From Chlorobiota bacterium (GTDB lineage: Bacteria; Bacteroidota; Bacteroidia; Bacteroidales; F082): 64,000 nt of DNA. Positions 1 to 64,000 of this stretch are shown here, piece after piece; positions within the stretch are counted from its first letter, which is position 1, and each line of letters begins with the position of its first letter. The position numbers and the translations under genes are program-made. Location: assembly GCA_013151215.1 (NCBI GenBank), contig JAADIS010000062.1, positions 1-64,000 on the forward strand, written 5' to 3'. The notes under the pieces were generated by a model that was given only the letters and a program-made list of their open reading frames with translations, had not been told where the DNA came from and searched no databases.

Positions 1-30
1 AGTTAACCACATTTAATATTCAATTTTAAA

Positions 31-852
31 ATGCCCACAACAAAAGTACTTATAACCGTTAAAACGTATCCCACTATATCAGGAAAATACGAAGAATTAG
101 TTTGTACAGCCGGATTCACGGAGGATGGAAAATGGATTAGAATCTACCCTATCCCATTTAGGAAAATAGCCTATGATCAACAGTATAAAAAATATGAATG
201 GATTGAACTAAACCTTGTTAAAAACAAAAGTGATTTTAGACCTGAAAGTTATCGTCCATATTCATTCGATAGTGAGATAGTTAGAGGCAGTTTTGTGGAC
301 ACAAAAAACTACTGGTCAAAACGAAAGGAAATAGTACTGACAAAAGTGTATAACAACATGAATACATTAATAGGCGAGGCAAAAGACAAGAATGTCTGTA
401 CTTCACTGGCAGTTTTCCGTCCATCAGAAATTATTGAATTTAATGCTACTGAAGTTGAAAGAGAATGGGACAGGAAAAAAATAGAGAAAATTAAATCTGC
501 CCGGGAGCAAGGTAATATGTTTGAATTTCCAGAAGACCCATTTGATGTAGTTGATAAATTACCTTATAAATTCACCTATACTTTTAAAGATGTTGAAGGA
601 AAAGTTAGTAAAATGATGATCGAAGATTGGGAGATAGGAGCACTTTATTGGAATTTGATAAAAAAGCATAAAGGTGATGAGGCCAAGGCAATTGCAGATG
701 TAAAGAAGAAATATTTTAATGATTTCGCCATAACAAAAGATTTATACTTGTTTTTGGGGACTTCGCAAATCCATCATTATGTTTCTCGTAATCCATTTAT
801 GATAATTGGGACTTTTCACCCTAAAAAGGACATGCAATTAAAACTTCTGTAG
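31..852 (+). CDS. Conserved-looking protein of unknown function
   Basis: A 273-residue soluble protein that I cannot place in a named family with confidence. The N-terminal third reads as a small beta-rich domain with the signature ELVCTAGF followed by WIRIYPIPFR. That pattern is compact and looks conserved rather than random. The middle is charged and helical, and the C terminus ends in a strand-rich patch (FLGTSQIHHY, then FMIIGTFHP). There is no signal peptide or membrane segment, so it is probably cytoplasmic. It starts at the first ATG after an A-rich stretch, the usual Bacteroidota start context. It converges on the lipoprotein gene at 965 and shares a strong terminator with it. An upstream operon partner may lie outside the window. 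Confidence 0.75.
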   Translation: MPTTKVLITVKTYPTISGKYEELVCTAGFTEDGKWIRIYPIPFRKIAYDQQYKKYEWIELNLVKNKSDFRPESYRPYSFDSEIVRGSFVDTKNYWSKRKEIVLTKVYNNMNTLIGEAKDKNVCTSLAVFRPSEIIEFNATEVEREWDRKKIEKIKSAREQGNMFEFPEDPFDVVDKLPYKFTYTFKDVEGKVSKMMIEDWEIGALYWNLIKKHKGDEAKAIADVKKKYFNDFAITKDLYLFLGTSQIHHYVSRNPFMIIGTFHPKKDMQLKLL

Positions 853-901
853 AATGTGTGCAATACCCGTATTGCTATATTTTATATCGAGCAAAGAAAT
901 T

Positions 902-950
902 AAAAAGCTGGCCTCGGTCCACCAATAGTGGGCAGAGGCCAGCTTTTTTT
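902..950. terminator. Bidirectional intrinsic terminator
   Basis: The perfect 14-bp inverted repeat AAAAAGCTGGCCTC / GAGGCCAGCTTTTT (902-915 and 935-948) has a 19-nt loop, an A-run on the left and a T-run on the right. It can therefore end transcription from both sides. It sits between two convergent genes, which fits that role. Confidence 0.93.
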
Positions 951-964
951 CAATGTTTTGTTTC

Positions 965-1681
965 TTAATTTAAAACCTTGGCATTCTCCAGTATAACAGG
1001 ATAAAAATAACCTGCCCCGAAGTCTTTGTCGGTCGCGACAACGCCCTCGAAAGTTACGGTAGCAGTAGCACCTTTGTTTACTATTTCACTGCTTGTAACG
1101 GTCAGGTCGAAATTGCCCTCGAAATCAGTCCCGTCCTGAAGATGAAACCAGTTGGTGTTCATGATTTCCAGGTTCACTTTGGTGACTTTTCCGGAAATCT
1201 TAATTTTCTTGCCACTATATTTTGCCTTGTTCGCGAACAGTTCGGCAATTGTAATTCCGCCCTCAACGGTTTCCACTTTGATTTCTTCTTTAACAATTTC
1301 GGGTTTTTGCGGTGTCTTGCCCATCATAGGGCTTACCGCAGCGGCATTTGCCGCCTTTGGTGTCAGGCTGACATCCTGAACAAAGAATACCGAGGCAAAA
1401 TCATGGTCAAGCTCCTTGCTGTGAAAATCGAACATTTCGGTTCCCTGGTTGAAATACAAAGTCTGCCCCTCGCTCACATCTATCCTGTTCACGGCTATCC
1501 AGTTCTCTACATTGCCCTCTTTAACAAGGCAATAAGTATATGACGAAGTTTGCAAAACTTCCTTGACAACCCCCTGGTTGCTATAGTCGGAAACTACTTT
1601 TGTTGTTTGTTGGCTGGTGTTGTCGCATGATGCCAATGCAAGCAGCGCAACAATCGATATTAAACTGATTAATTGTTTCAT
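965..1681 (-). CDS. Lipoprotein with OB-fold-like domain
   Basis: A predicted lipoprotein of 238 residues. I start it at the ATG at 1681, which gives MKQLISLIS... and a clean type II signal peptide ending in the lipobox LALASC; a reading frame runs further upstream but would bury the signal sequence. The C-terminal ~100 residues (TIAELFANKAKYSGKKIKIS, then KVTKV, a W-F-H-L-Q-D-G turn, and later VTFEGVVATDKDFGAGYFYP) look like the OB-fold modules often seen in Bacteroidota lipoproteins. A linker rich in Ala, Pro and Lys precedes it. It probably sits in an envelope membrane and faces the periplasm; its ligand is unknown. It is monocistronic, ending at the shared terminator at 902-950. Confidence 0.8.
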   Translation of the reverse strand: MKQLISLISIVALLALASCDNTSQQTTKVVSDYSNQGVVKEVLQTSSYTYCLVKEGNVENWIAVNRIDVSEGQTLYFNQGTEMFDFHSKELDHDFASVFFVQDVSLTPKAANAAAVSPMMGKTPQKPEIVKEEIKVETVEGGITIAELFANKAKYSGKKIKISGKVTKVNLEIMNTNWFHLQDGTDFEGNFDLTVTSSEIVNKGATATVTFEGVVATDKDFGAGYFYPVILENAKVLN

Positions 1682-1916
1682 CTTCGAGATAATATTAATT
1701 AAAAATTCATTTTTTTCGGCTTCAAAGATAAGTAATTGCGTGAATAAGCATGCAATGATATTTGTCAATTAAAAGATGTTGAAATCGTTTGTTTCGAGTC
1801 TTGTGATTGTGGTTTTTCTATGTGCTGAGGTTTGCCGAATTTGAGAAATACCTGTAAATTGCCTATCCCTAAGGGAACAACAAAGCCCCATTCCCAAATG
1901 GTCATGAGGCTTTTTG

Positions 1917-1989
1917 TTGCCCAACCAGGCCTCGAACCTGGAGTCTTCCCGGTCAAACCGGGATGTGTTGCCTATTACACTATCGGGCA
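1917..1989 (-). tRNA. tRNA-Gln (anticodon TTG)
   Basis: A full cloverleaf can be folded on the minus strand: acceptor TGCCCGA/TTGGGCA (with one G-T pair), D-stem GTGT/ACAC, anticodon stem TCCCG/CGGGA with loop GTTTGAC, variable loop AGACT, and T-stem CCAGG/CCTGG with loop TTCGAGG. The anticodon is TTG, reading CAA (Gln). The weak T1-A72 pair is a known identity element of bacterial tRNA-Gln. The 73-nt gene does not encode CCA: the next bases are CAA. Confidence 0.95.
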
Positions 1990-2002
1990 ATAATTGATGA
2001 GG

Positions 2003-2010
2003 CAAAGATA
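2003..2010 (-). promoter_or_regulatory. Probable -7 box for tRNA-Gln
   Basis: TATCTTTG on the minus strand matches the Bacteroidota primary-sigma -7 consensus TAnnTTTG. It lies 13 bp upstream of the tRNA 5' end, a suitable spacing. I found no convincing -33 TTTG. Confidence 0.55.
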
Positions 2011-2163
2011 AGAAGAGATTTGAATCTGATGCTCGGTTCTCGGGTTTTTTTGCTGAAAATAATTTATGCTGTTTTCTGTAAATGTTTTATCCCTGGCGGG
2101 ATAAGGTATTCTACATATAAATATATTGAGGATTTAATTTTTGCGCCCCCTAATCCCCAAGCT

Positions 2164-4098
2164 CTAATGATTAAAAGGCCGCTCAAGCTCGTTGTCGATC
2201 AGGGCCGATATTTTTTTTAGTTCATGGAACTCCATCTGCAACAGCGAGAGCTCGGCTTCGTCGGAAGCGGTTTTCATGTCCTCGCTGATTTTGCGGAGCT
2301 TGCGGGCTACGTGTTTCGACTTTAGCGAAAGAACCGTTGACATTACATAATCTTTAAGTATTTCCTTGCCCGACCTTACGAATATCTTGTTCTTTTCCCA
2401 GTTGTTGCTCAGTTCGTATTGATCGGTGATAAGGTTGATGACGGTTTCGGAAATTTGTGAATCAGGATGGTTTATGAACGCTTGTTGCCTATAATCGTAA
2501 CCCGTTTCAAGTTTTCGTAATTCATCAAGGATCTTGTTGAAATCCCCGTCGTCGAATTTAATGGCATCGTTGTCCAGTTCGTCAAGCACAAAATCAATCA
2601 CGTTGAACTGCTCGCTCTCTTCCTCGTCAAGCTTGAGCAGGAACGAATCGGAGCCATAAAGCAGCATCAGTTTTATAACTTCCTCTTCCAGGGGCTTTAG
2701 TTCCAAGGGGTCGAAACGCAATTGTTCGCCGCGGGAGGCCATTTCCTCCGTAATCTTAACGCCCGAGACATCAGGGATGCGGCTTTGTTTGCCGAGCTTT
2801 TGTCTTAAAACCTTGTTCAGCTGGTTCATAAGGGTTTGTTCCGGCACCTTCATTATGGTGCTGCATTCCTGTATGAACACAGTGCGGCCTATGCCGTCGG
2901 GGATGTGCGAAATTGTTTGAACGATCTCCTTGATCAATTTTGTCCTTGCATTTGGGTCGCCCTTTGTCTCGCCCAGCAAGAGGTTGGTTTTAAAACCGAT
3001 AAAATCCTTGGCTTGTTTGGTAATATATTCCTCTATCTCGCTGGTGCGATGCGATCTGGCAAACGAATCAGGGTCTTCCCCCTCGGGGAACAGGACGATT
3101 TTTACGTTCATCCCTTGCGCTAAGATAAGGTCGATGCCCCGAAAGGATGCTTTTATCCCTGCCGGGTCGCCATCGTAAAGTATGGTTATATTTGGGGTAA
3201 ACCTCTTGATTAGCTTGATTTGATCTACGGTCAATGATGTTCCCGAAGAGGCTACCACGTTCAATATCCCGTTTTGATGCAGCGAAATAACATCTGTATA
3301 GCCTTCGACCAGATAACAGTTGTCCAGCTTGACCATCTCGGCCCTGGCAAAATAAATTCCGTATAAAACTTTGCTTTTAAGATAAATTTCCGATTCGGGG
3401 GAATTCAAATATTTGGCCGCTGTTTTAGTGGTGCTCAATATTCTCCCGCCAAAGCCGATGACCTTGCCCGTAAGGTTATGGATAGGGAACATAACCCTGC
3501 CTTTAAACCTGTCGATAAGGCGTTCGTCTTTTTCAATCCCGAGGCCTGTTTTTACGATAACGGCTTTTTTATAACCGTTTTTTTCGGCGTAATCGGAATA
3601 ATCGTTCCAACTATCCATTGCATATCCAAGCTCAAATTTGGCAATTGTGGATTCCAGGAACCCTCTTTCCTTCAGATAGCTCAGCCCTATGGTCTTGCCC
3701 TCGCTGCTCTCGAAAAGATTGTTTTTGAAATATTTGCTGATAAAACCATTTAGGGCGAACATCGACTCTTTTTCGTCGAGCTCCTGTTGCCTTTCGGGGC
3801 TCATCTGCTCTTCCTCTATTTCTATATTATATTTTTTGGCCAGCCACTTTAGCGCTTCCGGATATGAATAATGCTCATGTTCCATAACAAACTTAACCGG
3901 GTTGCCGGCCTTTCCGCAGCCAAAGCATTTGTAAATCCCCTTTGAGGGGGAAACAGAGAACGAAGGTGTTTTTTCGTCGTGGAACGGACACAGCCCCAGA
4001 TAATTGGCGCCCCTTTTCTTCAAGCTCACAAAATCGCCGACAACTTCTTCGACCCTGGCAGTCTCGAAAATAGTTTGTATGGTTTCCGGTTTTATCAA
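2164..4098 (-). CDS. dnaG: DNA primase DnaG
   Basis: Primase, which makes RNA primers for lagging-strand replication with the DnaB helicase. The CHC2 zinc ribbon is complete: C37 and H40 (CPFHDEKTPSFS), then C58 and C61 (YKCFGCGKAGN). The Toprim core follows at about residues 255-340, with VEGYTDVI and ILYDGDPAGIKA carrying the metal-binding acidic residues, then a helical C-terminal region that would contact helicase. Its 644 residues are normal for the family. The start is inferred to be TTG at 4098: in frame there is no ATG between an upstream stop and the conserved N terminus, and DnaG homologues begin about this far ahead of the zinc ribbon. The gene stands alone on its strand, with a candidate small RNA gene upstream. 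Confidence 0.97.
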   Translation of the reverse strand: MIKPETIQTIFETARVEEVVGDFVSLKKRGANYLGLCPFHDEKTPSFSVSPSKGIYKCFGCGKAGNPVKFVMEHEHYSYPEALKWLAKKYNIEIEEEQMSPERQQELDEKESMFALNGFISKYFKNNLFESSEGKTIGLSYLKERGFLESTIAKFELGYAMDSWNDYSDYAEKNGYKKAVIVKTGLGIEKDERLIDRFKGRVMFPIHNLTGKVIGFGGRILSTTKTAAKYLNSPESEIYLKSKVLYGIYFARAEMVKLDNCYLVEGYTDVISLHQNGILNVVASSGTSLTVDQIKLIKRFTPNITILYDGDPAGIKASFRGIDLILAQGMNVKIVLFPEGEDPDSFARSHRTSEIEEYITKQAKDFIGFKTNLLLGETKGDPNARTKLIKEIVQTISHIPDGIGRTVFIQECSTIMKVPEQTLMNQLNKVLRQKLGKQSRIPDVSGVKITEEMASRGEQLRFDPLELKPLEEEVIKLMLLYGSDSFLLKLDEEESEQFNVIDFVLDELDNDAIKFDDGDFNKILDELRKLETGYDYRQQAFINHPDSQISETVINLITDQYELSNNWEKNKIFVRSGKEILKDYVMSTVLSLKSKHVARKLRKISEDMKTASDEAELSLLQMEFHELKKISALIDNELERPFNH

Positions 4099-4171
4099 AA
4101 TCGAATAATTTTAGCCGGCTAAGTTAAAGAGTATTTTTTTATGAAGCCCGTGCAAGATGGGTTTTTGACAT

Positions 4172-4285
4172 AAAAAAAAGAGCGGTCCGGGGAGGACCGC
4201 TACCAAAAACCAACAATTATGAAAATAAGCAGAATCTTGATTCCCGGAGTTTGGGATGCCGGGAAAAGAATTTTACCTTTAAATT
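4172..4285 (-). ncRNA. Candidate small RNA between dnaG and a two-component operon
   Basis: On the minus strand a perfect -7 box (TATATTTG, 4291-4298) is followed after about 90 nt by a textbook terminator: stem AGCGGTCC/GGACCGCT (4181-4188 with 4194-4201), a 5-nt loop and eight T residues (complement of 4172-4179). Between them is a second hairpin with stem TTCCCGG/CCGGGAA (4241-4247 with 4259-4265). No minus-strand gene upstream needs this terminator, so an independent transcript of about 110-115 nt is the simplest reading. The exact 5' end is a guess. Identity is unknown; a 5' leader for dnaG is unlikely because the terminator comes first. Confidence 0.5.
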
Positions 4286-4290
4286 CATTG

Positions 4291-4298
4291 CAAATATA
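4291..4298 (-). promoter_or_regulatory. -7 box for the candidate small RNA
   Basis: TATATTTG on the minus strand, a perfect TAnnTTTG match, placed to start transcription near 4284-4285. No clear -33 TTTG was found. Confidence 0.45.
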
Positions 4299-4394
4299 AA
4301 TTAAGTTGAAACGCTTAAAAGTTAAGTAAGATTAAGAAGTGTTAATAAATGTTAATTGCTGTAAATCAATACGTTGAAGTGTTAATTTAGCTAA

Positions 4395-5822
4395 ATGTTT
4401 AAGTGGTCGCAAAGCCTAATAATTATAATTGTCAGCATGGCAACCATAGGACTGATGCTAATTCAGGCCTATTGGATAAGGGATGCCATAAAAGTAAAGC
4501 AGGCGGTTTTTTTTCGGGATGTGCAACAGTCTATGGGACAAGTTGTTTTAAACCTCGACAGGATCAGGATAGAGGAAAGGCTCAACAAGCAAAGAAAGAA
4601 TTATCTGCAGCAAAGAAACCTGAAAATTATTCGCGACTCATTAAACCGCTTGCTTTTTAAGGGGCTTGAAAACATCCACTCACAAACCGATATCGATATC
4701 CTGCTGCAATCGACCAACAAGGCGAACAGGGCCCTCTCGCAATTAAACTTCAGTTTTTCGGATGTTGACGACGCCAGTTATCTGCTAAACAAGAAAGAGC
4801 TCATCAATACTCAGATAAAGTCGGCCTTGGCTGAGGAAAACATCAATATCGACTTCGAGTTCGGCATTTACAGCCCTGCCACCAGGTCGATGATATTGCA
4901 AAAAACCGGTAAATACCCCGACCAGCTTTTAAACGAAAGCTATGTTTACGATTTGTCGCCGCTGGGGCCTGCATTCGGCTTCCCGAACAAATTATTGATA
5001 TACTTCCCGAACGAAAAAAGATATGTTCTATATCAGTTATGGTTGATGCTCTTTATCTCGATCGTCCTCTTTATTGTTATTATTCTGTCGTTTTATTTTA
5101 GCATTGCTACTATTAACAAGCAAAAGAAACTCTCGGTAATGAAAAACGATTTCATCAATAATATGACCCATGAGTTCAAAACCCCTATTTCAACAATATC
5201 GCTTGCCTGCGAGGCTTTGAAAGATGACGACATTAAAAAATCGGAGGGTTTGTACGACAATTATATAGGCGTTATCAGCACCGAGAACAAAAGGCTGGGA
5301 AGCATGGCCGAGCAGATTCTGCAGACCGCGGTGATGGATAAGGGGCAGTTGAAATTAAAACTTGCGCAACTGAACGTTCATGAAATCATCGAAAAAGCCA
5401 TTAACAGCAAAAGCATACAGATAAAGAACAAAAACGGGCATCTCAGCACCAAGCTGCTTGCTCACGACCTAATGGTGACAGGAGACAAGATCCATCTCAC
5501 CAACGTGATAATAAACCTGCTCGACAACGCCATAAAGTATAATGTTTCCAAACCTGAGATATTGATAAACACGACCAACAAAAACGGGAGCATCCTAATC
5601 AATATCAAAGATAACGGAATTGGTATCAGCAGTTCCGACCAAAAGAAGATTTTCGACAAACTATACCGCGTTCCAATGGGGAACGTACATAATTTCAAGG
5701 GTTTCGGCCTTGGCCTGAGTTACGTAAAAGCAATAATTGAAATGCATGAAGGTAATGTCAGCGTTGACTCCGAACCCGGAAAAGGTAGTATATTTACAAT
5801 TAAATTACCAACAAATAATTAA
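4395..5822 (+). CDS. Sensor histidine kinase (two-component system)
   Basis: A membrane sensor kinase of 475 residues. One transmembrane helix lies at about residues 5-27 and a second at about 216-240, leaving a periplasmic sensing region of roughly 185 residues with no domain I recognise. The dimerisation/phosphotransfer helix carries the H box NNMTHEFKTP with His259 as the phosphorylation site. The ATPase domain follows: N box NVIINLLDNAIKY, G1 box IKDNGIGIS, and the G2 region FKGFGLGLSYVK. There is no HAMP domain. The regulator gene follows after 3 nt, so the two are co-transcribed. The arrangement resembles RprX/RprY of Bacteroides, but I do not assign that name. Confidence 0.93.
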   Translation: MFKWSQSLIIIIVSMATIGLMLIQAYWIRDAIKVKQAVFFRDVQQSMGQVVLNLDRIRIEERLNKQRKNYLQQRNLKIIRDSLNRLLFKGLENIHSQTDIDILLQSTNKANRALSQLNFSFSDVDDASYLLNKKELINTQIKSALAEENINIDFEFGIYSPATRSMILQKTGKYPDQLLNESYVYDLSPLGPAFGFPNKLLIYFPNEKRYVLYQLWLMLFISIVLFIVIILSFYFSIATINKQKKLSVMKNDFINNMTHEFKTPISTISLACEALKDDDIKKSEGLYDNYIGVISTENKRLGSMAEQILQTAVMDKGQLKLKLAQLNVHEIIEKAINSKSIQIKNKNGHLSTKLLAHDLMVTGDKIHLTNVIINLLDNAIKYNVSKPEILINTTNKNGSILINIKDNGIGISSSDQKKIFDKLYRVPMGNVHNFKGFGLGLSYVKAIIEMHEGNVSVDSEPGKGSIFTIKLPTNN

Positions 5823-5825
5823 ATC

Positions 5826-6521
5826 ATGAAAGAAAAGAACACAATTTTATTGGCTGAGGACGACCAAAACCTAGGCGGGATACTCAAATCCTATCTTGAG
5901 GCAAAAGGATATACGACAAACTTGAGCGTTGACGGGAAGGAGGCTCTTGAGAATTTTAAAAGAGGCGATTTCAATTTCTGCATATTCGATGTCATGATGC
6001 CCGTAATGGACGGATTTACGCTTGCCAAGGAAATAAGGAAAATAGATAAGCATATCCCTATCTTGTTTTTAACCGCCAAAGCGATGCAGGAGGACAAGAT
6101 CGCCGGTTTTGAAGTTGGTGCCGACGACTATCTCACCAAGCCTTTCAGCATGGAAGAGCTGCTTTTGCGTATTAAGGCAATCCTTAGAAGGTATAACGAG
6201 GCCAACGAGAACAAGCCTGAGAACAGTATTTTTGAGTTCGGGTCCTATACTTTCGATTATAACCGACAAATACTGGCCTTTAACGGAAAAGATCAAAAGC
6301 TCACTTCAAAAGAGGCCGAATTGTTGAAGTTATTATGCGAGAACCTCAACAATGTGCTTGACCGCTCGGTTGCCCTAAACAAGATTTGGTACGACGACAG
6401 TTATTTCAATGCCCGGTCAATGGACGTTTATATTACGAAATTGAGAAAGTACTTAAAAGAAGACGATTCGGTCAACCTAATTAACGTACATGGCGTAGGG
6501 TTTAAATTAGTGGTTAGTTGA
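5826..6521 (+). CDS. OmpR/PhoB-family response regulator
   Basis: DNA-binding response regulator of 231 residues, partner of the kinase just upstream. The receiver domain has the acidic pair D12/D13, phospho-acceptor D55 (CIFDVMMP), T83 and K105 (LTKPFS). The C-terminal winged helix (about residues 130-231) has the expected TSKEAELLKLLCEN, RSMDVYITKLRKYL and VHGVGFKL elements. The ATG is preceded by the kinase stop and a 3-nt gap. Its targets are not visible from the sequence. The next gene (glutamine synthetase family) has its own -7 box, so it is probably a separate unit. Confidence 0.95.
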   Translation: MKEKNTILLAEDDQNLGGILKSYLEAKGYTTNLSVDGKEALENFKRGDFNFCIFDVMMPVMDGFTLAKEIRKIDKHIPILFLTAKAMQEDKIAGFEVGADDYLTKPFSMEELLLRIKAILRRYNEANENKPENSIFEFGSYTFDYNRQILAFNGKDQKLTSKEAELLKLLCENLNNVLDRSVALNKIWYDDSYFNARSMDVYITKLRKYLKEDDSVNLINVHGVGFKLVVS

Positions 6522-6619
6522 CAAGCACTTAGGCAATTGCTTCAGGAGACCCGGTATTCAAAAGGAATATTTTTTGTTAATTAAATAACATTAAATGAGC
6601 CTATATTTTTAATTATTGA

Positions 6620-6627
6620 TACATTTG
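6620..6627 (+). promoter_or_regulatory. -7 box for the glutamine synthetase gene
   Basis: TACATTTG, a perfect TAnnTTTG match 23 bp upstream of the ATG at 6651. No clear -33 element at the expected distance. Confidence 0.5.
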
Positions 6628-6650
6628 CCCCCTTAAATTTTTTTATACCT

Positions 6651-8153
6651 ATGAAGGATTTCATTTCAATGAACCCGAATCCGGTGGTTCAGTATTTAAA
6701 TAAACCGGCTGCGGAGTTTACCAAGCAGGATTTGATAAGATATATTGAAGACAATGATATAGAGATGGTTAACTTTAAATATTCGGCTTGGGACGGAAGG
6801 TTGAAGACCTTGAACTTCATTATCGGCAGCATCAGCCATCTTGACAATATCTTAACTGCCGGCGAACGCGTTGACGGCAGCAGCCTGTTTCCTTTTATTG
6901 AGGCCGGATCCAGCGACTTATATGTCATCCCGAGATATAAAACCGCTTTTGTGGATCCTTTTTCCGAGATCCCCGCCTTAAATATTCTTTGTTCTTATTA
7001 CGACCGAAACGGCAAGCCTTTTGACGGCGCACCTGAAAACATTCTTAAAAAAGCGCATCAGTCGTTTTTTGATTCCACAGGTTTTTGTTTCGAGACCATG
7101 GGCGAACTGGAATATTATATTATCAGCCGGGACGAAGGCTTGTTTCAGGCCGAAGACCAGAAAGCTTATCATGAGTCGTCGCCATTTTCAAAGTGGGGCG
7201 ATTTCAGGGTAGAGGCCATGAAGCTTATCGCCGAATCGGGCGGGATGATAAAATACGGCCATTCGGAAGTAGGCAATTTCACGAAAAACGGACTTGTTTA
7301 CGAGCAAAACGAAATCGAATTTCTTCCCACATCCGTTGAAGATTCCGCCGACCAGCTGGTAAAAGCCAAATGGATTGTCAGGACATTGGCGCTCCAATAT
7401 GGCGTTACCGTTACTTTCGCCCCTAAAATTACCGTTGGCAAAGCCGGTAGCGGATTGCATATTCATACGCGCATAATGAAAGACGGCAAGAGCCGGATGA
7501 TTGAAAACGGAGTGCTTAGCAGAACCGCCCGCACGGCCATTGCAGGTTATATGGAACTTGCCCCTTCACTTACGGCTTTTGGCAATATGAACCCCACTTC
7601 ATATTTCCGCTTGGTGCCTCATCAGGAGGCCCCTACCAATATTTGCTGGGGCGACAGAAACCGCTCGGTGCTGGTAAGGGTTCCGTTGGGGTGGGCAACG
7701 CCGACAAATATGATCAAAGAGGTAAACCCTCAGGAAAAAGGTGGTTTAATCGACTTTTCCGACAAACAGACCGTTGAGTTCAGAAGCCCCGACGGCTCCG
7801 CCGATATTTATTTGCTCCTGGCAGGGTTGACAGTGGCTGCCAGGACCGGATTTGAAATGGACGATGCCATTGAAAAAGCCGAAAAAACCTATGTTGACAT
7901 AAATATTTTCGACGAGGGCTTCAAGGACAAGCTTGACAGCCTGGAGCATCTGCCGGCTTCTTGTGTTGAATCGGCAAGCTTGCTTCTTGATCAGAAACAC
8001 TTTTACACAAAGGATAATGTATTTCCCGAAGTGTTGATCGATATGCTTTCGGAACGCTTGAAAAACTTTAAGGACGAAGGTTTGATTTTCAAGATCCAGG
8101 ACGACGACAAAAAGGTAATGGAACTTGTTGACCGGCATTTCAATTGTGGTTAA
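6651..8153 (+). CDS. glnA: Glutamine synthetase family protein (GSI-like, ~500 aa)
   Basis: ATP-dependent ligase of the glutamine synthetase family; the expected reaction is glutamate + ammonia + ATP to glutamine. The N-terminal beta-grasp (FKYSAWDGRLKTL, then VDGSSLFPFIEAGSSD) is followed by the catalytic barrel. The metal/glutamate-binding motifs are present: MGELEYYII, HSEVGNFTKNG with YEQNEIEF, AGSGLHIHTR, the ATP/phosphate-binding stretch EAPTNICWGDRNRSVLVRVP, and VEFRSPDGSAD. The 500-residue length fits the short GSI-like type, not the ~730-residue GSIII that many Bacteroidota also carry. The N terminus is slightly extended and the adenylylation-loop region is not obviously conserved. 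A related gamma-glutamyl ligase activity cannot be excluded. Confidence 0.9.
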   Translation: MKDFISMNPNPVVQYLNKPAAEFTKQDLIRYIEDNDIEMVNFKYSAWDGRLKTLNFIIGSISHLDNILTAGERVDGSSLFPFIEAGSSDLYVIPRYKTAFVDPFSEIPALNILCSYYDRNGKPFDGAPENILKKAHQSFFDSTGFCFETMGELEYYIISRDEGLFQAEDQKAYHESSPFSKWGDFRVEAMKLIAESGGMIKYGHSEVGNFTKNGLVYEQNEIEFLPTSVEDSADQLVKAKWIVRTLALQYGVTVTFAPKITVGKAGSGLHIHTRIMKDGKSRMIENGVLSRTARTAIAGYMELAPSLTAFGNMNPTSYFRLVPHQEAPTNICWGDRNRSVLVRVPLGWATPTNMIKEVNPQEKGGLIDFSDKQTVEFRSPDGSADIYLLLAGLTVAARTGFEMDDAIEKAEKTYVDINIFDEGFKDKLDSLEHLPASCVESASLLLDQKHFYTKDNVFPEVLIDMLSERLKNFKDEGLIFKIQDDDKKVMELVDRHFNCG

Positions 8154-8195
8154 GAACCTCCATTCTTACTTCTTCTATCCTGTTTTGGCTTGCCT

Positions 8196-9431
8196 TTAAA
8201 TTAAAATAGTGAACAAAAACCCTGGTATTTCTATTTTCTCCTTTTCCATGGGTATTTCCTCATAATTGCTGATGATTAAACCGCCAAGGGTTTCATACTC
8301 ATCGGAATCGGGAAGGTTGAAGTTGTATTTTTCGTTTAAATAGTCAATCTCAAGGCGCGACGAGAAAACAAACTCGTTTTCAGATATCACTTTCTCACGG
8401 CTGTCGTCAATATCATATTCGTCCTCTATCTCACCAAATATCTCCTCTATAATATCCTCGATGGTAGCTATCCCGGAGGTTCCGCCAAACTCGTCGAGCA
8501 CTACGGCTATGCTCTTTTTTGACTTTATGAGCTCGGTTAAAAGCTCATTGGCGGCCATGGTTTCCGGAAAAACATCTACGGGGCGCAATATGCTCTCGAC
8601 AGAAACAGGGTTTACGAAAATGTCGCGGGCGTGCACATAACCGACGATATTGTCGATGGAGCCGCTATAAACCATTATCTTAGAGTGCCCGGTATCTATC
8701 AAAACGCCCAACAGCTTATCAATGCCGGTATTTAGATCTATTGCCTTTATGTCCGTCCTTGGAACCATGCACTCCCTGAGCTTCAGGTTTTTAAAGTCTA
8801 TGGCGTTTCGGATCATCTGTATGTTCTGGCTGACTTCTAGAGCATCTTCGTCATCAACTTGGCCCTCCGGCCGGAAATTATCCACATAATCATTTAAATC
8901 CAATGACGTAAAACGATAAGGGTCAGGCGACAGCTGTATCCTGAAGATGTTTTTCAACAGTAATTCGGCCATGCCGATATAAATATAAATCAAGGGATAA
9001 AAGGCAAAATAAAACAGCCAGACGGGGATGGAGAAAAACTTTAAAATCCAATTGGGGTTGATGCGAAACAAAACTTTAGGTACGAACTCAGCGGTTATAA
9101 GTATCAAGAGCGTTGAAAAAACCGTTTGAAGCAGCAGTTGGGAGAATTCGGTTTCTATCGCATCGGGCAAGATATAAACAATGAAAGGCTGCAACAACTT
9201 GGCCATTGCGATACCATAGACCACCAGGGCTATATTGTTCCCCAGGAGCAAAGCACCGATAAACCTGGAAGGGTTTTTATAAAAAACCGATAGTACGCGC
9301 GCCGGGAGCAACTTGCGCTTTATGTCAAGTTCTTGTTTCAATCGGCTGGAGCTCACAAAAGCAATTTCCATTCCTGAGAAAAAGCCGGAGAGCAGCAACA
9401 TAGAAACGATAATCAGAATTGTAGTGTCCAT
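8196..9431 (-). CDS. CNNM/CorC-like transporter (DUF21, CBS pair, CorC_HlyC); GldE-like
   Basis: A membrane protein of 411 residues. The N-terminal DUF21 domain (about residues 1-180) has three or four hydrophobic helices and the motif SGFFSGMEIAFVSSSRLK. It is followed by a CBS pair (about 205-325, including MVPRTDIKAIDL and IAVVLDEFGGTSGIATIEDI) and a C-terminal CorC_HlyC domain (about 340-411, with YETLGGLII). Family members are linked to Mg2+/Co2+ export, and Bacteroidota paralogues include GldE of gliding/T9SS systems; which applies here cannot be told from sequence. In related genomes this gene usually continues the coaX-lptC run. Here a plus-strand gene lies between them. Confidence 0.92.
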   Translation of the reverse strand: MDTTILIIVSMLLLSGFFSGMEIAFVSSSRLKQELDIKRKLLPARVLSVFYKNPSRFIGALLLGNNIALVVYGIAMAKLLQPFIVYILPDAIETEFSQLLLQTVFSTLLILITAEFVPKVLFRINPNWILKFFSIPVWLFYFAFYPLIYIYIGMAELLLKNIFRIQLSPDPYRFTSLDLNDYVDNFRPEGQVDDEDALEVSQNIQMIRNAIDFKNLKLRECMVPRTDIKAIDLNTGIDKLLGVLIDTGHSKIMVYSGSIDNIVGYVHARDIFVNPVSVESILRPVDVFPETMAANELLTELIKSKKSIAVVLDEFGGTSGIATIEDIIEEIFGEIEDEYDIDDSREKVISENEFVFSSRLEIDYLNEKYNFNLPDSDEYETLGGLIISNYEEIPMEKEKIEIPGFLFTILI

Positions 9432-9702
9432 AATATTTCCGGCCTCAAAAATAGGAATATTCGCAGAGACTTAGACATTAAGAAGAAGAATAAGTGTTTA
9501 ATGGTTGGTTTTTATAAAAAATAATTCTAATTTTGGGGGTTGTACGACTTTAAAACGTGCAAAACCGAATTAATTAGTATGGAAAATTTCATGATCATTG
9601 AAAGGTGTGATAGTTTGGGGCCGTTGAGATCCTTCAAGTTGGCCTATATTAAAATTCCAGGTTTCCATATAAATAACTGACGAAAATTAAATCTTTACGA
9701 AT

Positions 9703-11388
9703 ATGAGACGGATATTTATTTTAATGGCTTTTTTAAGTGTTGGATTACTGGGCAGCGCCCAAGTTTTTAACTGGGCCAACACTTTTGAAAGTGGGGGGAA
9801 AAGCTCAGTTTATCAAACCCTGGTTAACTCAAATGGTGATATTTATGTTGCAGGGCATTTTAGCGGCTCCACGGACTTTGATCCTGGAGACGGCACTTTA
9901 ATCCTGACTTCGTATGGTAATACGGATGCTTATGTTGCAAAATTAAATGCCAATGGCAACATTTTATGGGCTAAACAGTTTGGAGGCACTGATGCCGATT
10001 ACATAAGAGGTATGGATATTGATCCTTCCGGAAACATTTATTGTACCGGTTCGTTTTCTGGAACTGCCAATTTTGATCCCGGTAGCGAAAACGCTTATTA
10101 TACAAGTTATGGAGGCGAGGACATGTTTATTGCAGAACTTGATGAGGATGGTAATTATTTATGGTCGGGGCATATGGGCAGCGCCCTGGATGACCATAGT
10201 GTAAGCATTAAAACAACAGTGTCCGGAAATATTTATATATCAGGATATTATATGGGCGTTGCTGATGTAAACCCAAGTGATACTGCCGAATTTTATTTAA
10301 CAACAAACAACCAGGCCACTTTTGTGGAAAAATTAAATGTCGATCACGAATTATTATGGGCGAAAAGCATGGGCGGGGCAGCATTCGATTATTGTCAGTC
10401 CATGTGCCTCGACGAAAGTGAAAATATATATACATGCGGTATGTTTGGCGGGATAGGTGATTTTGACCCGGGTGATGGAGCCTTTTATCTATATGCTGTT
10501 GGCGACAGGGATATTTTTATAAGCAAGTTGAACTCTGATGGCGAATTTACCTGGGCTATCTCAATGGGCGGACCCGAAGGTGAGAGCGCCCAGAGCATAG
10601 CTTACGATGGAGATGGGAATGTTTACGTTTGTGGAAATTTTAAAGGTACTGTTGACTTTGACCCTGACACCTTAAATTATTATATGACTTCGTTTGGTGA
10701 TAATGATATTTTTGTCGGTAAATTTGATGTCAATTCTAATTTATTGTGGGTCAAACAATTAGGCGGAGAGCTGGGCGACAGCCCCTATGCGCTTTCGCTC
10801 GACAATGAAGATAATGTTTATGTTACGGGCTTGTTTGAAGGCACAGCCGATTTTAATCCGGGAGCAGAAAACTACTACTTGACCTCGTTGGGCGATTATG
10901 ATGCGTTTGTAAGTAAAATTAATACTAATGGCGATTTTGTTTGGGCGGCAGATATGGGCGGCACCCTGCTCGATCGCGGCTTGGCCATCACAAACACAGA
11001 CGGAAACGAACTTTTCGTTGGTGGACTTTTTACTGGTCTTGCCGACTTCGACCCTAGCGATGATACTTTTTATTTAAACGGAACTGGCGAGTATAATTCA
11101 TTCCTGACCAAATTGAATACTGACTTGCTCGGCACTCCGGATTTTATGGGCAATGAATATTCCATCTATCCAAACCCAACTCATTCAGCTATATACATTA
11201 AATTCCCGGCCAGCAAACCATCGGTAAATATAGCCGTTTTCAATATTCTTGGCAAAATGATCCTGGAACGGGATTACAATGAACAAAACCTTTTAAAACT
11301 TGATTTAAAGGGGGGGAAAGGCTTGTTTTTAGTTCAGGTAACAAAGATGGATGGCTCGGTTAAAACATTCAAGGTCATCAAACAATAG
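9703..11388 (+). CDS. Secreted seven-repeat beta-propeller protein with T9SS sorting domain
   Basis: Exported protein of 561 residues. A signal peptide (MRRIFILMAFLSVGLLGSAQ) leads into seven repeats of about 63 residues. Each repeat carries a version of the pattern G-N-I-Y-V-x-G-x-F-x-G-x-x-D-F-D-P-G, then Y-x-T-S-x-G-x-x-D-A-F-V-x-K-L-N, then W-A-K-x-x-G-G. These are SBBP-type repeats and seven copies suggest a closed seven-bladed propeller. The C-terminal ~80 residues (from YSIYPNPTHSAIYIKF to GLFLVQVTKMDG) form a type A T9SS sorting domain, so the protein should cross the outer membrane and be surface-attached or released. It lies on the opposite strand to both neighbours, inside an otherwise conserved run. 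Ligand unknown. Confidence 0.93.
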   Translation: MRRIFILMAFLSVGLLGSAQVFNWANTFESGGKSSVYQTLVNSNGDIYVAGHFSGSTDFDPGDGTLILTSYGNTDAYVAKLNANGNILWAKQFGGTDADYIRGMDIDPSGNIYCTGSFSGTANFDPGSENAYYTSYGGEDMFIAELDEDGNYLWSGHMGSALDDHSVSIKTTVSGNIYISGYYMGVADVNPSDTAEFYLTTNNQATFVEKLNVDHELLWAKSMGGAAFDYCQSMCLDESENIYTCGMFGGIGDFDPGDGAFYLYAVGDRDIFISKLNSDGEFTWAISMGGPEGESAQSIAYDGDGNVYVCGNFKGTVDFDPDTLNYYMTSFGDNDIFVGKFDVNSNLLWVKQLGGELGDSPYALSLDNEDNVYVTGLFEGTADFNPGAENYYLTSLGDYDAFVSKINTNGDFVWAADMGGTLLDRGLAITNTDGNELFVGGLFTGLADFDPSDDTFYLNGTGEYNSFLTKLNTDLLGTPDFMGNEYSIYPNPTHSAIYIKFPASKPSVNIAVFNILGKMILERDYNEQNLLKLDLKGGKGLFLVQVTKMDGSVKTFKVIKQ

Positions 11389-11540
11389 CGGTGTATCAAG
11401 TGTGTCATGTCGTTTATGCGGAAGTTGTTTCCCCCATGCGAAGCCCCTAAAGCATATTGGCCGTTTATAATTGAGTGTAACAGCACAGGCTGAGGCTAAA
11501 GGTCAGGTGTCCTACATGATTGAAATATACTTGAAGCTGC

Positions 11541-12107
11541 TTAGTTGGCAGTGTCTTCCTCAACATCGAAATAGGAATTCTTTATTCTATGGATTCTTCT
11601 TTTGCTGAAATCTTCCGTTGCCCACATGCTATCGCCGAATATTACTTTGTCGGGTGAGGTGATTTTTACAAAGCTATTGGTGTAAATGATTTTTTTGTTC
11701 CTGTCCCAAATAAGGTTTTCGGTATTAAGCTGCTCTTTGGTTTGCAGATTCCTTACTATAACATTATTTCTGGCTTCCAGGCGGCCCTTGTTCTTATAGT
11801 CTATGCCGTAATCAGCCTTTATAAAAGAACTTTTATTTCCCAAGGAATCGTAGAAGGTGATCTCAAAACCCCGGGGGAACTCGGAATATGAGTTTGCCCT
11901 TTCGGTATATCGATCCATTTGTCTGCTCCTCAACACAACTTGTTTCTGAGCATTGCTGGTTCGTAAATATTCGATATTAAAGGCCGAAACGTCCGGCAAG
12001 GTATCAACCCTTGCTATTTCCTGAACCTCGGCAATAGGGTTTTCACATGAAAAAAGCATCACCATGGGAACAACCATAATAATGCTTTTTATATGTGCAA
12101 GATTCAT
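11541..12107 (-). CDS. lptC: LPS export protein LptC
   Basis: Bitopic inner-membrane/periplasmic component of the Lpt bridge, which passes lipopolysaccharide from the LptBFG extractor to LptA. The 188-residue protein has a hydrophobic N terminus ending in VMLFSCENP, so it may be lipidated, as is common for LptC in this phylum. A beta-jellyroll follows with typical repeating strands (FEITFYDSLGNKSSFIKADY, ARNNVIVRN, LNTENLIWDRNKKIIYTNSF, FGDSMWATEDF). It begins 9 nt after the stop of the TPR gene, in the same unit as coaX. Confidence 0.93.
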   Translation of the reverse strand: MNLAHIKSIIMVVPMVMLFSCENPIAEVQEIARVDTLPDVSAFNIEYLRTSNAQKQVVLRSRQMDRYTERANSYSEFPRGFEITFYDSLGNKSSFIKADYGIDYKNKGRLEARNNVIVRNLQTKEQLNTENLIWDRNKKIIYTNSFVKITSPDKVIFGDSMWATEDFSKRRIHRIKNSYFDVEEDTAN

Positions 12108-12116
12108 TTTAGATTC

Positions 12117-13505
12117 CTATTTTGCCGCCCTGATAACAGTTAGCTCGTTTATCCAGCATCCAACAGTATAAGTGTCGCCTTCTTTCAAAGCATGGAAAAA
12201 CAACACTTCGGTAGGAGGGAAATGCGCAGTATATGACTTGATTCTTTTGTTCATGGCATCAGCCAGGCTGGGATCAACTTTTTTTGCCTTTTTGTATTTG
12301 TCAACGGCAGCCCAATAGGCAACTTTTTTGGTGAGGTCGTCAGTACCGCAATCTTTGGCGGAGGCAGCATACATATCACCTATCAAGATATAAGGGTTGC
12401 CGTCTTCCGGGTTTATTTTAGCTGCTTCGAGAGCCATGTTCCTGGCGCGCGCATAATTTCCTGTGGCACGATATATCTCTGCCAGGAAAATATAAGCGCT
12501 CTCCACTTTTTCCTGATTTTCCATTGTAATGGCTTCCTGCATATATGGAACGGCATCTTTATAGCGCTTTTGGATCAAGAGCATCTTGCCGATTAAATAA
12601 GCGCTCTCGGGCGAAGGATCAAGCTTGTGGAGGTTTACCGAGGCCTCGAAAAACAAAGGGTCTTCCTGACATTTCTTCTTGTCCAGGATGGCCGTGATCT
12701 TTTTAAGCAGCTCAATGTTGTTTGGCTCTAGATCAAACTTTTGTTGATAAACCCTTACTAAATCGTTACACTTGGCAAAAGGCTCGAACGTATTGTCGAT
12801 GTTTCCCTTGACGTTGAGCCATTCCTCAACTTTTTTATTATTTCCCTTATCAGTATAATATTTAATGTTTATATCGATATAACCCATGAGGTCATCGTAA
12901 ACATCCACGATAACAGCAGTGTCGATCTTGCCCTTTTGGGCCATTTTTGTTGTTGCCCTGAAATAGTAAACAAACACGGCCGACTTTGATTTTGCTTTTT
13001 TCAACTCCACCGATTCCTTCAATATTGCATACACCTCATCGATCCTGTCGGGGCTGACCTTGTACAAATCAGTACCTTTATAACCAAGTATCTTGCCCTT
13101 TTGGGAGCCGTGCTTGTCGTTGGGGAACAGTTTTATCCGGGTGTCATAAATCAACATCAGGCTATCGATAAGAGCCGCCTTAACCTCTTTTACGGATTCT
13201 TTCCTGATTTTATAATTATATATCTTGGCTCCGTCCAGATAAATGTTCTGGCTGGACCTGGGACAGTTCTCAAAAACCCATCTCCATGGTCTTTGGGCAT
13301 CTTCGACAGCCGAGTTCTTATAATGGCTTTGTTTCCACTGCTTATAAAACTCCCTGTATAATGATAAGTTCATTATGCAATTTACACTATCAGCCCCATA
13401 TTTTTTACCATTATCTTTCTGTGGCAAGTTGGTTTCTGCTCCTCCTGCGAACAGTGATAGCGAAAACAAAAAGCTTATAAAAAATATTGCCGGTTTAAAA
13501 TTCAT
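12117..13505 (-). CDS. Exported tetratricopeptide-repeat protein
   Basis: A 462-residue protein with a signal peptide (MNFKPAIFFISFLFSLSLFAGG). Helical repeats fill most of its length; the clearest TPR units are at about residues 285-390 (SAYLIGKMLLIQKRYKDAVP, IFLAEIYRATGNYARARNMA, PYILIGDMYAASAKDCG). A final pairing motif near VGCWINELTVIRAAK closes the chain. It is expected in the periplasm, probably as a scaffold. It sits between the outer membrane protein gene and lptC, with gaps of 14 and 9 nt, so it is co-transcribed. This order is common in Bacteroidota genomes and hints at an envelope-assembly role, but no specific function is known to me. Confidence 0.9.
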   Translation of the reverse strand: MNFKPAIFFISFLFSLSLFAGGAETNLPQKDNGKKYGADSVNCIMNLSLYREFYKQWKQSHYKNSAVEDAQRPWRWVFENCPRSSQNIYLDGAKIYNYKIRKESVKEVKAALIDSLMLIYDTRIKLFPNDKHGSQKGKILGYKGTDLYKVSPDRIDEVYAILKESVELKKAKSKSAVFVYYFRATTKMAQKGKIDTAVIVDVYDDLMGYIDINIKYYTDKGNNKKVEEWLNVKGNIDNTFEPFAKCNDLVRVYQQKFDLEPNNIELLKKITAILDKKKCQEDPLFFEASVNLHKLDPSPESAYLIGKMLLIQKRYKDAVPYMQEAITMENQEKVESAYIFLAEIYRATGNYARARNMALEAAKINPEDGNPYILIGDMYAASAKDCGTDDLTKKVAYWAAVDKYKKAKKVDPSLADAMNKRIKSYTAHFPPTEVLFFHALKEGDTYTVGCWINELTVIRAAK

Positions 13506-13519
13506 GATTTATATGTTTA

Positions 13520-14806
13520 TTAATTATACTTTCTTTTATAGAACCAATGCTCCTGAATGCTTACGCCAAAGTTAACATTAAAAAAGTTCTCTTGTATCAA
13601 ATTATCTTTTAAAGTTCCCCTGCGCCCTACTTCAAGACCCAAATCGAGAGTGGTTTTCGACTTTTTGATCGGGAAACTTACACCAAAACTTATACCAAAC
13701 TCGTCAATCTGGCGTCCGTTTACCTTTAGGTACGATTGTTCGTACCTTGCTCCAGCCCTATAGGTTACCCTCTTGAACAAAGATGAGATATTAGTGTGAT
13801 CCGGTGTGAACTGGCCGCCAAGCGCAATGCGCAAGGTGTTTTGCAAGGTGTCGGGGACGCCGAAAAACGAAAATTCGGACCACTGTTGCCATTCTACATC
13901 CGCACCGAGCAACCATGACCCGGGTCTTTTGTAAACAGCACCGAAACCCAGCCTCGCCGGTATAACCATATTGCCTTTAACATCAGGTTTGTACTCTATC
14001 GTATCCTTTGTTTCTTCAACAACGTCGTAATAACCCCCTGTTATCGTGCTCGATATATAATTGTTGACGGCACCGACATTGAACTGGTTGGCATAAATAG
14101 CCCCAAGAGTAAACAAGTCGTTGTTTTTCAGATGAATGTCGTATTGCAGGCCATAATCGAAAATAAACCCGCTCGCCCTTGTGTTCGATTCCACTTTGGT
14201 CCCGTAAATGTTCAACGAATCCAAAAACAGCACCTTCGACGAACGGTTACCGTTTCCGAAAATATATGAGGCATCCACGCCAAACCTTAAATTTTCCCCA
14301 AGGTTAAAGGCATTGCCCCAGTTTACCCTGTTTATTCCCCCCTCGCCCTCCAGTTGGTTTAGAATATCCGAAAATTCATATTGGCTCATATCAATGGTTA
14401 TATCAATGTTATAACCTATCTCACTAAAAGGCATTAAGCCAAAGGATGTTTTCCACCACTTGCTAATAGGAAATCCCAGCAAGATATAACTTAATGTGGC
14501 CCTGTTGGAATTCTCGGAGAATTGATCGGTTCGCAGGTTAGTGAAATCCGCGATAATCCCGGTTTCAAAAACGATGGAAGTGGAATCAAAAAGACCGTAA
14601 GAAGCCGGATTGCCGGGATTGACCATTGTCGGGTCGCTCATCCCAATGGAAATCCCGCCCATACCCCTAAGACTGGCATTTACATTCTTGCCGTGCAACT
14701 CGCCTAGGCCAAAACGCGAATATGGGGAGTTGATCTTACTCTGCGAGTAGGACATACCGCTAAAAACCACGGCTATAAACACAAAAACTAGTTTAATTTC
14801 TCTCAT
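13520..14806 (-). CDS. Outer membrane beta-barrel protein
   Basis: A 428-residue protein with signal peptide (MREIKLVFVFIAVVFSGMSYSQ) and alternating-residue strands throughout, ending in the aromatic-rich strand NVNFGVSIQEHWFYKRKY. The N terminus INSPYSRFGLGELHG, then LRGMGGISIGM and NPGNPASYG, is typical of FadL/PorV-like Bacteroidota barrels. It is probably an outer membrane transport or assembly barrel of unknown substrate. Its start overlaps the 3' end of coaX by 14 nt, indicating translational coupling. Confidence 0.9.
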   Translation of the reverse strand: MREIKLVFVFIAVVFSGMSYSQSKINSPYSRFGLGELHGKNVNASLRGMGGISIGMSDPTMVNPGNPASYGLFDSTSIVFETGIIADFTNLRTDQFSENSNRATLSYILLGFPISKWWKTSFGLMPFSEIGYNIDITIDMSQYEFSDILNQLEGEGGINRVNWGNAFNLGENLRFGVDASYIFGNGNRSSKVLFLDSLNIYGTKVESNTRASGFIFDYGLQYDIHLKNNDLFTLGAIYANQFNVGAVNNYISSTITGGYYDVVEETKDTIEYKPDVKGNMVIPARLGFGAVYKRPGSWLLGADVEWQQWSEFSFFGVPDTLQNTLRIALGGQFTPDHTNISSLFKRVTYRAGARYEQSYLKVNGRQIDEFGISFGVSFPIKKSKTTLDLGLEVGRRGTLKDNLIQENFFNVNFGVSIQEHWFYKRKYN

Positions 14807-15524
14807 TAAAATCTAATATTCCCTTTAATCCATCCAAAACTAAAAATGGGGCTGCAAATGTCTTATATTTAAATAACTTATCAAAATATTTGTGGTCGCC
14901 TCCCGTAATTATTGTTTCCAACTGATTATTGTTTGATTTAAAACTATTTATAAAACCGTTTATCTCACCTGACAAACCATTTATTACACCTGATAATATT
15001 GAGCCATCAGTAGTGTCCCCGATTAGGTCGGGCATTTCAAATCCCTTAAGCTCAACAACCGGCAGCCTGCCGGTAAACTTATTCAATGCCTTAAAGCGCA
15101 TTCTTAAGCCCGGGCTTATTGCGCCGCCTAAATATTCGTTGTTGTTATTTATGAAATCGTAGGTAATGCATGTCCCTGCATCGATGACCAATACGTTTCT
15201 GCCGGGAAATATCCTTGAAGCACCAACCACGGCGGCTATCCTGTCCCTGCCCAATGTTTGCTTGCTCGAATATTTGTTGTTTATGGGCAAAGGAGTATCA
15301 TAGTCGAGGCTCATCAAGCTTGCTTCCTTCGACATAAGATCCATCAGTTCGCCATCACCATTCCTCACGCTGGAAACAATAACGGACTCTATAATGTATT
15401 CTTCATCTAACCGAAGAAAGTCGTTGGGCTTAAAATGGCTTACGGAAGTATGGAAAACCATATTATCACGGTCATAAACGGCTAGTTTATAGAGGGTGTT
15501 GCCTATGTCTAATATCAGTCTCAT
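14793..15524 (-). CDS. coaX: Type III pantothenate kinase
   Basis: Catalyses the first step of coenzyme A synthesis, pantothenate + ATP to 4'-phosphopantothenate. Hallmarks of the ASKHA-fold CoaX type are visible: the N-terminal phosphate loop MRLILDIGNT with Asp6, RDRIAAVVGA, the second phosphate motif VLVIDAGTCITYDF, GGAISPGLRMRF, and ITGGDHKY near the C terminus. I place the start at the ATG at 15524, because the DIGNT motif normally begins at residues 5-10 and the -7 box lies just upstream. At 243 residues it is of normal size. It leads the run coaX-barrel-TPR-lptC. Confidence 0.96.
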   Translation of the reverse strand: MRLILDIGNTLYKLAVYDRDNMVFHTSVSHFKPNDFLRLDEEYIIESVIVSSVRNGDGELMDLMSKEASLMSLDYDTPLPINNKYSSKQTLGRDRIAAVVGASRIFPGRNVLVIDAGTCITYDFINNNNEYLGGAISPGLRMRFKALNKFTGRLPVVELKGFEMPDLIGDTTDGSILSGVINGLSGEINGFINSFKSNNNQLETIITGGDHKYFDKLFKYKTFAAPFLVLDGLKGILDFNERN

Positions 15525-15539
15525 CTTATGAAATATGTG

Positions 15540-15547
15540 CAAAAGTA
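15540..15547 (-). promoter_or_regulatory. -7 box for the coaX operon
   Basis: TACTTTTG on the minus strand, a perfect TAnnTTTG match 16 bp upstream of the chosen coaX start. It supports that start, because a longer reading would place the start codon almost on the box. No clear -33 TTTG. Confidence 0.5.
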
Positions 15548-15586
15548 CATTTATGCTTTTGGCGGCGCATATTTTTTAAGATTTTT

Positions 15587-15616
15587 TTTGACAAATTAAA
15601 AATTTAATTAATTTTG
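15587..15616 (+). promoter_or_regulatory. Promoter of tRNA-Phe
   Basis: TTTG (15587-15590), an 18-bp spacer and TAATTTTG (15609-15616) match both halves of the Bacteroidota primary-sigma promoter (TTTG, about 19 bp, TAnnTTTG). The tRNA begins 17 bp after the -7 box. Confidence 0.7.
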
Positions 15617-15633
15617 CCGCTCCATTTACGGAT

Positions 15634-15706
<73 letters not shown>

Positions 15707-15724
15707 CTGAAAAGTATGGCTAAA

Positions 15725-15758
15725 CCCCCTGATAATCATTGATTACCAGGGGTTTTTT
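15725..15758 (+). terminator. Terminator after tRNA-Phe
   Basis: CCCCTGATAATCA pairs with TGATTACCAGGGG (one A-C mismatch, tight loop), followed by six T residues. It lies 19 nt downstream of the tRNA. Confidence 0.85.
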
Positions 15759-16057
15759 ATTGAAAATGTTTAATGTTTTACCTGTTTTGCTTTGCAACCT
15801 GAAACAGCACTTCAACTCCACATTATGCTGAAAATTTTTAAATCAGCCCAAACTCACAAGTGTTTTGAATGGATACTGTTACGCCACGGATTTTCTTAAG
15901 TTTTATAGCAATCCCAATTAAATAATTGTTTATTTTGCTGCACTTTTAAGCAACAAGCGAATGCACTAAAAAAAACGCTTTCGGAATAGGATATTTGTAC
16001 CCAACTCATTAGTCCTGCATTGCTGGAGTACAAGTCCACCTAATTAATAATCGAAAC
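15759..16057. other. Intergenic stretch, nothing recognised
   Basis: About 300 bp between the tRNA-Phe terminator and the convergent barrel gene. I see no open frame of note, RNA fold or repeat here. Confidence 0.6.
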
Positions 16058-17107
16058 TTATAAATCGTAGGATAAACCAGCAGAAAAATTATACGGTATC
16101 CCCTTGTATATCAGGGCATTATTTATCTCCACGAAAAAGTTAAAATCCCTCACTTGGTATTTAAACCCAAATCCAGGGCTGAGCCGTGGCAATACAGCAG
16201 CAAAATTATCATCATTCTCACGCATATAATATCCAATGTTGGCAGCTAAAAAATTAAAATAAATGGCCGAGTTGTGCATCCTAAATATATCTACATAGTA
16301 TGCGAAGGACAATTGAACAGTTTTTATTTTGTCGAAACTCTCATCCTCACTAGGCGTATATGTGCCATACTCAACCCCTAACTTTATGGAATGCCTTGAT
16401 TCCCTTGAAAAATAGTATTGAACACCGGCTTGTAAAAATGAAGGAGTTTGGTTGTCGTTTGTGAAGAAGTAACGAAAGACGACATTAGAATATTGTGCAT
16501 AAACAAACAAATTCGGTTTACGGCTCTTGCTTTCAACGTCCTCGTTTTTAATAAACGATATTCTGCCCCCGTTATAGGCAACAACAATGTCAGACAAATC
16601 CTTTTGATTATAATCGATATTATCGGCCCTCTTAACCAATTCCGGCTCCGACTGTAGTAGTACTTTTAAAACGCCTTTAAACCTATTGCTTTTGGTTGTG
16701 AATGTTTTAGAGCCTTTTTCTACGATTACCTTACCGCCTTCCAGAAGGTAAACCTTTCTTGAAGTTAAAACGTAAAATATATCATCCCCGCTAGTGTTTT
16801 TTCGATAAAGGCTCATCTTTTCACCTTCAACAAGGGCTTCGAATAATGCATATTTATCGTTGTAATAGAGGCTCCTCTGAAGGTTTCCCCCGTTTTCGAC
16901 AAAGTTCACTAAATATAATTGATATCGAGTAATTTCTCCCTCTTCATCCTCGACAGCAATAATGTCCGGCTCGGAATCATACAAAAACATATTGCCTTTA
17001 ATAACTTGGCCGTCATTTAAATAAATCTTTGCATCATAAAGGTTTTTCTGTGCAAATAAACTCAGAAATGCCAATAAGCCAATCAATAGGATTGAGAATT
17101 TTTTCAT
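16058..17107 (-). CDS. Exported protein with putative C-terminal beta-barrel
   Basis: A 349-residue protein with a signal peptide (MKKFSILLIGLLAFLSLFAQ). The first half is a soluble beta-rich region: the stretch AKIYLNDGQVIKGNMFLYDS resembles small-barrel modules seen at the start of other Bacteroidota envelope proteins. The second half (about residues 190-349) has amphipathic strands ending in AGLSYDL, consistent with an outer membrane barrel. No enzymatic motif is visible. It is a single gene on its strand with a long upstream region (about 145 nt to the best -7 box). Function unknown. Confidence 0.82.
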   Translation of the reverse strand: MKKFSILLIGLLAFLSLFAQKNLYDAKIYLNDGQVIKGNMFLYDSEPDIIAVEDEEGEITRYQLYLVNFVENGGNLQRSLYYNDKYALFEALVEGEKMSLYRKNTSGDDIFYVLTSRKVYLLEGGKVIVEKGSKTFTTKSNRFKGVLKVLLQSEPELVKRADNIDYNQKDLSDIVVAYNGGRISFIKNEDVESKSRKPNLFVYAQYSNVVFRYFFTNDNQTPSFLQAGVQYYFSRESRHSIKLGVEYGTYTPSEDESFDKIKTVQLSFAYYVDIFRMHNSAIYFNFLAANIGYYMRENDDNFAAVLPRLSPGFGFKYQVRDFNFFVEINNALIYKGIPYNFSAGLSYDL

Positions 17108-17252
17108 AAAATATCGGTGTCTTTTTAAGTGTTATTTTATCGTTAAGGTATTTATTTCCCGTGGGTGTCAGGCTCATTAATTCGGGTAGGGCTCCCCAAA
17201 ACCTATATCTCCCGAATTTCTTGGACATTGAAATATTGCTGGTCATTTTGCG

Positions 17253-17260
17253 CAAAAATA
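17253..17260 (-). promoter_or_regulatory. Possible -7 box for the gene at 16058-17107
   Basis: TATTTTTG on the minus strand fits TAnnTTTG but would leave an untranslated leader of roughly 140 nt, so the call is tentative. Otherwise the 17108-17427 intergenic region shows only the phosphofructokinase promoter on the other strand. Confidence 0.3.
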
Positions 17261-17380
17261 ATCAATAATTTGATATTGGAAGACACCGACCTTAAAACAA
17301 GCATGGCAAACCCACAGTTCCCATCAATCGTTTGCGTAAATAAAACCTTTGTTATTGACTGAAAATAAAACTTATATGTT

Positions 17381-17388
17381 TACTTTTG
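17381..17388 (+). promoter_or_regulatory. -7 box for 6-phosphofructokinase
   Basis: TACTTTTG, a perfect TAnnTTTG match 39 bp upstream of the ATG at 17428. It overlaps the longer possible reading frame from 17386, which argues for the ATG at 17428 as the true start. Confidence 0.5.
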
Positions 17389-17427
17389 GCCTCGTTTTCA
17401 AACAGATATTTTATCAAGACAAAACAG

Positions 17428-18522
17428 ATGAATAGATTGTTAATTGCAACAGGAGGAGGTGATTGCCCGGGCTTGAACGCTGTTATAAGAGCTGTTGTCC
17501 ATAGGGCCTCGCAGGAAAAAGACTGGGAGATACTGGGCAGTATTCAGGCTTTTAACGGAGTTTTATGGGAGCCCACCGAAATTGTCGTCCTGGACGAGAG
17601 GAAAGTAAAAGGAATTCATTTTCAGGGCGGTACTATAATAGAGACTACCAACAAAGGTGGCCCGTTCGGATGGCCGGTAAAAAATAAGGACGGAACTTAT
17701 AGCGAAGTTGACCGTTCCGATGAAATGATACGCAAATTACAGTATATGGGAGTTGACGGCGTTATTAACATCGGTGGCGACGGTTCACAGAGAATCTCGC
17801 AAAAACTATTCGAAAAAGGCTTGAACATCATAGGGGTCCCGAAAACCATCGATAACGACCTGTCGTCCACCGACTCTACTTTTGGTTTTCAGACTGCCGT
17901 ACAAATCGCAACCGAATCCGTTGACAAGCTGGTAACTACCGCCGCAAGCCATAATAGGGTTTTCGTTATGGAGGTGATGGGTCGCGATGCCGGATGGATC
18001 GCGCTTAATTCAGCAGTGGCAGGCGGTGCTGAAGTGGCACTTATTCCTGAAGAACCTTATGATATTCAAATTGTTAAGGAAGCCCTTGAAAAACGATTTT
18101 ATCATAACAGAGGCTTTGCCGTAGTAGTTATCTCCGAAGGGGCAAAGCCTAAAGGCGGAAGCGCATCTATACAAAAAAACGAGGAAGTCGGTTATCATAA
18201 CCAACGATTGGGAGGTGCTGCCCAACGATTGATAAGCGAGCTAAGGGCTGCCGGTTTCAAACAAGATATGCGCGAGACAGTCCTGGGCCACCTTCAAAGA
18301 GGGGGGGTGCCAACGGCATACGACAGGGTGCTCTCGGCCCAGTTCGGCGTAAAAGCATTTGAAATGGCCCTCGAAGGGGATTACGGCAAAATGGTTGCTT
18401 ATCATCATCCCGATTTTACCTCCGTCCCGCTAAAACAGGCAATTGCTAAAGAAAACCTGGTTACCGAAAACAACCAATTGGTGAAAACCGCCAAAGGCTT
18501 AGGTATTTGCCTGGGTAATTGA
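17428..18522 (+). CDS. pfkA: 6-phosphofructokinase, group III type
   Basis: Phosphorylates fructose 6-phosphate to the 1,6-bisphosphate in glycolysis. I start at the ATG at 17428, which puts the nucleotide loop LLIATGGGDCPGLNAVIRA at the very N terminus; this gives 364 residues. The phosphodonor-determining motif reads GGDGS (residues 116-120): glycine at position 119 points to ATP use, since pyrophosphate enzymes have aspartate there. The catalytic motif is PKTIDND with Lys139, the form seen in PPi-PFKs and group III ATP-PFKs; classical ATP-PFK has PGTIDND. The substrate-binding MEVMGRDAGWIAL and the late LGHLQRGGVPTAYDR are present. Single gene. Confidence 0.95.
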   Translation: MNRLLIATGGGDCPGLNAVIRAVVHRASQEKDWEILGSIQAFNGVLWEPTEIVVLDERKVKGIHFQGGTIIETTNKGGPFGWPVKNKDGTYSEVDRSDEMIRKLQYMGVDGVINIGGDGSQRISQKLFEKGLNIIGVPKTIDNDLSSTDSTFGFQTAVQIATESVDKLVTTAASHNRVFVMEVMGRDAGWIALNSAVAGGAEVALIPEEPYDIQIVKEALEKRFYHNRGFAVVVISEGAKPKGGSASIQKNEEVGYHNQRLGGAAQRLISELRAAGFKQDMRETVLGHLQRGGVPTAYDRVLSAQFGVKAFEMALEGDYGKMVAYHHPDFTSVPLKQAIAKENLVTENNQLVKTAKGLGICLGN

Positions 18523-18834
18523 AACTGGTTTTTGCAGAAAACATTATGTGTTTTACGATGAGGCGATTTATTGATGACCCATCATCCTCATATCCACATT
18601 TCCCCTTCAAAACAATTAACCCATCAACCTATCAACATTTCTTGTGTTTTTTGTTTCTCGCAACGCCGCAACGCCGCTAAGTGCTGATTGCCCCAAACCT
18701 TAAAAAACCGTTGACTTTGTACCATTAACCCATAAACCCATTGCACCATTAACCCATTACCCCCTCTTTCAAACCAATCACTTATTTATTACATTTGCAT
18801 CAATAAATAATATATTTTAATTAAAACTTCTGAT
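18523..18834. repeat. Intergenic region with short degenerate direct repeats
   Basis: ACCATTAACCCA occurs twice (18721-18732 and 18745-18756), with weaker relatives such as ACAATTAACCCA and CCATCAACC around 18611-18630. CGCAACGC is repeated in tandem at 18659-18674. No open frame is supported. Only the MscS promoter box at the right end has an evident role. Confidence 0.6.
18790..18797 (+). promoter_or_regulatory. -7 box for the MscS gene
   Basis: TACATTTG, a perfect TAnnTTTG match 37 bp before the ATG at 18835. Confidence 0.5.
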
Positions 18835-19668
18835 ATGGAAACCGATCCTATTACCGATGAGTTTCAGGAAACTTTAAATTACCTTTATCATTTAGGCCTT
18901 GGATATGGTTTGAAGCTTATTGGCGCAGTGGTAATTCTAATTATTGGCTTATGGATCATTAGTTTTATAACGAGGCGCATCTATAAATTAATGGACAGCA
19001 GCAAGACAGATCCATCATTGAGGGGTTTCTTAAAAAGCCTCGTTAGCGTTACCCTAAAGCTGGTGCTGTTTATTGTTGTTTTAACAACGGCCGGAATTGA
19101 AATGACCTCATTCATTGCTATTCTTGGTGCTGCGGGTTTGGCCGTGGGCCTGGCACTGCAGGGAACCCTTCAAAATTTTGCCGGCGGGGTGATGATCCTG
19201 CTCTTTAAGCCGTATAAAGTTGGTGATTATATTGAGGCTCAAGGATATATGGGCACTGTTAACAGCATCGAAATTTTTGTTACTACCCTTACCACTTCCG
19301 ACAACAAAGTTGTAATAATACCTAATGGCGGTCTTGCAACGGCTTCCCTGACCAATTTTAGCAAAAAGGAAACCCGGCGTGTTGACTGGACTTTCGGTAT
19401 AGCTTATGGCAACAGTTACGATACGGCCAAGGAAATGATTTTGGGCTTGATAAAAGAAGATAAAAGAATACTTGCCGACCCCGAGCCTTTTGTTGCTTTG
19501 GGGGCTTTAGCCGACAGCTCTGTTAATATCACCGTGAGGGTATGGGTAAAAAGCCAGGATCATTGGGGTGTTTTCTACAGCATGAACGAAAAATTCTATA
19601 AAACGGCTGGCAAATTCAACCTTAGCATTCCGTTTCCTCAAATGGACGTTCATTTGGATAAATTATAA
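18835..19668 (+). CDS. Small-conductance mechanosensitive channel (MscS family)
   Basis: Inner-membrane channel that opens under membrane tension to release solutes on osmotic downshock. The 277-residue chain has three transmembrane helices (about residues 18-42, 62-85, 88-115). The last is the pore helix, with the packed Gly/Ala pattern ILGAAGLAVGLALQGTLQNF characteristic of MscS TM3. The cytoplasmic beta domain follows (PYKVGDYIEAQGYMGTVNSI, VIIPNGGLATASLTNFS) and then the alpha/beta C-terminal cage. Length is close to E. coli MscS. The next gene starts 12 nt after its stop and may be co-transcribed. Confidence 0.95.
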   Translation: METDPITDEFQETLNYLYHLGLGYGLKLIGAVVILIIGLWIISFITRRIYKLMDSSKTDPSLRGFLKSLVSVTLKLVLFIVVLTTAGIEMTSFIAILGAAGLAVGLALQGTLQNFAGGVMILLFKPYKVGDYIEAQGYMGTVNSIEIFVTTLTTSDNKVVIIPNGGLATASLTNFSKKETRRVDWTFGIAYGNSYDTAKEMILGLIKEDKRILADPEPFVALGALADSSVNITVRVWVKSQDHWGVFYSMNEKFYKTAGKFNLSIPFPQMDVHLDKL

Positions 19669-19680
19669 AAATTAATTATT

Positions 19681-20388
19681 ATGAATTTTAGAACTTTTGT
19701 AGCAGTACTCATTACTTCGCTGATGACGAGCGGTTTAAATGCGCAAATCCGTTCATACACCACCTCCGGTGGTGAGATAATCTTTTCTTTTGCCGATATC
19801 GACAACAACGGCATAAACCCGGATAACATAGTGAGGTTCTCTCCCGTCTTCAACCTGCAAGTTTACGGCAACTTCGATTTTAACAAATACTTTGGCTTAA
19901 TCGCTGGCGGCAGCATTAGAAATGTAGGTTTCATAAATGGCAATACCAACGCTGACAATTCAGGCATAAAGAAAAAATACAGGAATTATAATTTTGGAAT
20001 CCCCGTTGGAATAAAAATAGGTAACCTGAACAAACTATTTTTTTATGGAGGTTACGAAATTGAGTTCCCGTTTCACTATAAGGAAAAGACCTTCGTCAAC
20101 GGGACAAAGCAGGACGCTAAAATAAGCACTTGGTTCTCAAGCAGGACCCCAAGTTTTTATAATACGGTTTTTGCAGGAATACAGTTCCCCTACGGCCTTA
20201 GTTTCAAGTTTAAATACTATTTCACAAGCTTCTTCAACGAAGACTATGCCGAGACTATTGGCGGCGAGACAGTTATGCCCTATAAAGGATATAAGGCGAA
20301 TGTGTTTTATTTTTCCTTGAGTTATGCGCTTTTCCAAAACAACAAAGTGTATTACAAAGAGGCAAAAAAATCATCTGATTTTTATTAA
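19681..20388 (+). CDS. Predicted outer membrane beta-barrel protein
   Basis: A 235-residue protein with a signal peptide (MNFRTFVAVLITSLMTSGLNAQ). Strand-like segments alternate throughout (YGNFDFNKYFGLIAGGSIRN, YNFGIPVGIKIGNLNKLFFY, FKFKYYFTSFFNED, NVFYFSLSYALF), as in the small outer membrane beta-barrels of Bacteroidota (OmpA-like or PorT-like). No functional motif is visible. It lies 12 nt after mscS and 9 nt before the acyltransferase, so the three may form one unit. Confidence 0.82.
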   Translation: MNFRTFVAVLITSLMTSGLNAQIRSYTTSGGEIIFSFADIDNNGINPDNIVRFSPVFNLQVYGNFDFNKYFGLIAGGSIRNVGFINGNTNADNSGIKKKYRNYNFGIPVGIKIGNLNKLFFYGGYEIEFPFHYKEKTFVNGTKQDAKISTWFSSRTPSFYNTVFAGIQFPYGLSFKFKYYFTSFFNEDYAETIGGETVMPYKGYKANVFYFSLSYALFQNNKVYYKEAKKSSDFY

Positions 20389-20397
20389 AATTCCGTG

Positions 20398-20964
20398 ATG
20401 AGAAATCTATCCCGATTTATTTTTTGGCTAATCAGGTGGAAAGCCGTTGATGAGGCCCCGCCGGATATCGACAAGGCAGTATTGCTGGTTGCGCCGCATA
20501 CTAGTAATTGGGACTTTCCAATTGGTCGTTTATATGCCTGGATCGCGAAAATCCCTATTAGGTTCTTAATTAAAAAAGAACTCTATTTCTGGCCTCTCGG
20601 CCCAATTTTGGACAAGTTGGGCGGCGTCCCTGTTGACAGGAAGAAAAGCAGGAATACCGTTGATGTGGTAGCAGACCTCTTCAACGAATACGACAGGATA
20701 TATATTGCCGTAACCCCCGAAGGCACCCGCAAACTGTCCAAAGACTGGAAAAAAGGCTTCTATTTTATCGCCCACAAGGCAAATGTACCTATCTTGCTTT
20801 CCTTTATCGATTATAAGCACCGTATTGTTGGAATGGGCAAACCACTTAAGACCAGCGGCGATATTGATGCCGATATGGAAAAGATAAAGGATTTCTACCG
20901 GGATAAAAACGCCAAACATCCCGAGAAATTTAGTTTGTCCCAAAAACATAAAGTTATGAGATGA
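20398..20964 (+). CDS. 1-acyl-glycerol-3-phosphate acyltransferase-like protein
   Basis: A PlsC-superfamily acyltransferase of 188 residues. The catalytic HX4D box reads HTSNWD, followed by the substrate-binding motif VTPEGTRK about 70 residues later and LGGVPVDR between them, in the correct order. The reading HTSNWDFPIGR with a short C terminus is typical of the compact lysophospholipid acyltransferase-like members in Bacteroidota; whether it uses lysophosphatidate, lyso-ornithine lipid or another acceptor cannot be decided. It is membrane-associated through the N-terminal amphipathic segment. I prefer the ATG at 20398; a GTG one codon earlier is the alternative. Confidence 0.88.
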   Translation: MRNLSRFIFWLIRWKAVDEAPPDIDKAVLLVAPHTSNWDFPIGRLYAWIAKIPIRFLIKKELYFWPLGPILDKLGGVPVDRKKSRNTVDVVADLFNEYDRIYIAVTPEGTRKLSKDWKKGFYFIAHKANVPILLSFIDYKHRIVGMGKPLKTSGDIDADMEKIKDFYRDKNAKHPEKFSLSQKHKVMR

Positions 20965-21132
20965 CCGAATTGCCCAGATTCAAAATCAGTACTTTATAAC
21001 GATGTTGGCAGGCATCTTTCCTAAAGCGTGTTAAACGGCTTAAGCTCCCCGGCAAATTTATCGAGGCTTAATTTTTATTAATCCCGCAAATTGATTTGTT
21101 TTATTTATACTTTCGTGAATAAATAATAGCTT

Positions 21133-21729
21133 ATGGGATCACAAGAAAGATTTATAAATCATTACGAAAACGGTTTCATGCCTTGGATACACTCCGAACC
21201 TGATTTCAATTTGGTGGAAATGATCGACAACTGGCCGATAAAACCTTGCAAGGCCCTTGAAATTGGCTGTGGAACTGGTGTTGATTCAATATGTCTGAGC
21301 CAAAATGGCTTTGCCACAACTGCCATCGACGTATCCCCTATTGCCATTGAAATGGCTGAAAAGAATGCGGCAGGGCTAAAAACAGAGGTAGAGTTCAAGG
21401 TGTTCGACTTTTTGACCAAGGACTTGCCGAAAGAGGAATATGGGTTTGTCTTTGACAGGGGTGTTTTTCATGGAGCCGATAATTTGGCCGAAAGAAAAAT
21501 ACTTGCGGAAAAAATTGCGGGAACTTTAGCTGACAACGGACTGTGGCTTTCGCTGATAGGCAGCGCCGATGGCCTTAAAACCGACCCCGGCCCTCCATTG
21601 CGCACTGCTAGTGAGATAGTTGCCGGTATTGAGCCGTTTTTCAAAGTTTTGGCAATAAGGGCAAGCCATTTCGGAAACGACCAGTCCGACCCGGCAAGAA
21701 TTTGGGTTTGTTTGATGCGAAAAAGATAA
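21133..21729 (+). CDS. Class I SAM-dependent methyltransferase
   Basis: A 198-residue Rossmann-fold methyltransferase. Motif I is ALEIGCGTGVDSICLSQNG, followed by motif II TTAIDVSPIAIEMAEKNA and the acidic FKVFDFL. Motif IV is YGFVFDRGVFHG. The aspartate-arginine-glycine sequence and short N-terminal helix (FMPWIHSEPDFNLV) resemble the TehB/thiopurine methyltransferase group, which detoxifies small molecules, but the substrate is not evident. Single gene with a modest upstream region. Confidence 0.9.
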   Translation: MGSQERFINHYENGFMPWIHSEPDFNLVEMIDNWPIKPCKALEIGCGTGVDSICLSQNGFATTAIDVSPIAIEMAEKNAAGLKTEVEFKVFDFLTKDLPKEEYGFVFDRGVFHGADNLAERKILAEKIAGTLADNGLWLSLIGSADGLKTDPGPPLRTASEIVAGIEPFFKVLAIRASHFGNDQSDPARIWVCLMRKR

Positions 21730-21824
21730 TGACAAAAAATCCTGTTGTTTTAAAATATCTGACATTGCGGGGGCAATTTATTTTGCCCTTGTCTTATTAT
21801 CATAAAACGTTAAAAAATAAATAA

Positions 21825-22964
21825 ATGGAAAATTTCATTGCATATAATCCTGTAAAACTGCACTTCGGAAAAGATGTGGTAAACAACCTGGGCGAAGCGG
21901 CTTCTGCCTATGGCAAAAGAGTTTTGTTTATTTACGGTAAGGGCTCCGTTAAAAAATATGGCTATTACGATAAGGTAAAGGCACAATTGGACAATGCCGG
22001 GATGGAGGTTTTTGAATATGGTGGCATAAAGCCCAACCCGATAATCGAAGATGCCAGAAAAGCGATGGAGTTGGGAATAACGAACAAGGTTGACTTGATT
22101 GTTGCCCTTGGGGGCGGAAGCGTTATCGACACCGCAAAAATGGTAGGTCTTGGTATAGCCAATAATATCGACCCATGGTTGATTATAAGCTCTCAAAAGC
22201 CGATAAGCGAAAAAATGCCATTGATAAACGTGCTTACCCTGGCCGCTACAGGAACCGAGATGAACGCAGCGGCAGTTCTTCAAAACAATGAGGCCGGGCA
22301 AAAAGTAGGATGGGGGCATCCCTTGAACTTTCCGTCCGAATCGTTTTTGGATCCTTCCTACACCTTGTCAGTCCCTAAAAACTATACTTCATTCGGGATA
22401 GTGGACCTGATAGCCCATGCTTTTGAAGCATATTTCGGAAAGGGGGAGTCTTCGCTTATCGACGACATAACATTTGCCATTATCAGGGACGCTTTGAATT
22501 ATGGGCCAAGACTACTTGAAAACCTGGATGATTACTCTCTAAGGGAAGCCATAATGCTGGATGCCACACTGGCCCTGAACGGATTGACGATGTACGGAAA
22601 ACAAAGCGGTGATTGGGGGGTTCATTCAATGGGCCACGAAATATCACTGCTGTTCGATACTGCCCACGGAGCTACGCTTAGTATCGCTTATCCGGCCTGG
22701 CTTAAGCTTCAAGGAGATAGAATCCCGGAAAGAATAACCAAAATGGGGGAGGCCTTGTTTGGTGCAGGAACCGTTGACGATTCCATATCGGAACTGGAAA
22801 AAGCATTCAAGAAATTGCTTTCGCCCATACGCTTGTCCGAAATCGGCCTAGATGAAGATGATGCCGCAAAACTTTTGGCCCAATACAACAAAAACAAAGT
22901 TTCCGGAATGTTCCATTCTTTGGGTTCATCGGATCACGAAAAGCTTATCGACCTTATGCGATGA
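21825..22964 (+). CDS. Iron-containing alcohol dehydrogenase (butanol dehydrogenase type)
   Basis: Group III metal-dependent alcohol dehydrogenase of 379 residues that reduces aldehydes with NAD(P)H. The N-terminal Rossmann-like half has the nucleotide motif IVALGGGSVIDTAKMVG. The helical metal-binding half supplies the ligands: Asp in FGIVDLIAHAFEAYF, the His in the same segment, GHEISLLFDTAHGATLS and the final conserved histidine. KPNPIIEDARKAM and the overall length fit the BdhA/YqhD-type subgroup. The 3' end overlaps the next gene by 4 nt, so the dehydrogenase and the ATP-cone protein are translated from one message. Confidence 0.93.
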   Translation: MENFIAYNPVKLHFGKDVVNNLGEAASAYGKRVLFIYGKGSVKKYGYYDKVKAQLDNAGMEVFEYGGIKPNPIIEDARKAMELGITNKVDLIVALGGGSVIDTAKMVGLGIANNIDPWLIISSQKPISEKMPLINVLTLAATGTEMNAAAVLQNNEAGQKVGWGHPLNFPSESFLDPSYTLSVPKNYTSFGIVDLIAHAFEAYFGKGESSLIDDITFAIIRDALNYGPRLLENLDDYSLREAIMLDATLALNGLTMYGKQSGDWGVHSMGHEISLLFDTAHGATLSIAYPAWLKLQGDRIPERITKMGEALFGAGTVDDSISELEKAFKKLLSPIRLSEIGLDEDDAAKLLAQYNKNKVSGMFHSLGSSDHEKLIDLMR

Positions 22965-23803
22965 CGGGAAGCATCAACATAAAAGTCAGGAAAGGCAATG
23001 GCGAAATAGTTGTTTTCGACATTGCGAAATTAAGGAAGGCTCTTGGAAACTCGGGGGCTTCGGAAAGTGATATAAACAATATTACCAGAAAGATGGAACC
23101 ACTGCTTTTTGAAGGCATTAGCACCAAGAGGATTTATAGGATCGCATATTCCCTTCTCCGAAAACACTCCCATGAAATCGCAGGCCGTTATAGGCTGAAA
23201 AAGGCCATAATGGAGCTTGGACCAAGTGGTTATCCTTTTGAACGCTTTATCGCAAAGCTGTTCGAGGCCGACGGTTATGATGCAGAAGCATCTGTGTTCG
23301 TACAGGGAAAATGTGTTCGGCACGAAGTTGACGTCCTTGCCCAAAAGGGGAATAAAAAATATATGGTCGAGTGTAAGTTCCACGGCGACAGCAGGACGAA
23401 AAGCGACGTGAAAGTGGCTCTTTATATACAATCGCGATTCCTTGACGTAAGCCGTAAATGGAAAGAGGAAGATGGCGGCGGCAAAATCCATAAAGGAATG
23501 ATAGTTACAAATACCCGTTTTACGGAAGATGCCGTCAATTTCGGGAAATGTGTAGGCCTCAAGGTCGTTTCATGGGACTATCCCGTCGGCAACAGCCTAA
23601 AAGATTGGATTGACAGGTCTGGTTATCATCCAATAACGTCGCTTGCATCGCTACGCAAAAGCGAAAAAAGGTTTTTGCTGGAGCAAGGAATAGTTTTATG
23701 CAGGCAACTTAAAAAAGACTTCGGTATTTTAAACAGGCTTAGGCTGTCCAACGTCAGGTTCAACAACATAAAAAAGGAAGCTTTGGCCTTGGTGGGCACT
23801 TGA
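22961..23803 (+). CDS. ATP-cone domain fused to a PD-(D/E)XK restriction-type nuclease
   Basis: A 280-residue fusion. Residues 5-90 form an ATP-cone (IKVRKGNGEIVVFDIAKLRK, LRKHSHEIAGRYRLKKAI), the nucleotide-sensing module best known from ribonucleotide reductases and NrdR. Residues 95-200 form an Mrr/type IV-like nuclease: FERFIAKLFEADGYDA, then HEVDVLAQKG with the acidic active-site residue, YMVECKFH supplying the ExK pair, and later GMIVTNTRFTEDAVNFG. The last ~50 residues (LLEQGIVLCRQLKKDFGIL) look like a helix-hairpin-helix DNA-binding tail. I infer a DNA-cleaving or DNA-repair protein whose activity responds to ATP/dATP level. It overlaps the dehydrogenase gene by 4 nt, although the two show no obvious functional link. 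Confidence 0.85.
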   Translation: MTGSINIKVRKGNGEIVVFDIAKLRKALGNSGASESDINNITRKMEPLLFEGISTKRIYRIAYSLLRKHSHEIAGRYRLKKAIMELGPSGYPFERFIAKLFEADGYDAEASVFVQGKCVRHEVDVLAQKGNKKYMVECKFHGDSRTKSDVKVALYIQSRFLDVSRKWKEEDGGGKIHKGMIVTNTRFTEDAVNFGKCVGLKVVSWDYPVGNSLKDWIDRSGYHPITSLASLRKSEKRFLLEQGIVLCRQLKKDFGILNRLRLSNVRFNNIKKEALALVGT

Positions 23804-23807
23804 GGCC

Positions 23808-24503
23808 TTAGGCAAGCCTATCCAATACGGCCTTCTTGAACCCTTCCAAACTATAGGCGTCGCTAACTTTTAATTCACCGATCCGGGTTCTGCGAAGTTC
23901 AGTCAGAAAGGCTCCCTTACCCAGTACCTCACCAAAATCACGGGCAAGGCTTCTTATGTATGTGCCTTTGGAACAGTCAATTGCAAAGTTTATGCTTGGA
24001 AGGTCAATGTTTATTATATCAAAATTGCTTATCGTAACCTTTCTGGGTTTCAATTTGAGTTCCTTGTTGTTCCTTGCATAATCGAAGGCCCTCTTCCCAT
24101 CAACCTTAACGGCCGAATAAATGGGTGGTATCTGATCTATTTCGCCCACGAAGCCTTTGGCGGCACCTAGAATATCTTCTTCGCTAATATCGGAAACATC
24201 AAATTCCCTGTCGATCCCGGTTTCTTTGTCATAGGATGGCGTAGTGGCGCCAAAGTGCATGCTTCCCACATAACTTTTATCCATACCTTGATATTCATCG
24301 ATCTTTTTTGTGAACTTCCCGGTACAGATTATCAACAATCCGGTCGCAAGCGGGTCGAGGGTCCCGGCATGACCTACCTTGAGTTTTTTAAGATCATAAA
24401 CTTTGCGCAGGAATCCCCTGAGATGGTTTACGACATCGAAAGAAGTCCATTCAAGGGGTTTGTCGATAAGCAGCATCTCCCCGTTGACAAAATCGAAGCG
24501 CAT
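23808..24503 (-). CDS. truB: tRNA pseudouridine(55) synthase TruB
   Basis: Converts U55 in the tRNA T-loop to pseudouridine. Motif order is right: LLIDKPLEWTSFDVV, then KVGHAGTLDPLATGLLIICTG containing the catalytic aspartate D50, KSYVGSMHFGATTPSYD, and the later YSAVKVDGKRAFDYAR and GTYIRSLARDFGE. The 231-residue length is short for the family because it lacks a full PUA domain at the C terminus, which is usual in Bacteroidota. The start shares one base with the uppP stop (TGATG), so translation is coupled. Confidence 0.96.
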   Translation of the reverse strand: MRFDFVNGEMLLIDKPLEWTSFDVVNHLRGFLRKVYDLKKLKVGHAGTLDPLATGLLIICTGKFTKKIDEYQGMDKSYVGSMHFGATTPSYDKETGIDREFDVSDISEEDILGAAKGFVGEIDQIPPIYSAVKVDGKRAFDYARNNKELKLKPRKVTISNFDIINIDLPSINFAIDCSKGTYIRSLARDFGEVLGKGAFLTELRRTRIGELKVSDAYSLEGFKKAVLDRLA

Positions 24504-25282
24504 CAGGATATGCTTAAGTCAACGCCCAGCAAGTACAATAAAAGTATTGTAAGCCCAACCACTATCCTATACCAGCCAAACACTTTAAAACCATGCTTTG
24601 TCAAGAAGCTTATAAATGACTTTATCGCAATCATGGCAACAATGAAAGCCACAACATTCCCAAAAATCAAAATGCCGATATTATCTACGGTTATGGCACT
24701 ATAATTTTTCAAGAGCTTATAACCCGCTGCTGCCAACATAGTTGGGACGGCAAGGAAGAACGAAAATTCGGCGGCGGTTTTTCTGTCCAGTTTTTGGGTC
24801 ATCCCGCCTATTATGGTGGCTGCTGAGCGCGATACGCCGGGAATCATTGCAATAACCTGGAAAAACCCTATTTTTAAGGCCTTGGGATAAGTAACCTCTT
24901 GGTCTTCCGATGGTTTATTAAACCATTTATCGATAAACAACAGAACAACACCTCCCAGGATAAGCATGACGGCAACCACATAAACGCTTTCGAGCAGCAT
25001 GTCGATATAATCGCTGAGCAATAAACCGAAAAATGCTGCCGGCAAAAAGGCCACGAAGAGCTTATAATAAAACTTCAGGCTTTGAAAGAATCGTTTCCAA
25101 TATAATACAACGACCGAGAGGATGGCCCCAAACTGTATGTTGATAATAAAAGCTTGTACAAAATCATTGCTTTTCATTCCCATGACGCCTTCGGCAAGTA
25201 TCATGTGCCCGGTTGAGGAAACAGGCAAAAACTCGGTTATGCCTTCGACTATGGCCAAAATTAAGGCTTCGATCCAACTCAT
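24503..25282 (-). CDS. uppP: Undecaprenyl-diphosphatase UppP (BacA)
   Basis: Integral membrane phosphatase that recycles undecaprenyl pyrophosphate for peptidoglycan and O-antigen synthesis; it also gives bacitracin tolerance. The two active-site motifs are intact: [18 protein letters not shown] near the N terminus and [15 protein letters not shown] near residue 150. Multiple hydrophobic helices fill the 259 residues. It starts 23 nt after the DUF3098 gene and is coupled to truB. Confidence 0.97.
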
Positions 25283-25305
25283 AAAAAATAATTTTTAAAA
25301 AATGC

Positions 25306-25551
25306 CTATTTAGGACGCTTCATTATAGCGAAAAACTCAACCACAAAGCCGGCGATTATCAATAGGGGGGCAAGGGTAAGCCTTTGGAAATTAAAAAGGG
25401 AATAGTTGAAGACGTTGGGGTCGTCGCTGCCGCCGCCGGCCATTAGCACGAATCCGACAACCAAAAGCGCCAAACCTATTAATAGTAATTTATAATTCCC
25501 GCGATTGAAGACAAAACCTTTGTCGTTTTCATTATCTTTAATATTTGCCAT
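25306..25551 (-). CDS. DUF3098 small membrane protein
   Basis: An 81-residue protein with two transmembrane helices (YKLLLIGLALLVVGFVLMAG and LTLAPLLIIAGFVVEFFAIM) separated by a short loop carrying GGGSDDPNVFN. This size, topology and loop, between ftsX and uppP, match the DUF3098 family that is a marker of Bacteroidota. No function is known. The flanking genes suggest a cell-wall or division role, by context only. Confidence 0.9.
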   Translation of the reverse strand: MANIKDNENDKGFVFNRGNYKLLLIGLALLVVGFVLMAGGGSDDPNVFNYSLFNFQRLTLAPLLIIAGFVVEFFAIMKRPK

Positions 25552-25634
25552 TGTCGTTAATTTTTGCCAAAAATAAATGAAAATCCTTTAACAGGCTTTT
25601 TTACAGTAATTTTAATTAACAATTCTTATGATAA

Positions 25635-26519
25635 TTAAGCGTATAATTTGTCCGAATCCATTCGCAGATACTTTCCCACGGCCATAGATGTGGAAAACGC
25701 CCCGAGAATTATTCCCCCGATCAGTATTGCGCCAAACAGACAAATAAGAGCGTTGTTGGAAGACAACAACTTAAGTTCAGGGATGTTTTCCCGCAAGGTT
25801 TCGATTATGCCTAGCAGCAGCAATATGGCCAGCGCGGCACTTATGGCGCCTTGCAAAACCCCTTTTACGACAAAAGGTTTACGAATGAAACTTTCGGTTG
25901 CCCCTACCAATTGCATGCTTCTAATAATAAATCGCCTGGAATAAACCGAAAGTCGGATGGTGTTGTTTATAAGGGCGATGGCAATTATCAACAGCAATAA
26001 GCTAAAACCAAACATCACCAGGCCGATTTTCCGCAGGTTCTTGTTTATCATGCTCACAAGCGATTTTTGATAATAAACCTCCTTCACGTTCCCGTCTTGC
26101 ATGATATAATTTTCAATTATCGCCAAACTATCGTTGTTTGCCCATTCGGCATTAAACCTAAGGTCGATGGAGGGCAATAACGGATTGTCGTCATCGCTCA
26201 TAAAGCTCACGAAGTCGTCGCCCAAGATCTCTTTTAATCGCCTTGAGGCTTCTTCCGGAGTAATATATTCCGTTGACTTAACAAAATCCTTAGTGTCGAG
26301 ATGCTTTTGAAGCTTTATTATATCCGCTTCCTTCACGCCGTTCCCCATTACGATCTCAAAACCTATATTTTCTTTTATATAATTTGATAAGTTGTTGGCA
26401 TACAATAATATAAGGCCTAAAAACCCCAAGGTGAACAATACCAGGCTTATACTTATCACCGAAGTAAAATAAGCACCGTTTATGCGCCTTTGTTGCGAAC
26501 TGCTATTCGATTTCATCAT
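25635..26519 (-). CDS. ftsX: Cell division protein FtsX
   Basis: Permease-like partner of the FtsE ATPase, linking the divisome to peptidoglycan hydrolase activation. The 294-residue topology fits: a cytoplasmic N terminus, TM1 (about 20-45), an extracytoplasmic region of about 110 residues (VKEADIIKLQKHLDTKDFVK, STEYITPEEA, FLxxL-type region), and three C-terminal helices (about 172-285). The signature IRSMQLVGATESFIRKPF at the TM2-TM3 junction is characteristic. ftsE is not adjacent. Two tandem ATGs are available; the first is used here. It leads the run ftsX-DUF3098-uppP-truB. Confidence 0.95.
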   Translation of the reverse strand: MMKSNSSSQQRRINGAYFTSVISISLVLFTLGFLGLILLYANNLSNYIKENIGFEIVMGNGVKEADIIKLQKHLDTKDFVKSTEYITPEEASRRLKEILGDDFVSFMSDDDNPLLPSIDLRFNAEWANNDSLAIIENYIMQDGNVKEVYYQKSLVSMINKNLRKIGLVMFGFSLLLLIIAIALINNTIRLSVYSRRFIIRSMQLVGATESFIRKPFVVKGVLQGAISAALAILLLLGIIETLRENIPELKLLSSNNALICLFGAILIGGIILGAFSTSMAVGKYLRMDSDKLYA

Positions 26520-26566
26520 ATATTGCTAAATTATAAAAATCCGTAAACTTAAATTCAACAAATGTT

Positions 26567-26574
26567 TATTTTCG
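26567..26574 (+). promoter_or_regulatory. Possible -7 box for the dipeptidase gene
   Basis: TATTTTCG, one change from the TAnnTTTG consensus, 21 bp upstream of the ATG at 26596. It lies in the divergent region shared with ftsX. Confidence 0.3.
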
Positions 26575-26595
26575 CAGCAAATTTAAAATTTAATT

Positions 26596-27279
26596 ATGCG
26601 CCAGATAATTACGCTCATCGGCATTCTTGTTTTCAACTTTTCTTTTGCACAGCAAACCAAAGTTTATAACGATAAATTAAACATTGTCGGTGATATATAT
26701 GAATACAAGGCTCAGGTGGATGAAGACCCGAACTTAGAATTGGTTGACCTTGAAGATTTCGTCCCAGGGATAATCTTGGATATCCGATATGCGACAACTA
26801 ACAATTTTACCGGTCAACAAGTATATACCAAGGCTAAGGCGTTTGCCCGGTGGCCTGTGGCCGAGGCACTTGCAATAGTTCAGGAAGAATTGGGGAAACG
26901 TAATCTGGCACTTAAGGTTTATGATGCATATAGGCCATATTCAGCAACTGTTTTGTTTTATGAAATTTATAAAGACACCACCTATGTTGCTTCGCCATGG
27001 TCCGGATCGAGGCATAACCGGGGAGCCGCCATCGACATAAGCATAGTGGATTTGGAAACCGGTGAGGAAATTCAAATGCCCACGGGCTACGATGATTTTA
27101 CAGAAGCCGCCCATCCCGATTATATGGATTTGCCACAAAACGTGATCCAAAACCGCGATTTCCTTATCAATACCATGCAAAAACATGGTTTTAAAGTATA
27201 TGCTTCGGAATGGTGGCATTTCGACTTCGTTGGTTGGGAAGCCTTCCCTTTAATGGATATCCCCTTTGACAAACTCTGA
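26596..27279 (+). CDS. D-Ala-D-Ala dipeptidase, VanX/DdpX family (peptidase M15D)
   Basis: Zinc dipeptidase expected to cleave D-alanyl-D-alanine. After a signal peptide (MRQIITLIGILVFNFSFA) come the family motifs: FVPGIILDIRYATTNNFTG, LKVYDAYRP, the zinc-binding SRHNRGAAIDIS (His and Asp), and SEWWHFDF (catalytic Glu and zinc His). The signal peptide places it in the periplasm, so cell-wall peptide turnover or D-Ala recycling is more likely than cytoplasmic glycopeptide resistance; there are no vanH/vanA genes nearby. Length 227 is typical for exported members. Confidence 0.93.
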   Translation: MRQIITLIGILVFNFSFAQQTKVYNDKLNIVGDIYEYKAQVDEDPNLELVDLEDFVPGIILDIRYATTNNFTGQQVYTKAKAFARWPVAEALAIVQEELGKRNLALKVYDAYRPYSATVLFYEIYKDTTYVASPWSGSRHNRGAAIDISIVDLETGEEIQMPTGYDDFTEAAHPDYMDLPQNVIQNRDFLINTMQKHGFKVYASEWWHFDFVGWEAFPLMDIPFDKL

Positions 27280-27372
27280 TCACTGATTTGGTTTTTAAGG
27301 TATAAATAAAAACGAAAGACTCCTTTAGGTAATTGATGCTTAATAGATAACACATTGTAAAAAATATAAAAA

Positions 27373-30159
27373 ATGGCATACGACTTCAATTCGATTGAAA
27401 AGAAATGGCAGCAATATTGGGCCCACAATAAAGTATTTAAGGCTGAAACAGCACCGGGCAAGCCAAAATATTATGTGCTCGACATGTTCCCTTATCCTTC
27501 GGGCGCCGGACTTCATGTGGGTCACCCTCTCGGATACATTGCCTCCGATATTTATGCGCGCTTCAAACGCCACAAGGGATTTAACGTTCTTCACCCGATG
27601 GGTTACGATGCTTACGGCCTCCCGGCCGAACAATATGCCATCCAAACCGGTACGCATCCGGAGGTAACAACTGAAAAAAACATAAAGCGATATCGTCGCC
27701 AACTGGATCAGATAGGTTTTTCCTTTGACTGGGACAGGGAGGTGAGAACCAGCGACCCGGATTATTATAAATGGACACAATGGACATTCATTCAGCTATT
27801 TAATTCCTGGTATGATAAATCTGCCGACAAGGCGAGGGCAATTGATTTATTGATTGGGGAATTTGCGAAAAACGGAAATGGCGAAGTTAATGCAGCCTGC
27901 GACGGTTTGGAAGTGTTTAGTGCAGATCGGTGGAACTCCTATACGGAAGCCGAACAGCAAAACATACTTATGAACTATCGCCTGGCTTATTTAAAGGATA
28001 CTGTCGTAAACTGGTGCCCCGCCCTGGGAACGGTATTGGCCAACGATGAAGTTAAAGAAGGCTTGTCGGAGCGTGGCGGCCATCCTGTCGAACGTAAACT
28101 GATGAAACAATGGCTGTTGAGAATTACTGCCTATTCCCAACGACTCCTCGACGGTCTCGACACCATCGACTGGACGGACGCATTAAAAGAATCGCAGAAA
28201 AACTGGATAGGAAGGAGCGAGGGAGCGTCGGTTAATTTCGATATAAAAGGCCACAACGAAATTATCGAGGTCTTTACCACCCGCCCTGATACCCTGTTCG
28301 GCGCAAGCTTTATGGTTTTGGCCCCGGAGCACGAACTGATAACAAGCTTAACAACTCCCCAACAAAAAGAAAAGGTTGAGGATTATGTAAAATGGGCAAA
28401 AAACCGCTCCGAACGCGAGCGCATGACAGAAGTTAAAAAAGTAACAGGCATGTTCACGGGCTCTTATGCCGTAAACCCCCTTAGCGGAAATGAAATCCCA
28501 ATATGGACAGCCGACTATGTCCTAGCAGGTTATGGTACAGGTGCGATAATGGCCGTGCCAGGTCACGACAGCAGGGATTTTGCCTTTGCACGCCATTTCG
28601 GCTTGCCGATAATACAGGTTGTTGTTGGCAGTGGCGATGAAGCCGGCGATACTGCGACATGGGATGATTCCTACGATTCAAAGGAGGGCGTGATGATCAA
28701 TTCCGGTTTTCTCAACGGCATGTCTGTAAAAGAAGCCATTCAGGCCAGCATACAAAAGATAGAGGAAATGGAAATAGGTTACCGTACTATAAACTACCGC
28801 TTGCGCGATGCTATCTTCAGCCGTCAAAGGTATTGGGGCGAACCGTTTCCTATTTATTACAAAGACGGTATGCCTTATGCCCTCGATGAGTCGGAATTAC
28901 CTTTGAAGCTGCCTCCAGTAGATAAATTCCTGCCAACTGAAGATGGCGACCCCCCATTGGCCAGGGCCGAAAACTGGCACACTAAAGACGGTTACCCGCT
29001 GGAAACCAACACCATGCCCGGCTTCGCCGGCTCAAGCGCCTATTATTTAAGATATATGGATCCCCACAATGAGGAAGAGTATTTCTCGAAGGAAGCCAAT
29101 GAATATTGGAGGGATGTCGATCTTTATATCGGTGGCGACGAACATGCTGCCGGACACCTCATATATTCGCGTTTCTGGAATAAGTTTCTATACGACCTCG
29201 GCATGGTGTGCGAGGAGGAACCTTTCAGAAAACTCATCAACCAGGGGAAAATACAGGGACGATCGAGTTTCGTTTATAGAATTAAGGGAACCAACACTTT
29301 CGTCTCGAAAGGTTTGCGTAAAGACCACGAAACACAGGCGCTTCATGTGGATATTAATATGGTGGACAACGACATACTCGATACGGAGGCCTTCACGAAC
29401 TGGCTTCCTGAATATAAAAACGCCGAGTTTGTTTTAGAAGACGGGCATTATTATTGCGGCCATGAAGTTGAGAAAATGTCGAAATCGAAACATAATGTTC
29501 AAAACCCCGATGCTTTGATCGATAAATACGGAGCCGACACCCTGCGCCTTTACGAAATGTTCTTGGGTCCTTTGGAGCAGGACAAGCCCTGGGACACAAA
29601 CGGCATTGAAGGCGTATTCCGTTTCCTGCGCAAATATTGGCGCCTTTTCTTCGACGAGGACGATAATTTGTTGCTCAACGATGAAAATCCGACAGATGAA
29701 GAACTAAAGGTGCTTCATAAAACCATTAAAAAAGTCAATTTCGATATCGAACGCTTCTCCTTCAACACAGGGGTCAGCGCATTTATGATCTGTGTCAACG
29801 AGCTGAGCGACCTTAAATGCCACAAACGTGAAATACTCGAACAGCTCACAATTCTTCTAAGTCCTTACGCCCCGCATATTACCGAGGAGATCTGGCAGAT
29901 ACTAGGGCATTCCGGGAGCATAAGCACAACAGCATATCCTGTCCATAACGAGGATTATCTGGCTGAAAACAGTATTGAATACCCTGTTTCGTTCAACGGG
30001 AAGATGAGGTTCAGGCTGAAGCTGCCCGTTGATTTGCCCAAAGCGGAAATTGAAAGGGCAGCCCTTGAAGCCGAGGAAGCACAAAGGTGGCTGGAAGGAA
30101 AAACCGTCAGGAAGATAATTGTGGTTCCCGGCAGGATAATCAATATTGTCGTCGGATAG
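27373..30159 (+). CDS. leuS: Leucyl-tRNA synthetase
   Basis: Charges tRNA-Leu. The class I signatures are both present: HVGHPLGY (HIGH) near residue 47 and KMSKSKHN near residue 700. The CP1 editing domain includes the threonine-rich [19 protein letters not shown] and the acidic [16 protein letters not shown]. Inserted segments around residues 150-200 ([38 protein letters not shown]) and 625-695 are longer than in proteobacteria and are typical of Bacteroidota LeuRS. The 928-residue length fits that. The ATG follows an A-rich leader; the DUF3108 gene starts 57 nt after the stop. Confidence 0.98.
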
Positions 30160-30216
30160 CGAACAATTTTTTTGTGAACAATAAATACTCGATTGTTTAC
30201 GTATTTTTGTCGGGAT

Positions 30217-31029
30217 ATGCAAAGGATATTTTATACGGCTTTCATCGGTTTAGTGTTTTTGCCTTTTTGGCTAAAGGCTCAAAAATCAATTGAGAACAAT
30301 GCCTTCAAGGCTGGCGAGATATTGAAATACCGGGTTTATTATAGCTCGTCGCTGGGTAATTTGACAGCCGGGGAAGCTATTCTCGAAGTTGATGAGTGGA
30401 AGGAATCGAACTCATCGGACAACAGATCGTTTTATCATATTACCGGACTTGGCAATTCCAAAGGTTTCTTCGATTGGTTTTATAAGGTCCGCGACAGCTT
30501 CGAATCCCATATCGACAAGGAAACATTGTTGCCATATATGTTCGTGAGGCGAACCCGCGAAGGAAAATACAAATACGACGACGATGTTTTCTTCGACCGC
30601 ATAAACAAAGAAGCAAGGAGCAGGAGGGCTATAAAACCAATCCCCGAAGACGTTCACGATATTATTTCGGCGCTCTATTATTTAAGGGCCTTGAAAATCG
30701 GGGATTTTGGGCCCGATAGCACTTATGGCTTGAGCTTTTATCTTGACGACTCGTTATATCATACTGACATCAAATATGTTAGCAAAGGAAAGATGAAAAC
30801 CGCCTGGGGCTGGGTCGATTGTTTGAAGTTTTCACCAAAAGTGGCAACAGGGGAAATTTTTTCCGATGAGTATCCTATGTCTGTCTGGGTTACCGACGAC
30901 GAAAACCATCTGCCCATACTCGCCGAATCCAAAGTTGTCGTCGGTTCGATCAGAATGGAATTAGTTGAGTTTTCCGGCTTAAAAAACAAAGCAAATTTCG
31001 TGAGCGATAAAAAGAAAAAAAAACAATAA
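30217..31029 (+). CDS. DUF3108 exported protein
   Basis: A 270-residue protein with a signal peptide (MQRIFYTAFIGLVFLPFWLKAQ). I start at the ATG at 30217; a TTG at 30193 would add eight polar residues before the signal. The body matches DUF3108: FKAGEILKYRVYYSSSLG, LTAGEAILEVDEW, then FEWHIDKE-like and the final GSIRMELVEF. The fold is expected to be a periplasmic beta-structure of unknown function. The C terminus is a run of lysines (SDKKKKKQ). It follows leuS closely and may share its message. Paired palindromes lie 25 nt after its stop. Confidence 0.88.
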   Translation: MQRIFYTAFIGLVFLPFWLKAQKSIENNAFKAGEILKYRVYYSSSLGNLTAGEAILEVDEWKESNSSDNRSFYHITGLGNSKGFFDWFYKVRDSFESHIDKETLLPYMFVRRTREGKYKYDDDVFFDRINKEARSRRAIKPIPEDVHDIISALYYLRALKIGDFGPDSTYGLSFYLDDSLYHTDIKYVSKGKMKTAWGWVDCLKFSPKVATGEIFSDEYPMSVWVTDDENHLPILAESKVVVGSIRMELVEFSGLKNKANFVSDKKKKKQ

Positions 31030-31053
31030 TAATGTTTGTTTTATTGCGCTAGT

Positions 31054-31099
31054 CGGGATTTGCAATCCCGAATTACCGGACCTACGGATTTGCAATCCG
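31054..31099. repeat. Pair of REP-like palindromes
   Basis: CGGGATTTGCAATCCCG (31054-31070) and CGGATTTGCAATCCG (31085-31099) are two near-identical palindromes around the same TTTGCAA centre, 14 bp apart. They resemble the REP-type hairpins that Bacteroidota carry between genes and that associate with REP-associated transposases. No transposase gene is in the window. They may also weakly stop transcription after the DUF3108 gene. Confidence 0.7.
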
Positions 31100-31139
31100 C
31101 GCATTATATTAAAAAACCTTAATCGCCACCATACGGCAT

Positions 31140-31147
31140 TATCTTTG
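31140..31147 (+). promoter_or_regulatory. -7 box for the macroglobulin-like gene
   Basis: TATCTTTG, a perfect TAnnTTTG match 29 bp upstream of the ATG at 31177. Confidence 0.5.
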
Positions 31148-31176
31148 TTTATGTTTGAAAAACAAAATCTTTTCCT

Positions 31177-34100
31177 ATGAAGAAATTGCTGAAAATATTC
31201 GGATTGCTTATATTAATAACCTTGGTATCAGGTATTTCCATTAACTCAAAAACCATTGATTATGCAAAGCAATGGTCCAGGGCAGAAAAATATATTAATG
31301 AAGGCTTGCCCAAATCAGCGCTGCAAGTAGTCGAAGAAATATATAAAACAGCAAAATCCGAGGGCAATTCACCCCAGTTGACAAAAAGCCTGCTCTATAG
31401 GATAAGCCTTCAAAGCAGGTTTCAGGAAGACAGGATCTTAAACTCCATTTCGTATTTTGAAAAGGAAATCGCCTCTGCGGGAGAGCCCGTTAAACAATTG
31501 CTGCAATCGCTCACTGCCGAGCTTTATCAGAAATATTATTCGGAAAACCGTTGGAAAATAAACAGCAGGGGCACCTTGGGAAATTATAAAAACGATGATA
31601 TCGCTACATGGGATGCGGCTTCTTTTGCCAAAACAAGCAAGAAACTCTATTTGCGATCGCTCGAAAACAAAGAGTTCTTACAGAATATCCCCCTGCAGGA
31701 CTACGACCTAATCCTTTTACAAAAGGACACTTCCAACTTCATGGCCTATCCAAGTTTATACGATTTATTGGCTAATAGGGCAATAGATTATTTAACTGCC
31801 GACGACAACTTCTTGGATATCCGAGCTTTTAAGAAGTTTGATTTTAGCAGTGGCTTGGCAAATACTGCCGATTTCTTAAAAGCAGAATATCCTGCCGACA
31901 GCACTAATAATGAATGGCTTATAAGAGGATTGTTTAAGGACTTGATCGGGTTACACCGTAAAAACAAGGACACAACAGCGTTGATCGACCTCGAGCTAAG
32001 GCGGTTGGATTATTATCGCGAGAGAAGTAGTGAGTCTTCTAAAAATGACAATAAAATGCTACTATCGCTATTCGACCTAAAAAACAAATATCCCGACTCG
32101 GGGATTTCCGTAAAGATATCTTATCGCATAGCGGCCATTTATAAATATTATGGCGCTAAATATGAAGTTGATAAAGGCGAAAAATACCGTTGGCATCTTG
32201 CCAAGGCACTTGAGGTTTGTAAGCAAGCAGTAGAAAAGTTCCCCGGCTCCGAATATTCGACCCAATGTGAACAGATGATCAATACCATTGAATCACAGCA
32301 TATTACAATTAAAACACATAAGGTGGTGTTATCAGGAAAGCCTATTCTTGCCTCCCTCGGATTTGCGAACATCAACAAACTATATTTTAGGCTTATCAAA
32401 ACCAATGCCGACAGCAAGCTGAAGAGCAGGAATTATGGAAGCGCCGAAAGCATAATGAACCTTCTTGAAAAAGACGCATCGCAAGCTTTTTCCATCGACC
32501 TGCCCGATTCAAAGGACTATCAAAAACACACTGCCGAAATCAATTTGCCCGCTTTGGGAGCAGGCTCGTATTTTGTTTTCTCATCCCCTGATTCAACTTT
32601 TGGGCGCAAGAGCATAATGGCTTCGCTTAAACTGACCGTCTCGGAGCTTTCGTATATCCTAAAACCCGTAAACGGACAGGGAAAAGCAGGGATGTATGTA
32701 TTAAACAGGGAAACTGGGAAAAGCATTGCCTATGTTGAAATTTCCATTTATAAAAGAAAATATAATAATCGGGGCCGTTCTTATGAATATGTCGAAATTG
32801 ACAAACTGCACACCGACAAGAAAGGCTTTGTGGCTATTAACAGGGATAAAAAAGATGATTTCGGCAGTTATATTTTCCGCCTTCAGAAGGGAAACGACAT
32901 TTTGTTTTCGGCTAATTATTTGGAATTCCAAAGGAGCTTTAGCCCCAGGGCAGTTTTAAGAACGTGGCTTTTTACCGACAGGGCAATCTACCGTCCCGGA
33001 CAAACAGTTTATTTCAAAGGAATAATAAACGAACAAAAGGGCAACAACTATTCCCTGAAAACCAATGAGCACACAAATGTGCAATTTAAGGACGCAAATA
33101 ATAAAGTGATAGAGCAACAGGATTTCAAGACCAACGATTATGGTTCGTTCAGCGGGGAGTTCGTTATCCCCAAAGGCCTTATGAATGGAACTTTCTCCCT
33201 TCAAGCCCCTGCCGGCTCGGCAAGGATCATGGTCGAGGAATATAAACGCCCTAATTTTAAGGTGGAGTTCGATAGTGTGTGGGGGCAATACAAAATCGGG
33301 GATTCTGTCCAAATCACAGGCACTATTGAAGATTATTCCGGAAGCAGGCTCGGAAATGCCGAAATTAAATATAATGTTACGCGCTCATCCTTTTTCCCAA
33401 GGCGGCAGCAAACCAACTATTATCATTTCAGCTATCCTGAGGCCCGGATATCAAACGGTAATGTAAAAAGCGATGCCGATGGTAAATTCACAATTGAATT
33501 CTTGGCCGCGGCCAACGAAGAAATAGCTCAATCGCGGATGTCGTATTATTTTAATGTTTCCGTTGACGCCACCGACATCACTGGCGAAACCCAGAGCGGC
33601 ACGACAAATTTAAGACTATCGAGCTCCAGTATTTATTTCGACGTGGATACTGACGAAACTATAAACATAAACAACAGAAAAGGCATAATTGTTTCGGCAA
33701 CCAATAGTTCGGGCAATGCCGTTAAAACCAAGGCCAAGGTAAACATCTACAAACTCCGAACAACTGAAACAGTATTGCTGTCAAGGGATTGGGCTAAGCC
33801 TGACCTATATATTTTGGGGAAAGACAAGTTCAAGAAATTGTTTCCGAAAAATATTTATAAGGACGAAGACCTCAGGGAAAACCGGGAAAAGGAATTGGTT
33901 TTAAGCCGTGAATTTGAAGTAAAGGGCAAAAAGGAAATCTTTAAGGATGAACTGACCAGGCTTAAGCCGGCAGAATATTTTATAGAGGTCTCGGCTGACG
34001 ACAAAAACGGAGAACCGGTAGGGGCACAGAAATATTTTAGCGTTTATTCCCCATCTTCCTCCAAAATTGCCGATAACAGCATCTTGAGCTTAAAGCTTGA

Positions 34101-37100
34101 CAAAACACGGGCCCGGCCAGGTGAGGAAATAATAATGAGCCTTTCGTCGGCCGATAAAAAGACCAGGGTTTTTTACGAAATAATGAATGCGGACAATCTT
34201 GTTGAACAAAAATGGATCACCATAAGCAAAGCGCAAAAGAATATTAAAATACCGGTGAGGGAAGAGTTCAGGGGCGGTTTCTCAGTACATGCCACAGCCA
34301 TAAAAAACAACAGGAAGTACTCCTTGACGGAGAATGTGGATGTGCCTTGGAAAAACAACGACCTTAATATAAAACTTGAAACTTATCGCGATTATTTAAG
34401 TCCCGGCGCAAAGGAGGAATGGCGTATTAGCATAAAAGACCCCAAGGGCCAGGCCGCCGTTGCCGAAGTGCTTGCCGCAATGTATGATGCCTCATTGGAC
34501 TTATTTGCCTCCAACAACTGGAATATAAGACTGGATAAATCGAAGATGCGGAACCGGTTGTGGGATGTTTCCACGTTCGGGATCGGCGACAGCAGGTTTT
34601 TTAACAGATCCAAACAGAAACGCTTTTATGCTTTTAAGGAAACATATCCTAAAATTGACTGGTTCGGTTTCGAGTATTTCAACGACAGGGTTGTTCGTTT
34701 TACCCAGGGAATGTCAGTTGCCGATTTAAAAGAAGTCAGCAATGTTCAGGACAAAGATCTTGATTCGTATTATTCGTTGGACGAAGGCGCTCCCGAAATA
34801 AAAAAGAAAGCCCTGAAAAAAAAGGACAAGCCCGAAATTGAAATTATGCCCCTAAGAACGAATTTCCCGGAAACGGCATTCTTTTTCCCTGCCTTGAAAA
34901 CCGATGCGGATGGTAATACTTTAATCAGCTTCAAAACCCCGGATGCGCTAACGGAGTGGAAAATAATGCTCCTGGCACACGACAAGAACCTCAGGATCGG
35001 TAAATTGACCAAAAACATAAAAGCCCGCAAGGAATTGATGATAATGCCCAACCTGCCTCGTTTTGTCCGTCAGGGAGACGAAGTGAATTTTACGGCAAAA
35101 GTGGTCAATTTTACTGATAGCGACATAGCTGCAAATGTTGAAATCGAGTTTTTCGATGCATTGGGCATGAAGCCCATCAAAATTTCTTCCGACGAACTAA
35201 GCACTAATGTTGATATTGCGGCGAAGGCAAATACCAAACTAAGCTGGAAATTGCTTATACCCGACGATATCAGCATGATTTCATATCGCATAAAGGCAAC
35301 AACGGGCAGTTTCTCCGATGGGGAAGAGCGAAGCTTTCCGGTTCTCACGAACAAGATGCTCGTTACCGAGACGCTTCCTATGTTTATCAATGCCAACGAA
35401 AGCAAGACTTATAATTTTGTGTCGATGGCGAAGAGAACAACAAAATCGCCCGGCCTTAAAAGCTACCGCTATACAGTTGAAATAACTTCCAACCCTATTT
35501 GGTATGCCATCCAGGCTTTGCCTTATTTGGCTGAAAATGACAATAAAAGCAATATCTCGGCTTTCAACCGCTATTATTCAAATGCCATTTCATCGTTTAT
35601 CGTCAACAGCAACCCCCAGATAAAAAAAGTTTTCGAGAGCTGGCAAACATTGGCTCCTGACGCCTTTTTGTCGAGACTTGAGAAAAACCAAGAGTTGAAA
35701 TCGGCTGTTCTACAGGCAACCCCATGGGTTTTGGAGGCTGAGGGCGAAACAGGCCAAAAACGCAGGATAGGAATTTTGTTCGACTTGAACAAATTGGCAA
35801 ACGAGAAGAAGAGCACGCTCGGCAAACTGAAATCCACCCAGTTGAATTCAGGGGCATGGTCATGGTTCAACGGCATGGGCGATGATGTTTTTACAACTCA
35901 AAAAATCGTTCTTGGCTTCGCGAAATTGCAAAACAAAGGAATTATAGTGATAAACGACGATCCGGAAAGGGCAAGAATGATAAAGAAAGCCGTCAGCTTT
36001 TTGGACAAGGAAATCGTACGGGATTATGAAGGCCTAAAAAAAAACCATCCCGAAAGGATGACGAAGAACAATTTAAGCCCGGATAAAATCCAGTATTTGT
36101 ATCTAAGGACCTTGCTAATCCGCGAATTCCCATTAAAGGAAAACAGCATGGACGCATTTGATTACTTTACTGGACAGGCTAAAAAATACTGGCTGAAGCA
36201 AAACAATTATTTGCAGGGAATGATCGCCATAGTTTTAAACCGCCTGACTTATAGAAACGAGGCCGAGGCAATTATGCGCTCGTTGGAGGAGCGAAGCCTG
36301 CAAAACGAGGAAATGGGAATGTACTGGAGGCAAAAAAGCGGTTGGCATTGGTATGAGGCCCCGGTGGAAACCCAGGCAATGATGATAGAGGCTTTTACGG
36401 AAGTGCAGAACCAAAGCCCTTTGATCAACAAGATGAAGGTCTGGTTGCTCAAGCAAAAGCAGACCCAAAAATGGGGGACGCCCTCTGCTACCGTTGAGGC
36501 CGTTTATGCATTATTGCAGGATGAAGGCGACTTGATTACTGACAACAAGGATGTTGCATTATATGTGGCAGGCCAAAAAATAGTGCCTGAGGAAGGGAAC
36601 GGAAAAGAATCAGGCAGCGGTTATTTTAAAACAAGCTGGAATGCAGGCGAGGTGAACAGCAAGCTTGCTGATATCGAACTTCAAAACCCCAGCGGAAATA
36701 TTGCTTGGGGAGCGGCCTATTGGCAGTATTTCGAGGATATTGACAAAGTGGTTTCGAGCAAATCGCAGCTTTCGGTCGAGAAGAAATTTTTTGTTGAAGA
36801 ACATAGCGGGAACGGCAAGGTGATAGAGCCTTTGGCTGAAGGGGCTAAATTGAAAATAGGGCAAAAACTTATTTCCCGTATAATAATCCGCAGCGACCGC
36901 GACATGGATTTCGTCCACTTGAAAGATATGCGCTCATCGGCTTTGGAGCCGGTAAACAGTATTTCAGGCTATAAATATTCAGGAGGTCTCGCTTATTATG
37001 AAAACATAAGCGACTTTTCGACTGATTTCTTCATCCGTCATTTACCAAAAGGAACATATGTTATGGAATATGCTGTTTTCGTTTCGCAAAGCGGGAAATT

Positions 37101-37185
37101 CAGCAATGGCACAGCCAGCATACAAAGTATGTATGCGCCTGAGTTCGCGGCTTTTTCGGGGGGTATTCGCATCGAGGCGGAGTAA
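31177..37185 (+). CDS. Alpha-2-macroglobulin-like protein (MG2/A2M), 2002 aa
   Basis: Giant exported protein of the bacterial alpha-2-macroglobulin family, thought to trap proteases in the periplasm. After a signal peptide (MKKLLKIFGLLILITLVSGI, with no lipobox) come an alpha-helical N-terminal region (to about residue 380) with TPR-like spacing and then several macroglobulin beta-domains. The MG2 module at about 590-700 has LFTDRAIYRPGQTVYFKGII and YGSFSGEFVIPKGL. The A2M module follows at about 1230-1300 (ETAFFFPALKTDADGNTLIS, DALTEWKIMLLAHDKN). A helical-toroid-like region (about 1450-1800) precedes a final beta-domain. The toroid shows no CxEQ thioester motif, so covalent trapping is not expected. 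No penicillin-binding-protein partner gene is adjacent. Confidence 0.93.
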   Translation: MKKLLKIFGLLILITLVSGISINSKTIDYAKQWSRAEKYINEGLPKSALQVVEEIYKTAKSEGNSPQLTKSLLYRISLQSRFQEDRILNSISYFEKEIASAGEPVKQLLQSLTAELYQKYYSENRWKINSRGTLGNYKNDDIATWDAASFAKTSKKLYLRSLENKEFLQNIPLQDYDLILLQKDTSNFMAYPSLYDLLANRAIDYLTADDNFLDIRAFKKFDFSSGLANTADFLKAEYPADSTNNEWLIRGLFKDLIGLHRKNKDTTALIDLELRRLDYYRERSSESSKNDNKMLLSLFDLKNKYPDSGISVKISYRIAAIYKYYGAKYEVDKGEKYRWHLAKALEVCKQAVEKFPGSEYSTQCEQMINTIESQHITIKTHKVVLSGKPILASLGFANINKLYFRLIKTNADSKLKSRNYGSAESIMNLLEKDASQAFSIDLPDSKDYQKHTAEINLPALGAGSYFVFSSPDSTFGRKSIMASLKLTVSELSYILKPVNGQGKAGMYVLNRETGKSIAYVEISIYKRKYNNRGRSYEYVEIDKLHTDKKGFVAINRDKKDDFGSYIFRLQKGNDILFSANYLEFQRSFSPRAVLRTWLFTDRAIYRPGQTVYFKGIINEQKGNNYSLKTNEHTNVQFKDANNKVIEQQDFKTNDYGSFSGEFVIPKGLMNGTFSLQAPAGSARIMVEEYKRPNFKVEFDSVWGQYKIGDSVQITGTIEDYSGSRLGNAEIKYNVTRSSFFPRRQQTNYYHFSYPEARISNGNVKSDADGKFTIEFLAAANEEIAQSRMSYYFNVSVDATDITGETQSGTTNLRLSSSSIYFDVDTDETININNRKGIIVSATNSSGNAVKTKAKVNIYKLRTTETVLLSRDWAKPDLYILGKDKFKKLFPKNIYKDEDLRENREKELVLSREFEVKGKKEIFKDELTRLKPAEYFIEVSADDKNGEPVGAQKYFSVYSPSSSKIADNSILSLKLDKTRARPGEEIIMSLSSADKKTRVFYEIMNADNLVEQKWITISKAQKNIKIPVREEFRGGFSVHATAIKNNRKYSLTENVDVPWKNNDLNIKLETYRDYLSPGAKEEWRISIKDPKGQAAVAEVLAAMYDASLDLFASNNWNIRLDKSKMRNRLWDVSTFGIGDSRFFNRSKQKRFYAFKETYPKIDWFGFEYFNDRVVRFTQGMSVADLKEVSNVQDKDLDSYYSLDEGAPEIKKKALKKKDKPEIEIMPLRTNFPETAFFFPALKTDADGNTLISFKTPDALTEWKIMLLAHDKNLRIGKLTKNIKARKELMIMPNLPRFVRQGDEVNFTAKVVNFTDSDIAANVEIEFFDALGMKPIKISSDELSTNVDIAAKANTKLSWKLLIPDDISMISYRIKATTGSFSDGEERSFPVLTNKMLVTETLPMFINANESKTYNFVSMAKRTTKSPGLKSYRYTVEITSNPIWYAIQALPYLAENDNKSNISAFNRYYSNAISSFIVNSNPQIKKVFESWQTLAPDAFLSRLEKNQELKSAVLQATPWVLEAEGETGQKRRIGILFDLNKLANEKKSTLGKLKSTQLNSGAWSWFNGMGDDVFTTQKIVLGFAKLQNKGIIVINDDPERARMIKKAVSFLDKEIVRDYEGLKKNHPERMTKNNLSPDKIQYLYLRTLLIREFPLKENSMDAFDYFTGQAKKYWLKQNNYLQGMIAIVLNRLTYRNEAEAIMRSLEERSLQNEEMGMYWRQKSGWHWYEAPVETQAMMIEAFTEVQNQSPLINKMKVWLLKQKQTQKWGTPSATVEAVYALLQDEGDLITDNKDVALYVAGQKIVPEEGNGKESGSGYFKTSWNAGEVNSKLADIELQNPSGNIAWGAAYWQYFEDIDKVVSSKSQLSVEKKFFVEEHSGNGKVIEPLAEGAKLKIGQKLISRIIIRSDRDMDFVHLKDMRSSALEPVNSISGYKYSGGLAYYENISDFSTDFFIRHLPKGTYVMEYAVFVSQSGKFSNGTASIQSMYAPEFAAFSGGIRIEAE

Positions 37186-37203
37186 ACCCGCACGGCTTCC
37201 TTG

Positions 37204-39570
37204 TCACTCGTCCCTCAAGCTGTCAACAGGGTTGCGGTTTGCTGCCGAGATGCTTTTTATGGATATGGCTGAGGCGGCGACCAACAGGGCTATCAACCCG
37301 CCAAAAATGAAATACCACGGGCTTAATTCCGTTTTGTTGGCGAAATTGTCGAGGAATTGCGCCGAGACTATATAGGCAGCCGCAAAGGCCGGCAGCATTG
37401 CCCAGACCACCCAGGCCAAAATATCTGTGAGCAGCTTGGTCATGACCTCGAACGAACTGCTGCCCAGCACTTTTCTTAATCCAATTTCCTTAGTTCGTTT
37501 TTCGACATTATAGACCGAAAGGGCGAACATGCCGATAAAGCTCAGGAAAATAGCCAGTATCGTGCTCAGCAAAACCATATTGAAATAGCGCTCCTCTTGA
37601 GCAAATTTAGCATCAAACCTTTGTTTTAAAGCGAAATCGGTGAAATGGTAAGCAGGCATGAAACCCTCAAATATTTTTTTAATCGCCAAACGCTTTTCGG
37701 CCGTATATTCCCCTTTGATCCTCAAATAAAAATTGTTCGCCCAGGGGGAATAGTTTGTGAGGCATAAAGGCTGTATCAATTTGCCTGAGTTCTCGTTATA
37801 ATAGAAATCGCGCACAACACCGATGATTTTCAAAGCTTGTTCCTCGAACATTATGAGCGATTTCCCGACGGGGTTTTCCAGCTCAAGCATCTTAACGGCA
37901 CTCTCGTTTAAGATTATCCCGTGTTTGTCTTCGTCGCTGTCGCTGAAAAACCGGCCATCGACCAACTGCAGCTGCATTACCTGGCAAAAGCCAGGCTGTA
38001 CCCTGTATTGATTGATGCTCCGGCTGTCTTCCTCGCTTTGTCCCGACAAATAAACCCCTTGTCCGCTAACGCCCCCGCCCATATAATGCGTGCTGCTGCC
38101 AACTGCTTCAACAAAGTTTTGCTTCTTCAGCTCTTGTTTTATCGCCTGGGCTTCATCGCCCAAAGCCTTGTCGAAATTGTTTATGCCGATTACTTTTTCC
38201 ACATTAAAGCCCAGGGGAATGTTTTTGAGGCAAGTGATCTGCGCGTTCAAAACCAATAGGCTTACTATCAGGCTTATGCTGATAAAAAACTGTATCATTA
38301 CCGATGAAACCGCCAACCATTTTTTTCGTTTCAGGGTTTTTGCACCTCCCTTTATGGCGTCAACGGCCCTTAGCCTCGAAAGATAAACGGCCGGATAACT
38401 GCCGGCAATAAAAACCAATAAGACAAAAAATACCGCTAATGCGGCAATCATCGAACCTGACATGAAATCATCAATGCTTAAATCAGCCATCATCATATTT
38501 GAGAAGTACGGAAGGCCGGACATGGCAAGCAAAAACGCCAGGCCAAAGGCTATTAGGCAAACGAAGGTCGTTTCTAGATAAAACATAAGGCGCAAATCAA
38601 ACAAGCCGGCGCCAAAGGATTTGCGCATACCTATTTCCAATAATCTTTTTTCGCCATCATAAACATATAGGTTCACGAAATTTATTATCGCTATCAGTAG
38701 TATGAAAGCAGCCAAACCCGCAACCAGCAGTATTTTATCGATGCTGCCCTTGGGCGATAGGTCGAAATCGCATTTGGTATATAAATGCAATTGGTCCAAG
38801 GGCTCAGTACCAGAGCTTACCACTGCGCTGTTCGAGCTGAAAATATCCATCAGGTATTTATCGTTCAGCTTTGATATTTTTTCTTGAAGGGCTTTTCTGT
38901 CGCTGTTTTCGCCAATAAGATAATAAGTAAAAAACTCAAGACTGCCCATATAAAGTGCTGGGTTTATTGATTCCATACTCACCAAAGCATCGAAACGGAA
39001 ATGAGTGGTTTTAGGCAGATCCTCAATAATTCCGCCAACAACATAATCCTCCGATCCCATCTTTAGCATCCTGCCAAGGCCGTTGTTTGTACCAAAGATC
39101 CGCGTTGCCAACGATTTACTTAAAACAATCTTGTTTTCCCCCTTAAGGGCATCGGCTTTGTTGCCAACGGACAAGTCAAGGCCGAAAACATCGAAAAATT
39201 CAGGGTCAACATAAATAAGCTTGTTTATGCTGAAGGCGTTACCCTCATAATAAGCTTTGTTTTGCCATCCTCGATAAATCTGGCAAGCTTTTTCTATTTC
39301 CGGTATTTCGTTGGGAATTTGGGTATAAGCCTTGCGCGAACAAATAGGGTAATTGTTTATTGAATTTCCCTCTTTAATAGTATTGTAAAGCCTAAGCACG
39401 CGGTTTTTGGTCGTAAAATGCTTGTCATAAGCCGTTTCGTGCCAAACATAAACCATAAGTAGCAAAAAGGCCGACAACCCTATTGCCAAACCCGGAAGGT
39501 TGATAAACAGGAGCATGGGGCTTCTCCTCATATTCTTCACCGTCTGTTTGATCATAAAAACCTTATTCAT
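37204..39570 (-). CDS. FtsX/MacB-type ABC transporter permease (third of three)
   Basis: A 788-residue permease with the duplicated MacB layout: TM1 near residues 20-42, a MacB_PCD periplasmic domain, a three-helix FtsX core (about 280-400, ending AVFFVLLVFIAGSYPAVYLS with RLRAVDAIKGG), then a second periplasmic domain and second FtsX core (about 670-780, with TKEIGLRKVLGSSSFEVMTK). The C terminus NRNPVDSLRDE matches the RRNPVEALRYE of the two upstream permeases, so all three are paralogues. It overlaps the preceding permease gene by 8 nt and is the last gene of the operon. Substrate unknown. Confidence 0.92.
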   Translation of the reverse strand: MNKVFMIKQTVKNMRRSPMLLFINLPGLAIGLSAFLLLMVYVWHETAYDKHFTTKNRVLRLYNTIKEGNSINNYPICSRKAYTQIPNEIPEIEKACQIYRGWQNKAYYEGNAFSINKLIYVDPEFFDVFGLDLSVGNKADALKGENKIVLSKSLATRIFGTNNGLGRMLKMGSEDYVVGGIIEDLPKTTHFRFDALVSMESINPALYMGSLEFFTYYLIGENSDRKALQEKISKLNDKYLMDIFSSNSAVVSSGTEPLDQLHLYTKCDFDLSPKGSIDKILLVAGLAAFILLIAIINFVNLYVYDGEKRLLEIGMRKSFGAGLFDLRLMFYLETTFVCLIAFGLAFLLAMSGLPYFSNMMMADLSIDDFMSGSMIAALAVFFVLLVFIAGSYPAVYLSRLRAVDAIKGGAKTLKRKKWLAVSSVMIQFFISISLIVSLLVLNAQITCLKNIPLGFNVEKVIGINNFDKALGDEAQAIKQELKKQNFVEAVGSSTHYMGGGVSGQGVYLSGQSEEDSRSINQYRVQPGFCQVMQLQLVDGRFFSDSDEDKHGIILNESAVKMLELENPVGKSLIMFEEQALKIIGVVRDFYYNENSGKLIQPLCLTNYSPWANNFYLRIKGEYTAEKRLAIKKIFEGFMPAYHFTDFALKQRFDAKFAQEERYFNMVLLSTILAIFLSFIGMFALSVYNVEKRTKEIGLRKVLGSSSFEVMTKLLTDILAWVVWAMLPAFAAAYIVSAQFLDNFANKTELSPWYFIFGGLIALLVAASAISIKSISAANRNPVDSLRDE

Positions 39571-41899
39571 ATCTCAGAGCTTCAACGGGGTTTCGGCGGG
39601 CAGCCTTGACGGTCTGCAAACTAGCGGTAAACAATACGATCAAAAGGGTTGTCAAACCCGACAGGCAGAAAACCCACCAAGCTATGTCGGTTTTATAAGC
39701 AAAGCTTTCGAGCCATTTTTCAAGGGCAAGATATGCCAAAGGGCTGGCAATAACAAAAGCCGCCACCAGCCACTTTATTAAATCGGCGTTCAAGAGTTTC
39801 AATATCCCCATGACAGATGCCCCGTTCACTTTCCTAATCCCTATTTCCTTGGTTCGGTTCAGGCACATCTGGAATGTCTGCCCCAAAACACCCATGAAAG
39901 TCAATATCAAGGCGATTATGGCCGCTATGGCTATTGCTTTTCCCAAACGTTCTTCCGATTTGTACATTGCGTCGAAATGCTCATCGTAAAAAGTATAGTT
40001 CATTGGTTCGTCGGGGATAAACGAAGCCCATGTTTTTTCGAGCGCCCTCATCTGATTGCCAATGTTTCCGGCCTTTAGGCGGATAGTGGCATACCGCAGG
40101 TTCGAAGCATTATTGTTTCTCGCCGACATTATGCAAACGGGCCCGATTTTGTTGTGCATCGACTCGACAAAAAAATCATCGCTAATGCCCACAACTTCGT
40201 AACCGCCCTTTCTTCCGTTCTTAAAACGCTTGCCGTCGAGGTTTTCCCATTCATATTGCTTAAAGGCTTCCTTGTTTAAAACACAGCTCGTTCCCAGCTC
40301 GCCAAGTTTAAAGGCATGGCCCTCAATTATCTTAATGCCGAATGTCTTGAAAAAATTATTGTCAGCCGAAAGGCATTTTATCATAATTTGTTTGTCGTTA
40401 ACCACTTCGCCCATGTTCAAATTAACATTTCCCGGCATACCGCTGCTCAGGGTGAAGCTTTCAATCCAGTTGAAATTACTTAATTGTTCGCGCAAAACCG
40501 CCTGTTTTTTAAAGTTGTATGGAAAATTCAGCCGCAGCAGGTTCTCCTTGTCAAAACCCAGGTCGATATGTTTTACATAATCAAGCTGTTTGAAAAAAAA
40601 GATGGTTAGTATTATCAGAAAAATGGAAATACTAAATTGGAGCGTCGTCATTATTCGCCGCTTTGTTTGTTTTATTGCCGGCTTATGAATTGAGGAAATA
40701 GAGTCGGCAATACTGTATTTTGTTAGAATAAATGCAGGTATCAAGCTTAAAACCACAATAATGGAGAAAAGTACCGAAAGAACTATTGTCAGCATAAGTG
40801 GACTTAAAAGCAGCTGTGCGTGCAGGCGGTTGTCGAATAAGCTGTTCGACAAGGGGAGAAACAATTGGAACATAAAAACAGAGAGTATTGCCGAGATGGC
40901 TACGCTAAGCGACACCTCAACGAAGGAAAATGCCAGCAATTGTTTATGGCTGGCGCCGATTACTTTTTTGATAAAAATGATTTTTAGTCCGGAATATTGT
41001 ATCGAAATAAAGAAATTGATGAAATTAATAGTGGAAAGCAATAGCACCAATAATCCGATTCCGCTGAAAAGCAAGACCAGGTTCCAGTTTCCGGTTTCTA
41101 TGCCCTCGTCGTCAAAATGCCCCGAAAGGTGTATGTCGCTCAATCTTTGCATGCTCAAGGAGCTAAGCACATAATTTTTTGATTTGGCGATAGTGTCCAG
41201 CTTGGTTTGTAATGCTTGTGCATCAATATTTTTTTTGAGAAGAAGGAAATGATCGGTGGGATTCCAGCATTTGCCGTTTGTGCAACTCCTGTTGAACACA
41301 AAGTCCTTGTTTTCGGCATTGGTGAAAACATCTGCCTGTATGCTTGAGTTAAGGGGGAAATCTTCCACTACGGCCGAGACCTGTCCTTGCATATCGTTTA
41401 AGATAGTGATCGGTTTTCCGAGGGCGTCGTTGCTCGGGAATAGTTTGCCCGCCAATGAACGTGTTATTACCACTGATTTTTTTCCTGTAAACAAAACATC
41501 GCTGTTCGACTGGATCACCCTTAAAGGGAAAATCCGGAAAAAGTCGTCGGTCGTGTTTATTATTCCACTGGCAAGTGCGAAATTACCACCTGACTTTACC
41601 GATATATCGAAACCGGCCGAAAGCTCCATAGTGCAGGCTTTTTCAACTTCAGGAAGCTTTTCCTTTAGTTCCCTGTTTAGCTTGAAATCCAAGCCGCTTA
41701 GGTTTTCCTCATCGTCAACCACCCTTACAATACGCTCGTGATGGGGCATCCAACTGTCCATAGTGGTTTCCCCGAAAACATATAAGCCGATATTTAAGCA
41801 AACGGCAAAGCCCACCGACAAGCCGACAATGCTCATTATCGAATATAACTTATTGCGCTGCATTATCCGTAAGGCAAGTTTTAAATGGTGTTTTATCAT
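39563..41899 (-). CDS. FtsX/MacB-type ABC transporter permease (second of three)
   Basis: A 778-residue paralogue of its neighbours with the same order: TM1 (about 18-40, SIMSIVGLSVGFAVCLNIGL), periplasmic domain, FtsX core 1 (about 285-400), a further membrane helix near 425, periplasmic domain 2, and FtsX core 2 (about 665-770) containing TKEIGIRKVNGASVMGILKL. The first three helices after the second periplasmic domain and the RRNPVEALRYE tail repeat those of the permease at 41936. The gene is 36 nt downstream of that one and shares 8 nt with the next, so all are co-translated. The expected role is mechanotransmission or export with the ATPase at 44291. Confidence 0.92.
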   Translation of the reverse strand: MIKHHLKLALRIMQRNKLYSIMSIVGLSVGFAVCLNIGLYVFGETTMDSWMPHHERIVRVVDDEENLSGLDFKLNRELKEKLPEVEKACTMELSAGFDISVKSGGNFALASGIINTTDDFFRIFPLRVIQSNSDVLFTGKKSVVITRSLAGKLFPSNDALGKPITILNDMQGQVSAVVEDFPLNSSIQADVFTNAENKDFVFNRSCTNGKCWNPTDHFLLLKKNIDAQALQTKLDTIAKSKNYVLSSLSMQRLSDIHLSGHFDDEGIETGNWNLVLLFSGIGLLVLLLSTINFINFFISIQYSGLKIIFIKKVIGASHKQLLAFSFVEVSLSVAISAILSVFMFQLFLPLSNSLFDNRLHAQLLLSPLMLTIVLSVLFSIIVVLSLIPAFILTKYSIADSISSIHKPAIKQTKRRIMTTLQFSISIFLIILTIFFFKQLDYVKHIDLGFDKENLLRLNFPYNFKKQAVLREQLSNFNWIESFTLSSGMPGNVNLNMGEVVNDKQIMIKCLSADNNFFKTFGIKIIEGHAFKLGELGTSCVLNKEAFKQYEWENLDGKRFKNGRKGGYEVVGISDDFFVESMHNKIGPVCIMSARNNNASNLRYATIRLKAGNIGNQMRALEKTWASFIPDEPMNYTFYDEHFDAMYKSEERLGKAIAIAAIIALILTFMGVLGQTFQMCLNRTKEIGIRKVNGASVMGILKLLNADLIKWLVAAFVIASPLAYLALEKWLESFAYKTDIAWWVFCLSGLTTLLIVLFTASLQTVKAARRNPVEALRYE

Positions 41900-41935
41900 T
41901 ATGGCAGTTTTTGTCTTAATTATTTATTATAAACT

Positions 41936-44251
41936 TTATTCGTACCTCAGTGCTTCGACCGGGTTTCGGCGGGCAGCCCTAATAGTCTGCAAACTAACGG
42001 TAAGCAGTGCTATAAGGACGGCAAAAACACCCGACACGGCAAAAACCCACCAGTCGAGGGTGGTTTTATAAGGAAAGTTGCTAAGCCATTTGTGCATTGC
42101 GTAATAAGCAAGCGGACAAGCAATTACAAAGGCAATGACAACCCATTTCAAAAAGTCGCGGTTAAGCATCCCGACTATTTGCAATACGGTTGCGCCGTTA
42201 ACTTTGCGGATACCTATTTCCTTTATCTTTTGTTGGTTGTAAAAAACCGACATGGCAAATATTCCCATTACCGAGATTATTATCGACAGTATTGCGAAGA
42301 AGCTCACGATGGCGGTGGTCCTTTTTTCCTTGTCGTACCACTTTTGGATTGTTGAGTCAACGAAACCGAAGTCGAAAGGCATGCCGTTGGTAAAATCGCC
42401 ATAGGCTCTTTTAACCTTCTCGAGCGTTGAAGCAATATTGTCCCCCTCTACCTGGACAAAAATCTGCCAGGGGAAATCGTCCTTGCCCATTTGCTGTACC
42501 AATGCCATCCCTATTTTGCGGTGCAACGACTCGAAATAAAAATTATCGATTATGCCGAGCAAGGGTTTTTGACCGTTATATGCCTTGAAAGTTTGCGGCA
42601 GGGAGTTCAGGCCGAGCTTCTCCGCTGCCATGCGGTTCAGCCAGACACCATCTTTTGAATATGCGGCCGCAGTGGGCGTTATCTTCATCCGCATCATGGG
42701 GAAAAACGAAGAATCAACGATAAAGACCTGAAAACTAACAGGCTTGCCCTCGTATTGATACGATTGGTTATTGCCGCCATCTATTGGGCTGCCGGCAACA
42801 AACGAAACTCTTTTCACCCCCGCTATCTTGCTCATCTCGTTTTTAAAGCCCGCCATTTCGCTGTTTGACAGATTATTGTCGAACCAAATTATGTTCTCGG
42901 TTTTAAATCCGAGCTCATGATTTTGCATGAAAGCTGTTTGCCTGGCGATTATTATTGTGGAAACAATTAAAACTATGACCACAACATATTGAAAACCTAT
43001 CAATATCTTAGAATACACACTTTTGCTTTTCCGCCTGAGCTCACCTTTGATGACCTGAACGGCATTTAGTTTGGTAATTAAGTAGGCAGGTATAATTCCC
43101 GAGACAAAGCCAATTAGAAGCACAAACAGCAAGGATAGCAAAATAGTGCTTCGGGAGAACTCATCGGCAAGCTTAAGTTCGGTATTCAGCAAGTTGTTCA
43201 ACACAGGCTCGATCATGAAGCTTAATAAGCCAGCAAGCAAAAAAGCGACGAAGCACAATATTATGGATTCGCTGACGTGCTGCATAATTAATTCGCCCCG
43301 GCTGCTGCCGAGGAGTTTTTTAATGGCAATTTCCTGGGTTCTGCTACTTGAATGAGCGATGGTAAGGTTCATATAATTGATGATCGCCAAAACCAATATC
43401 AGAAAAACAATGGCAAACAAAACGCTGATCAGGGTTTTGCTGTTTTGCCGGATGGCCCTTCCCTTGACATGGCTAAAATAACTGTCGGACAAAGCTTCGA
43501 ATTTTACTGTTTTCGCATATCCGCTACTGTACATCCAATAATCATTATTGAACATCTCAAGGACACGGGCCGCTATCGAGGGCAGGTCGGTATGGGGCTT
43601 TGCCAAGAAGTATAAACCGAACGAACTGTTTCCAAGGCTTTTCAAAAGACCGGGATAGTTCCAAAAATCTGCCAGTGCCCTGAAGTTAATAATGGCATCG
43701 CATTTAGTGAAATTGGAAGTTTCAGAAATATCGCCGACAACACCCTTAACAACACAGTCGATACCATCAATGCTTATTTGTTTGTCCAAAGGTGATTTTT
43801 TGCCGAAAACCCTCAGGGCGAACTCTTTCGACAAAACAACCGAGTTCCTGGTCTTCAGTGCCGTCTCGGGATTTCCCTCAAGGAGGCCGAACGAAAAGAT
43901 ATCGAAAAAAGTGGAGTCGGCCAGCAAATACTTGAACTTTACCTTTAGGCCGTCTTGCGTTACCAATATCCCTTCATTATCCGAAATACGCGTATAGCTT
44001 TCTATTTGCGGGAATTCGTTTTGCAGCCAAAGGCCCACGGGAGGGGCATAGCCCGCCTGGCTTTCGTTTATGAGCCTGTAAATCCGCGGGCTGTTTTTTT
44101 GCAGGCTGTTTACGGTAAGCTCATTTTTTATATAAACGCTCAGGAGAATCACGAAGGTCAAAGAGACGGTGAAGCCCAACACAGTCACCAAGGCATATAA
44201 CTTGCTGCTTGCAAGGTTTTTTATAAATGTCCTAAAGTTTTTTAGCCACAT
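41936..44251 (-). CDS. FtsX/MacB-type ABC transporter permease (first of three)
   Basis: A 771-residue permease, closest to the ATPase gene. TM1 spans about residues 17-40 (ALVTVLGFTVSLTFVILLSV). FtsX core 1 follows the first periplasmic domain at about 280-390 and contains EIAIKKLLGSSRGELI. Core 2 (about 660-765) contains IKEIGIRKVNGATVLQIVGM and ends at RRNPVEALRYE. In MacB-like systems such permeases dimerise around the ATPase and pass force to the periplasmic adaptor and TolC; here three different chains could give homo- or heterodimers. It follows the ATPase stop after 39 nt. Confidence 0.92.
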   Translation of the reverse strand: MWLKNFRTFIKNLASSKLYALVTVLGFTVSLTFVILLSVYIKNELTVNSLQKNSPRIYRLINESQAGYAPPVGLWLQNEFPQIESYTRISDNEGILVTQDGLKVKFKYLLADSTFFDIFSFGLLEGNPETALKTRNSVVLSKEFALRVFGKKSPLDKQISIDGIDCVVKGVVGDISETSNFTKCDAIINFRALADFWNYPGLLKSLGNSSFGLYFLAKPHTDLPSIAARVLEMFNNDYWMYSSGYAKTVKFEALSDSYFSHVKGRAIRQNSKTLISVLFAIVFLILVLAIINYMNLTIAHSSSRTQEIAIKKLLGSSRGELIMQHVSESIILCFVAFLLAGLLSFMIEPVLNNLLNTELKLADEFSRSTILLSLLFVLLIGFVSGIIPAYLITKLNAVQVIKGELRRKSKSVYSKILIGFQYVVVIVLIVSTIIIARQTAFMQNHELGFKTENIIWFDNNLSNSEMAGFKNEMSKIAGVKRVSFVAGSPIDGGNNQSYQYEGKPVSFQVFIVDSSFFPMMRMKITPTAAAYSKDGVWLNRMAAEKLGLNSLPQTFKAYNGQKPLLGIIDNFYFESLHRKIGMALVQQMGKDDFPWQIFVQVEGDNIASTLEKVKRAYGDFTNGMPFDFGFVDSTIQKWYDKEKRTTAIVSFFAILSIIISVMGIFAMSVFYNQQKIKEIGIRKVNGATVLQIVGMLNRDFLKWVVIAFVIACPLAYYAMHKWLSNFPYKTTLDWWVFAVSGVFAVLIALLTVSLQTIRAARRNPVEALRYE

Positions 44252-44290
44252 AGTCGCAATATTAAATGATTAAATGCGCGATTTGGAACA

Positions 44291-44971
44291 TCATATATTG
44301 GCCTTTTCCATTATCACCTGCCCGTCGAGCATGTTTATTGTGCGGTGGGCAAAAGCGGCATCGCGGTTTGAGTGCGTGACCATCAAGATAGTAACGCCAT
44401 CCTGATTTAGCTCGGTAAGCAGGTTCATTACTTCGATGCCGTTTTTTGAATCGAGGTTTCCGGTCGGCTCGTCGGCAAGTATAAGTCCCGGGTTGGCGAC
44501 CACGGCCCTGGCAATGGCCACACGCTGCTGTTGGCCGCCAGAAAGCTGCTGTGGATAATGCTTGGCCCTGTGGCTGATCTTCATCCGGGCCAGCACCTCC
44601 TTGACCTTTTTCTTGCGTTCGGCAGAGCTCATTTTAAGGTATAGCAAAGGTAGTTCCACATTGTCGAAAACATTTAGTTCGTCGATGAGGTTAAAGCTCT
44701 GGAAAATAAACCCAATATTCCCCTTCCTGAATTTAGTGCGGTTCTTTTCTTTTAGGTTGCTGATGTCGTTGCCCTTGAAAATATATTTTCCTTCTGATGG
44801 ATTGTCGAGCAAGCCGACAATGTTCAACAAAGTGGACTTGCCACAGCCCGATGGCCCCATTATTGCAACGAACTCTCCCTTCTTGTTGATGTCTAAATCC
44901 ACGCCGTTTAAGGCATAGGTTTCAATTTCTTCGGTTCTGAACACCTTTGTTAATTTTTCTGTTTTTATCAT
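44291..44971 (-). CDS. ABC transporter ATP-binding protein (MacB/LolD type)
   Basis: A 226-residue ATPase that would energise the three permeases encoded after it. All nucleotide-binding motifs are intact: Walker [11 protein letters not shown]-loop [14 protein letters not shown], signature [14 protein letters not shown], Walker [14 protein letters not shown] and the switch His in [12 protein letters not shown]. The size and the N-terminal start [23 protein letters not shown] (read as separate short blocks) are those of the MacB/LolD/FtsE group. It sits between the adaptor and the first permease. Confidence 0.96.
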
Positions 44972-45021
44972 TTTATAATAATTTTGTTTATTGCATTGAT
45001 AATATGATGTTTATCGTTTTT

Positions 45022-46289
45022 TTACCGAAACACTACCCGCTCATTGTCCCCAAAATCGTCATAAGCCGAAACTATTACCCTTTCGCCGGGCCCGAGGCCT
45101 TCTAGCAGTTCGTAATACTTGGGGTTTTGCCGCCCTATTTTAATATTGCGCCTGTTGGCCGATTTCCTGTCAGGAGCAAGCACGAATATCCACTTATCCA
45201 CTGCCCTCCTGTTTTCTGGAAGAAGCTGCCCCTGGGGAGCAACAATGATTTCTGCGGGCTGCCGAGCTGAAGCCTGACGAAGTATGTTTGGCCGGTTCGC
45301 ATGTTTTGCGGCTTTTTACCGCTGAAGACCATTTCGACGGAGAAGCGGCCATCGCGGACTTCAGGTAATATCTTCCTGATTTTCAGCTTAAACTCCTGCC
45401 CCTGCCGCTCTAGGATAGCCCCCAGGCCTACTTTTACCTTATCGATATAATGTTCGTCGATATCGGCTATGACTTTATAAGATGTGAGTATGTGCATTTG
45501 GCCGATACGGCCTCCCTTTGGTACTGACTGCCCAATTTCTACATCAAGGCTCGTAAGCTGGCCGTCAACGGGAGCAACGAGGTTTAAGTTTTCCTGCCTT
45601 TGCCTTACTAATTTGAGGTTCAGGCTCATATTGCGTAAATTCTCCTTCATCTGATCAACCTGTATCGACCTGTATATGGAATCCTGCCCTTGCCTCTCGA
45701 TATAAAGCTGATAGCTCCTGCCGGCAAAATCATAATCTTCTTCCGATTTCAAAAACTCTTCCTTCGATATCAAGCTGTCGGCGTATAAGGTTTTGTTTTG
45801 CCGATAAGTTCTTTTCTTGCGTTTTATATCGAACTCGAGGTTCAGCAGCTCGCGTTTTATCTGCAATCTTTCCTGCTCCATAACAACCATGGTGTTCCTG
45901 AGAAAATTGCTTTTTTCGGCCAGCTGGGCTTCGCTGTTCAGTATGCTCAAGCTCAAATCGGGATTGCTCAGCCTTAGTATCACATCCCCTTTTTTTATCA
46001 TGCTTCCTTCCTCCACAACTTTTTCTTCCACCCTTCCGCCTTCTCGGGCATCGAGGAAGACAGTGGCTATGGGCTCGACGGTACCGCTTATGGAAATATA
46101 GTCGTGAAATATGCCCTTGCTGACCGTGTCTATGGTAACCCTCTCAATATCCGTACGGTATGTGGAAACATTATTGGCTAAAAATGCCTCGTAAATGAGC
46201 GCCGACAACAAAAGCGCCCCAATGCCCATATAAATATGCTTCTTTTTAATTCCCTTTTTCTTCTCTATCGGCCTATCCATTATCTCCAT
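45022..46289 (-). pseudogene. HlyD/MacA-type periplasmic adaptor, frameshifted by an 8-bp duplication
   Basis: Membrane fusion protein that would link the inner-membrane ABC unit to TolC. The intact frame from 46289 has TM near residues 20-38, the lipoyl half-motif EGSMIKKGDVILRL, a long coiled hairpin (about 105-235), and NLVAPVDGQLTSLDVEIGQ. It then reaches LLLPRGSFFQKTGGQWI and reads into nonsense, stopping at 45135 (384 residues). At 45187-45202 the 8-mer TATCCACT is perfectly duplicated; with one copy the frame continues as QWIFVLAPDRKSANRRNI... through KYYELLEGLGPGERVIVS to a stop at 45022-45024, which is the normal family C terminus. So the gene is a recent frameshift, a phase-variable switch, or an assembly error. 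Only the last ~40 residues are lost; the shortened protein may keep partial activity. Confidence 0.88.
45187..45202. repeat. Perfect 8-bp tandem duplication in the adaptor gene
   Basis: TATCCACT TATCCACT on the plus strand (AGTGGATA twice in the coding sense). Deleting one copy turns CAG TGG ATA AGT GGA into CAG TGG ATA TTC GTG (Gln-Trp-Ile-Phe-Val) and reopens the frame for about 55 codons. Such short tandem duplications are produced by slipped-strand replication. Confidence 0.95.
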
Positions 46290-46323
46290 GATTATATTTT
46301 TAATTCGCTTGCCCCAAGCCGTA

Positions 46324-47655
46324 TTACATTAAAAGGTGGTTCCAGTTCCCGGTTCTGTAAAACTCCAGCATCTGCTTGCGCATTATGTATATTAATCTCG
46401 ATTTCAACAATCCCGCTTTTGCGGAAATAAAGCGCTGCTTGGCCGACTCGAACTCTGTACTGCTCACCAAACCCTTTTCCAGTCGTTTGCTGACATTTTC
46501 AAGGCTTAGCTTGCTGAAGCCATATAATTCGTTCGCCGACAGATATTCATTTCTTGCCGCTTGAAGCTCGTCAACGGCAGTCCATATTTCGCTGTACAAA
46601 TCATCGCGTTGCTTTTCAAGGTCAAGCTTTCTGTCCTCGACGGCAATTTGTTTCCTTTTTATACGGCTATATGCCGAGGCATTGTTGAAAACGGGTATCC
46701 TGATCCCCATGCTGACCCATTGGTTTTGGTTGTTGTTCATCTGGTTTTTATAACTAAGCGTGTCGCCGTCGAAATATCCGGTACTAAATCCTCCCGACAT
46801 ATATATGCTGGGCAGTATGTTTCCCTTTGCCATTGCCAAGTCCTTCCGGGATGCATCTAGCAGGAACTGTTTCTGTTTTACTTCGGGCAATAGGCCAACA
46901 GACATTTTAAACAACGAATCCACGTCAGGTGTTGAGCTTAATGCGGCTACATTTAGGATCGTGCTGTCTATTTCAAAGTAGCCGGAGGCATTAAGCCTGA
47001 GCAGTTGTTTTAACTCGAGCAACGAGCGCCTTGAATTATTTGCTGCCCGTGTCAGGCTCAATTTATCTGCCGCCCACTGGCTTTTAAGTTCCTGTGCCGT
47101 TAAGGGCGATTCCCTTCCCACCTCAACAAACTTCTGCATGCGCTCGAATTGCAGCCCGGACAAATCAAGCTGGTTTTTCGCCACCTCCATTAACCCCTGA
47201 CTGTAAAGAGCCATATAAAACGAACTCATTATCTCGGCTATGAGCATGTTTTTCTGCAACTCGGCCTCTTGGGTTTTCGCCATGAGCAAATACCTGTTGA
47301 ACCTTATGTTGTTCGATTTTACCAAGCCGCGAAACAAGTCCACCGACGAATTTGCCCAATAGCTGTTTCTGTAAGTCCGGTCGTATGTGATGGCGTTGGT
47401 ATTGCCGTCTATGTTCCTTCCAAAATTGACATCGAAAGTGCTTCCAAGGTTTAGGTCGGGAAGTATCGATAACCTGCTCTCCCTTAAATCTATTTCCTGA
47501 GCGTTCACCGCATTATATTTCTTGTTTAATTCTATATTGTTATCCAAAGCATAGTTTATGCATTTAGCCAAGTCCCATTTCACCTGGCCGAAAACGGCTA
47601 AGTCGCTAAGGGCAATAATCGAGATCAGCAACAGAGGTTTAACATTGCGGCCCAT
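46324..47655 (-). CDS. TolC-family outer membrane efflux protein
   Basis: Outer membrane channel-tunnel partner of the adaptor and ABC transporter. I start at the ATG at 47655 (MGRNVKPLLLISIIALSDLA, then VFGQ), which gives a signal peptide and 443 residues; longer frames begin at 47721 and 47751 and would precede the signal with polar residues. Two OEP repeats are visible: about residues 28-225, starting WDLAKCINYALDNNIELNKK, and about 235-440. They carry the long amphipathic helices (ALYSQGLMEVAKNQLDLSGL, KRLEKGLVSSTEFESAKQRF) and conserved Gly/Pro at the barrel turns. It is the first gene of the minus-strand operon and lies opposite the response regulator. Confidence 0.9.
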   Translation of the reverse strand: MGRNVKPLLLISIIALSDLAVFGQVKWDLAKCINYALDNNIELNKKYNAVNAQEIDLRESRLSILPDLNLGSTFDVNFGRNIDGNTNAITYDRTYRNSYWANSSVDLFRGLVKSNNIRFNRYLLMAKTQEAELQKNMLIAEIMSSFYMALYSQGLMEVAKNQLDLSGLQFERMQKFVEVGRESPLTAQELKSQWAADKLSLTRAANNSRRSLLELKQLLRLNASGYFEIDSTILNVAALSSTPDVDSLFKMSVGLLPEVKQKQFLLDASRKDLAMAKGNILPSIYMSGGFSTGYFDGDTLSYKNQMNNNQNQWVSMGIRIPVFNNASAYSRIKRKQIAVEDRKLDLEKQRDDLYSEIWTAVDELQAARNEYLSANELYGFSKLSLENVSKRLEKGLVSSTEFESAKQRFISAKAGLLKSRLIYIMRKQMLEFYRTGNWNHLLM

Positions 47656-47820
47656 TGCTGCAAAAGGCTTCCTACGTATGTCGAATATGGCTGTATTATT
47701 CAAATTATAAAGAATGGACATTAAACATTTGATGAGTTTTTCAAGTTTCATACCAAATAATGCATATAACTAAATATCAGTTATATTCAGTAGTTTATCT
47801 ATGCGCACATTAAAGAAAAG

Positions 47821-47859
47821 TGTAAAATTATTTTACAACCTGTGTATAATAAGTTTACA
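47821..47859. promoter_or_regulatory. Palindromic operator/UAS in the divergent export-regulator region
   Basis: TGTAAAATTATTTTACA (47821-47837) is a perfect 17-bp palindrome. A weaker relative, TGTGTATAATAAGTTTACA (47841-47859), follows 3 bp later with the same TGT...ACA ends. They sit between the TolC operon (minus) and the sigma-54-type regulator (plus), where a dimeric Fis-type helix-turn-helix protein would bind as an upstream activating site. The assignment to that regulator is inference. Confidence 0.55.
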
Positions 47860-47865
47860 AATATT

Positions 47866-47873
47866 TACTTTCG
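47866..47873 (+). promoter_or_regulatory. Possible -7 box for the response regulator gene
   Basis: TACTTTCG, one change from the TAnnTTTG consensus, 36 bp upstream of the ATG at 47910 and just after the palindromes. If used, the weaker palindrome would overlap the -33 region and allow autoregulation. Confidence 0.35.
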
Positions 47874-47909
47874 TGAAAAATTAGTCGTGAAAGAAACTCA
47901 TATTTCGGG

Positions 47910-49274
47910 ATGAAAGGCAAAATACTTATAGTTGATGATAACAAAAGTGTTTTAACAGCACTTGAGATGTTGCTGCAAACCGAGTTTGAGGATGTGGCAA
48001 CATTAAAAACCCCTGATACTATGATCTCGGTGATCGGGCAAAATGACATAGACCTGGTCTTGCTCGACATGAATTTCCGGGCAGGGATAAATTCGGGCAA
48101 CGAAGGCTTATTCTGGATGAGGCAAATCCTCGATTTTGATCCGGGCATAAGTATAGTTATGATTACTGCCCACGGCGATGTTGAGCTTGCCGTGAGCGCG
48201 GTAAAAAAAGGAGCCTTCGATTTTATCTTGAAGCCATGGGACAACAATAAACTGATAAGCACCTTACATGCCGGGCTGAAATTGAGGAAAAGCAAGTTGG
48301 AGACCAAAAAACTAAGGGAGACAACGGTAATATTAAAGCAACAGCTAATGCCGCCGTCCTACTCCCTAATCGGCAAATCGGAGCCCATGCAAAGGGTAAT
48401 GGAAATGATTAAAAAAGTTTCGGGAACCGATGCTAACATACTTATAACAGGCGAGAACGGAACGGGCAAAGAGTTGATTGCCAGAGAAATACATCGTCAT
48501 TCAAACAGAAAAAAAGAAATGCTTGTTAGCGTTGACATGGGAGCCATAAGCGAATCATTGTTCGAGAGCGAACTGTTCGGGCATGTAAAAGGCTCGTTTA
48601 CAGACGCTTCCGGCGACCGTACTGGAAAATTCGAGTTGGCTGACAAGGGAACGCTTTTTCTCGACGAAATAGGCAACCTCAACCCGGGACTGCAAGCCAA
48701 AATGCTCGCGGCACTTCAAAACAGGACAATTGTCCGCCTTGGCAGCAATACTGAAATCCCCATCGACATAAGGTTGATTTCGGCAACCAACAAGAACCTT
48801 GAGGAAATGATTGCCCGCGGCGAATTCCGGCAGGATTTACTTTATAGGATAAACACAATAAGCATAGAGCTGCCACCATTGAGGGAGAGAGGAAACGACA
48901 TTTTGCTCCTGGCCGGGTTTTACCTCAAGAAATATTCTTCCAAATACGACAAAGCGGGTCTAAAGATAAGCTCGCTCGCAGGCCGCAAGCTGCTAAAATA
49001 CAATTGGCCGGGCAATGTCAGGGAACTGCAACATTCCGTTGAAAAGGCAGTTATCCTTGCCGATGATGAGATTCTTGGCGAAAACAGTTTCTCGCTGAAC
49101 GAGAATTTTCACGCAAGGGGCGAAAACTTCAAAAACCAAACCCTTGAAGAAATGGAGAAGGAATTGATCTTACAGAGCATCAGGAAAGAAAAGGGAAATA
49201 TGAGCGCCGTATCCAAAAACCTGGGCATCAGCAGGCAAACTCTTTATAATAAACTTAAAAGATATGAAGTATAA
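47910..49274 (+). CDS. Sigma-54-type response regulator (NtrC family)
   Basis: An activator of 454 residues with three domains: a receiver (about 1-120; acidic pair D9/D10 and phospho-acceptor D53), an AAA+ domain (about 145-375) and a Fis-type helix-turn-helix (about 415-452, GNMSAVSKNLGISRQTLYNK). The AAA+ module has Walker A GENGTGKE, Walker B TLFLDEIGNL and the arginine-finger region. The sigma-54-contact loop reads GSFTDA (228-233), not the canonical GAFTGA. Related GAFTDA variants are, as far as I recall, frequent in Bacteroidota members, so activity need not be lost. It stands divergent from the TolC/ABC operon and shares 11 nt with its kinase, so control of that operon is the natural inference. 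Confidence 0.94.
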   Translation: MKGKILIVDDNKSVLTALEMLLQTEFEDVATLKTPDTMISVIGQNDIDLVLLDMNFRAGINSGNEGLFWMRQILDFDPGISIVMITAHGDVELAVSAVKKGAFDFILKPWDNNKLISTLHAGLKLRKSKLETKKLRETTVILKQQLMPPSYSLIGKSEPMQRVMEMIKKVSGTDANILITGENGTGKELIAREIHRHSNRKKEMLVSVDMGAISESLFESELFGHVKGSFTDASGDRTGKFELADKGTLFLDEIGNLNPGLQAKMLAALQNRTIVRLGSNTEIPIDIRLISATNKNLEEMIARGEFRQDLLYRINTISIELPPLRERGNDILLLAGFYLKKYSSKYDKAGLKISSLAGRKLLKYNWPGNVRELQHSVEKAVILADDEILGENSFSLNENFHARGENFKNQTLEEMEKELILQSIRKEKGNMSAVSKNLGISRQTLYNKLKRYEV

Positions 49275-50625
49275 GCACTTTTATTTTGCAATACTACGAC
49301 GCATTTTCCTGCTTATCGCCCTAAGTTCGGTGGCAACGTATCTGTTTGTTACAAAGGTATATGTGTGGGGATTCATCACGATCGCGCCTCTGGTGCTCGG
49401 AATTTTCAATGTCATCGGCTACTTCAACAAAACCAATAAATGGATTTCCTTTTTCCTGTTGGGAATTGAAAATGAAGATTCAACACTTAAGATTCCCGGC
49501 AAATCTGGCAACAAATCCATCGACGAGGTTTATGAGGGCATAAAAAGGCTAAACGATGTTTTCAAGCAAACAAAGATCGACATCAGCACACAGGAACATT
49601 ATTATCGGTCGGTGATCAACCAGTCGGCAACGGGGCTTTTTTCTATAAACGAAAGCGGAAGGGTGATAAACATCAACCCTGCGGCCGTTAAGCTAACCGG
49701 CTTGCAAGAATATCATCATGTGAACATATTGTCGAATATCAACTCGGCTTTGCCGGGCTTTATTGTGCAATCGGAAAGAAATGACAATAACTCACTTGTG
49801 TTCGAGAACCGCCACGGACAAAAACTATTGTTTAAATTATCTTGTATAAAAACCTCAAAAGGCAATATTAGCCTTGTTGCGGTGAGCGATATCACAAAAG
49901 AGCTCGATAACCGCGAAGTGGATGCCTGGATCAAGCTGGCCCGCACCTTGTCGCACGAAATAATGAACAACATTGCCCCGATAACCACCCTGTCGAAAGT
50001 TATTTCGGGGTATTTTATAAAGAAGGGCACGATAATAAAGGAAGAAGATGTTGATTCAGTTATTATTAAAAACACCGTTAAAGGTTTAAAGGTAATCGAG
50101 GAACAAAGCAGCGGGCTAATGAATTTTGTGGAGAACTACAGGAAATTCACCAAGCTTCCGGATCCTGAGTTTTCAGTAATTGATTTATCGGCTATAATTG
50201 AGAACACTCTTTTGGCCGCGGCGGCATTCAAGGGTTTCGGCTCATTTAAAATAACAAGGAAGATAGCCGGCAACATCTTTGTCAGTGCCGACGAGAAGTT
50301 GTTGTCGCAGGTAATTATCAACCTTTTGAAAAACGCATGCGAAGCCCTTGTGGCAGCCGATATCGAAAACCCCGAGCTTATAGTCGGGCTGTCAAGCGAT
50401 GCTTCTGTAACGCGGCTGGGGATTACTAATAACGGCCCTGGCATTCCTCCCGAAATAAGGGAACAAATCTTTGTGCCTTTTTATACTACCAAAGAAAACG
50501 GTTCAGGCGTAGGCCTTAGCCTTAGCAAGCAAATAATGCTTAAAATGGGTGGTGACGTAATTCTGGATTCGCGGAAAGATACAACTACTTTTACGGTAGT
50601 GTTGGAATTAAATAATAGTATGTAG
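49264..50625 (+). CDS. NtrB-like sensor histidine kinase
   Basis: A 453-residue kinase with two closely spaced N-terminal helices (about 9-28 and 33-52), so almost no periplasmic region. A PAS-like domain follows (about 105-205, SVINQSATGLFSINESGRVI), then the H box RTLSHEIMNNIAPITTL and a C-terminal ATPase with N box VIINLLKNACEAL, G1 TNNGPGIPPEIREQIF, and GVGLSLSKQIM. The soluble PAS sensor and lack of a periplasmic loop suggest that it reads a membrane or cytoplasmic cue. Its start overlaps the regulator gene by 11 nt. Confidence 0.93.
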   Translation: MKYKHFYFAILRRIFLLIALSSVATYLFVTKVYVWGFITIAPLVLGIFNVIGYFNKTNKWISFFLLGIENEDSTLKIPGKSGNKSIDEVYEGIKRLNDVFKQTKIDISTQEHYYRSVINQSATGLFSINESGRVININPAAVKLTGLQEYHHVNILSNINSALPGFIVQSERNDNNSLVFENRHGQKLLFKLSCIKTSKGNISLVAVSDITKELDNREVDAWIKLARTLSHEIMNNIAPITTLSKVISGYFIKKGTIIKEEDVDSVIIKNTVKGLKVIEEQSSGLMNFVENYRKFTKLPDPEFSVIDLSAIIENTLLAAAAFKGFGSFKITRKIAGNIFVSADEKLLSQVIINLLKNACEALVAADIENPELIVGLSSDASVTRLGITNNGPGIPPEIREQIFVPFYTTKENGSGVGLSLSKQIMLKMGGDVILDSRKDTTTFTVVLELNNSM

Positions 50626-50831
50626 TTTTTGTTTTATCATAAATATCACGAAAAACAATTATACTATCTTAATAAACTGTACCTTTACAGTTGAGTCTAG
50701 AAAGACTTTTTATTATACAAAAACATTGTTTGGAAAAGTTTTTAGAAAAATTAATCAGTTTTAATAAGCACAATCCTTAACGAAACCAAAAATTGAACAA
50801 ATAAAATATAAAACTTTAAAAATCAGCAAGT

Positions 50832-51323
50832 ATGAACAAGATCATTAATATTTTCTTATTTATCATAATAGGATATACTTTATCGGCACAAGTATTAAAT
50901 CCTGAAATAGTTTCTACAGCAGGAGAAACATTTCAAGAATCGTCAATACAAATACAATGGACGCTTGGAGAGTTAGCAGTCACAAAAATTGAAAATCCGA
51001 ACGTTCAGATTACTCAAGGTTTTAATCAACCATTTTATATAACTACAGAAGTCAACAACTTACCTGAAAATATTGGTAGAATCAAGTTTTATCCAAATCC
51101 AACAAACAATTACATTAATATAAAGATAGATTATAATCTATCAAGAAAAACACAAATTTTCTTTTATGATATTCAGGGTAAACTAATACAATCGCTAGAA
51201 AGTAATGGAAAACAAATCTCGGAAAAAATTGAAATAATTAACCAAGCAAAGGGCATCTATATTTTAAAAGTTTCCATTGACAATGAAAAATATTCAAAAA
51301 CTTATAAACTTATTAAAAATTAA
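50832..51323 (+). CDS. Small T9SS-sorted secreted protein
   Basis: A 163-residue exported protein. The signal peptide is MNKIINIFLFIIIGYTLSAQ. A short N-terminal module (STAGETFQESSIQIQWTLGE, then QITQGFNQPF) is a frequent Bacteroidota companion of sorting domains. The C-terminal ~80 residues, starting with IKFYPNPTNNYINIKI and ending GIYILKVSIDN, form a type A T9SS sorting signal. The cargo part is so small that the protein may be mainly a cell-surface anchor or a remnant. The base composition is more AT-rich than neighbouring genes. The next gene begins one base after its stop, so they are one unit. Confidence 0.88.
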   Translation: MNKIINIFLFIIIGYTLSAQVLNPEIVSTAGETFQESSIQIQWTLGELAVTKIENPNVQITQGFNQPFYITTEVNNLPENIGRIKFYPNPTNNYINIKIDYNLSRKTQIFFYDIQGKLIQSLESNGKQISEKIEIINQAKGIYILKVSIDNEKYSKTYKLIKN

Positions 51324-51324
51324 A

Positions 51325-52248
51325 ATGATGAAAAAACTTACAGTATTATTATTTGTTCTAAGTATTACAACATTAATTTTCGGACAGGCACCACAAGGAT
51401 TCAACTATCAGGGCATTGCAAGAGATTTATCGGGAAATCCATTAGTAAATAAAAATATAGGATTACGAATAGCAATAATCCAGGATACCGTAAACGGGGA
51501 AGAGGTTTATAAAGAAATTCACGCCATAATAACAAATGATTTAGGATTGTTCAATATAAAAATTGGTTTTGGTTCAATAGTATATGGCTCATTCGAGGAT
51601 ATTGATTGGGGAAGCGGTGATTATTTTATTCAAATTGAAATTGATGAGAATGGAGGTGGAAATTATCAACTAATTGGAACAAGTCAATTGATGAGTGTTC
51701 CCTATGCGCTATTCTCAAGAAATGCAAGCAAGTGGAGCGAAAACGAGAATGGTATAAATTATGATGAGGGTAATGTTGGAATTGGAACAAGTAGTCCAAC
51801 AAGTATTTTGCATTTAAAAAAGCCATTTGGAGATGTGGTACTAACGTTAGAAACTGATGAGGATAATTTAGGTGAGGATGATAACCCAAGAATAGATTTT
51901 TTGCAAGATGGTGAAACTGTTGGATTTAAAGTAGGCCTAAATCAAGAATTAAACCTATTAACATCAGGCAATGACTTTTATTTTCAACCAATATGGCTTT
52001 CTGAATTAAAAACACCAATATTAACACTTAGTATTGATGACGGTGTTCTTGGTGCTGCCCACTATAACGCTAGAGTTGGCATTGGTACAGCAACACCGAA
52101 GTCGAAACTTCAAATAACAGGTGGAGATATATATTTGGAAGAAATTGAATCAGGGGTAATAATGAAGTCTCCTGATGGAAATTGTTGGAAATTAACAGTT
52201 GACAACTTAGGAAATCCCGTGTTTACATCTATTGATTGTCCTGAATAA
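51325..52248 (+). CDS. Secreted protein of unknown function
   Basis: A 307-residue exported protein. I start at the ATG at 51325, just after the stop of the preceding gene, giving MMKKLTVLLFVLSITTLIFG as signal peptide. The N-terminal module (APQGFNYQGIARDLSGNPLV, then IGLRIAIIQD) and the later LMSVPYALFSRNASK are typical of a Bacteroidota family whose members often carry tail-fibre-like or collagen-like repeats. GNVGIGTSSPTSILHLKK and VGIGTATPKSKLQITG are two beta-turn repeats of that type. No T9SS domain is seen at its own C terminus, which ends WKLTVDNLGNPVFTSIDCPE. Surface function is inferred only. Confidence 0.82.
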   Translation: MMKKLTVLLFVLSITTLIFGQAPQGFNYQGIARDLSGNPLVNKNIGLRIAIIQDTVNGEEVYKEIHAIITNDLGLFNIKIGFGSIVYGSFEDIDWGSGDYFIQIEIDENGGGNYQLIGTSQLMSVPYALFSRNASKWSENENGINYDEGNVGIGTSSPTSILHLKKPFGDVVLTLETDEDNLGEDDNPRIDFLQDGETVGFKVGLNQELNLLTSGNDFYFQPIWLSELKTPILTLSIDDGVLGAAHYNARVGIGTATPKSKLQITGGDIYLEEIESGVIMKSPDGNCWKLTVDNLGNPVFTSIDCPE

Positions 52249-52264
52249 CTAATATAAATTACTC

Positions 52265-52783
52265 CTAAGCTCCAACATTGGTAACCGCTTTGGCCATTGC
52301 CATTCCTTCGAGTTCTTTATCGATATGGAACATGCCGGCCTTGTCGCTGCCAACAAGTTTTATTTTGTCGAGTATGGTGCTGAAAAGGGCCTCTTCCTCA
52401 ACTTGCTCGGTGATATACCATTGCAGGAAGTTGGCAGTTGTAAACTCATTTTCTTTTAAAGCAATGCCGTATAATTCGTTTATCGAACCGGTAATAAACA
52501 TCTCATGCTTTAATATTTCGCCAAAGAGGTCGAGCAAAGTGTTGTAGGTCTGCGTTGGTTCCTCCATGGGCAGCAGTTTAGCCTGGCCTCCCCTGTCGGC
52601 AACATAATGTACAAGCTTCAACATGTGTATCCTTTCCTCTTCGGCATGTTTATATAAAAAGCCGGCAGCCCCCGGAAAGCCGTTCGACTCGCACCAAATA
52701 GCCATGGCCAGATATAACCTCGACGAGAACTCTTCTCTGTTAACCTGCTGGTTAATGGCATTTTCTACATTTTTATTCATCAT
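52265..52783 (-). CDS. ftnA: Ferritin
   Basis: Iron-storage protein of 172 residues that oxidises Fe(II) and deposits it in a 24-subunit shell. The four-helix bundle and ferroxidase ligands are visible: EEFSSRLYLAMAIWCESNGF (Glu), FLYKHAEEERIHMLKLVHYV (the E-x-x-H pair), then EHEMFITGSINELYG-like in helix C and LQWYITEQVEEEALF in helix D. There is no haem-binding methionine of the bacterioferritin type. Two adjacent ATGs exist. It converges on the secreted-protein gene across only 16 bp. Confidence 0.95.
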   Translation of the reverse strand: MMNKNVENAINQQVNREEFSSRLYLAMAIWCESNGFPGAAGFLYKHAEEERIHMLKLVHYVADRGGQAKLLPMEEPTQTYNTLLDLFGEILKHEMFITGSINELYGIALKENEFTTANFLQWYITEQVEEEALFSTILDKIKLVGSDKAGMFHIDKELEGMAMAKAVTNVGA

Positions 52784-52845
52784 AATCCCATTTGTTGAAT
52801 GAAAATCAAAGATAATAAAAACCTTATTGTCATGATTATTGTTTT

Positions 52846-54063
52846 TTAATTGAGTGGCAAATCCGATAATGGCCCAAGCGGCAATGTATCCGATTTGATA
52901 ATGTTCCAGAAGTTTGCCGAGCCGGGGCCTTTTTCTTTGTTCGTCAAAACGATAAGTGTTTTATGGTGTTTCATCTCGCGTATATAAAAAGTCCTGAAGC
53001 CTTTCCACCAGCCAAAATGATAGACTGTGCTGTCCATACCGCCTTTGATGCGCCAGCCGAAACCGTAATTGTTCCTGCGCTTCCAATATTTTGGGCTTCC
53101 AGGCTTAAAAGCCTCGCTGACCACTTCTTTTGGGACCAAGGTGAAATTATCGAGCGCCCTGTCGTATTTGTATAAATCCTCCACCGATGTATAAATGTTC
53201 TTATCACCCATAACACCGTTCAAATAGTCGTTCTCCATTTTCCGCCAGCGCCACCTCCTTCTATAAAATCCCGGGACGCCCTTGTTTATATAGAGCCCGA
53301 CAGCAGAATCACCTCGCATATTGAAAACGAAGGAATCGTTCATTCCCAAGGGCTTGAAAATCCTTTCGGCAACAAAATCCTCAAAATGAGAGCCCGAAAC
53401 TTCTTCGACTATGTTCGCCAACAGGGCATAGTTGGTATTGCAATAATGAAAACCCTTATCGGGCCTGAAATATGTGTCGGGGGGATATTTTATGAACAAA
53501 TCCAGCATGTCGTCGTTGTTCATGGGTATTTTTTTGTTCTCCCATTTGTCGAGGGCCAGGCTCATATACCGCGGCAGCCCTGAGCGATGGTTCATCAGCA
53601 ACCGCAGAGTGACTCCTTCATAAGGGAATTCGGGCAAATAGAGCCTTATGTCCTCATCGTAATCAATTAAGCCGTCATTTTTAAGTATCATGATGGCCAT
53701 GGCCGAAAACATCTTCGACACCGAGGCCAGTTGAAATGCGTCATGGGTCGTCAAGCTGTCGCGCTTATGCCTGACATCTTTATAGCCGTAAGCCTTTTTG
53801 AAGACGACCCTTCCTTTCTCGGCATACAAAACCGTGCCGTTGAAGCCAGTGAGCTTTTTGAGCCTATTGAATTTTTTATCTAGTTTTTTTGCCTTTTGTG
53901 CTATAGTTATGCTGTCGCGGTCGGCAATGAAACTAATATCGACGTCGGTAACAGGGGCTGTTCCCCCGGTTTTCTTTTCGTCGCTTGCGCATGAATGGAA
54001 TATCATTGCGACAAGCATAAGCAATGATAAGCGGAGAAGATATATGGAATAATATTTTTTCAT
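52846..54063 (-). CDS. Serine hydrolase lipoprotein (beta-lactamase/class C PBP fold)
   Basis: A 405-residue lipoprotein. Starting at the ATG at 54063 gives the type II signal peptide ending VAMIFHSCAS. The catalytic fold is complete: SxxK in ASVSKMFSAM, the Y-x-N in YCNTNYALLANIV, and HFGWWKGFR for the H-x-G motif. The N-terminal FNGTVLYAEKGRVVFKKAYG and YKDVRHKRDSLT are usual in this class. Substrate is probably a peptide or ester; true antibiotic hydrolysis is possible but not indicated. Single gene, opposite porZ. Confidence 0.92.
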   Translation of the reverse strand: MKKYYSIYLLRLSLLMLVAMIFHSCASDEKKTGGTAPVTDVDISFIADRDSITIAQKAKKLDKKFNRLKKLTGFNGTVLYAEKGRVVFKKAYGYKDVRHKRDSLTTHDAFQLASVSKMFSAMAIMILKNDGLIDYDEDIRLYLPEFPYEGVTLRLLMNHRSGLPRYMSLALDKWENKKIPMNNDDMLDLFIKYPPDTYFRPDKGFHYCNTNYALLANIVEEVSGSHFEDFVAERIFKPLGMNDSFVFNMRGDSAVGLYINKGVPGFYRRRWRWRKMENDYLNGVMGDKNIYTSVEDLYKYDRALDNFTLVPKEVVSEAFKPGSPKYWKRRNNYGFGWRIKGGMDSTVYHFGWWKGFRTFYIREMKHHKTLIVLTNKEKGPGSANFWNIIKSDTLPLGPLSDLPLN

Positions 54064-54217
54064 AAAAAGCCAGCAAATGTAGGAATAATTAAATTTAGCG
54101 GGGAAACGCAAATTTCAGATTAACATTTTTTAATTATTAGTTTACATTGGCAATAAATCTCCTGTTTTTAAGTTTATACTTCACAGAATATCAAAAAAAC
54201 ATAAATTATTGAATCGT

Positions 54218-56557
54218 ATGAAAATCAAATACCTTTTGGTCCTGAGCATTTTAGCTCTGTTATCTAACATTATTTGTGCCCAGACACCCGGAATTGGCGA
54301 ATGGCGCAGCCACATGCCATACGACAAGGTGATAGATATTGCAATTGCCGACAATATCGTTTATGCGGCAACTCCATATAACTTGTTTACTTACAACACT
54401 ACGGACAATCGAGTTGATAGGTTCGACAAGGTCAAGGGACTTAATTCTGTAGGCGTTATGAAAATCGGATATAACCCTTCTCAAAAAGAACTTTTAATAG
54501 CTTATGCTGATGCGAATATCGATGTTGTTGATGCTGAGGAAAACGTCATTAACATCTCCGACATAAAAGACAAGGACATCCTTGGCAACAAGACCATCAA
54601 CAATATTGTCTTTAAAGGAAACCTGGCTTATCTGTCATGTGGTTTCGGCATTGTCGTGCTCGACATGACCAAACGGGAGATTCACGACACATATTATATC
54701 GGCGCCGAGGGTGCCGCGGTAAACGTGCTTGATTTAACATATAACGACTCGTTCTTTTATGCAGCCACCACCGAGGGCATTTATTATGCCGATGCAAATG
54801 CCGACAACCTAGCCGATTTCAATCAGTGGACAAAAGATGAGACAATGATACATCCCGATCTTCCATATAATCTGATTCAGAGCTTCCAGGGCAAAATATA
54901 TACTAATTATTACAGTCAGCTTTACAATCAGGATACATTATTTGTTTTTGATGGCACTAGTTGGGATTATTTTAGCAAGGGAAACGTTTCGGAACATCAT
55001 CAAATGAACGTTTACAACGACAACTTTCTTTTAGTAAACCGCTATTCCACTTATGTTTACGACAAAGACATGAATCGCGAGTTCGTTATAAGCAAGCCAA
55101 GCAACGAATTGCTGGAATGTTTTGCCGCCGAAATGGACAAGAATGGGAACACTTGGGTGGGCGACAAATTCAAGGGGCTGGTAAGAACTTGGGGCAAAGG
55201 GGAGAACGGAGAGTTTATAAAGCCGAACGGCCCCCGGACGAAGAGCGTTTTTGCCATGGATGCTTTTGGCCCTGCGGTATGGGTTGCTTCGGGCGGTCAT
55301 CAGTCCGACTGGGGCAAAACCTACAATATCGATGGCGTTTTCTCCTTTATCGACAACGAATGGACCTCGCATTACAAAAAGAACACTCCTGCCCTGGACA
55401 CTATCTCGGACATGGTTTGTGCAAAAGTTGACCCTGCACAACCGGAAATTGCATATATCGGGACATGGCAGGGAGGATTGCTGAAGTTTGAAAACAACGA
55501 ACTCACCGGGGTTTTTGACGAGTCGAACAGTAGCCTTCAGCCGTGGGTGGCGGCACCATACCTGACAAATGTAAGCGGTATCGACTTCGATGACCAGCAC
55601 AATTTATGGGTTGCGAACACTGGGGCAAACGATGTGCTGTCGGTTATGAAAAATGACGGTTCATGGAAATCGTTCAACCTTGGAGGAGCTATGAGCGCCG
55701 TGGACGTGGGTGAGCTTATTGTCGATAAATTTAATCAGAAATGGATAATAAAACGCAAAGATGGTTACATAGCAGTTTTTAGCGATAACAATACGATTGA
55801 TGATGTTTCCGACGACAGGATCAAAATATTAAGTGCTGCCACCGGAAGCGGGGCCATACCCGGAAACAAGGTTTATTCGTTTGCCGTCGATCATGACGGG
55901 GAGGTTTGGGTAGGCACCGACGAGGGCGTATGCGTTTTTTATTCCCCGTCGAAAATATTTCAGGCAGGCGAAAATTTTGATGCTTCGCAGATCCTCGTCC
56001 CGCGAAACGACGGAACGGGATTGGCCGATATACTCCTTGTAACCGAGACTGTTACGGCAATCACTGTTGATGGGGCCAACCAGAAGTGGATAGGGACCGA
56101 CAGAGCGGGCGTTTTTCTGCTCTCTCCCGACGGGCTTAAGGAAATATACCATTTTACTACCGACAACAGCCCGCTGTTGTCGAACAATATCACTGATATT
56201 GCCATCAACGAAAACGGGGAAGTGTTCATAGGGACGGCAAATGGTATTATTTCGTATAAAAGCACTGCGGCGCCCAATAACCCTAAAGGCCTAAGCAATG
56301 TTTATGCTTATCCAAATCCCGTAAGGGAAAATTTCACAGGTTTGATAGGAATTAAAGGCCTGGTAAACAATGCATCCATAAAAATAACCGATTCTTATGG
56401 CAATTTGGTTTATGAAAGCCATTCGGAAGGCGGACAGGCCGTGTGGGACGGAAAGGATTTCAATGGCCGTAGGGCTGCCACAGGTGTTTATTTGGTTTTT
56501 GTGACAAATGCGGACGGAACGGAAAAAGTAGCTACAAAAATATTGTTCATTAATTGA
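54218..56557 (+). CDS. porZ: Type IX secretion system component PorZ
   Basis: Surface component of the T9SS attachment complex, which helps to join cargo to the membrane anchor. I take the ATG at 54218 (MKIKYLLVLSILALLSNIIC) as the start; a TTG at 54209 precedes it. The ~780-residue length and two propeller regions (repeated IAIADNIVYAATPYNLFTYN, IDFDDQHNLWVANTGANDV, DHDGEVWVGTDEGVCVF, and INENGEVFIGTANGIISY) match PorZ of Porphyromonas. The C-terminal module (AYPNPVRENFTG to GVYLVFVTNADGTEKVATKI) is the conserved C-terminal domain of PorZ. recO follows after 4 nt, a linkage I recall from other Bacteroidota. Confidence 0.9.
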   Translation: MKIKYLLVLSILALLSNIICAQTPGIGEWRSHMPYDKVIDIAIADNIVYAATPYNLFTYNTTDNRVDRFDKVKGLNSVGVMKIGYNPSQKELLIAYADANIDVVDAEENVINISDIKDKDILGNKTINNIVFKGNLAYLSCGFGIVVLDMTKREIHDTYYIGAEGAAVNVLDLTYNDSFFYAATTEGIYYADANADNLADFNQWTKDETMIHPDLPYNLIQSFQGKIYTNYYSQLYNQDTLFVFDGTSWDYFSKGNVSEHHQMNVYNDNFLLVNRYSTYVYDKDMNREFVISKPSNELLECFAAEMDKNGNTWVGDKFKGLVRTWGKGENGEFIKPNGPRTKSVFAMDAFGPAVWVASGGHQSDWGKTYNIDGVFSFIDNEWTSHYKKNTPALDTISDMVCAKVDPAQPEIAYIGTWQGGLLKFENNELTGVFDESNSSLQPWVAAPYLTNVSGIDFDDQHNLWVANTGANDVLSVMKNDGSWKSFNLGGAMSAVDVGELIVDKFNQKWIIKRKDGYIAVFSDNNTIDDVSDDRIKILSAATGSGAIPGNKVYSFAVDHDGEVWVGTDEGVCVFYSPSKIFQAGENFDASQILVPRNDGTGLADILLVTETVTAITVDGANQKWIGTDRAGVFLLSPDGLKEIYHFTTDNSPLLSNNITDIAINENGEVFIGTANGIISYKSTAAPNNPKGLSNVYAYPNPVRENFTGLIGIKGLVNNASIKITDSYGNLVYESHSEGGQAVWDGKDFNGRRAATGVYLVFVTNADGTEKVATKILFIN

Positions 56558-56561
56558 TATC

Positions 56562-57287
56562 GTGCTAAAAAAAAGCCGCGGCATAGTGCTTTCTTATGTA
56601 AAATATTCCGAATCAAGTATTATCTCGAAAATATACACTAAGGAATTCGGCTTGCAATCCTATGTCGTTAAGGGTATTAGAAGCAAAAAACCGAAAGCAG
56701 GGATAGCACTCTTCGAGCCCCTGTCAATTGTTGAGATTGTCGCATATCAAAACGAAAACAAAACAATTCACAACCTGAAGGAAATAAGGATAGATTATCC
56801 CTTCCAGAGCATTCCCTTCGATGCCCTTAAGCGTTCCATGTTGTTTTTCATTGACGAAGTCCTCATAAAGACCATCAAGGAGGAAAGCTCGAACCCCGCC
56901 CTGTTCGACTGGCTGGCACATTCTCTTGCCTGGTTCGATTTAAACGACGGGAACAACATGAACTTTCATCTTTCTTTTATGATGCAATTATCGCGGTTTC
57001 TGGGTTTCTACCCAAAAAAGGAAAGTATCCCTGACAGTAGGTTTTTTGATTTGGACAGCGGTTTGTTCACAAGGCACAGGCCTAAATCGCCAAATCACCT
57101 AAGCGAGGGCCAGGCCGATCTGTTCCATGATATTTACAATGGCTCGTTCGAGGATGCTTCAAGAATAAAGATTTCCACGGGACAGCGCAGAAAGCTGCTC
57201 GAATCACTGATTGTTTATTATAAGATACATTCCCCGGGTTTCGGCGACTTGAAATCGTTGGATATTTTGAAAATGGTTGTGAGCTAA
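56562..57287 (+). CDS. recO: DNA repair protein RecO
   Basis: Helps RecR load RecA at single-stranded gaps. The 241-residue chain starts with a GTG and has the N-terminal OB fold (SRGIVLSYVKYSESSIISKI, then GLQSYVVKGIRSKKPKAGIA) followed by a helical domain (SMLFFIDEVLIKTIKEESSN, LDWLAHSL-like). Its low-similarity C terminus ends LDILKMVVS. The zinc finger seen in some RecO proteins is not evident. It lies 4 nt after porZ, so both are likely on one message. Confidence 0.93.
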   Translation: MLKKSRGIVLSYVKYSESSIISKIYTKEFGLQSYVVKGIRSKKPKAGIALFEPLSIVEIVAYQNENKTIHNLKEIRIDYPFQSIPFDALKRSMLFFIDEVLIKTIKEESSNPALFDWLAHSLAWFDLNDGNNMNFHLSFMMQLSRFLGFYPKKESIPDSRFFDLDSGLFTRHRPKSPNHLSEGQADLFHDIYNGSFEDASRIKISTGQRRKLLESLIVYYKIHSPGFGDLKSLDILKMVVS

Positions 57288-57394
57288 GGGTTTGTGTTTT
57301 TTCAGGGGCTTTATTGTGCCCCTTATATGACATGGGGCTCGTATAGTTTATTTGTTTCAGGGGGCTATGCACCTGGCTTTGATGGGCTTGGCTT

Positions 57395-58102
57395 TCAGTT
57401 AGTCAGCCACGTCGGCCCCCAAGTCTTTATCTCAACCTTAAAGACTTCTTCAAATTGGTTCAGAAGATGTTTTTCAACTTCTTCAAGCGATATTTCGCGA
57501 CCCAGTTCTTTCTGTAATGTTGTAACCCCTTTGTCGGCGATGCCACAGGGAACAATATGACTGAAATATTCAAGGTTTGTGTTGATGTTGAAAGCAAAGC
57601 CGTGCATGCTCACCATTTTGCTTATCTTCACTCCTATGGCAGCGATTTTTCTGGCTCTTGCTTTATTTCCTATTTCAAGCCAAACACCTGTTTCCCCTTC
57701 CGAACGTGAAGCCTCCACGCCATAAGTTTGAAGCACTTTTATTATAACTTCCTCTAAATTATAAATATAATTACGTATGCTAAGTCCCAGGCCATCCAAA
57801 TCGAATATGGGATATCCAACAATTTGGCCCGGGCCGTGATAGGTTATGTCGCCTCCACGGTTGATATGATAAAAATCGGCACCCTTGCTCCTCAATAAAT
57901 CTTCATTGAGCAAAAGATGGCTTTTGTCGCCGCTTTTCCCCAAGGTATAGACATGAGGGTGCTGAAGAAAAAACAATCTGTTCTCAATTTCGTCCAGCTT
58001 GCCTGAAAGCTTGGCATCAAAAGTTTGATTGAACAACTTTTCCTGCAAATCCCAAGCTTCCTTATAGTCTATCAATCCAAGGTTCTTGTATTTTATAGTC
58101 AT
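57395..58102 (-). CDS. lipB: Octanoyltransferase LipB
   Basis: Transfers octanoate from acyl carrier protein to lipoyl domains. Conserved blocks are visible: HPHVYTLGKSGDKSHLL, INRGGDITYHGPGQIVGYPI with the conserved Arg-Gly-Gly, and HGFAFNINTNLEYFSHIVPCGI carrying the catalytic Cys, with the acyl-binding Lys in ARARKIAAIGVKIS. The 235-residue size is normal. It overlaps lipA by 4 nt (ATGA), so synthesis is coupled. Confidence 0.97.
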   Translation of the reverse strand: MTIKYKNLGLIDYKEAWDLQEKLFNQTFDAKLSGKLDEIENRLFFLQHPHVYTLGKSGDKSHLLLNEDLLRSKGADFYHINRGGDITYHGPGQIVGYPIFDLDGLGLSIRNYIYNLEEVIIKVLQTYGVEASRSEGETGVWLEIGNKARARKIAAIGVKISKMVSMHGFAFNINTNLEYFSHIVPCGIADKGVTTLQKELGREISLEEVEKHLLNQFEEVFKVEIKTWGPTWLTN

Positions 58103-58965
58103 TTGATGATGTGTTTTTCGGCACGATAGGACGAACGTACCAAAGGACTGCTTTCAATAAACTTAAAACCTTTTTCAAGCCCTATGCGTTCATATTCCTT
58201 AAACTGGTCGGGATTCACATATTCAACTACTTCCAAATGTTTTTTTGTGGGTTGAAGATATTGGCCAATTGTCATGACCTGAACCCCCACGGACAAAAGG
58301 TCGTCCATGGTTTCATAAACCTCTTGTGGGGTTTCGCCAATACCGACCATGATGCCGGATTTTGCCACCGATTTTGATTTTGCAATGATTTCAAGTGTTT
58401 TAAGGCTCAAATCATATTTGGCCCTACTGCGGGTGGTTGGCGTCAACCGTCTAACTGTCTCCAAGTTATGCGAAACCACCTCGGGACCGGCTTCCAAAAC
58501 TATATTTATCAGGTCCTCTTTGCCGTCGAAATCGGGAATCAGCGTTTCCATGGTAACGGCCGGGCTATTTCTTTTTATTTCCCTTACCGTTTCAGCCCAG
58601 GTTCCTGCACCAAGATCGTCCAGATCATCACGGTCGACCGATGTAAGCACAACATGTTTTAGTTTCATGAGTTTTACGGAATTTGCAACTCTCTTGGGTT
58701 CTTCCATATCAAGGGGCAAGGGCCTACCTGTCTTCACATTGCAAAATTTGCACGAGCGGGTGCAGATATCGCCTAAAATCATTAAGGTGGCAGTGCCCCT
58801 TCCCCAGCATTCGTGCATATTTGGGCAATGCCCGCTGGTGCATATTGTATGCAACTTATGGCTTTCAACAATTCCCCTTACCGATTTATATTCTTTTCCC
58901 GAAGGTATATTTATTTTCAGCCATCCAGGCTTACGCAATCGTTCTTTTTTTGTTGTGTCCAACAT
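58099..58965 (-). CDS. lipA: Lipoyl synthase LipA
   Basis: Radical SAM enzyme that inserts two sulfurs into protein-bound octanoate. All cluster ligands are present: the auxiliary cluster C42, C47, C53 (CTSGHCPNMHEC), the SAM cluster C68, C72, C75 (CTRSCKFC), and the late serine ligand in LVRSSYRAEK. RxxxDLDDLGAGTW-type and GIMVGIGETPQEVYE elements confirm it. The 288-residue length is standard. It is upstream of lipB and the two form a lipoate synthesis pair. Confidence 0.98.
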   Translation of the reverse strand: MLDTTKKERLRKPGWLKINIPSGKEYKSVRGIVESHKLHTICTSGHCPNMHECWGRGTATLMILGDICTRSCKFCNVKTGRPLPLDMEEPKRVANSVKLMKLKHVVLTSVDRDDLDDLGAGTWAETVREIKRNSPAVTMETLIPDFDGKEDLINIVLEAGPEVVSHNLETVRRLTPTTRSRAKYDLSLKTLEIIAKSKSVAKSGIMVGIGETPQEVYETMDDLLSVGVQVMTIGQYLQPTKKHLEVVEYVNPDQFKEYERIGLEKGFKFIESSPLVRSSYRAEKHIIK

Positions 58966-59031
58966 TTATTTGAATTTTTAATTGAGCGGCAAAAGTAAAC
59001 AAAAGTTGATTTAAGGTGCTTTGTTGCCGGT

Positions 59032-60156
59032 TTAAATAAAATCCTCAAAATTATCAGGAGTAATGAGCTTTGTCTCGTTTTCAGGGTAGGACGATAAAAA
59101 AGCCTTTGGAAACTTATGCTTTGATTTATTAGTATTCCATTTAAATTCAAAAGCAAATAACTTTCCGTCCCTTTCCTCTATATAATCTATTTCTTTTTTG
59201 TCGTGAGTTCGCCAAAAAAACTGGTTTGCATAAATTCGTTCATATTCCATCTTTTTCATCCTCTCACAAATAAGGAAATTCTCCCATAAAGCACCAACAT
59301 CATTTCTTAAGCCGATTGGGTTGAAGTTTCTGATTACGGCATTCCGTAAACCATTATCATAAAAGTAAATTTTACGACTTTTCTTCAACTCAGACCGTAA
59401 ATTCCGACTAAAGGACCTTAAGCGAAAAACAATATATGCTCTTTCCAAAAGAACTATGTAGCGTTCAACCGTTTCCTTGTCAAGACCACTAAGTTTTGAC
59501 AACTCGTTATATGATACTTGGTTGCCCAACTGAAAAGCTAGAGCTTGAACTAAGATTTCCAAGCGATCAGGTTTCTGTATCCTTTCCCAGGTCAAAATAT
59601 CCTTGTATAAATAACTATCCGACAGTTGCAGCAAGATGGCTTTTTCATCGCCGGGATTATTAACTACTTCTGGATAATAGCCATAAACCATACGATTCTG
59701 CAATAAACGTCTTTCATCAACTTCTCCACTATATTCTTGCATTTCCCGGTATGATAAAGGAAACAAAAAATATTCCCATTTTCGTCCGGTAAGTGGTTCG
59801 TTGATTTTATTCGCTAACTCAAATGCGGAAGATCCACTGGCAATTATTTTCAATCCTTTTATGTTATCATGAATCAGTTTTATCGTCAAACCGATATTCT
59901 CGATTCTTTGAGCCTCGTCAATAACTAATAATTTCCGAGCCCCAATTAAGGATTTTAATAAACTAGTGGTTGGGTTTTTCAGTATTTGACGTATATCAGA
60001 TTCGTCACCATTCCACCATAAGGCATTTTTTTTATGCTTTTCCACAAAATCCATAATAAATGTTGTTTTTCCACTTTGTCGTGGTCCCAAAAGAACAATG
60101 ACTTTATCATCGCCCATCCTGTTTAATATGGTTTTTTCAATATGACGTCTTACCAT
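59032..60156 (-). CDS. ATPase with DUF4143-type C-terminal domain
   Basis: A 374-residue ATP-binding protein of the family that pairs an AAA+-like module with a DUF4143 domain. Walker A is LLGPRQSGKTT with Lys30, and Walker B is LLVIDEAQRI. The sensor-like SGSSAFELANKINEPLTGRK and FPLSYREMQEY are family hallmarks. The middle holds a winged-helix-like stretch (QVSYNELSKLSGLDKETVER), which could bind DNA. The nuclease-like tail contains VGALWENFLICERMKK, FWRTHDKKEIDYIEE and FAFEFKWN, resembling a decayed PD-(D/E)XK fold. The cellular role of these proteins is unclear; many look like mobile or defence-associated accessories. Two repeated inverted motifs cover its promoter. Confidence 0.9.
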   Translation of the reverse strand: MVRRHIEKTILNRMGDDKVIVLLGPRQSGKTTFIMDFVEKHKKNALWWNGDESDIRQILKNPTTSLLKSLIGARKLLVIDEAQRIENIGLTIKLIHDNIKGLKIIASGSSAFELANKINEPLTGRKWEYFLFPLSYREMQEYSGEVDERRLLQNRMVYGYYPEVVNNPGDEKAILLQLSDSYLYKDILTWERIQKPDRLEILVQALAFQLGNQVSYNELSKLSGLDKETVERYIVLLERAYIVFRLRSFSRNLRSELKKSRKIYFYDNGLRNAVIRNFNPIGLRNDVGALWENFLICERMKKMEYERIYANQFFWRTHDKKEIDYIEERDGKLFAFEFKWNTNKSKHKFPKAFLSSYPENETKLITPDNFEDFI

Positions 60157-60175
60157 TATTTTATGAATTGAACCA

Positions 60176-60183
60176 CAAATATA
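60176..60183 (-). promoter_or_regulatory. -7 box for the DUF4143 ATPase gene
   Basis: TATATTTG on the minus strand, a perfect TAnnTTTG match 19 bp upstream of the ATG at 60156. Confidence 0.6.
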
Positions 60184-60188
60184 CTAAA

Positions 60189-60245
60189 TTTTCGGGTAGA
60201 ACCGAAATATTTATATGAATTTTTCGGGTAGAACCGAAATATTTA
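60189..60245. repeat. Duplicated inverted-repeat operator upstream of the DUF4143 ATPase
   Basis: The same 25-bp sequence occurs at 60189-60213 and 60221-60245, 32 bp apart (about three helical turns). Each copy contains TTTCGGGTAGAACCGAAA, a palindrome TTTCGG...CCGAAA around a 6-bp centre. The copy nearer the gene begins 6 bp upstream of its -7 box, so a bound dimer would cover the -33 region. A repressor site, perhaps autoregulatory, is likely. Confidence 0.75.
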
Positions 60246-60335
60246 GGTTTTTTTACAGAAAACTATTCCTATGTTTTAATCGATACAATAAAAAATTGAT
60301 GCTATTCCGACAATATTTTATTTTTTGAATCCGTT

Positions 60336-61451
60336 TTAGGGGGTATAAATTACCCTTTTGCTGATTAAACTGCCTCCGCTTTTAAGTTGAACGATATAAA
60401 TGCCGGGAGTAGTTCCGAATTCCATGAAACTGAATGTTATATTTGATTGGCCTTGTTCAATATTACCATTAAATATATCGGCTATTTCCATGCCTTTTAA
60501 ATCAAACAGCTTTAAGTTAACATGGCTTGTTTCGCGCATATCGAAACTAATATTGACAATATCTTTAGCCGGGTTTGGAAATATATTGATTTTATTGTTT
60601 TTCACTATTTCCGTTTGGTCTATGCCCTCAACTATCACCCTTGCCGAATCCACATAATCTACTATCAAGCCGGCCAGACCGGAAGTTATTTGCAGAAGGG
60701 GGAGTTTTTGTCCTTTTCCAACCCATTGATAAACAGTATAATTACGATTTACCGGGATTCCTACCTCCAGGGAGTCGAGATAAAGGCTATCGTTTTCAAT
60801 TATTTCCGATTTTATCCTGAGCACGTCGAAAGTTCCGTAGGGTGTGGTCAAAGTTCCCCAGCCGTCAACGGTATCGCTATGAGTTTTCGACATTCTCAAA
60901 TATCCCATCCCGGGTATTGATTCAGCAAAATACGCCTGCGACGACCATTGATCCTGATAGTTCAAGGGGAAGTCGTAGATAAGGTCGGGATTGTCGTATT
61001 TAAAAGGAATCGGGATTCCGGCTATGGATACGCCAAGGCCCACGGCACGGAAGTCGCCAGGGCTTTTGTCGTAAAAATTATACACATCAGAAAACGGAAA
61101 GCCCGGGACCGGAAGGTTTTCGGCGGCACGAACCGCCAAATTTGAAAACAAACCAAAATACAGTTTGTAGATCAAAGCCATCGACCAAGGATCTTGAAAA
61201 GTGTCAACACGCTGATGTATCGGCACTAACTGGGAGAAATCCCAATCATAATCCTCACCGCTTTGGGCATAGTCAATAAAATCGAGGTTTAGGCCGGTGC
61301 TGATTCTAAGGGTATCGTCCACGGAAGGCATGTCCGATTGGTCGATGCTTATCTGTGCTTCAGCAATGATTATTGAGCAGAACATGAGAGAAAAAAGCAA
61401 TATGGCCTTTGCTGATTTACTTTTTGATGAAGATTTATAATATGATTTCAT
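60336..61451 (-). CDS. T9SS-sorted secreted protein
   Basis: A 371-residue exported protein. The N terminus is a charged segment followed by a signal core (AILLFSLMFCSIIIAEAQ). Residues about 40-280 form a beta-rich cargo domain without a motif I recognise; patterns such as GLNLDFIDYAQSGEDYDWDF and PYGTFDVLRIKSEI recur in Bacteroidota secreted proteins. The C terminus (NIFPNPAKDIVNISFD to GIYIVQLKSGG, ending RVIYTP) is a type A T9SS sorting domain. It is monocistronic and opposite the small-membrane cassette. Confidence 0.9.
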   Translation of the reverse strand: MKSYYKSSSKSKSAKAILLFSLMFCSIIIAEAQISIDQSDMPSVDDTLRISTGLNLDFIDYAQSGEDYDWDFSQLVPIHQRVDTFQDPWSMALIYKLYFGLFSNLAVRAAENLPVPGFPFSDVYNFYDKSPGDFRAVGLGVSIAGIPIPFKYDNPDLIYDFPLNYQDQWSSQAYFAESIPGMGYLRMSKTHSDTVDGWGTLTTPYGTFDVLRIKSEIIENDSLYLDSLEVGIPVNRNYTVYQWVGKGQKLPLLQITSGLAGLIVDYVDSARVIVEGIDQTEIVKNNKINIFPNPAKDIVNISFDMRETSHVNLKLFDLKGMEIADIFNGNIEQGQSNITFSFMEFGTTPGIYIVQLKSGGSLISKRVIYTP

Positions 61452-61564
61452 GATTTTGATTTTTAATATGGTTCATAACCTTACAAAATTAATTAATTAT
61501 TAGCATGAAAAGAAGTATAGACTCAAAAAAAACCCTAACAGCGGCCATCTTGTTGTTAAGGGCA

Positions 61565-61576
61565 GAACATATGTTC
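61565..61576. promoter_or_regulatory. Perfect 12-bp palindrome before the small-membrane/HTH cassette
   Basis: GAACATATGTTC lies 21 bp upstream of the preferred start at 61597. Its position suits a dimeric helix-turn-helix protein such as the regulator encoded at the end of the same cassette. Binding by it is inference. Confidence 0.4.
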
Positions 61577-61596
61577 GTGTGCTAACGGAATGTCAG

Positions 61597-61875
61597 ATGA
61601 TATTCATATTCATAATAATATTTGGAATTATACTAATGATAATTACAAACAAAAAAGAAAAAGATATTGAAAAAGGAATGGCCGTTGAAGACGAGCTTAG
61701 CAATTTGATCAAATACAAATCGGGATACTTGGCTTATATGTATTCCATGTATATGTGGTTAGTTATTTTTGTGCTAAAAGACCATTTCCCGAACAACGAG
61801 AGCATGATTGGCGGGGGGATATTATTATCGGCCTTAATCTTTGGGATAAGCAAGTTCATCGTTAAAAAAAACTAA
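61597..61875 (+). CDS. Small membrane protein of an HTH-regulated cassette
   Basis: A 92-residue protein with three hydrophobic segments: an N-terminal one (MIFIFIIIFGIILMIITN), one in the middle (YMWLVIFVLKDH) and one at the C terminus (GGGILLSALIFGISKFIV). Between the first two is a charged stretch with VEDELSNLIKYKSGYLA. I take the ATG at 61597; a GTG at 61579 would add six residues. The motif DELS.. then a tyrosine/methionine-rich helix recurs in the 72-residue protein downstream, so the two are probably paralogues. Function unknown. Confidence 0.65.
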   Translation: MIFIFIIIFGIILMIITNKKEKDIEKGMAVEDELSNLIKYKSGYLAYMYSMYMWLVIFVLKDHFPNNESMIGGGILLSALIFGISKFIVKKN

Positions 61876-61915
61876 AAAAAACTGGTAAATAAATAAAAAC
61901 TTAATCTTTTAAAAA

Positions 61916-62104
61916 ATGAAAAAAACCAAGTCATTAATCATTTTATTGGTAGCGGTTGCCGTTCTATACATGATCAGTATAGTTTATTATTCGTCAAAAG
62001 TCGAAATCGATTCCTCTCATTATTTAATATACTCAGCAATATTATTAGTTGTTTTATCAAGCATCATACTATTTTATTCAAGGTATAAGAAAGAAAAAGT
62101 ATAA
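61916..62104 (+). CDS. Small two-helix membrane protein
   Basis: A 62-residue protein with two transmembrane helices (SLIILLVAVAVLYMISIVYY and YLIYSAILLVVLSSIILFYS) joined by a polar turn (SSKVEIDSSH), and a basic tail (RYKKEKV). It starts 40 nt after the first small gene, and its stop is 2 nt before the next start, so translation is coupled. No family recognised. Confidence 0.6.
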   Translation: MKKTKSLIILLVAVAVLYMISIVYYSSKVEIDSSHYLIYSAILLVVLSSIILFYSRYKKEKV

Positions 62105-62106
62105 TA

Positions 62107-62325
62107 GTGGATGATGAATTAAGCAAGAAAATAAAAGTAAAGGCTGCGGCTCAAGCATTTGTCGGCTCAATATATATGTGGGCTATATTGCTTCTTGTTA
62201 GTATGAGAACCGATTGGGGCAGAAATGTGCTGATAGTTGCCGGAATTGTAGGAATATTATTGATATTCATTGGTTTATGGGTTTATTATAATACTAAAGG
62301 TATTGGGAATGAGGACTCGAATTAA
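62107..62325 (+). CDS. Small membrane protein, paralogue-like
   Basis: A 72-residue protein starting with GTG. It has the same [15 protein letters not shown] opening and central membrane segment ([17 protein letters not shown]) as the protein at 61597, then a second helix ([20 protein letters not shown]). The HTH gene begins inside its last codons (17-nt overlap), which ties the proteins together. Small membrane proteins placed just before Cro/C1-type regulators are common; their function is not established. Confidence 0.62.
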
Positions 62326-62524
62326 AGAATTAAGGGCGCGCGATAATTTGACTCAGCTAGATTTGGCAATGAAAGTCGGTGTAAGGAGAGAAACTATTGT
62401 TTTTCTTGAAAAAGGGAAATACAATCCTTCGTTAAAATTGGCTTTTGATATTGCACAAGTTTTCAACCTTAGTATTGAAGAAGTTTTTGTTTTTGAGGAA
62501 ACCGATAATAAAAAATCAAAATAA
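62309..62524 (+). CDS. Cro/C1-type HTH transcriptional regulator
   Basis: A 71-residue DNA-binding protein (start at the ATG at 62309). The Xre-type fold is clear: [36 protein letters not shown] and [20 protein letters not shown], followed by a short acidic/basic tail. It is the last gene of a four-gene cassette and overlaps its predecessor. Self-control of the cassette, perhaps through the palindrome at 61565-61576, is the simplest model. Confidence 0.9.
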
Positions 62525-62701
62525 CCACTTTGTTCCTTTCGATGAACATTTCCATCATTTTCTCCAGAAGCGGTTTTTAAGTCTATAAACAACAAGTACG
62601 TTTAAGATTAGGTCATTTCTTAACATTTGAGTATGACAGAAGACTTTATCGTTTCAAATAATAGCCGGTTTTTTTTATTAATCGGATAAGTTACAAAGGG
62701 A

Positions 62702-63145
62702 CTACAAAGCGGTTTTCGAATGTTGTACAAAAGCAAGAACAGACAAAAGCAGGAACAGCAATGTTGATAAAATTCCCCATGATTTCCCGGCTTGAAAGGC
62801 AATGCCTATCATTCCACCCGTACCGGCAAAAAAGAACATAACATAAAGTATCACTGTCCATCTTGTATGTCGAAAATCAACTTTAAACACATAATCAAGC
62901 AATAATTCCACAATTATAAAACCCATCATTGTAACTAATTGAATTATATACATATTCGACCTTCCATATTGTGATGACGTATAAAGAAGGTAAGCCAATG
63001 GAATGATGGTTGCCATGAAGGCAATCCCGGCCCAATATTCAGCAAGCTGTTGATTTAACAACCTAAAGACAAATATTAAATTGCCCGTTAGAAGAACGAA
63101 GATTGCCGAATAAGCACCTATTAGATTTAATTTATAGATATCCAT
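62702..63145 (-). CDS. Four-helix membrane protein of unknown function
   Basis: A 147-residue protein with four hydrophobic helices (about residues 8-30, 38-56, 66-88 and 98-140, the last possibly two). The loop between helices 3 and 4 carries DYVFKVDFRHTRWT. No signal peptide or known motif. It is isolated between the HTH cassette and the truncated subtilisin-like gene. Confidence 0.7.
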   Translation of the reverse strand: MDIYKLNLIGAYSAIFVLLTGNLIFVFRLLNQQLAEYWAGIAFMATIIPLAYLLYTSSQYGRSNMYIIQLVTMMGFIIVELLLDYVFKVDFRHTRWTVILYVMFFFAGTGGMIGIAFQAGKSWGILSTLLFLLLSVLAFVQHSKTAL

Positions 63146-63244
63146 ATTTTATATTCAGTTTAACGATGCGGGCCATAAAGTAAATTCTCGATAAGCTGTT
63201 TTGGATACACTTTCTGAGCAGCAGTTTAAGCGGGCACACGATTT

Positions 63245-64000
63245 TCAACTTCCTTCATTATTTGCCCTCAACAAATAGTTAACAGCCCCCAAGGCATCAA
63301 CAACATGTTTTACTTTATAGCCGTTATACACCAGTTCATAGCTTGTTTCTTTAAGTATCCTTTTGTACTCCGAGGCGGGAAGCCCGTTATTGATTTCCTT
63401 CATCATGGCTACAATACCAGCCAACACAGGTGACATTGAAGAGTTTGAAAAATAAGGGTGTGCTCCAATATTGTTACCGACATTTCTGCCGGATTCCAGA
63501 TAGTTCTTATAAGAAAAAAGCAACAAAACATTATAGTCGAAATGAAAAACATTAAGGTCTGTTTCTCTTGCATACGACTTTGGGGAATACGGGAAAAATC
63601 CAAAAGGAAGAATATTCCCCGGGATGTCATAATGAATGAAAGTAGTAACAATATTATGCTCGATTGCTTTTCTGACAGCCTTGTCGATTTCCTCTCTATA
63701 CTCTTCACTAAAAGCCTGAGCAGAATACGTCAGTATATCAATGTCGTTTTCTATTGCCCAGTCAACAGCCTCGGAAATAGCCTTAGCCTCAACCGAATGA
63801 TCGTTGTTTCTTGCGCATAGTGCATAAATTTCAACATCGGGGGCAATTTCCTTAAGTGTAGTTGCCATCCATAGCCCATGTTCCCCTATGTCGTTAAAGG
63901 CTTCGGTATTTCCTGTAAAATCCTTTCCCCCTGAATAAATGTTTTTGTTGTTTTTATACCCAAAGTATTTTCCTAAAATACCAACCTTGATTCCTTTGCC
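63245..64000 (-). CDS. Subtilisin-like protein, cut by the window edge (N-terminal part missing)
   Basis: The frame is open from the window end to a stop at 63245; at least 251 residues are visible. The histidine motif appears as GEHGLWMATTLKEIAP (canonical HGTHVAG), the serine motif as SNSSMSPVLAGIVAMM, and DIDILTYSAQAFSEEYREEI corresponds to the oxyanion/substrate strand. The usual aspartate motif (V-x-V-x-D-T/S-G) appears as IKVGILGKYFG, with Gly where Asp is expected. If this alignment holds, the enzyme is catalytically dead or repurposed. An internal ATG at 63868 should not be taken as the start. Confidence 0.72.
   Translation of the reverse strand, partial: GKGIKVGILGKYFGYKNNKNIYSGGKDFTGNTEAFNDIGEHGLWMATTLKEIAPDVEIYALCARNNDHSVEAKAISEAVDWAIENDIDILTYSAQAFSEEYREEIDKAVRKAIEHNIVTTFIHYDIPGNILPFGFFPYSPKSYARETDLNVFHFDYNVLLLFSYKNYLESGRNVGNNIGAHPYFSNSSMSPVLAGIVAMMKEINNGLPASEYKRILKETSYELVYNGYKVKHVVDALGAVNYLLRANNEGS

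Follow-up and report, generated by a model that had tools for sequence, protein, structure and literature searches.

A perfect 8-bp tandem duplication in the periplasmic adaptor gene of a Bacteroidales ABC efflux operon: a probable lineage-specific gene loss

In the window, by which we mean the whole stretch of 64,000 nucleotides analysed here, an 8-bp sequence repeated in perfect tandem shifts the reading frame of a periplasmic adaptor gene that belongs to an ABC efflux operon. The duplication is best read as an ordinary lineage-specific gene loss by frameshift, real rather than an assembly error (a probability of roughly 0.63), and the function of the pump has likely been lost in this genome. 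The presence of such an operon in a draft genome is not equivalent to a working pump; in practice, one pump can be marked as probably inactive, and the finding has little significance beyond this genome.

The broken adaptor gene and its operon

The duplication occupies positions 45187-45202, where TATCCACT stands twice in exact tandem on the forward strand, forming a run of 16 bases beyond which the period does not extend. On the coding strand the unit is AGTGGATA, likewise present twice, and falls in codon 365 of the adaptor gene. The adaptor frame is normal to Gln-Trp and is followed by 20 foreign residues (ISGYSCLLLTGNRPTGAILK) and a TAG stop at 45135, while the ancestral frame persists from 45189 to 45025 as IFVLAPDRKSANRRNIKIGRQNPKYYELLEGLGPGERVIVSAYDDFGDNERVVFR, with its stop at 45022 (table 1). 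The original prediction, which described a perfect 8-bp doublet, normal reading up to the break and a non-family tail beyond it, is borne out by this reading of the frames; the approximately 55 codons that it expected to be restored by removing one copy are exactly 55, lying in the other frame at 45025-45189.

Table 1. Positions of the duplication, the adaptor gene and its parts, and the neighbouring genes in the window.
Feature	Position	Strand	Remarks
Perfect 8-bp tandem duplication (AGTGGATA twice, coding strand)	45187..45202	-	exactly 16 bases; single copy in G003
Periplasmic adaptor gene (HlyD/RND_mfp superfamily, MacA-like, nearest named model DarC)	45135..46289	-	truncated and frameshifted, 384 aa
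In-frame adaptor body, codons 1-364	45198..46289	-	dN/dS 0.088 against G003
Shifted-frame tail	45135..45197	-	20 codons and TAG, no family resemblance
Stranded ancestral 3′ end	45022..45189	-	55 codons and stop; C-terminal strands of membrane-proximal domain; dN/dS 0.35
TolC-type outer-membrane efflux protein gene	46324..47751	-	intact; upstream of adaptor
LolD/MacB/DarD-like ABC ATPase gene	44291..44971	-	intact; downstream of adaptor
FtsX/MacB-PCD (ADOP-like) permease gene	41936..44251	-	intact
Second FtsX/MacB-PCD permease gene	39563..41899	-	intact
Third FtsX/MacB-PCD permease gene	37204..39570	-	intact
Sigma-54-dependent (NtrC-family) response regulator gene	47910..49274	+	intact; divergent
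Sensor histidine kinase gene (PAS and HATPase)	49264..50625	+	intact

Despite its truncation the adaptor scores 99.3 bits against the RND_mfp profile (TIGR01730; cut-off 94.9), with a match that stops at profile position 267 of 322. Its membrane-proximal domain is incomplete: family residues 365-418, which are present in every homologue with a readable end, are out of frame. A search of this genome for a redundant adaptor returned only one, distant, at 24% identity. The genes that surround the adaptor have fared differently. They are open and under purifying selection, with dN/dS of 0.03-0.16 against G003, the nearest genome and a member of the same genus, and they show no decay; the earlier statement that the other genes of the operon and its two-component regulator are intact thus stands when checked against G003. 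A similar arrangement of genes is found again in relatives, and scans for promoters and terminators near the adaptor gene gave results at chance level.

The operon resembles that of MacAB-TolC in its content, with a TolC-like protein, a LolD/MacB-like ATPase and MacB-PCD/FtsX permeases, and the adaptor, as judged from a model of its intact relative, shares the fold of MacA with lipoyl, hairpin, barrel and membrane-proximal domains. It differs in having a separate ATPase protein and three large permeases, in an identity of only about 19%, and in an adaptor that lacks its C terminus. The top NCBIfam models are those of the darobactin exporter, DarC (NF038010) for the adaptor and DarD (NF038007) for the ATPase, both scoring well under their curated cut-offs (166.8 against 450 bits and 280.3 against 375 bits, respectively); assignment of the adaptor as a DarC equivalog was rejected on this score.

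Comparison with relatives

In G003 the gene shares 91% DNA identity with that of the window, carries one copy of the unit and retains an intact frame of 418 aa. Approximately 90 homologues, drawn from Bacteroidales and Flavobacteriia, have their C termini at positions equivalent to 417-422 aa, with the exception of one (L036) that leaves the alignment early; a second copy of the unit occurs in none of them, and the unit is single in all that could be read across the site. The original prediction had proposed a comparison with related strains and had allowed that homologues might naturally end at the early stop. G003 and the homologues are single-copy at the site and, bar L036, full-length. The orthologue is therefore intact in the nearest relatives and, among the genomes compared, disrupted in the window genome only, as is expected of a lineage-specific frameshift.

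Over the approximately 50.6 kb that can be aligned with G003 there are 43 indels, among which the duplication is the sole uncompensated one to truncate a window gene internally; the remainder are intergenic, compensated or located in the last codons of a gene. Two further genomes of the genus have no close adaptor, and the pump therefore seems dispensable in the genus.

Two genes in the aligned stretch are broken in the opposite direction. A type III pantothenate kinase gene (14793-15542, reverse strand) is intact in the window, and its G003 counterpart (L144, approximately 2231-2976) is frameshifted by one base, which is perhaps an assembly error of that draft. A beta-lactamase-family gene (PF00144; 52846-54111, reverse strand) is open in the window, and its G003 counterpart (L107) is interrupted by an in-frame stop near residue 165. 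With two comparable breaks in the G003 draft, such breaks, whether real or artefactual, are not rare in drafts.

Evolution of the stranded 3′ end

In a frame that is truly broken, the stranded tail should drift. This is the rationale for comparing rates of change on either side of the duplication, a test that rests on few substitutions. Against G003, dN/dS is 0.35 in the tail and 0.088 in the body, while dS is similar in the two (0.26 and 0.29). When replacements are polarised, four in the 54 tail codons and four in the 364-codon body are assigned to the window lineage (Fisher p ~0.012, on these few changes). One of those in the tail replaces Gly372, a position occupied by Gly in 35 of 39 homologues, with Arg. 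A tail-to-body ratio this high is reached in none of 16 intact pairs of similar distance; the tail of G003 is itself somewhat fast, with two changes of its own. The faster amino-acid change in the tail is weak evidence for a genuine mutation that is not especially recent. Of the 'fresh knockout' put forward in the original prediction, a knockout is the best-supported reading, given the single-copy, full-length relatives, the lost C terminus and the acceleration in the tail; the last of these suggests that it may not be so fresh.

These rates bear on the main rival explanation, an artefact of assembly or consensus, in which the true genome is single-copy and the assembler added eight bases, for instance by merging strain variants. 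The window genome is a fragmented draft of 154 contigs, the operon is without decay apart from the adaptor, a mis-join could yield a tandem copy with zero microhomology within a conserved gene, and the G003 draft, too, has genes in the aligned stretch whose breaks are unexplained. To our knowledge, however, short-read assemblers seldom invent a lone 8-bp duplication in unique sequence, and a tail that evolves faster than the body, through changes assigned to the window lineage, is unexpected if the frame is intact. We regard an artefact as unlikely, while giving it more weight than any other rival.

Probable loss of pump function

When the intact G003 protein is modelled (mean pLDDT 85.3), the stretch lost from the window adaptor forms the final strands, and the fold matches MacA of MacAB-TolC (Z 17.5 to 5nik_D). 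C-terminal elements make up most of the membrane-proximal domain in adaptors, and a single Gly353Cys change in this domain inactivates MacA (PMC4446572, PMC4338810). It is through this domain that an adaptor of MacA type is coupled to its ABC permease, so the truncation has probably left the pump inactive.

Could the truncated adaptor work as it is, or be rescued by ribosomal -1 slippage? The body is constrained on average, and EmrA, an adaptor of MFS type, is reported to function without a membrane-proximal domain (PMC4158417). Such domains are, however, found in adaptors of RND transporters and of ABC transporters with prominent periplasmic domains (PMC4446572), which are the kind present here, and the signal of constraint in the body is mostly older than the mutation. 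Slippage would take place at AAAATAG (TTA AAA TAG, where TAG is the early stop): a P-site AAA could re-pair one base back, and the codons that follow would then read the family frame. AAAATAG is nevertheless not a classical slippery heptamer, and it owes its presence to the ATT AAA ATA of the ancestral frame; G003 has the same bases. To either form of retained function we give very little credence.

Gene loss thus remains the preferred reading, and its steps may be outlined as follows. The duplication would have arisen in this lineage after the split from G003, most likely through a replication error without flanking homology; no flanking microhomology appears to be visible at the duplication, given the exact 16-base run. 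It would have shifted the adaptor frame at codon 365, giving a predicted product in which 20 foreign residues stand in place of the membrane-proximal domain's last strands. The wider gap to the start of the ATPase gene may also reduce expression of the downstream genes.

Plain mutation or reversible switch

Spontaneous mutations of this general kind are known from Xenorhabdus, where lrp mutations that do not revert genetically include indels a few bases long as well as 26-116 bp tandem duplications (PMC6786866). The duplication described here is likewise a short tandem one; it differs in being 8 bp long and in having been seen once, in an uncultured genome.

The original prediction had raised the possibility of slipped-strand phase variation, with one copy (ON) and two copies (OFF) switching an envelope transporter. 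Exact tandem repeats can indeed drop a copy by slippage, and as in phase-variable genes with repeat tracts a change in copy number would switch the frame; a slow loss of one copy is possible in principle for any tandem duplication, however. In Bifidobacterium, an ON/OFF switch of pilus expression by slippage is reported (PMC9187656). Unlike such loci, the adaptor gene has only two copies of the unit, below a typical contingency tract of several units or a homopolymer. No repeat tract is conserved at codons 364-365, with no second copy among the homologues, and copy number at the site does not vary among relatives as it does at contingency loci. The apparent relaxation of the tail suggests that selection has not kept up an ON state, the 219 kb surveyed elsewhere in the genome contain no clear excess of 8-bp doublets, and the frameshifts and duplications of Xenorhabdus lrp, once thought to be phase variation, turned out to be plain non-reverting mutations (PMC6786866). 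Searches of the literature turned up no bacterial switch built on two copies of an 8-bp unit. With no positive support, phase variation at this site is improbable, and we hold as slightly more doubtful still the specific idea that a minimal two-copy 8-bp doublet reversibly switches a multi-permease ABC efflux pump of Bacteroidales, so that populations mix pump-ON and pump-OFF cells. Were it true, very short doublets could be contingency loci in Bacteroidota; nothing here supports it.

Short tandem repeats elsewhere in the genome

The 16-mer at 45187-45202 has a single occurrence in the window, and 100 dinucleotide-preserving shuffles did not yield it at all. Perfect 8-bp doublets of any kind number five in the window against approximately 0.7 expected; in a survey of 219 kb drawn from 14 other contigs of the same genome there are 10 against 5.7 expected, five of which lie in one array. 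The occurrence of some perfect 8-bp doublet in 64 kb is thus not surprising by itself, and the significance of the one in the adaptor gene lies in its position together with the comparison with relatives.

Two broader readings of the doublets were considered and rejected. The survey does not point to an 8-bp process acting across the genome, for instance one leaving target-site-duplication scars. The five doublets of the window resembled an excess, but the two others covered by the alignment to G003 (C26), at 44261 and 50078, have no indel there. Another, at 51298, sits in a segment missing from G003.

Longer arrays and one larger difference were also observed. Between genes at 18722-18763, about five 8-bp units (CCATTAAC) form an imperfect array that has many dispersed matches over the contigs of G003 and probably represents a short repeat family scattered through genomes of the genus. 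On another contig of the same genome (L122:17600-17780), an array of units with doubled CATTCGTG at a spacing of approximately 27 bp is probably an intergenic minisatellite. At 50609-52275 the window carries approximately 1.67 kb with two genes, one of which has a type IX secretion sorting domain, where 36 bp stands in G003.
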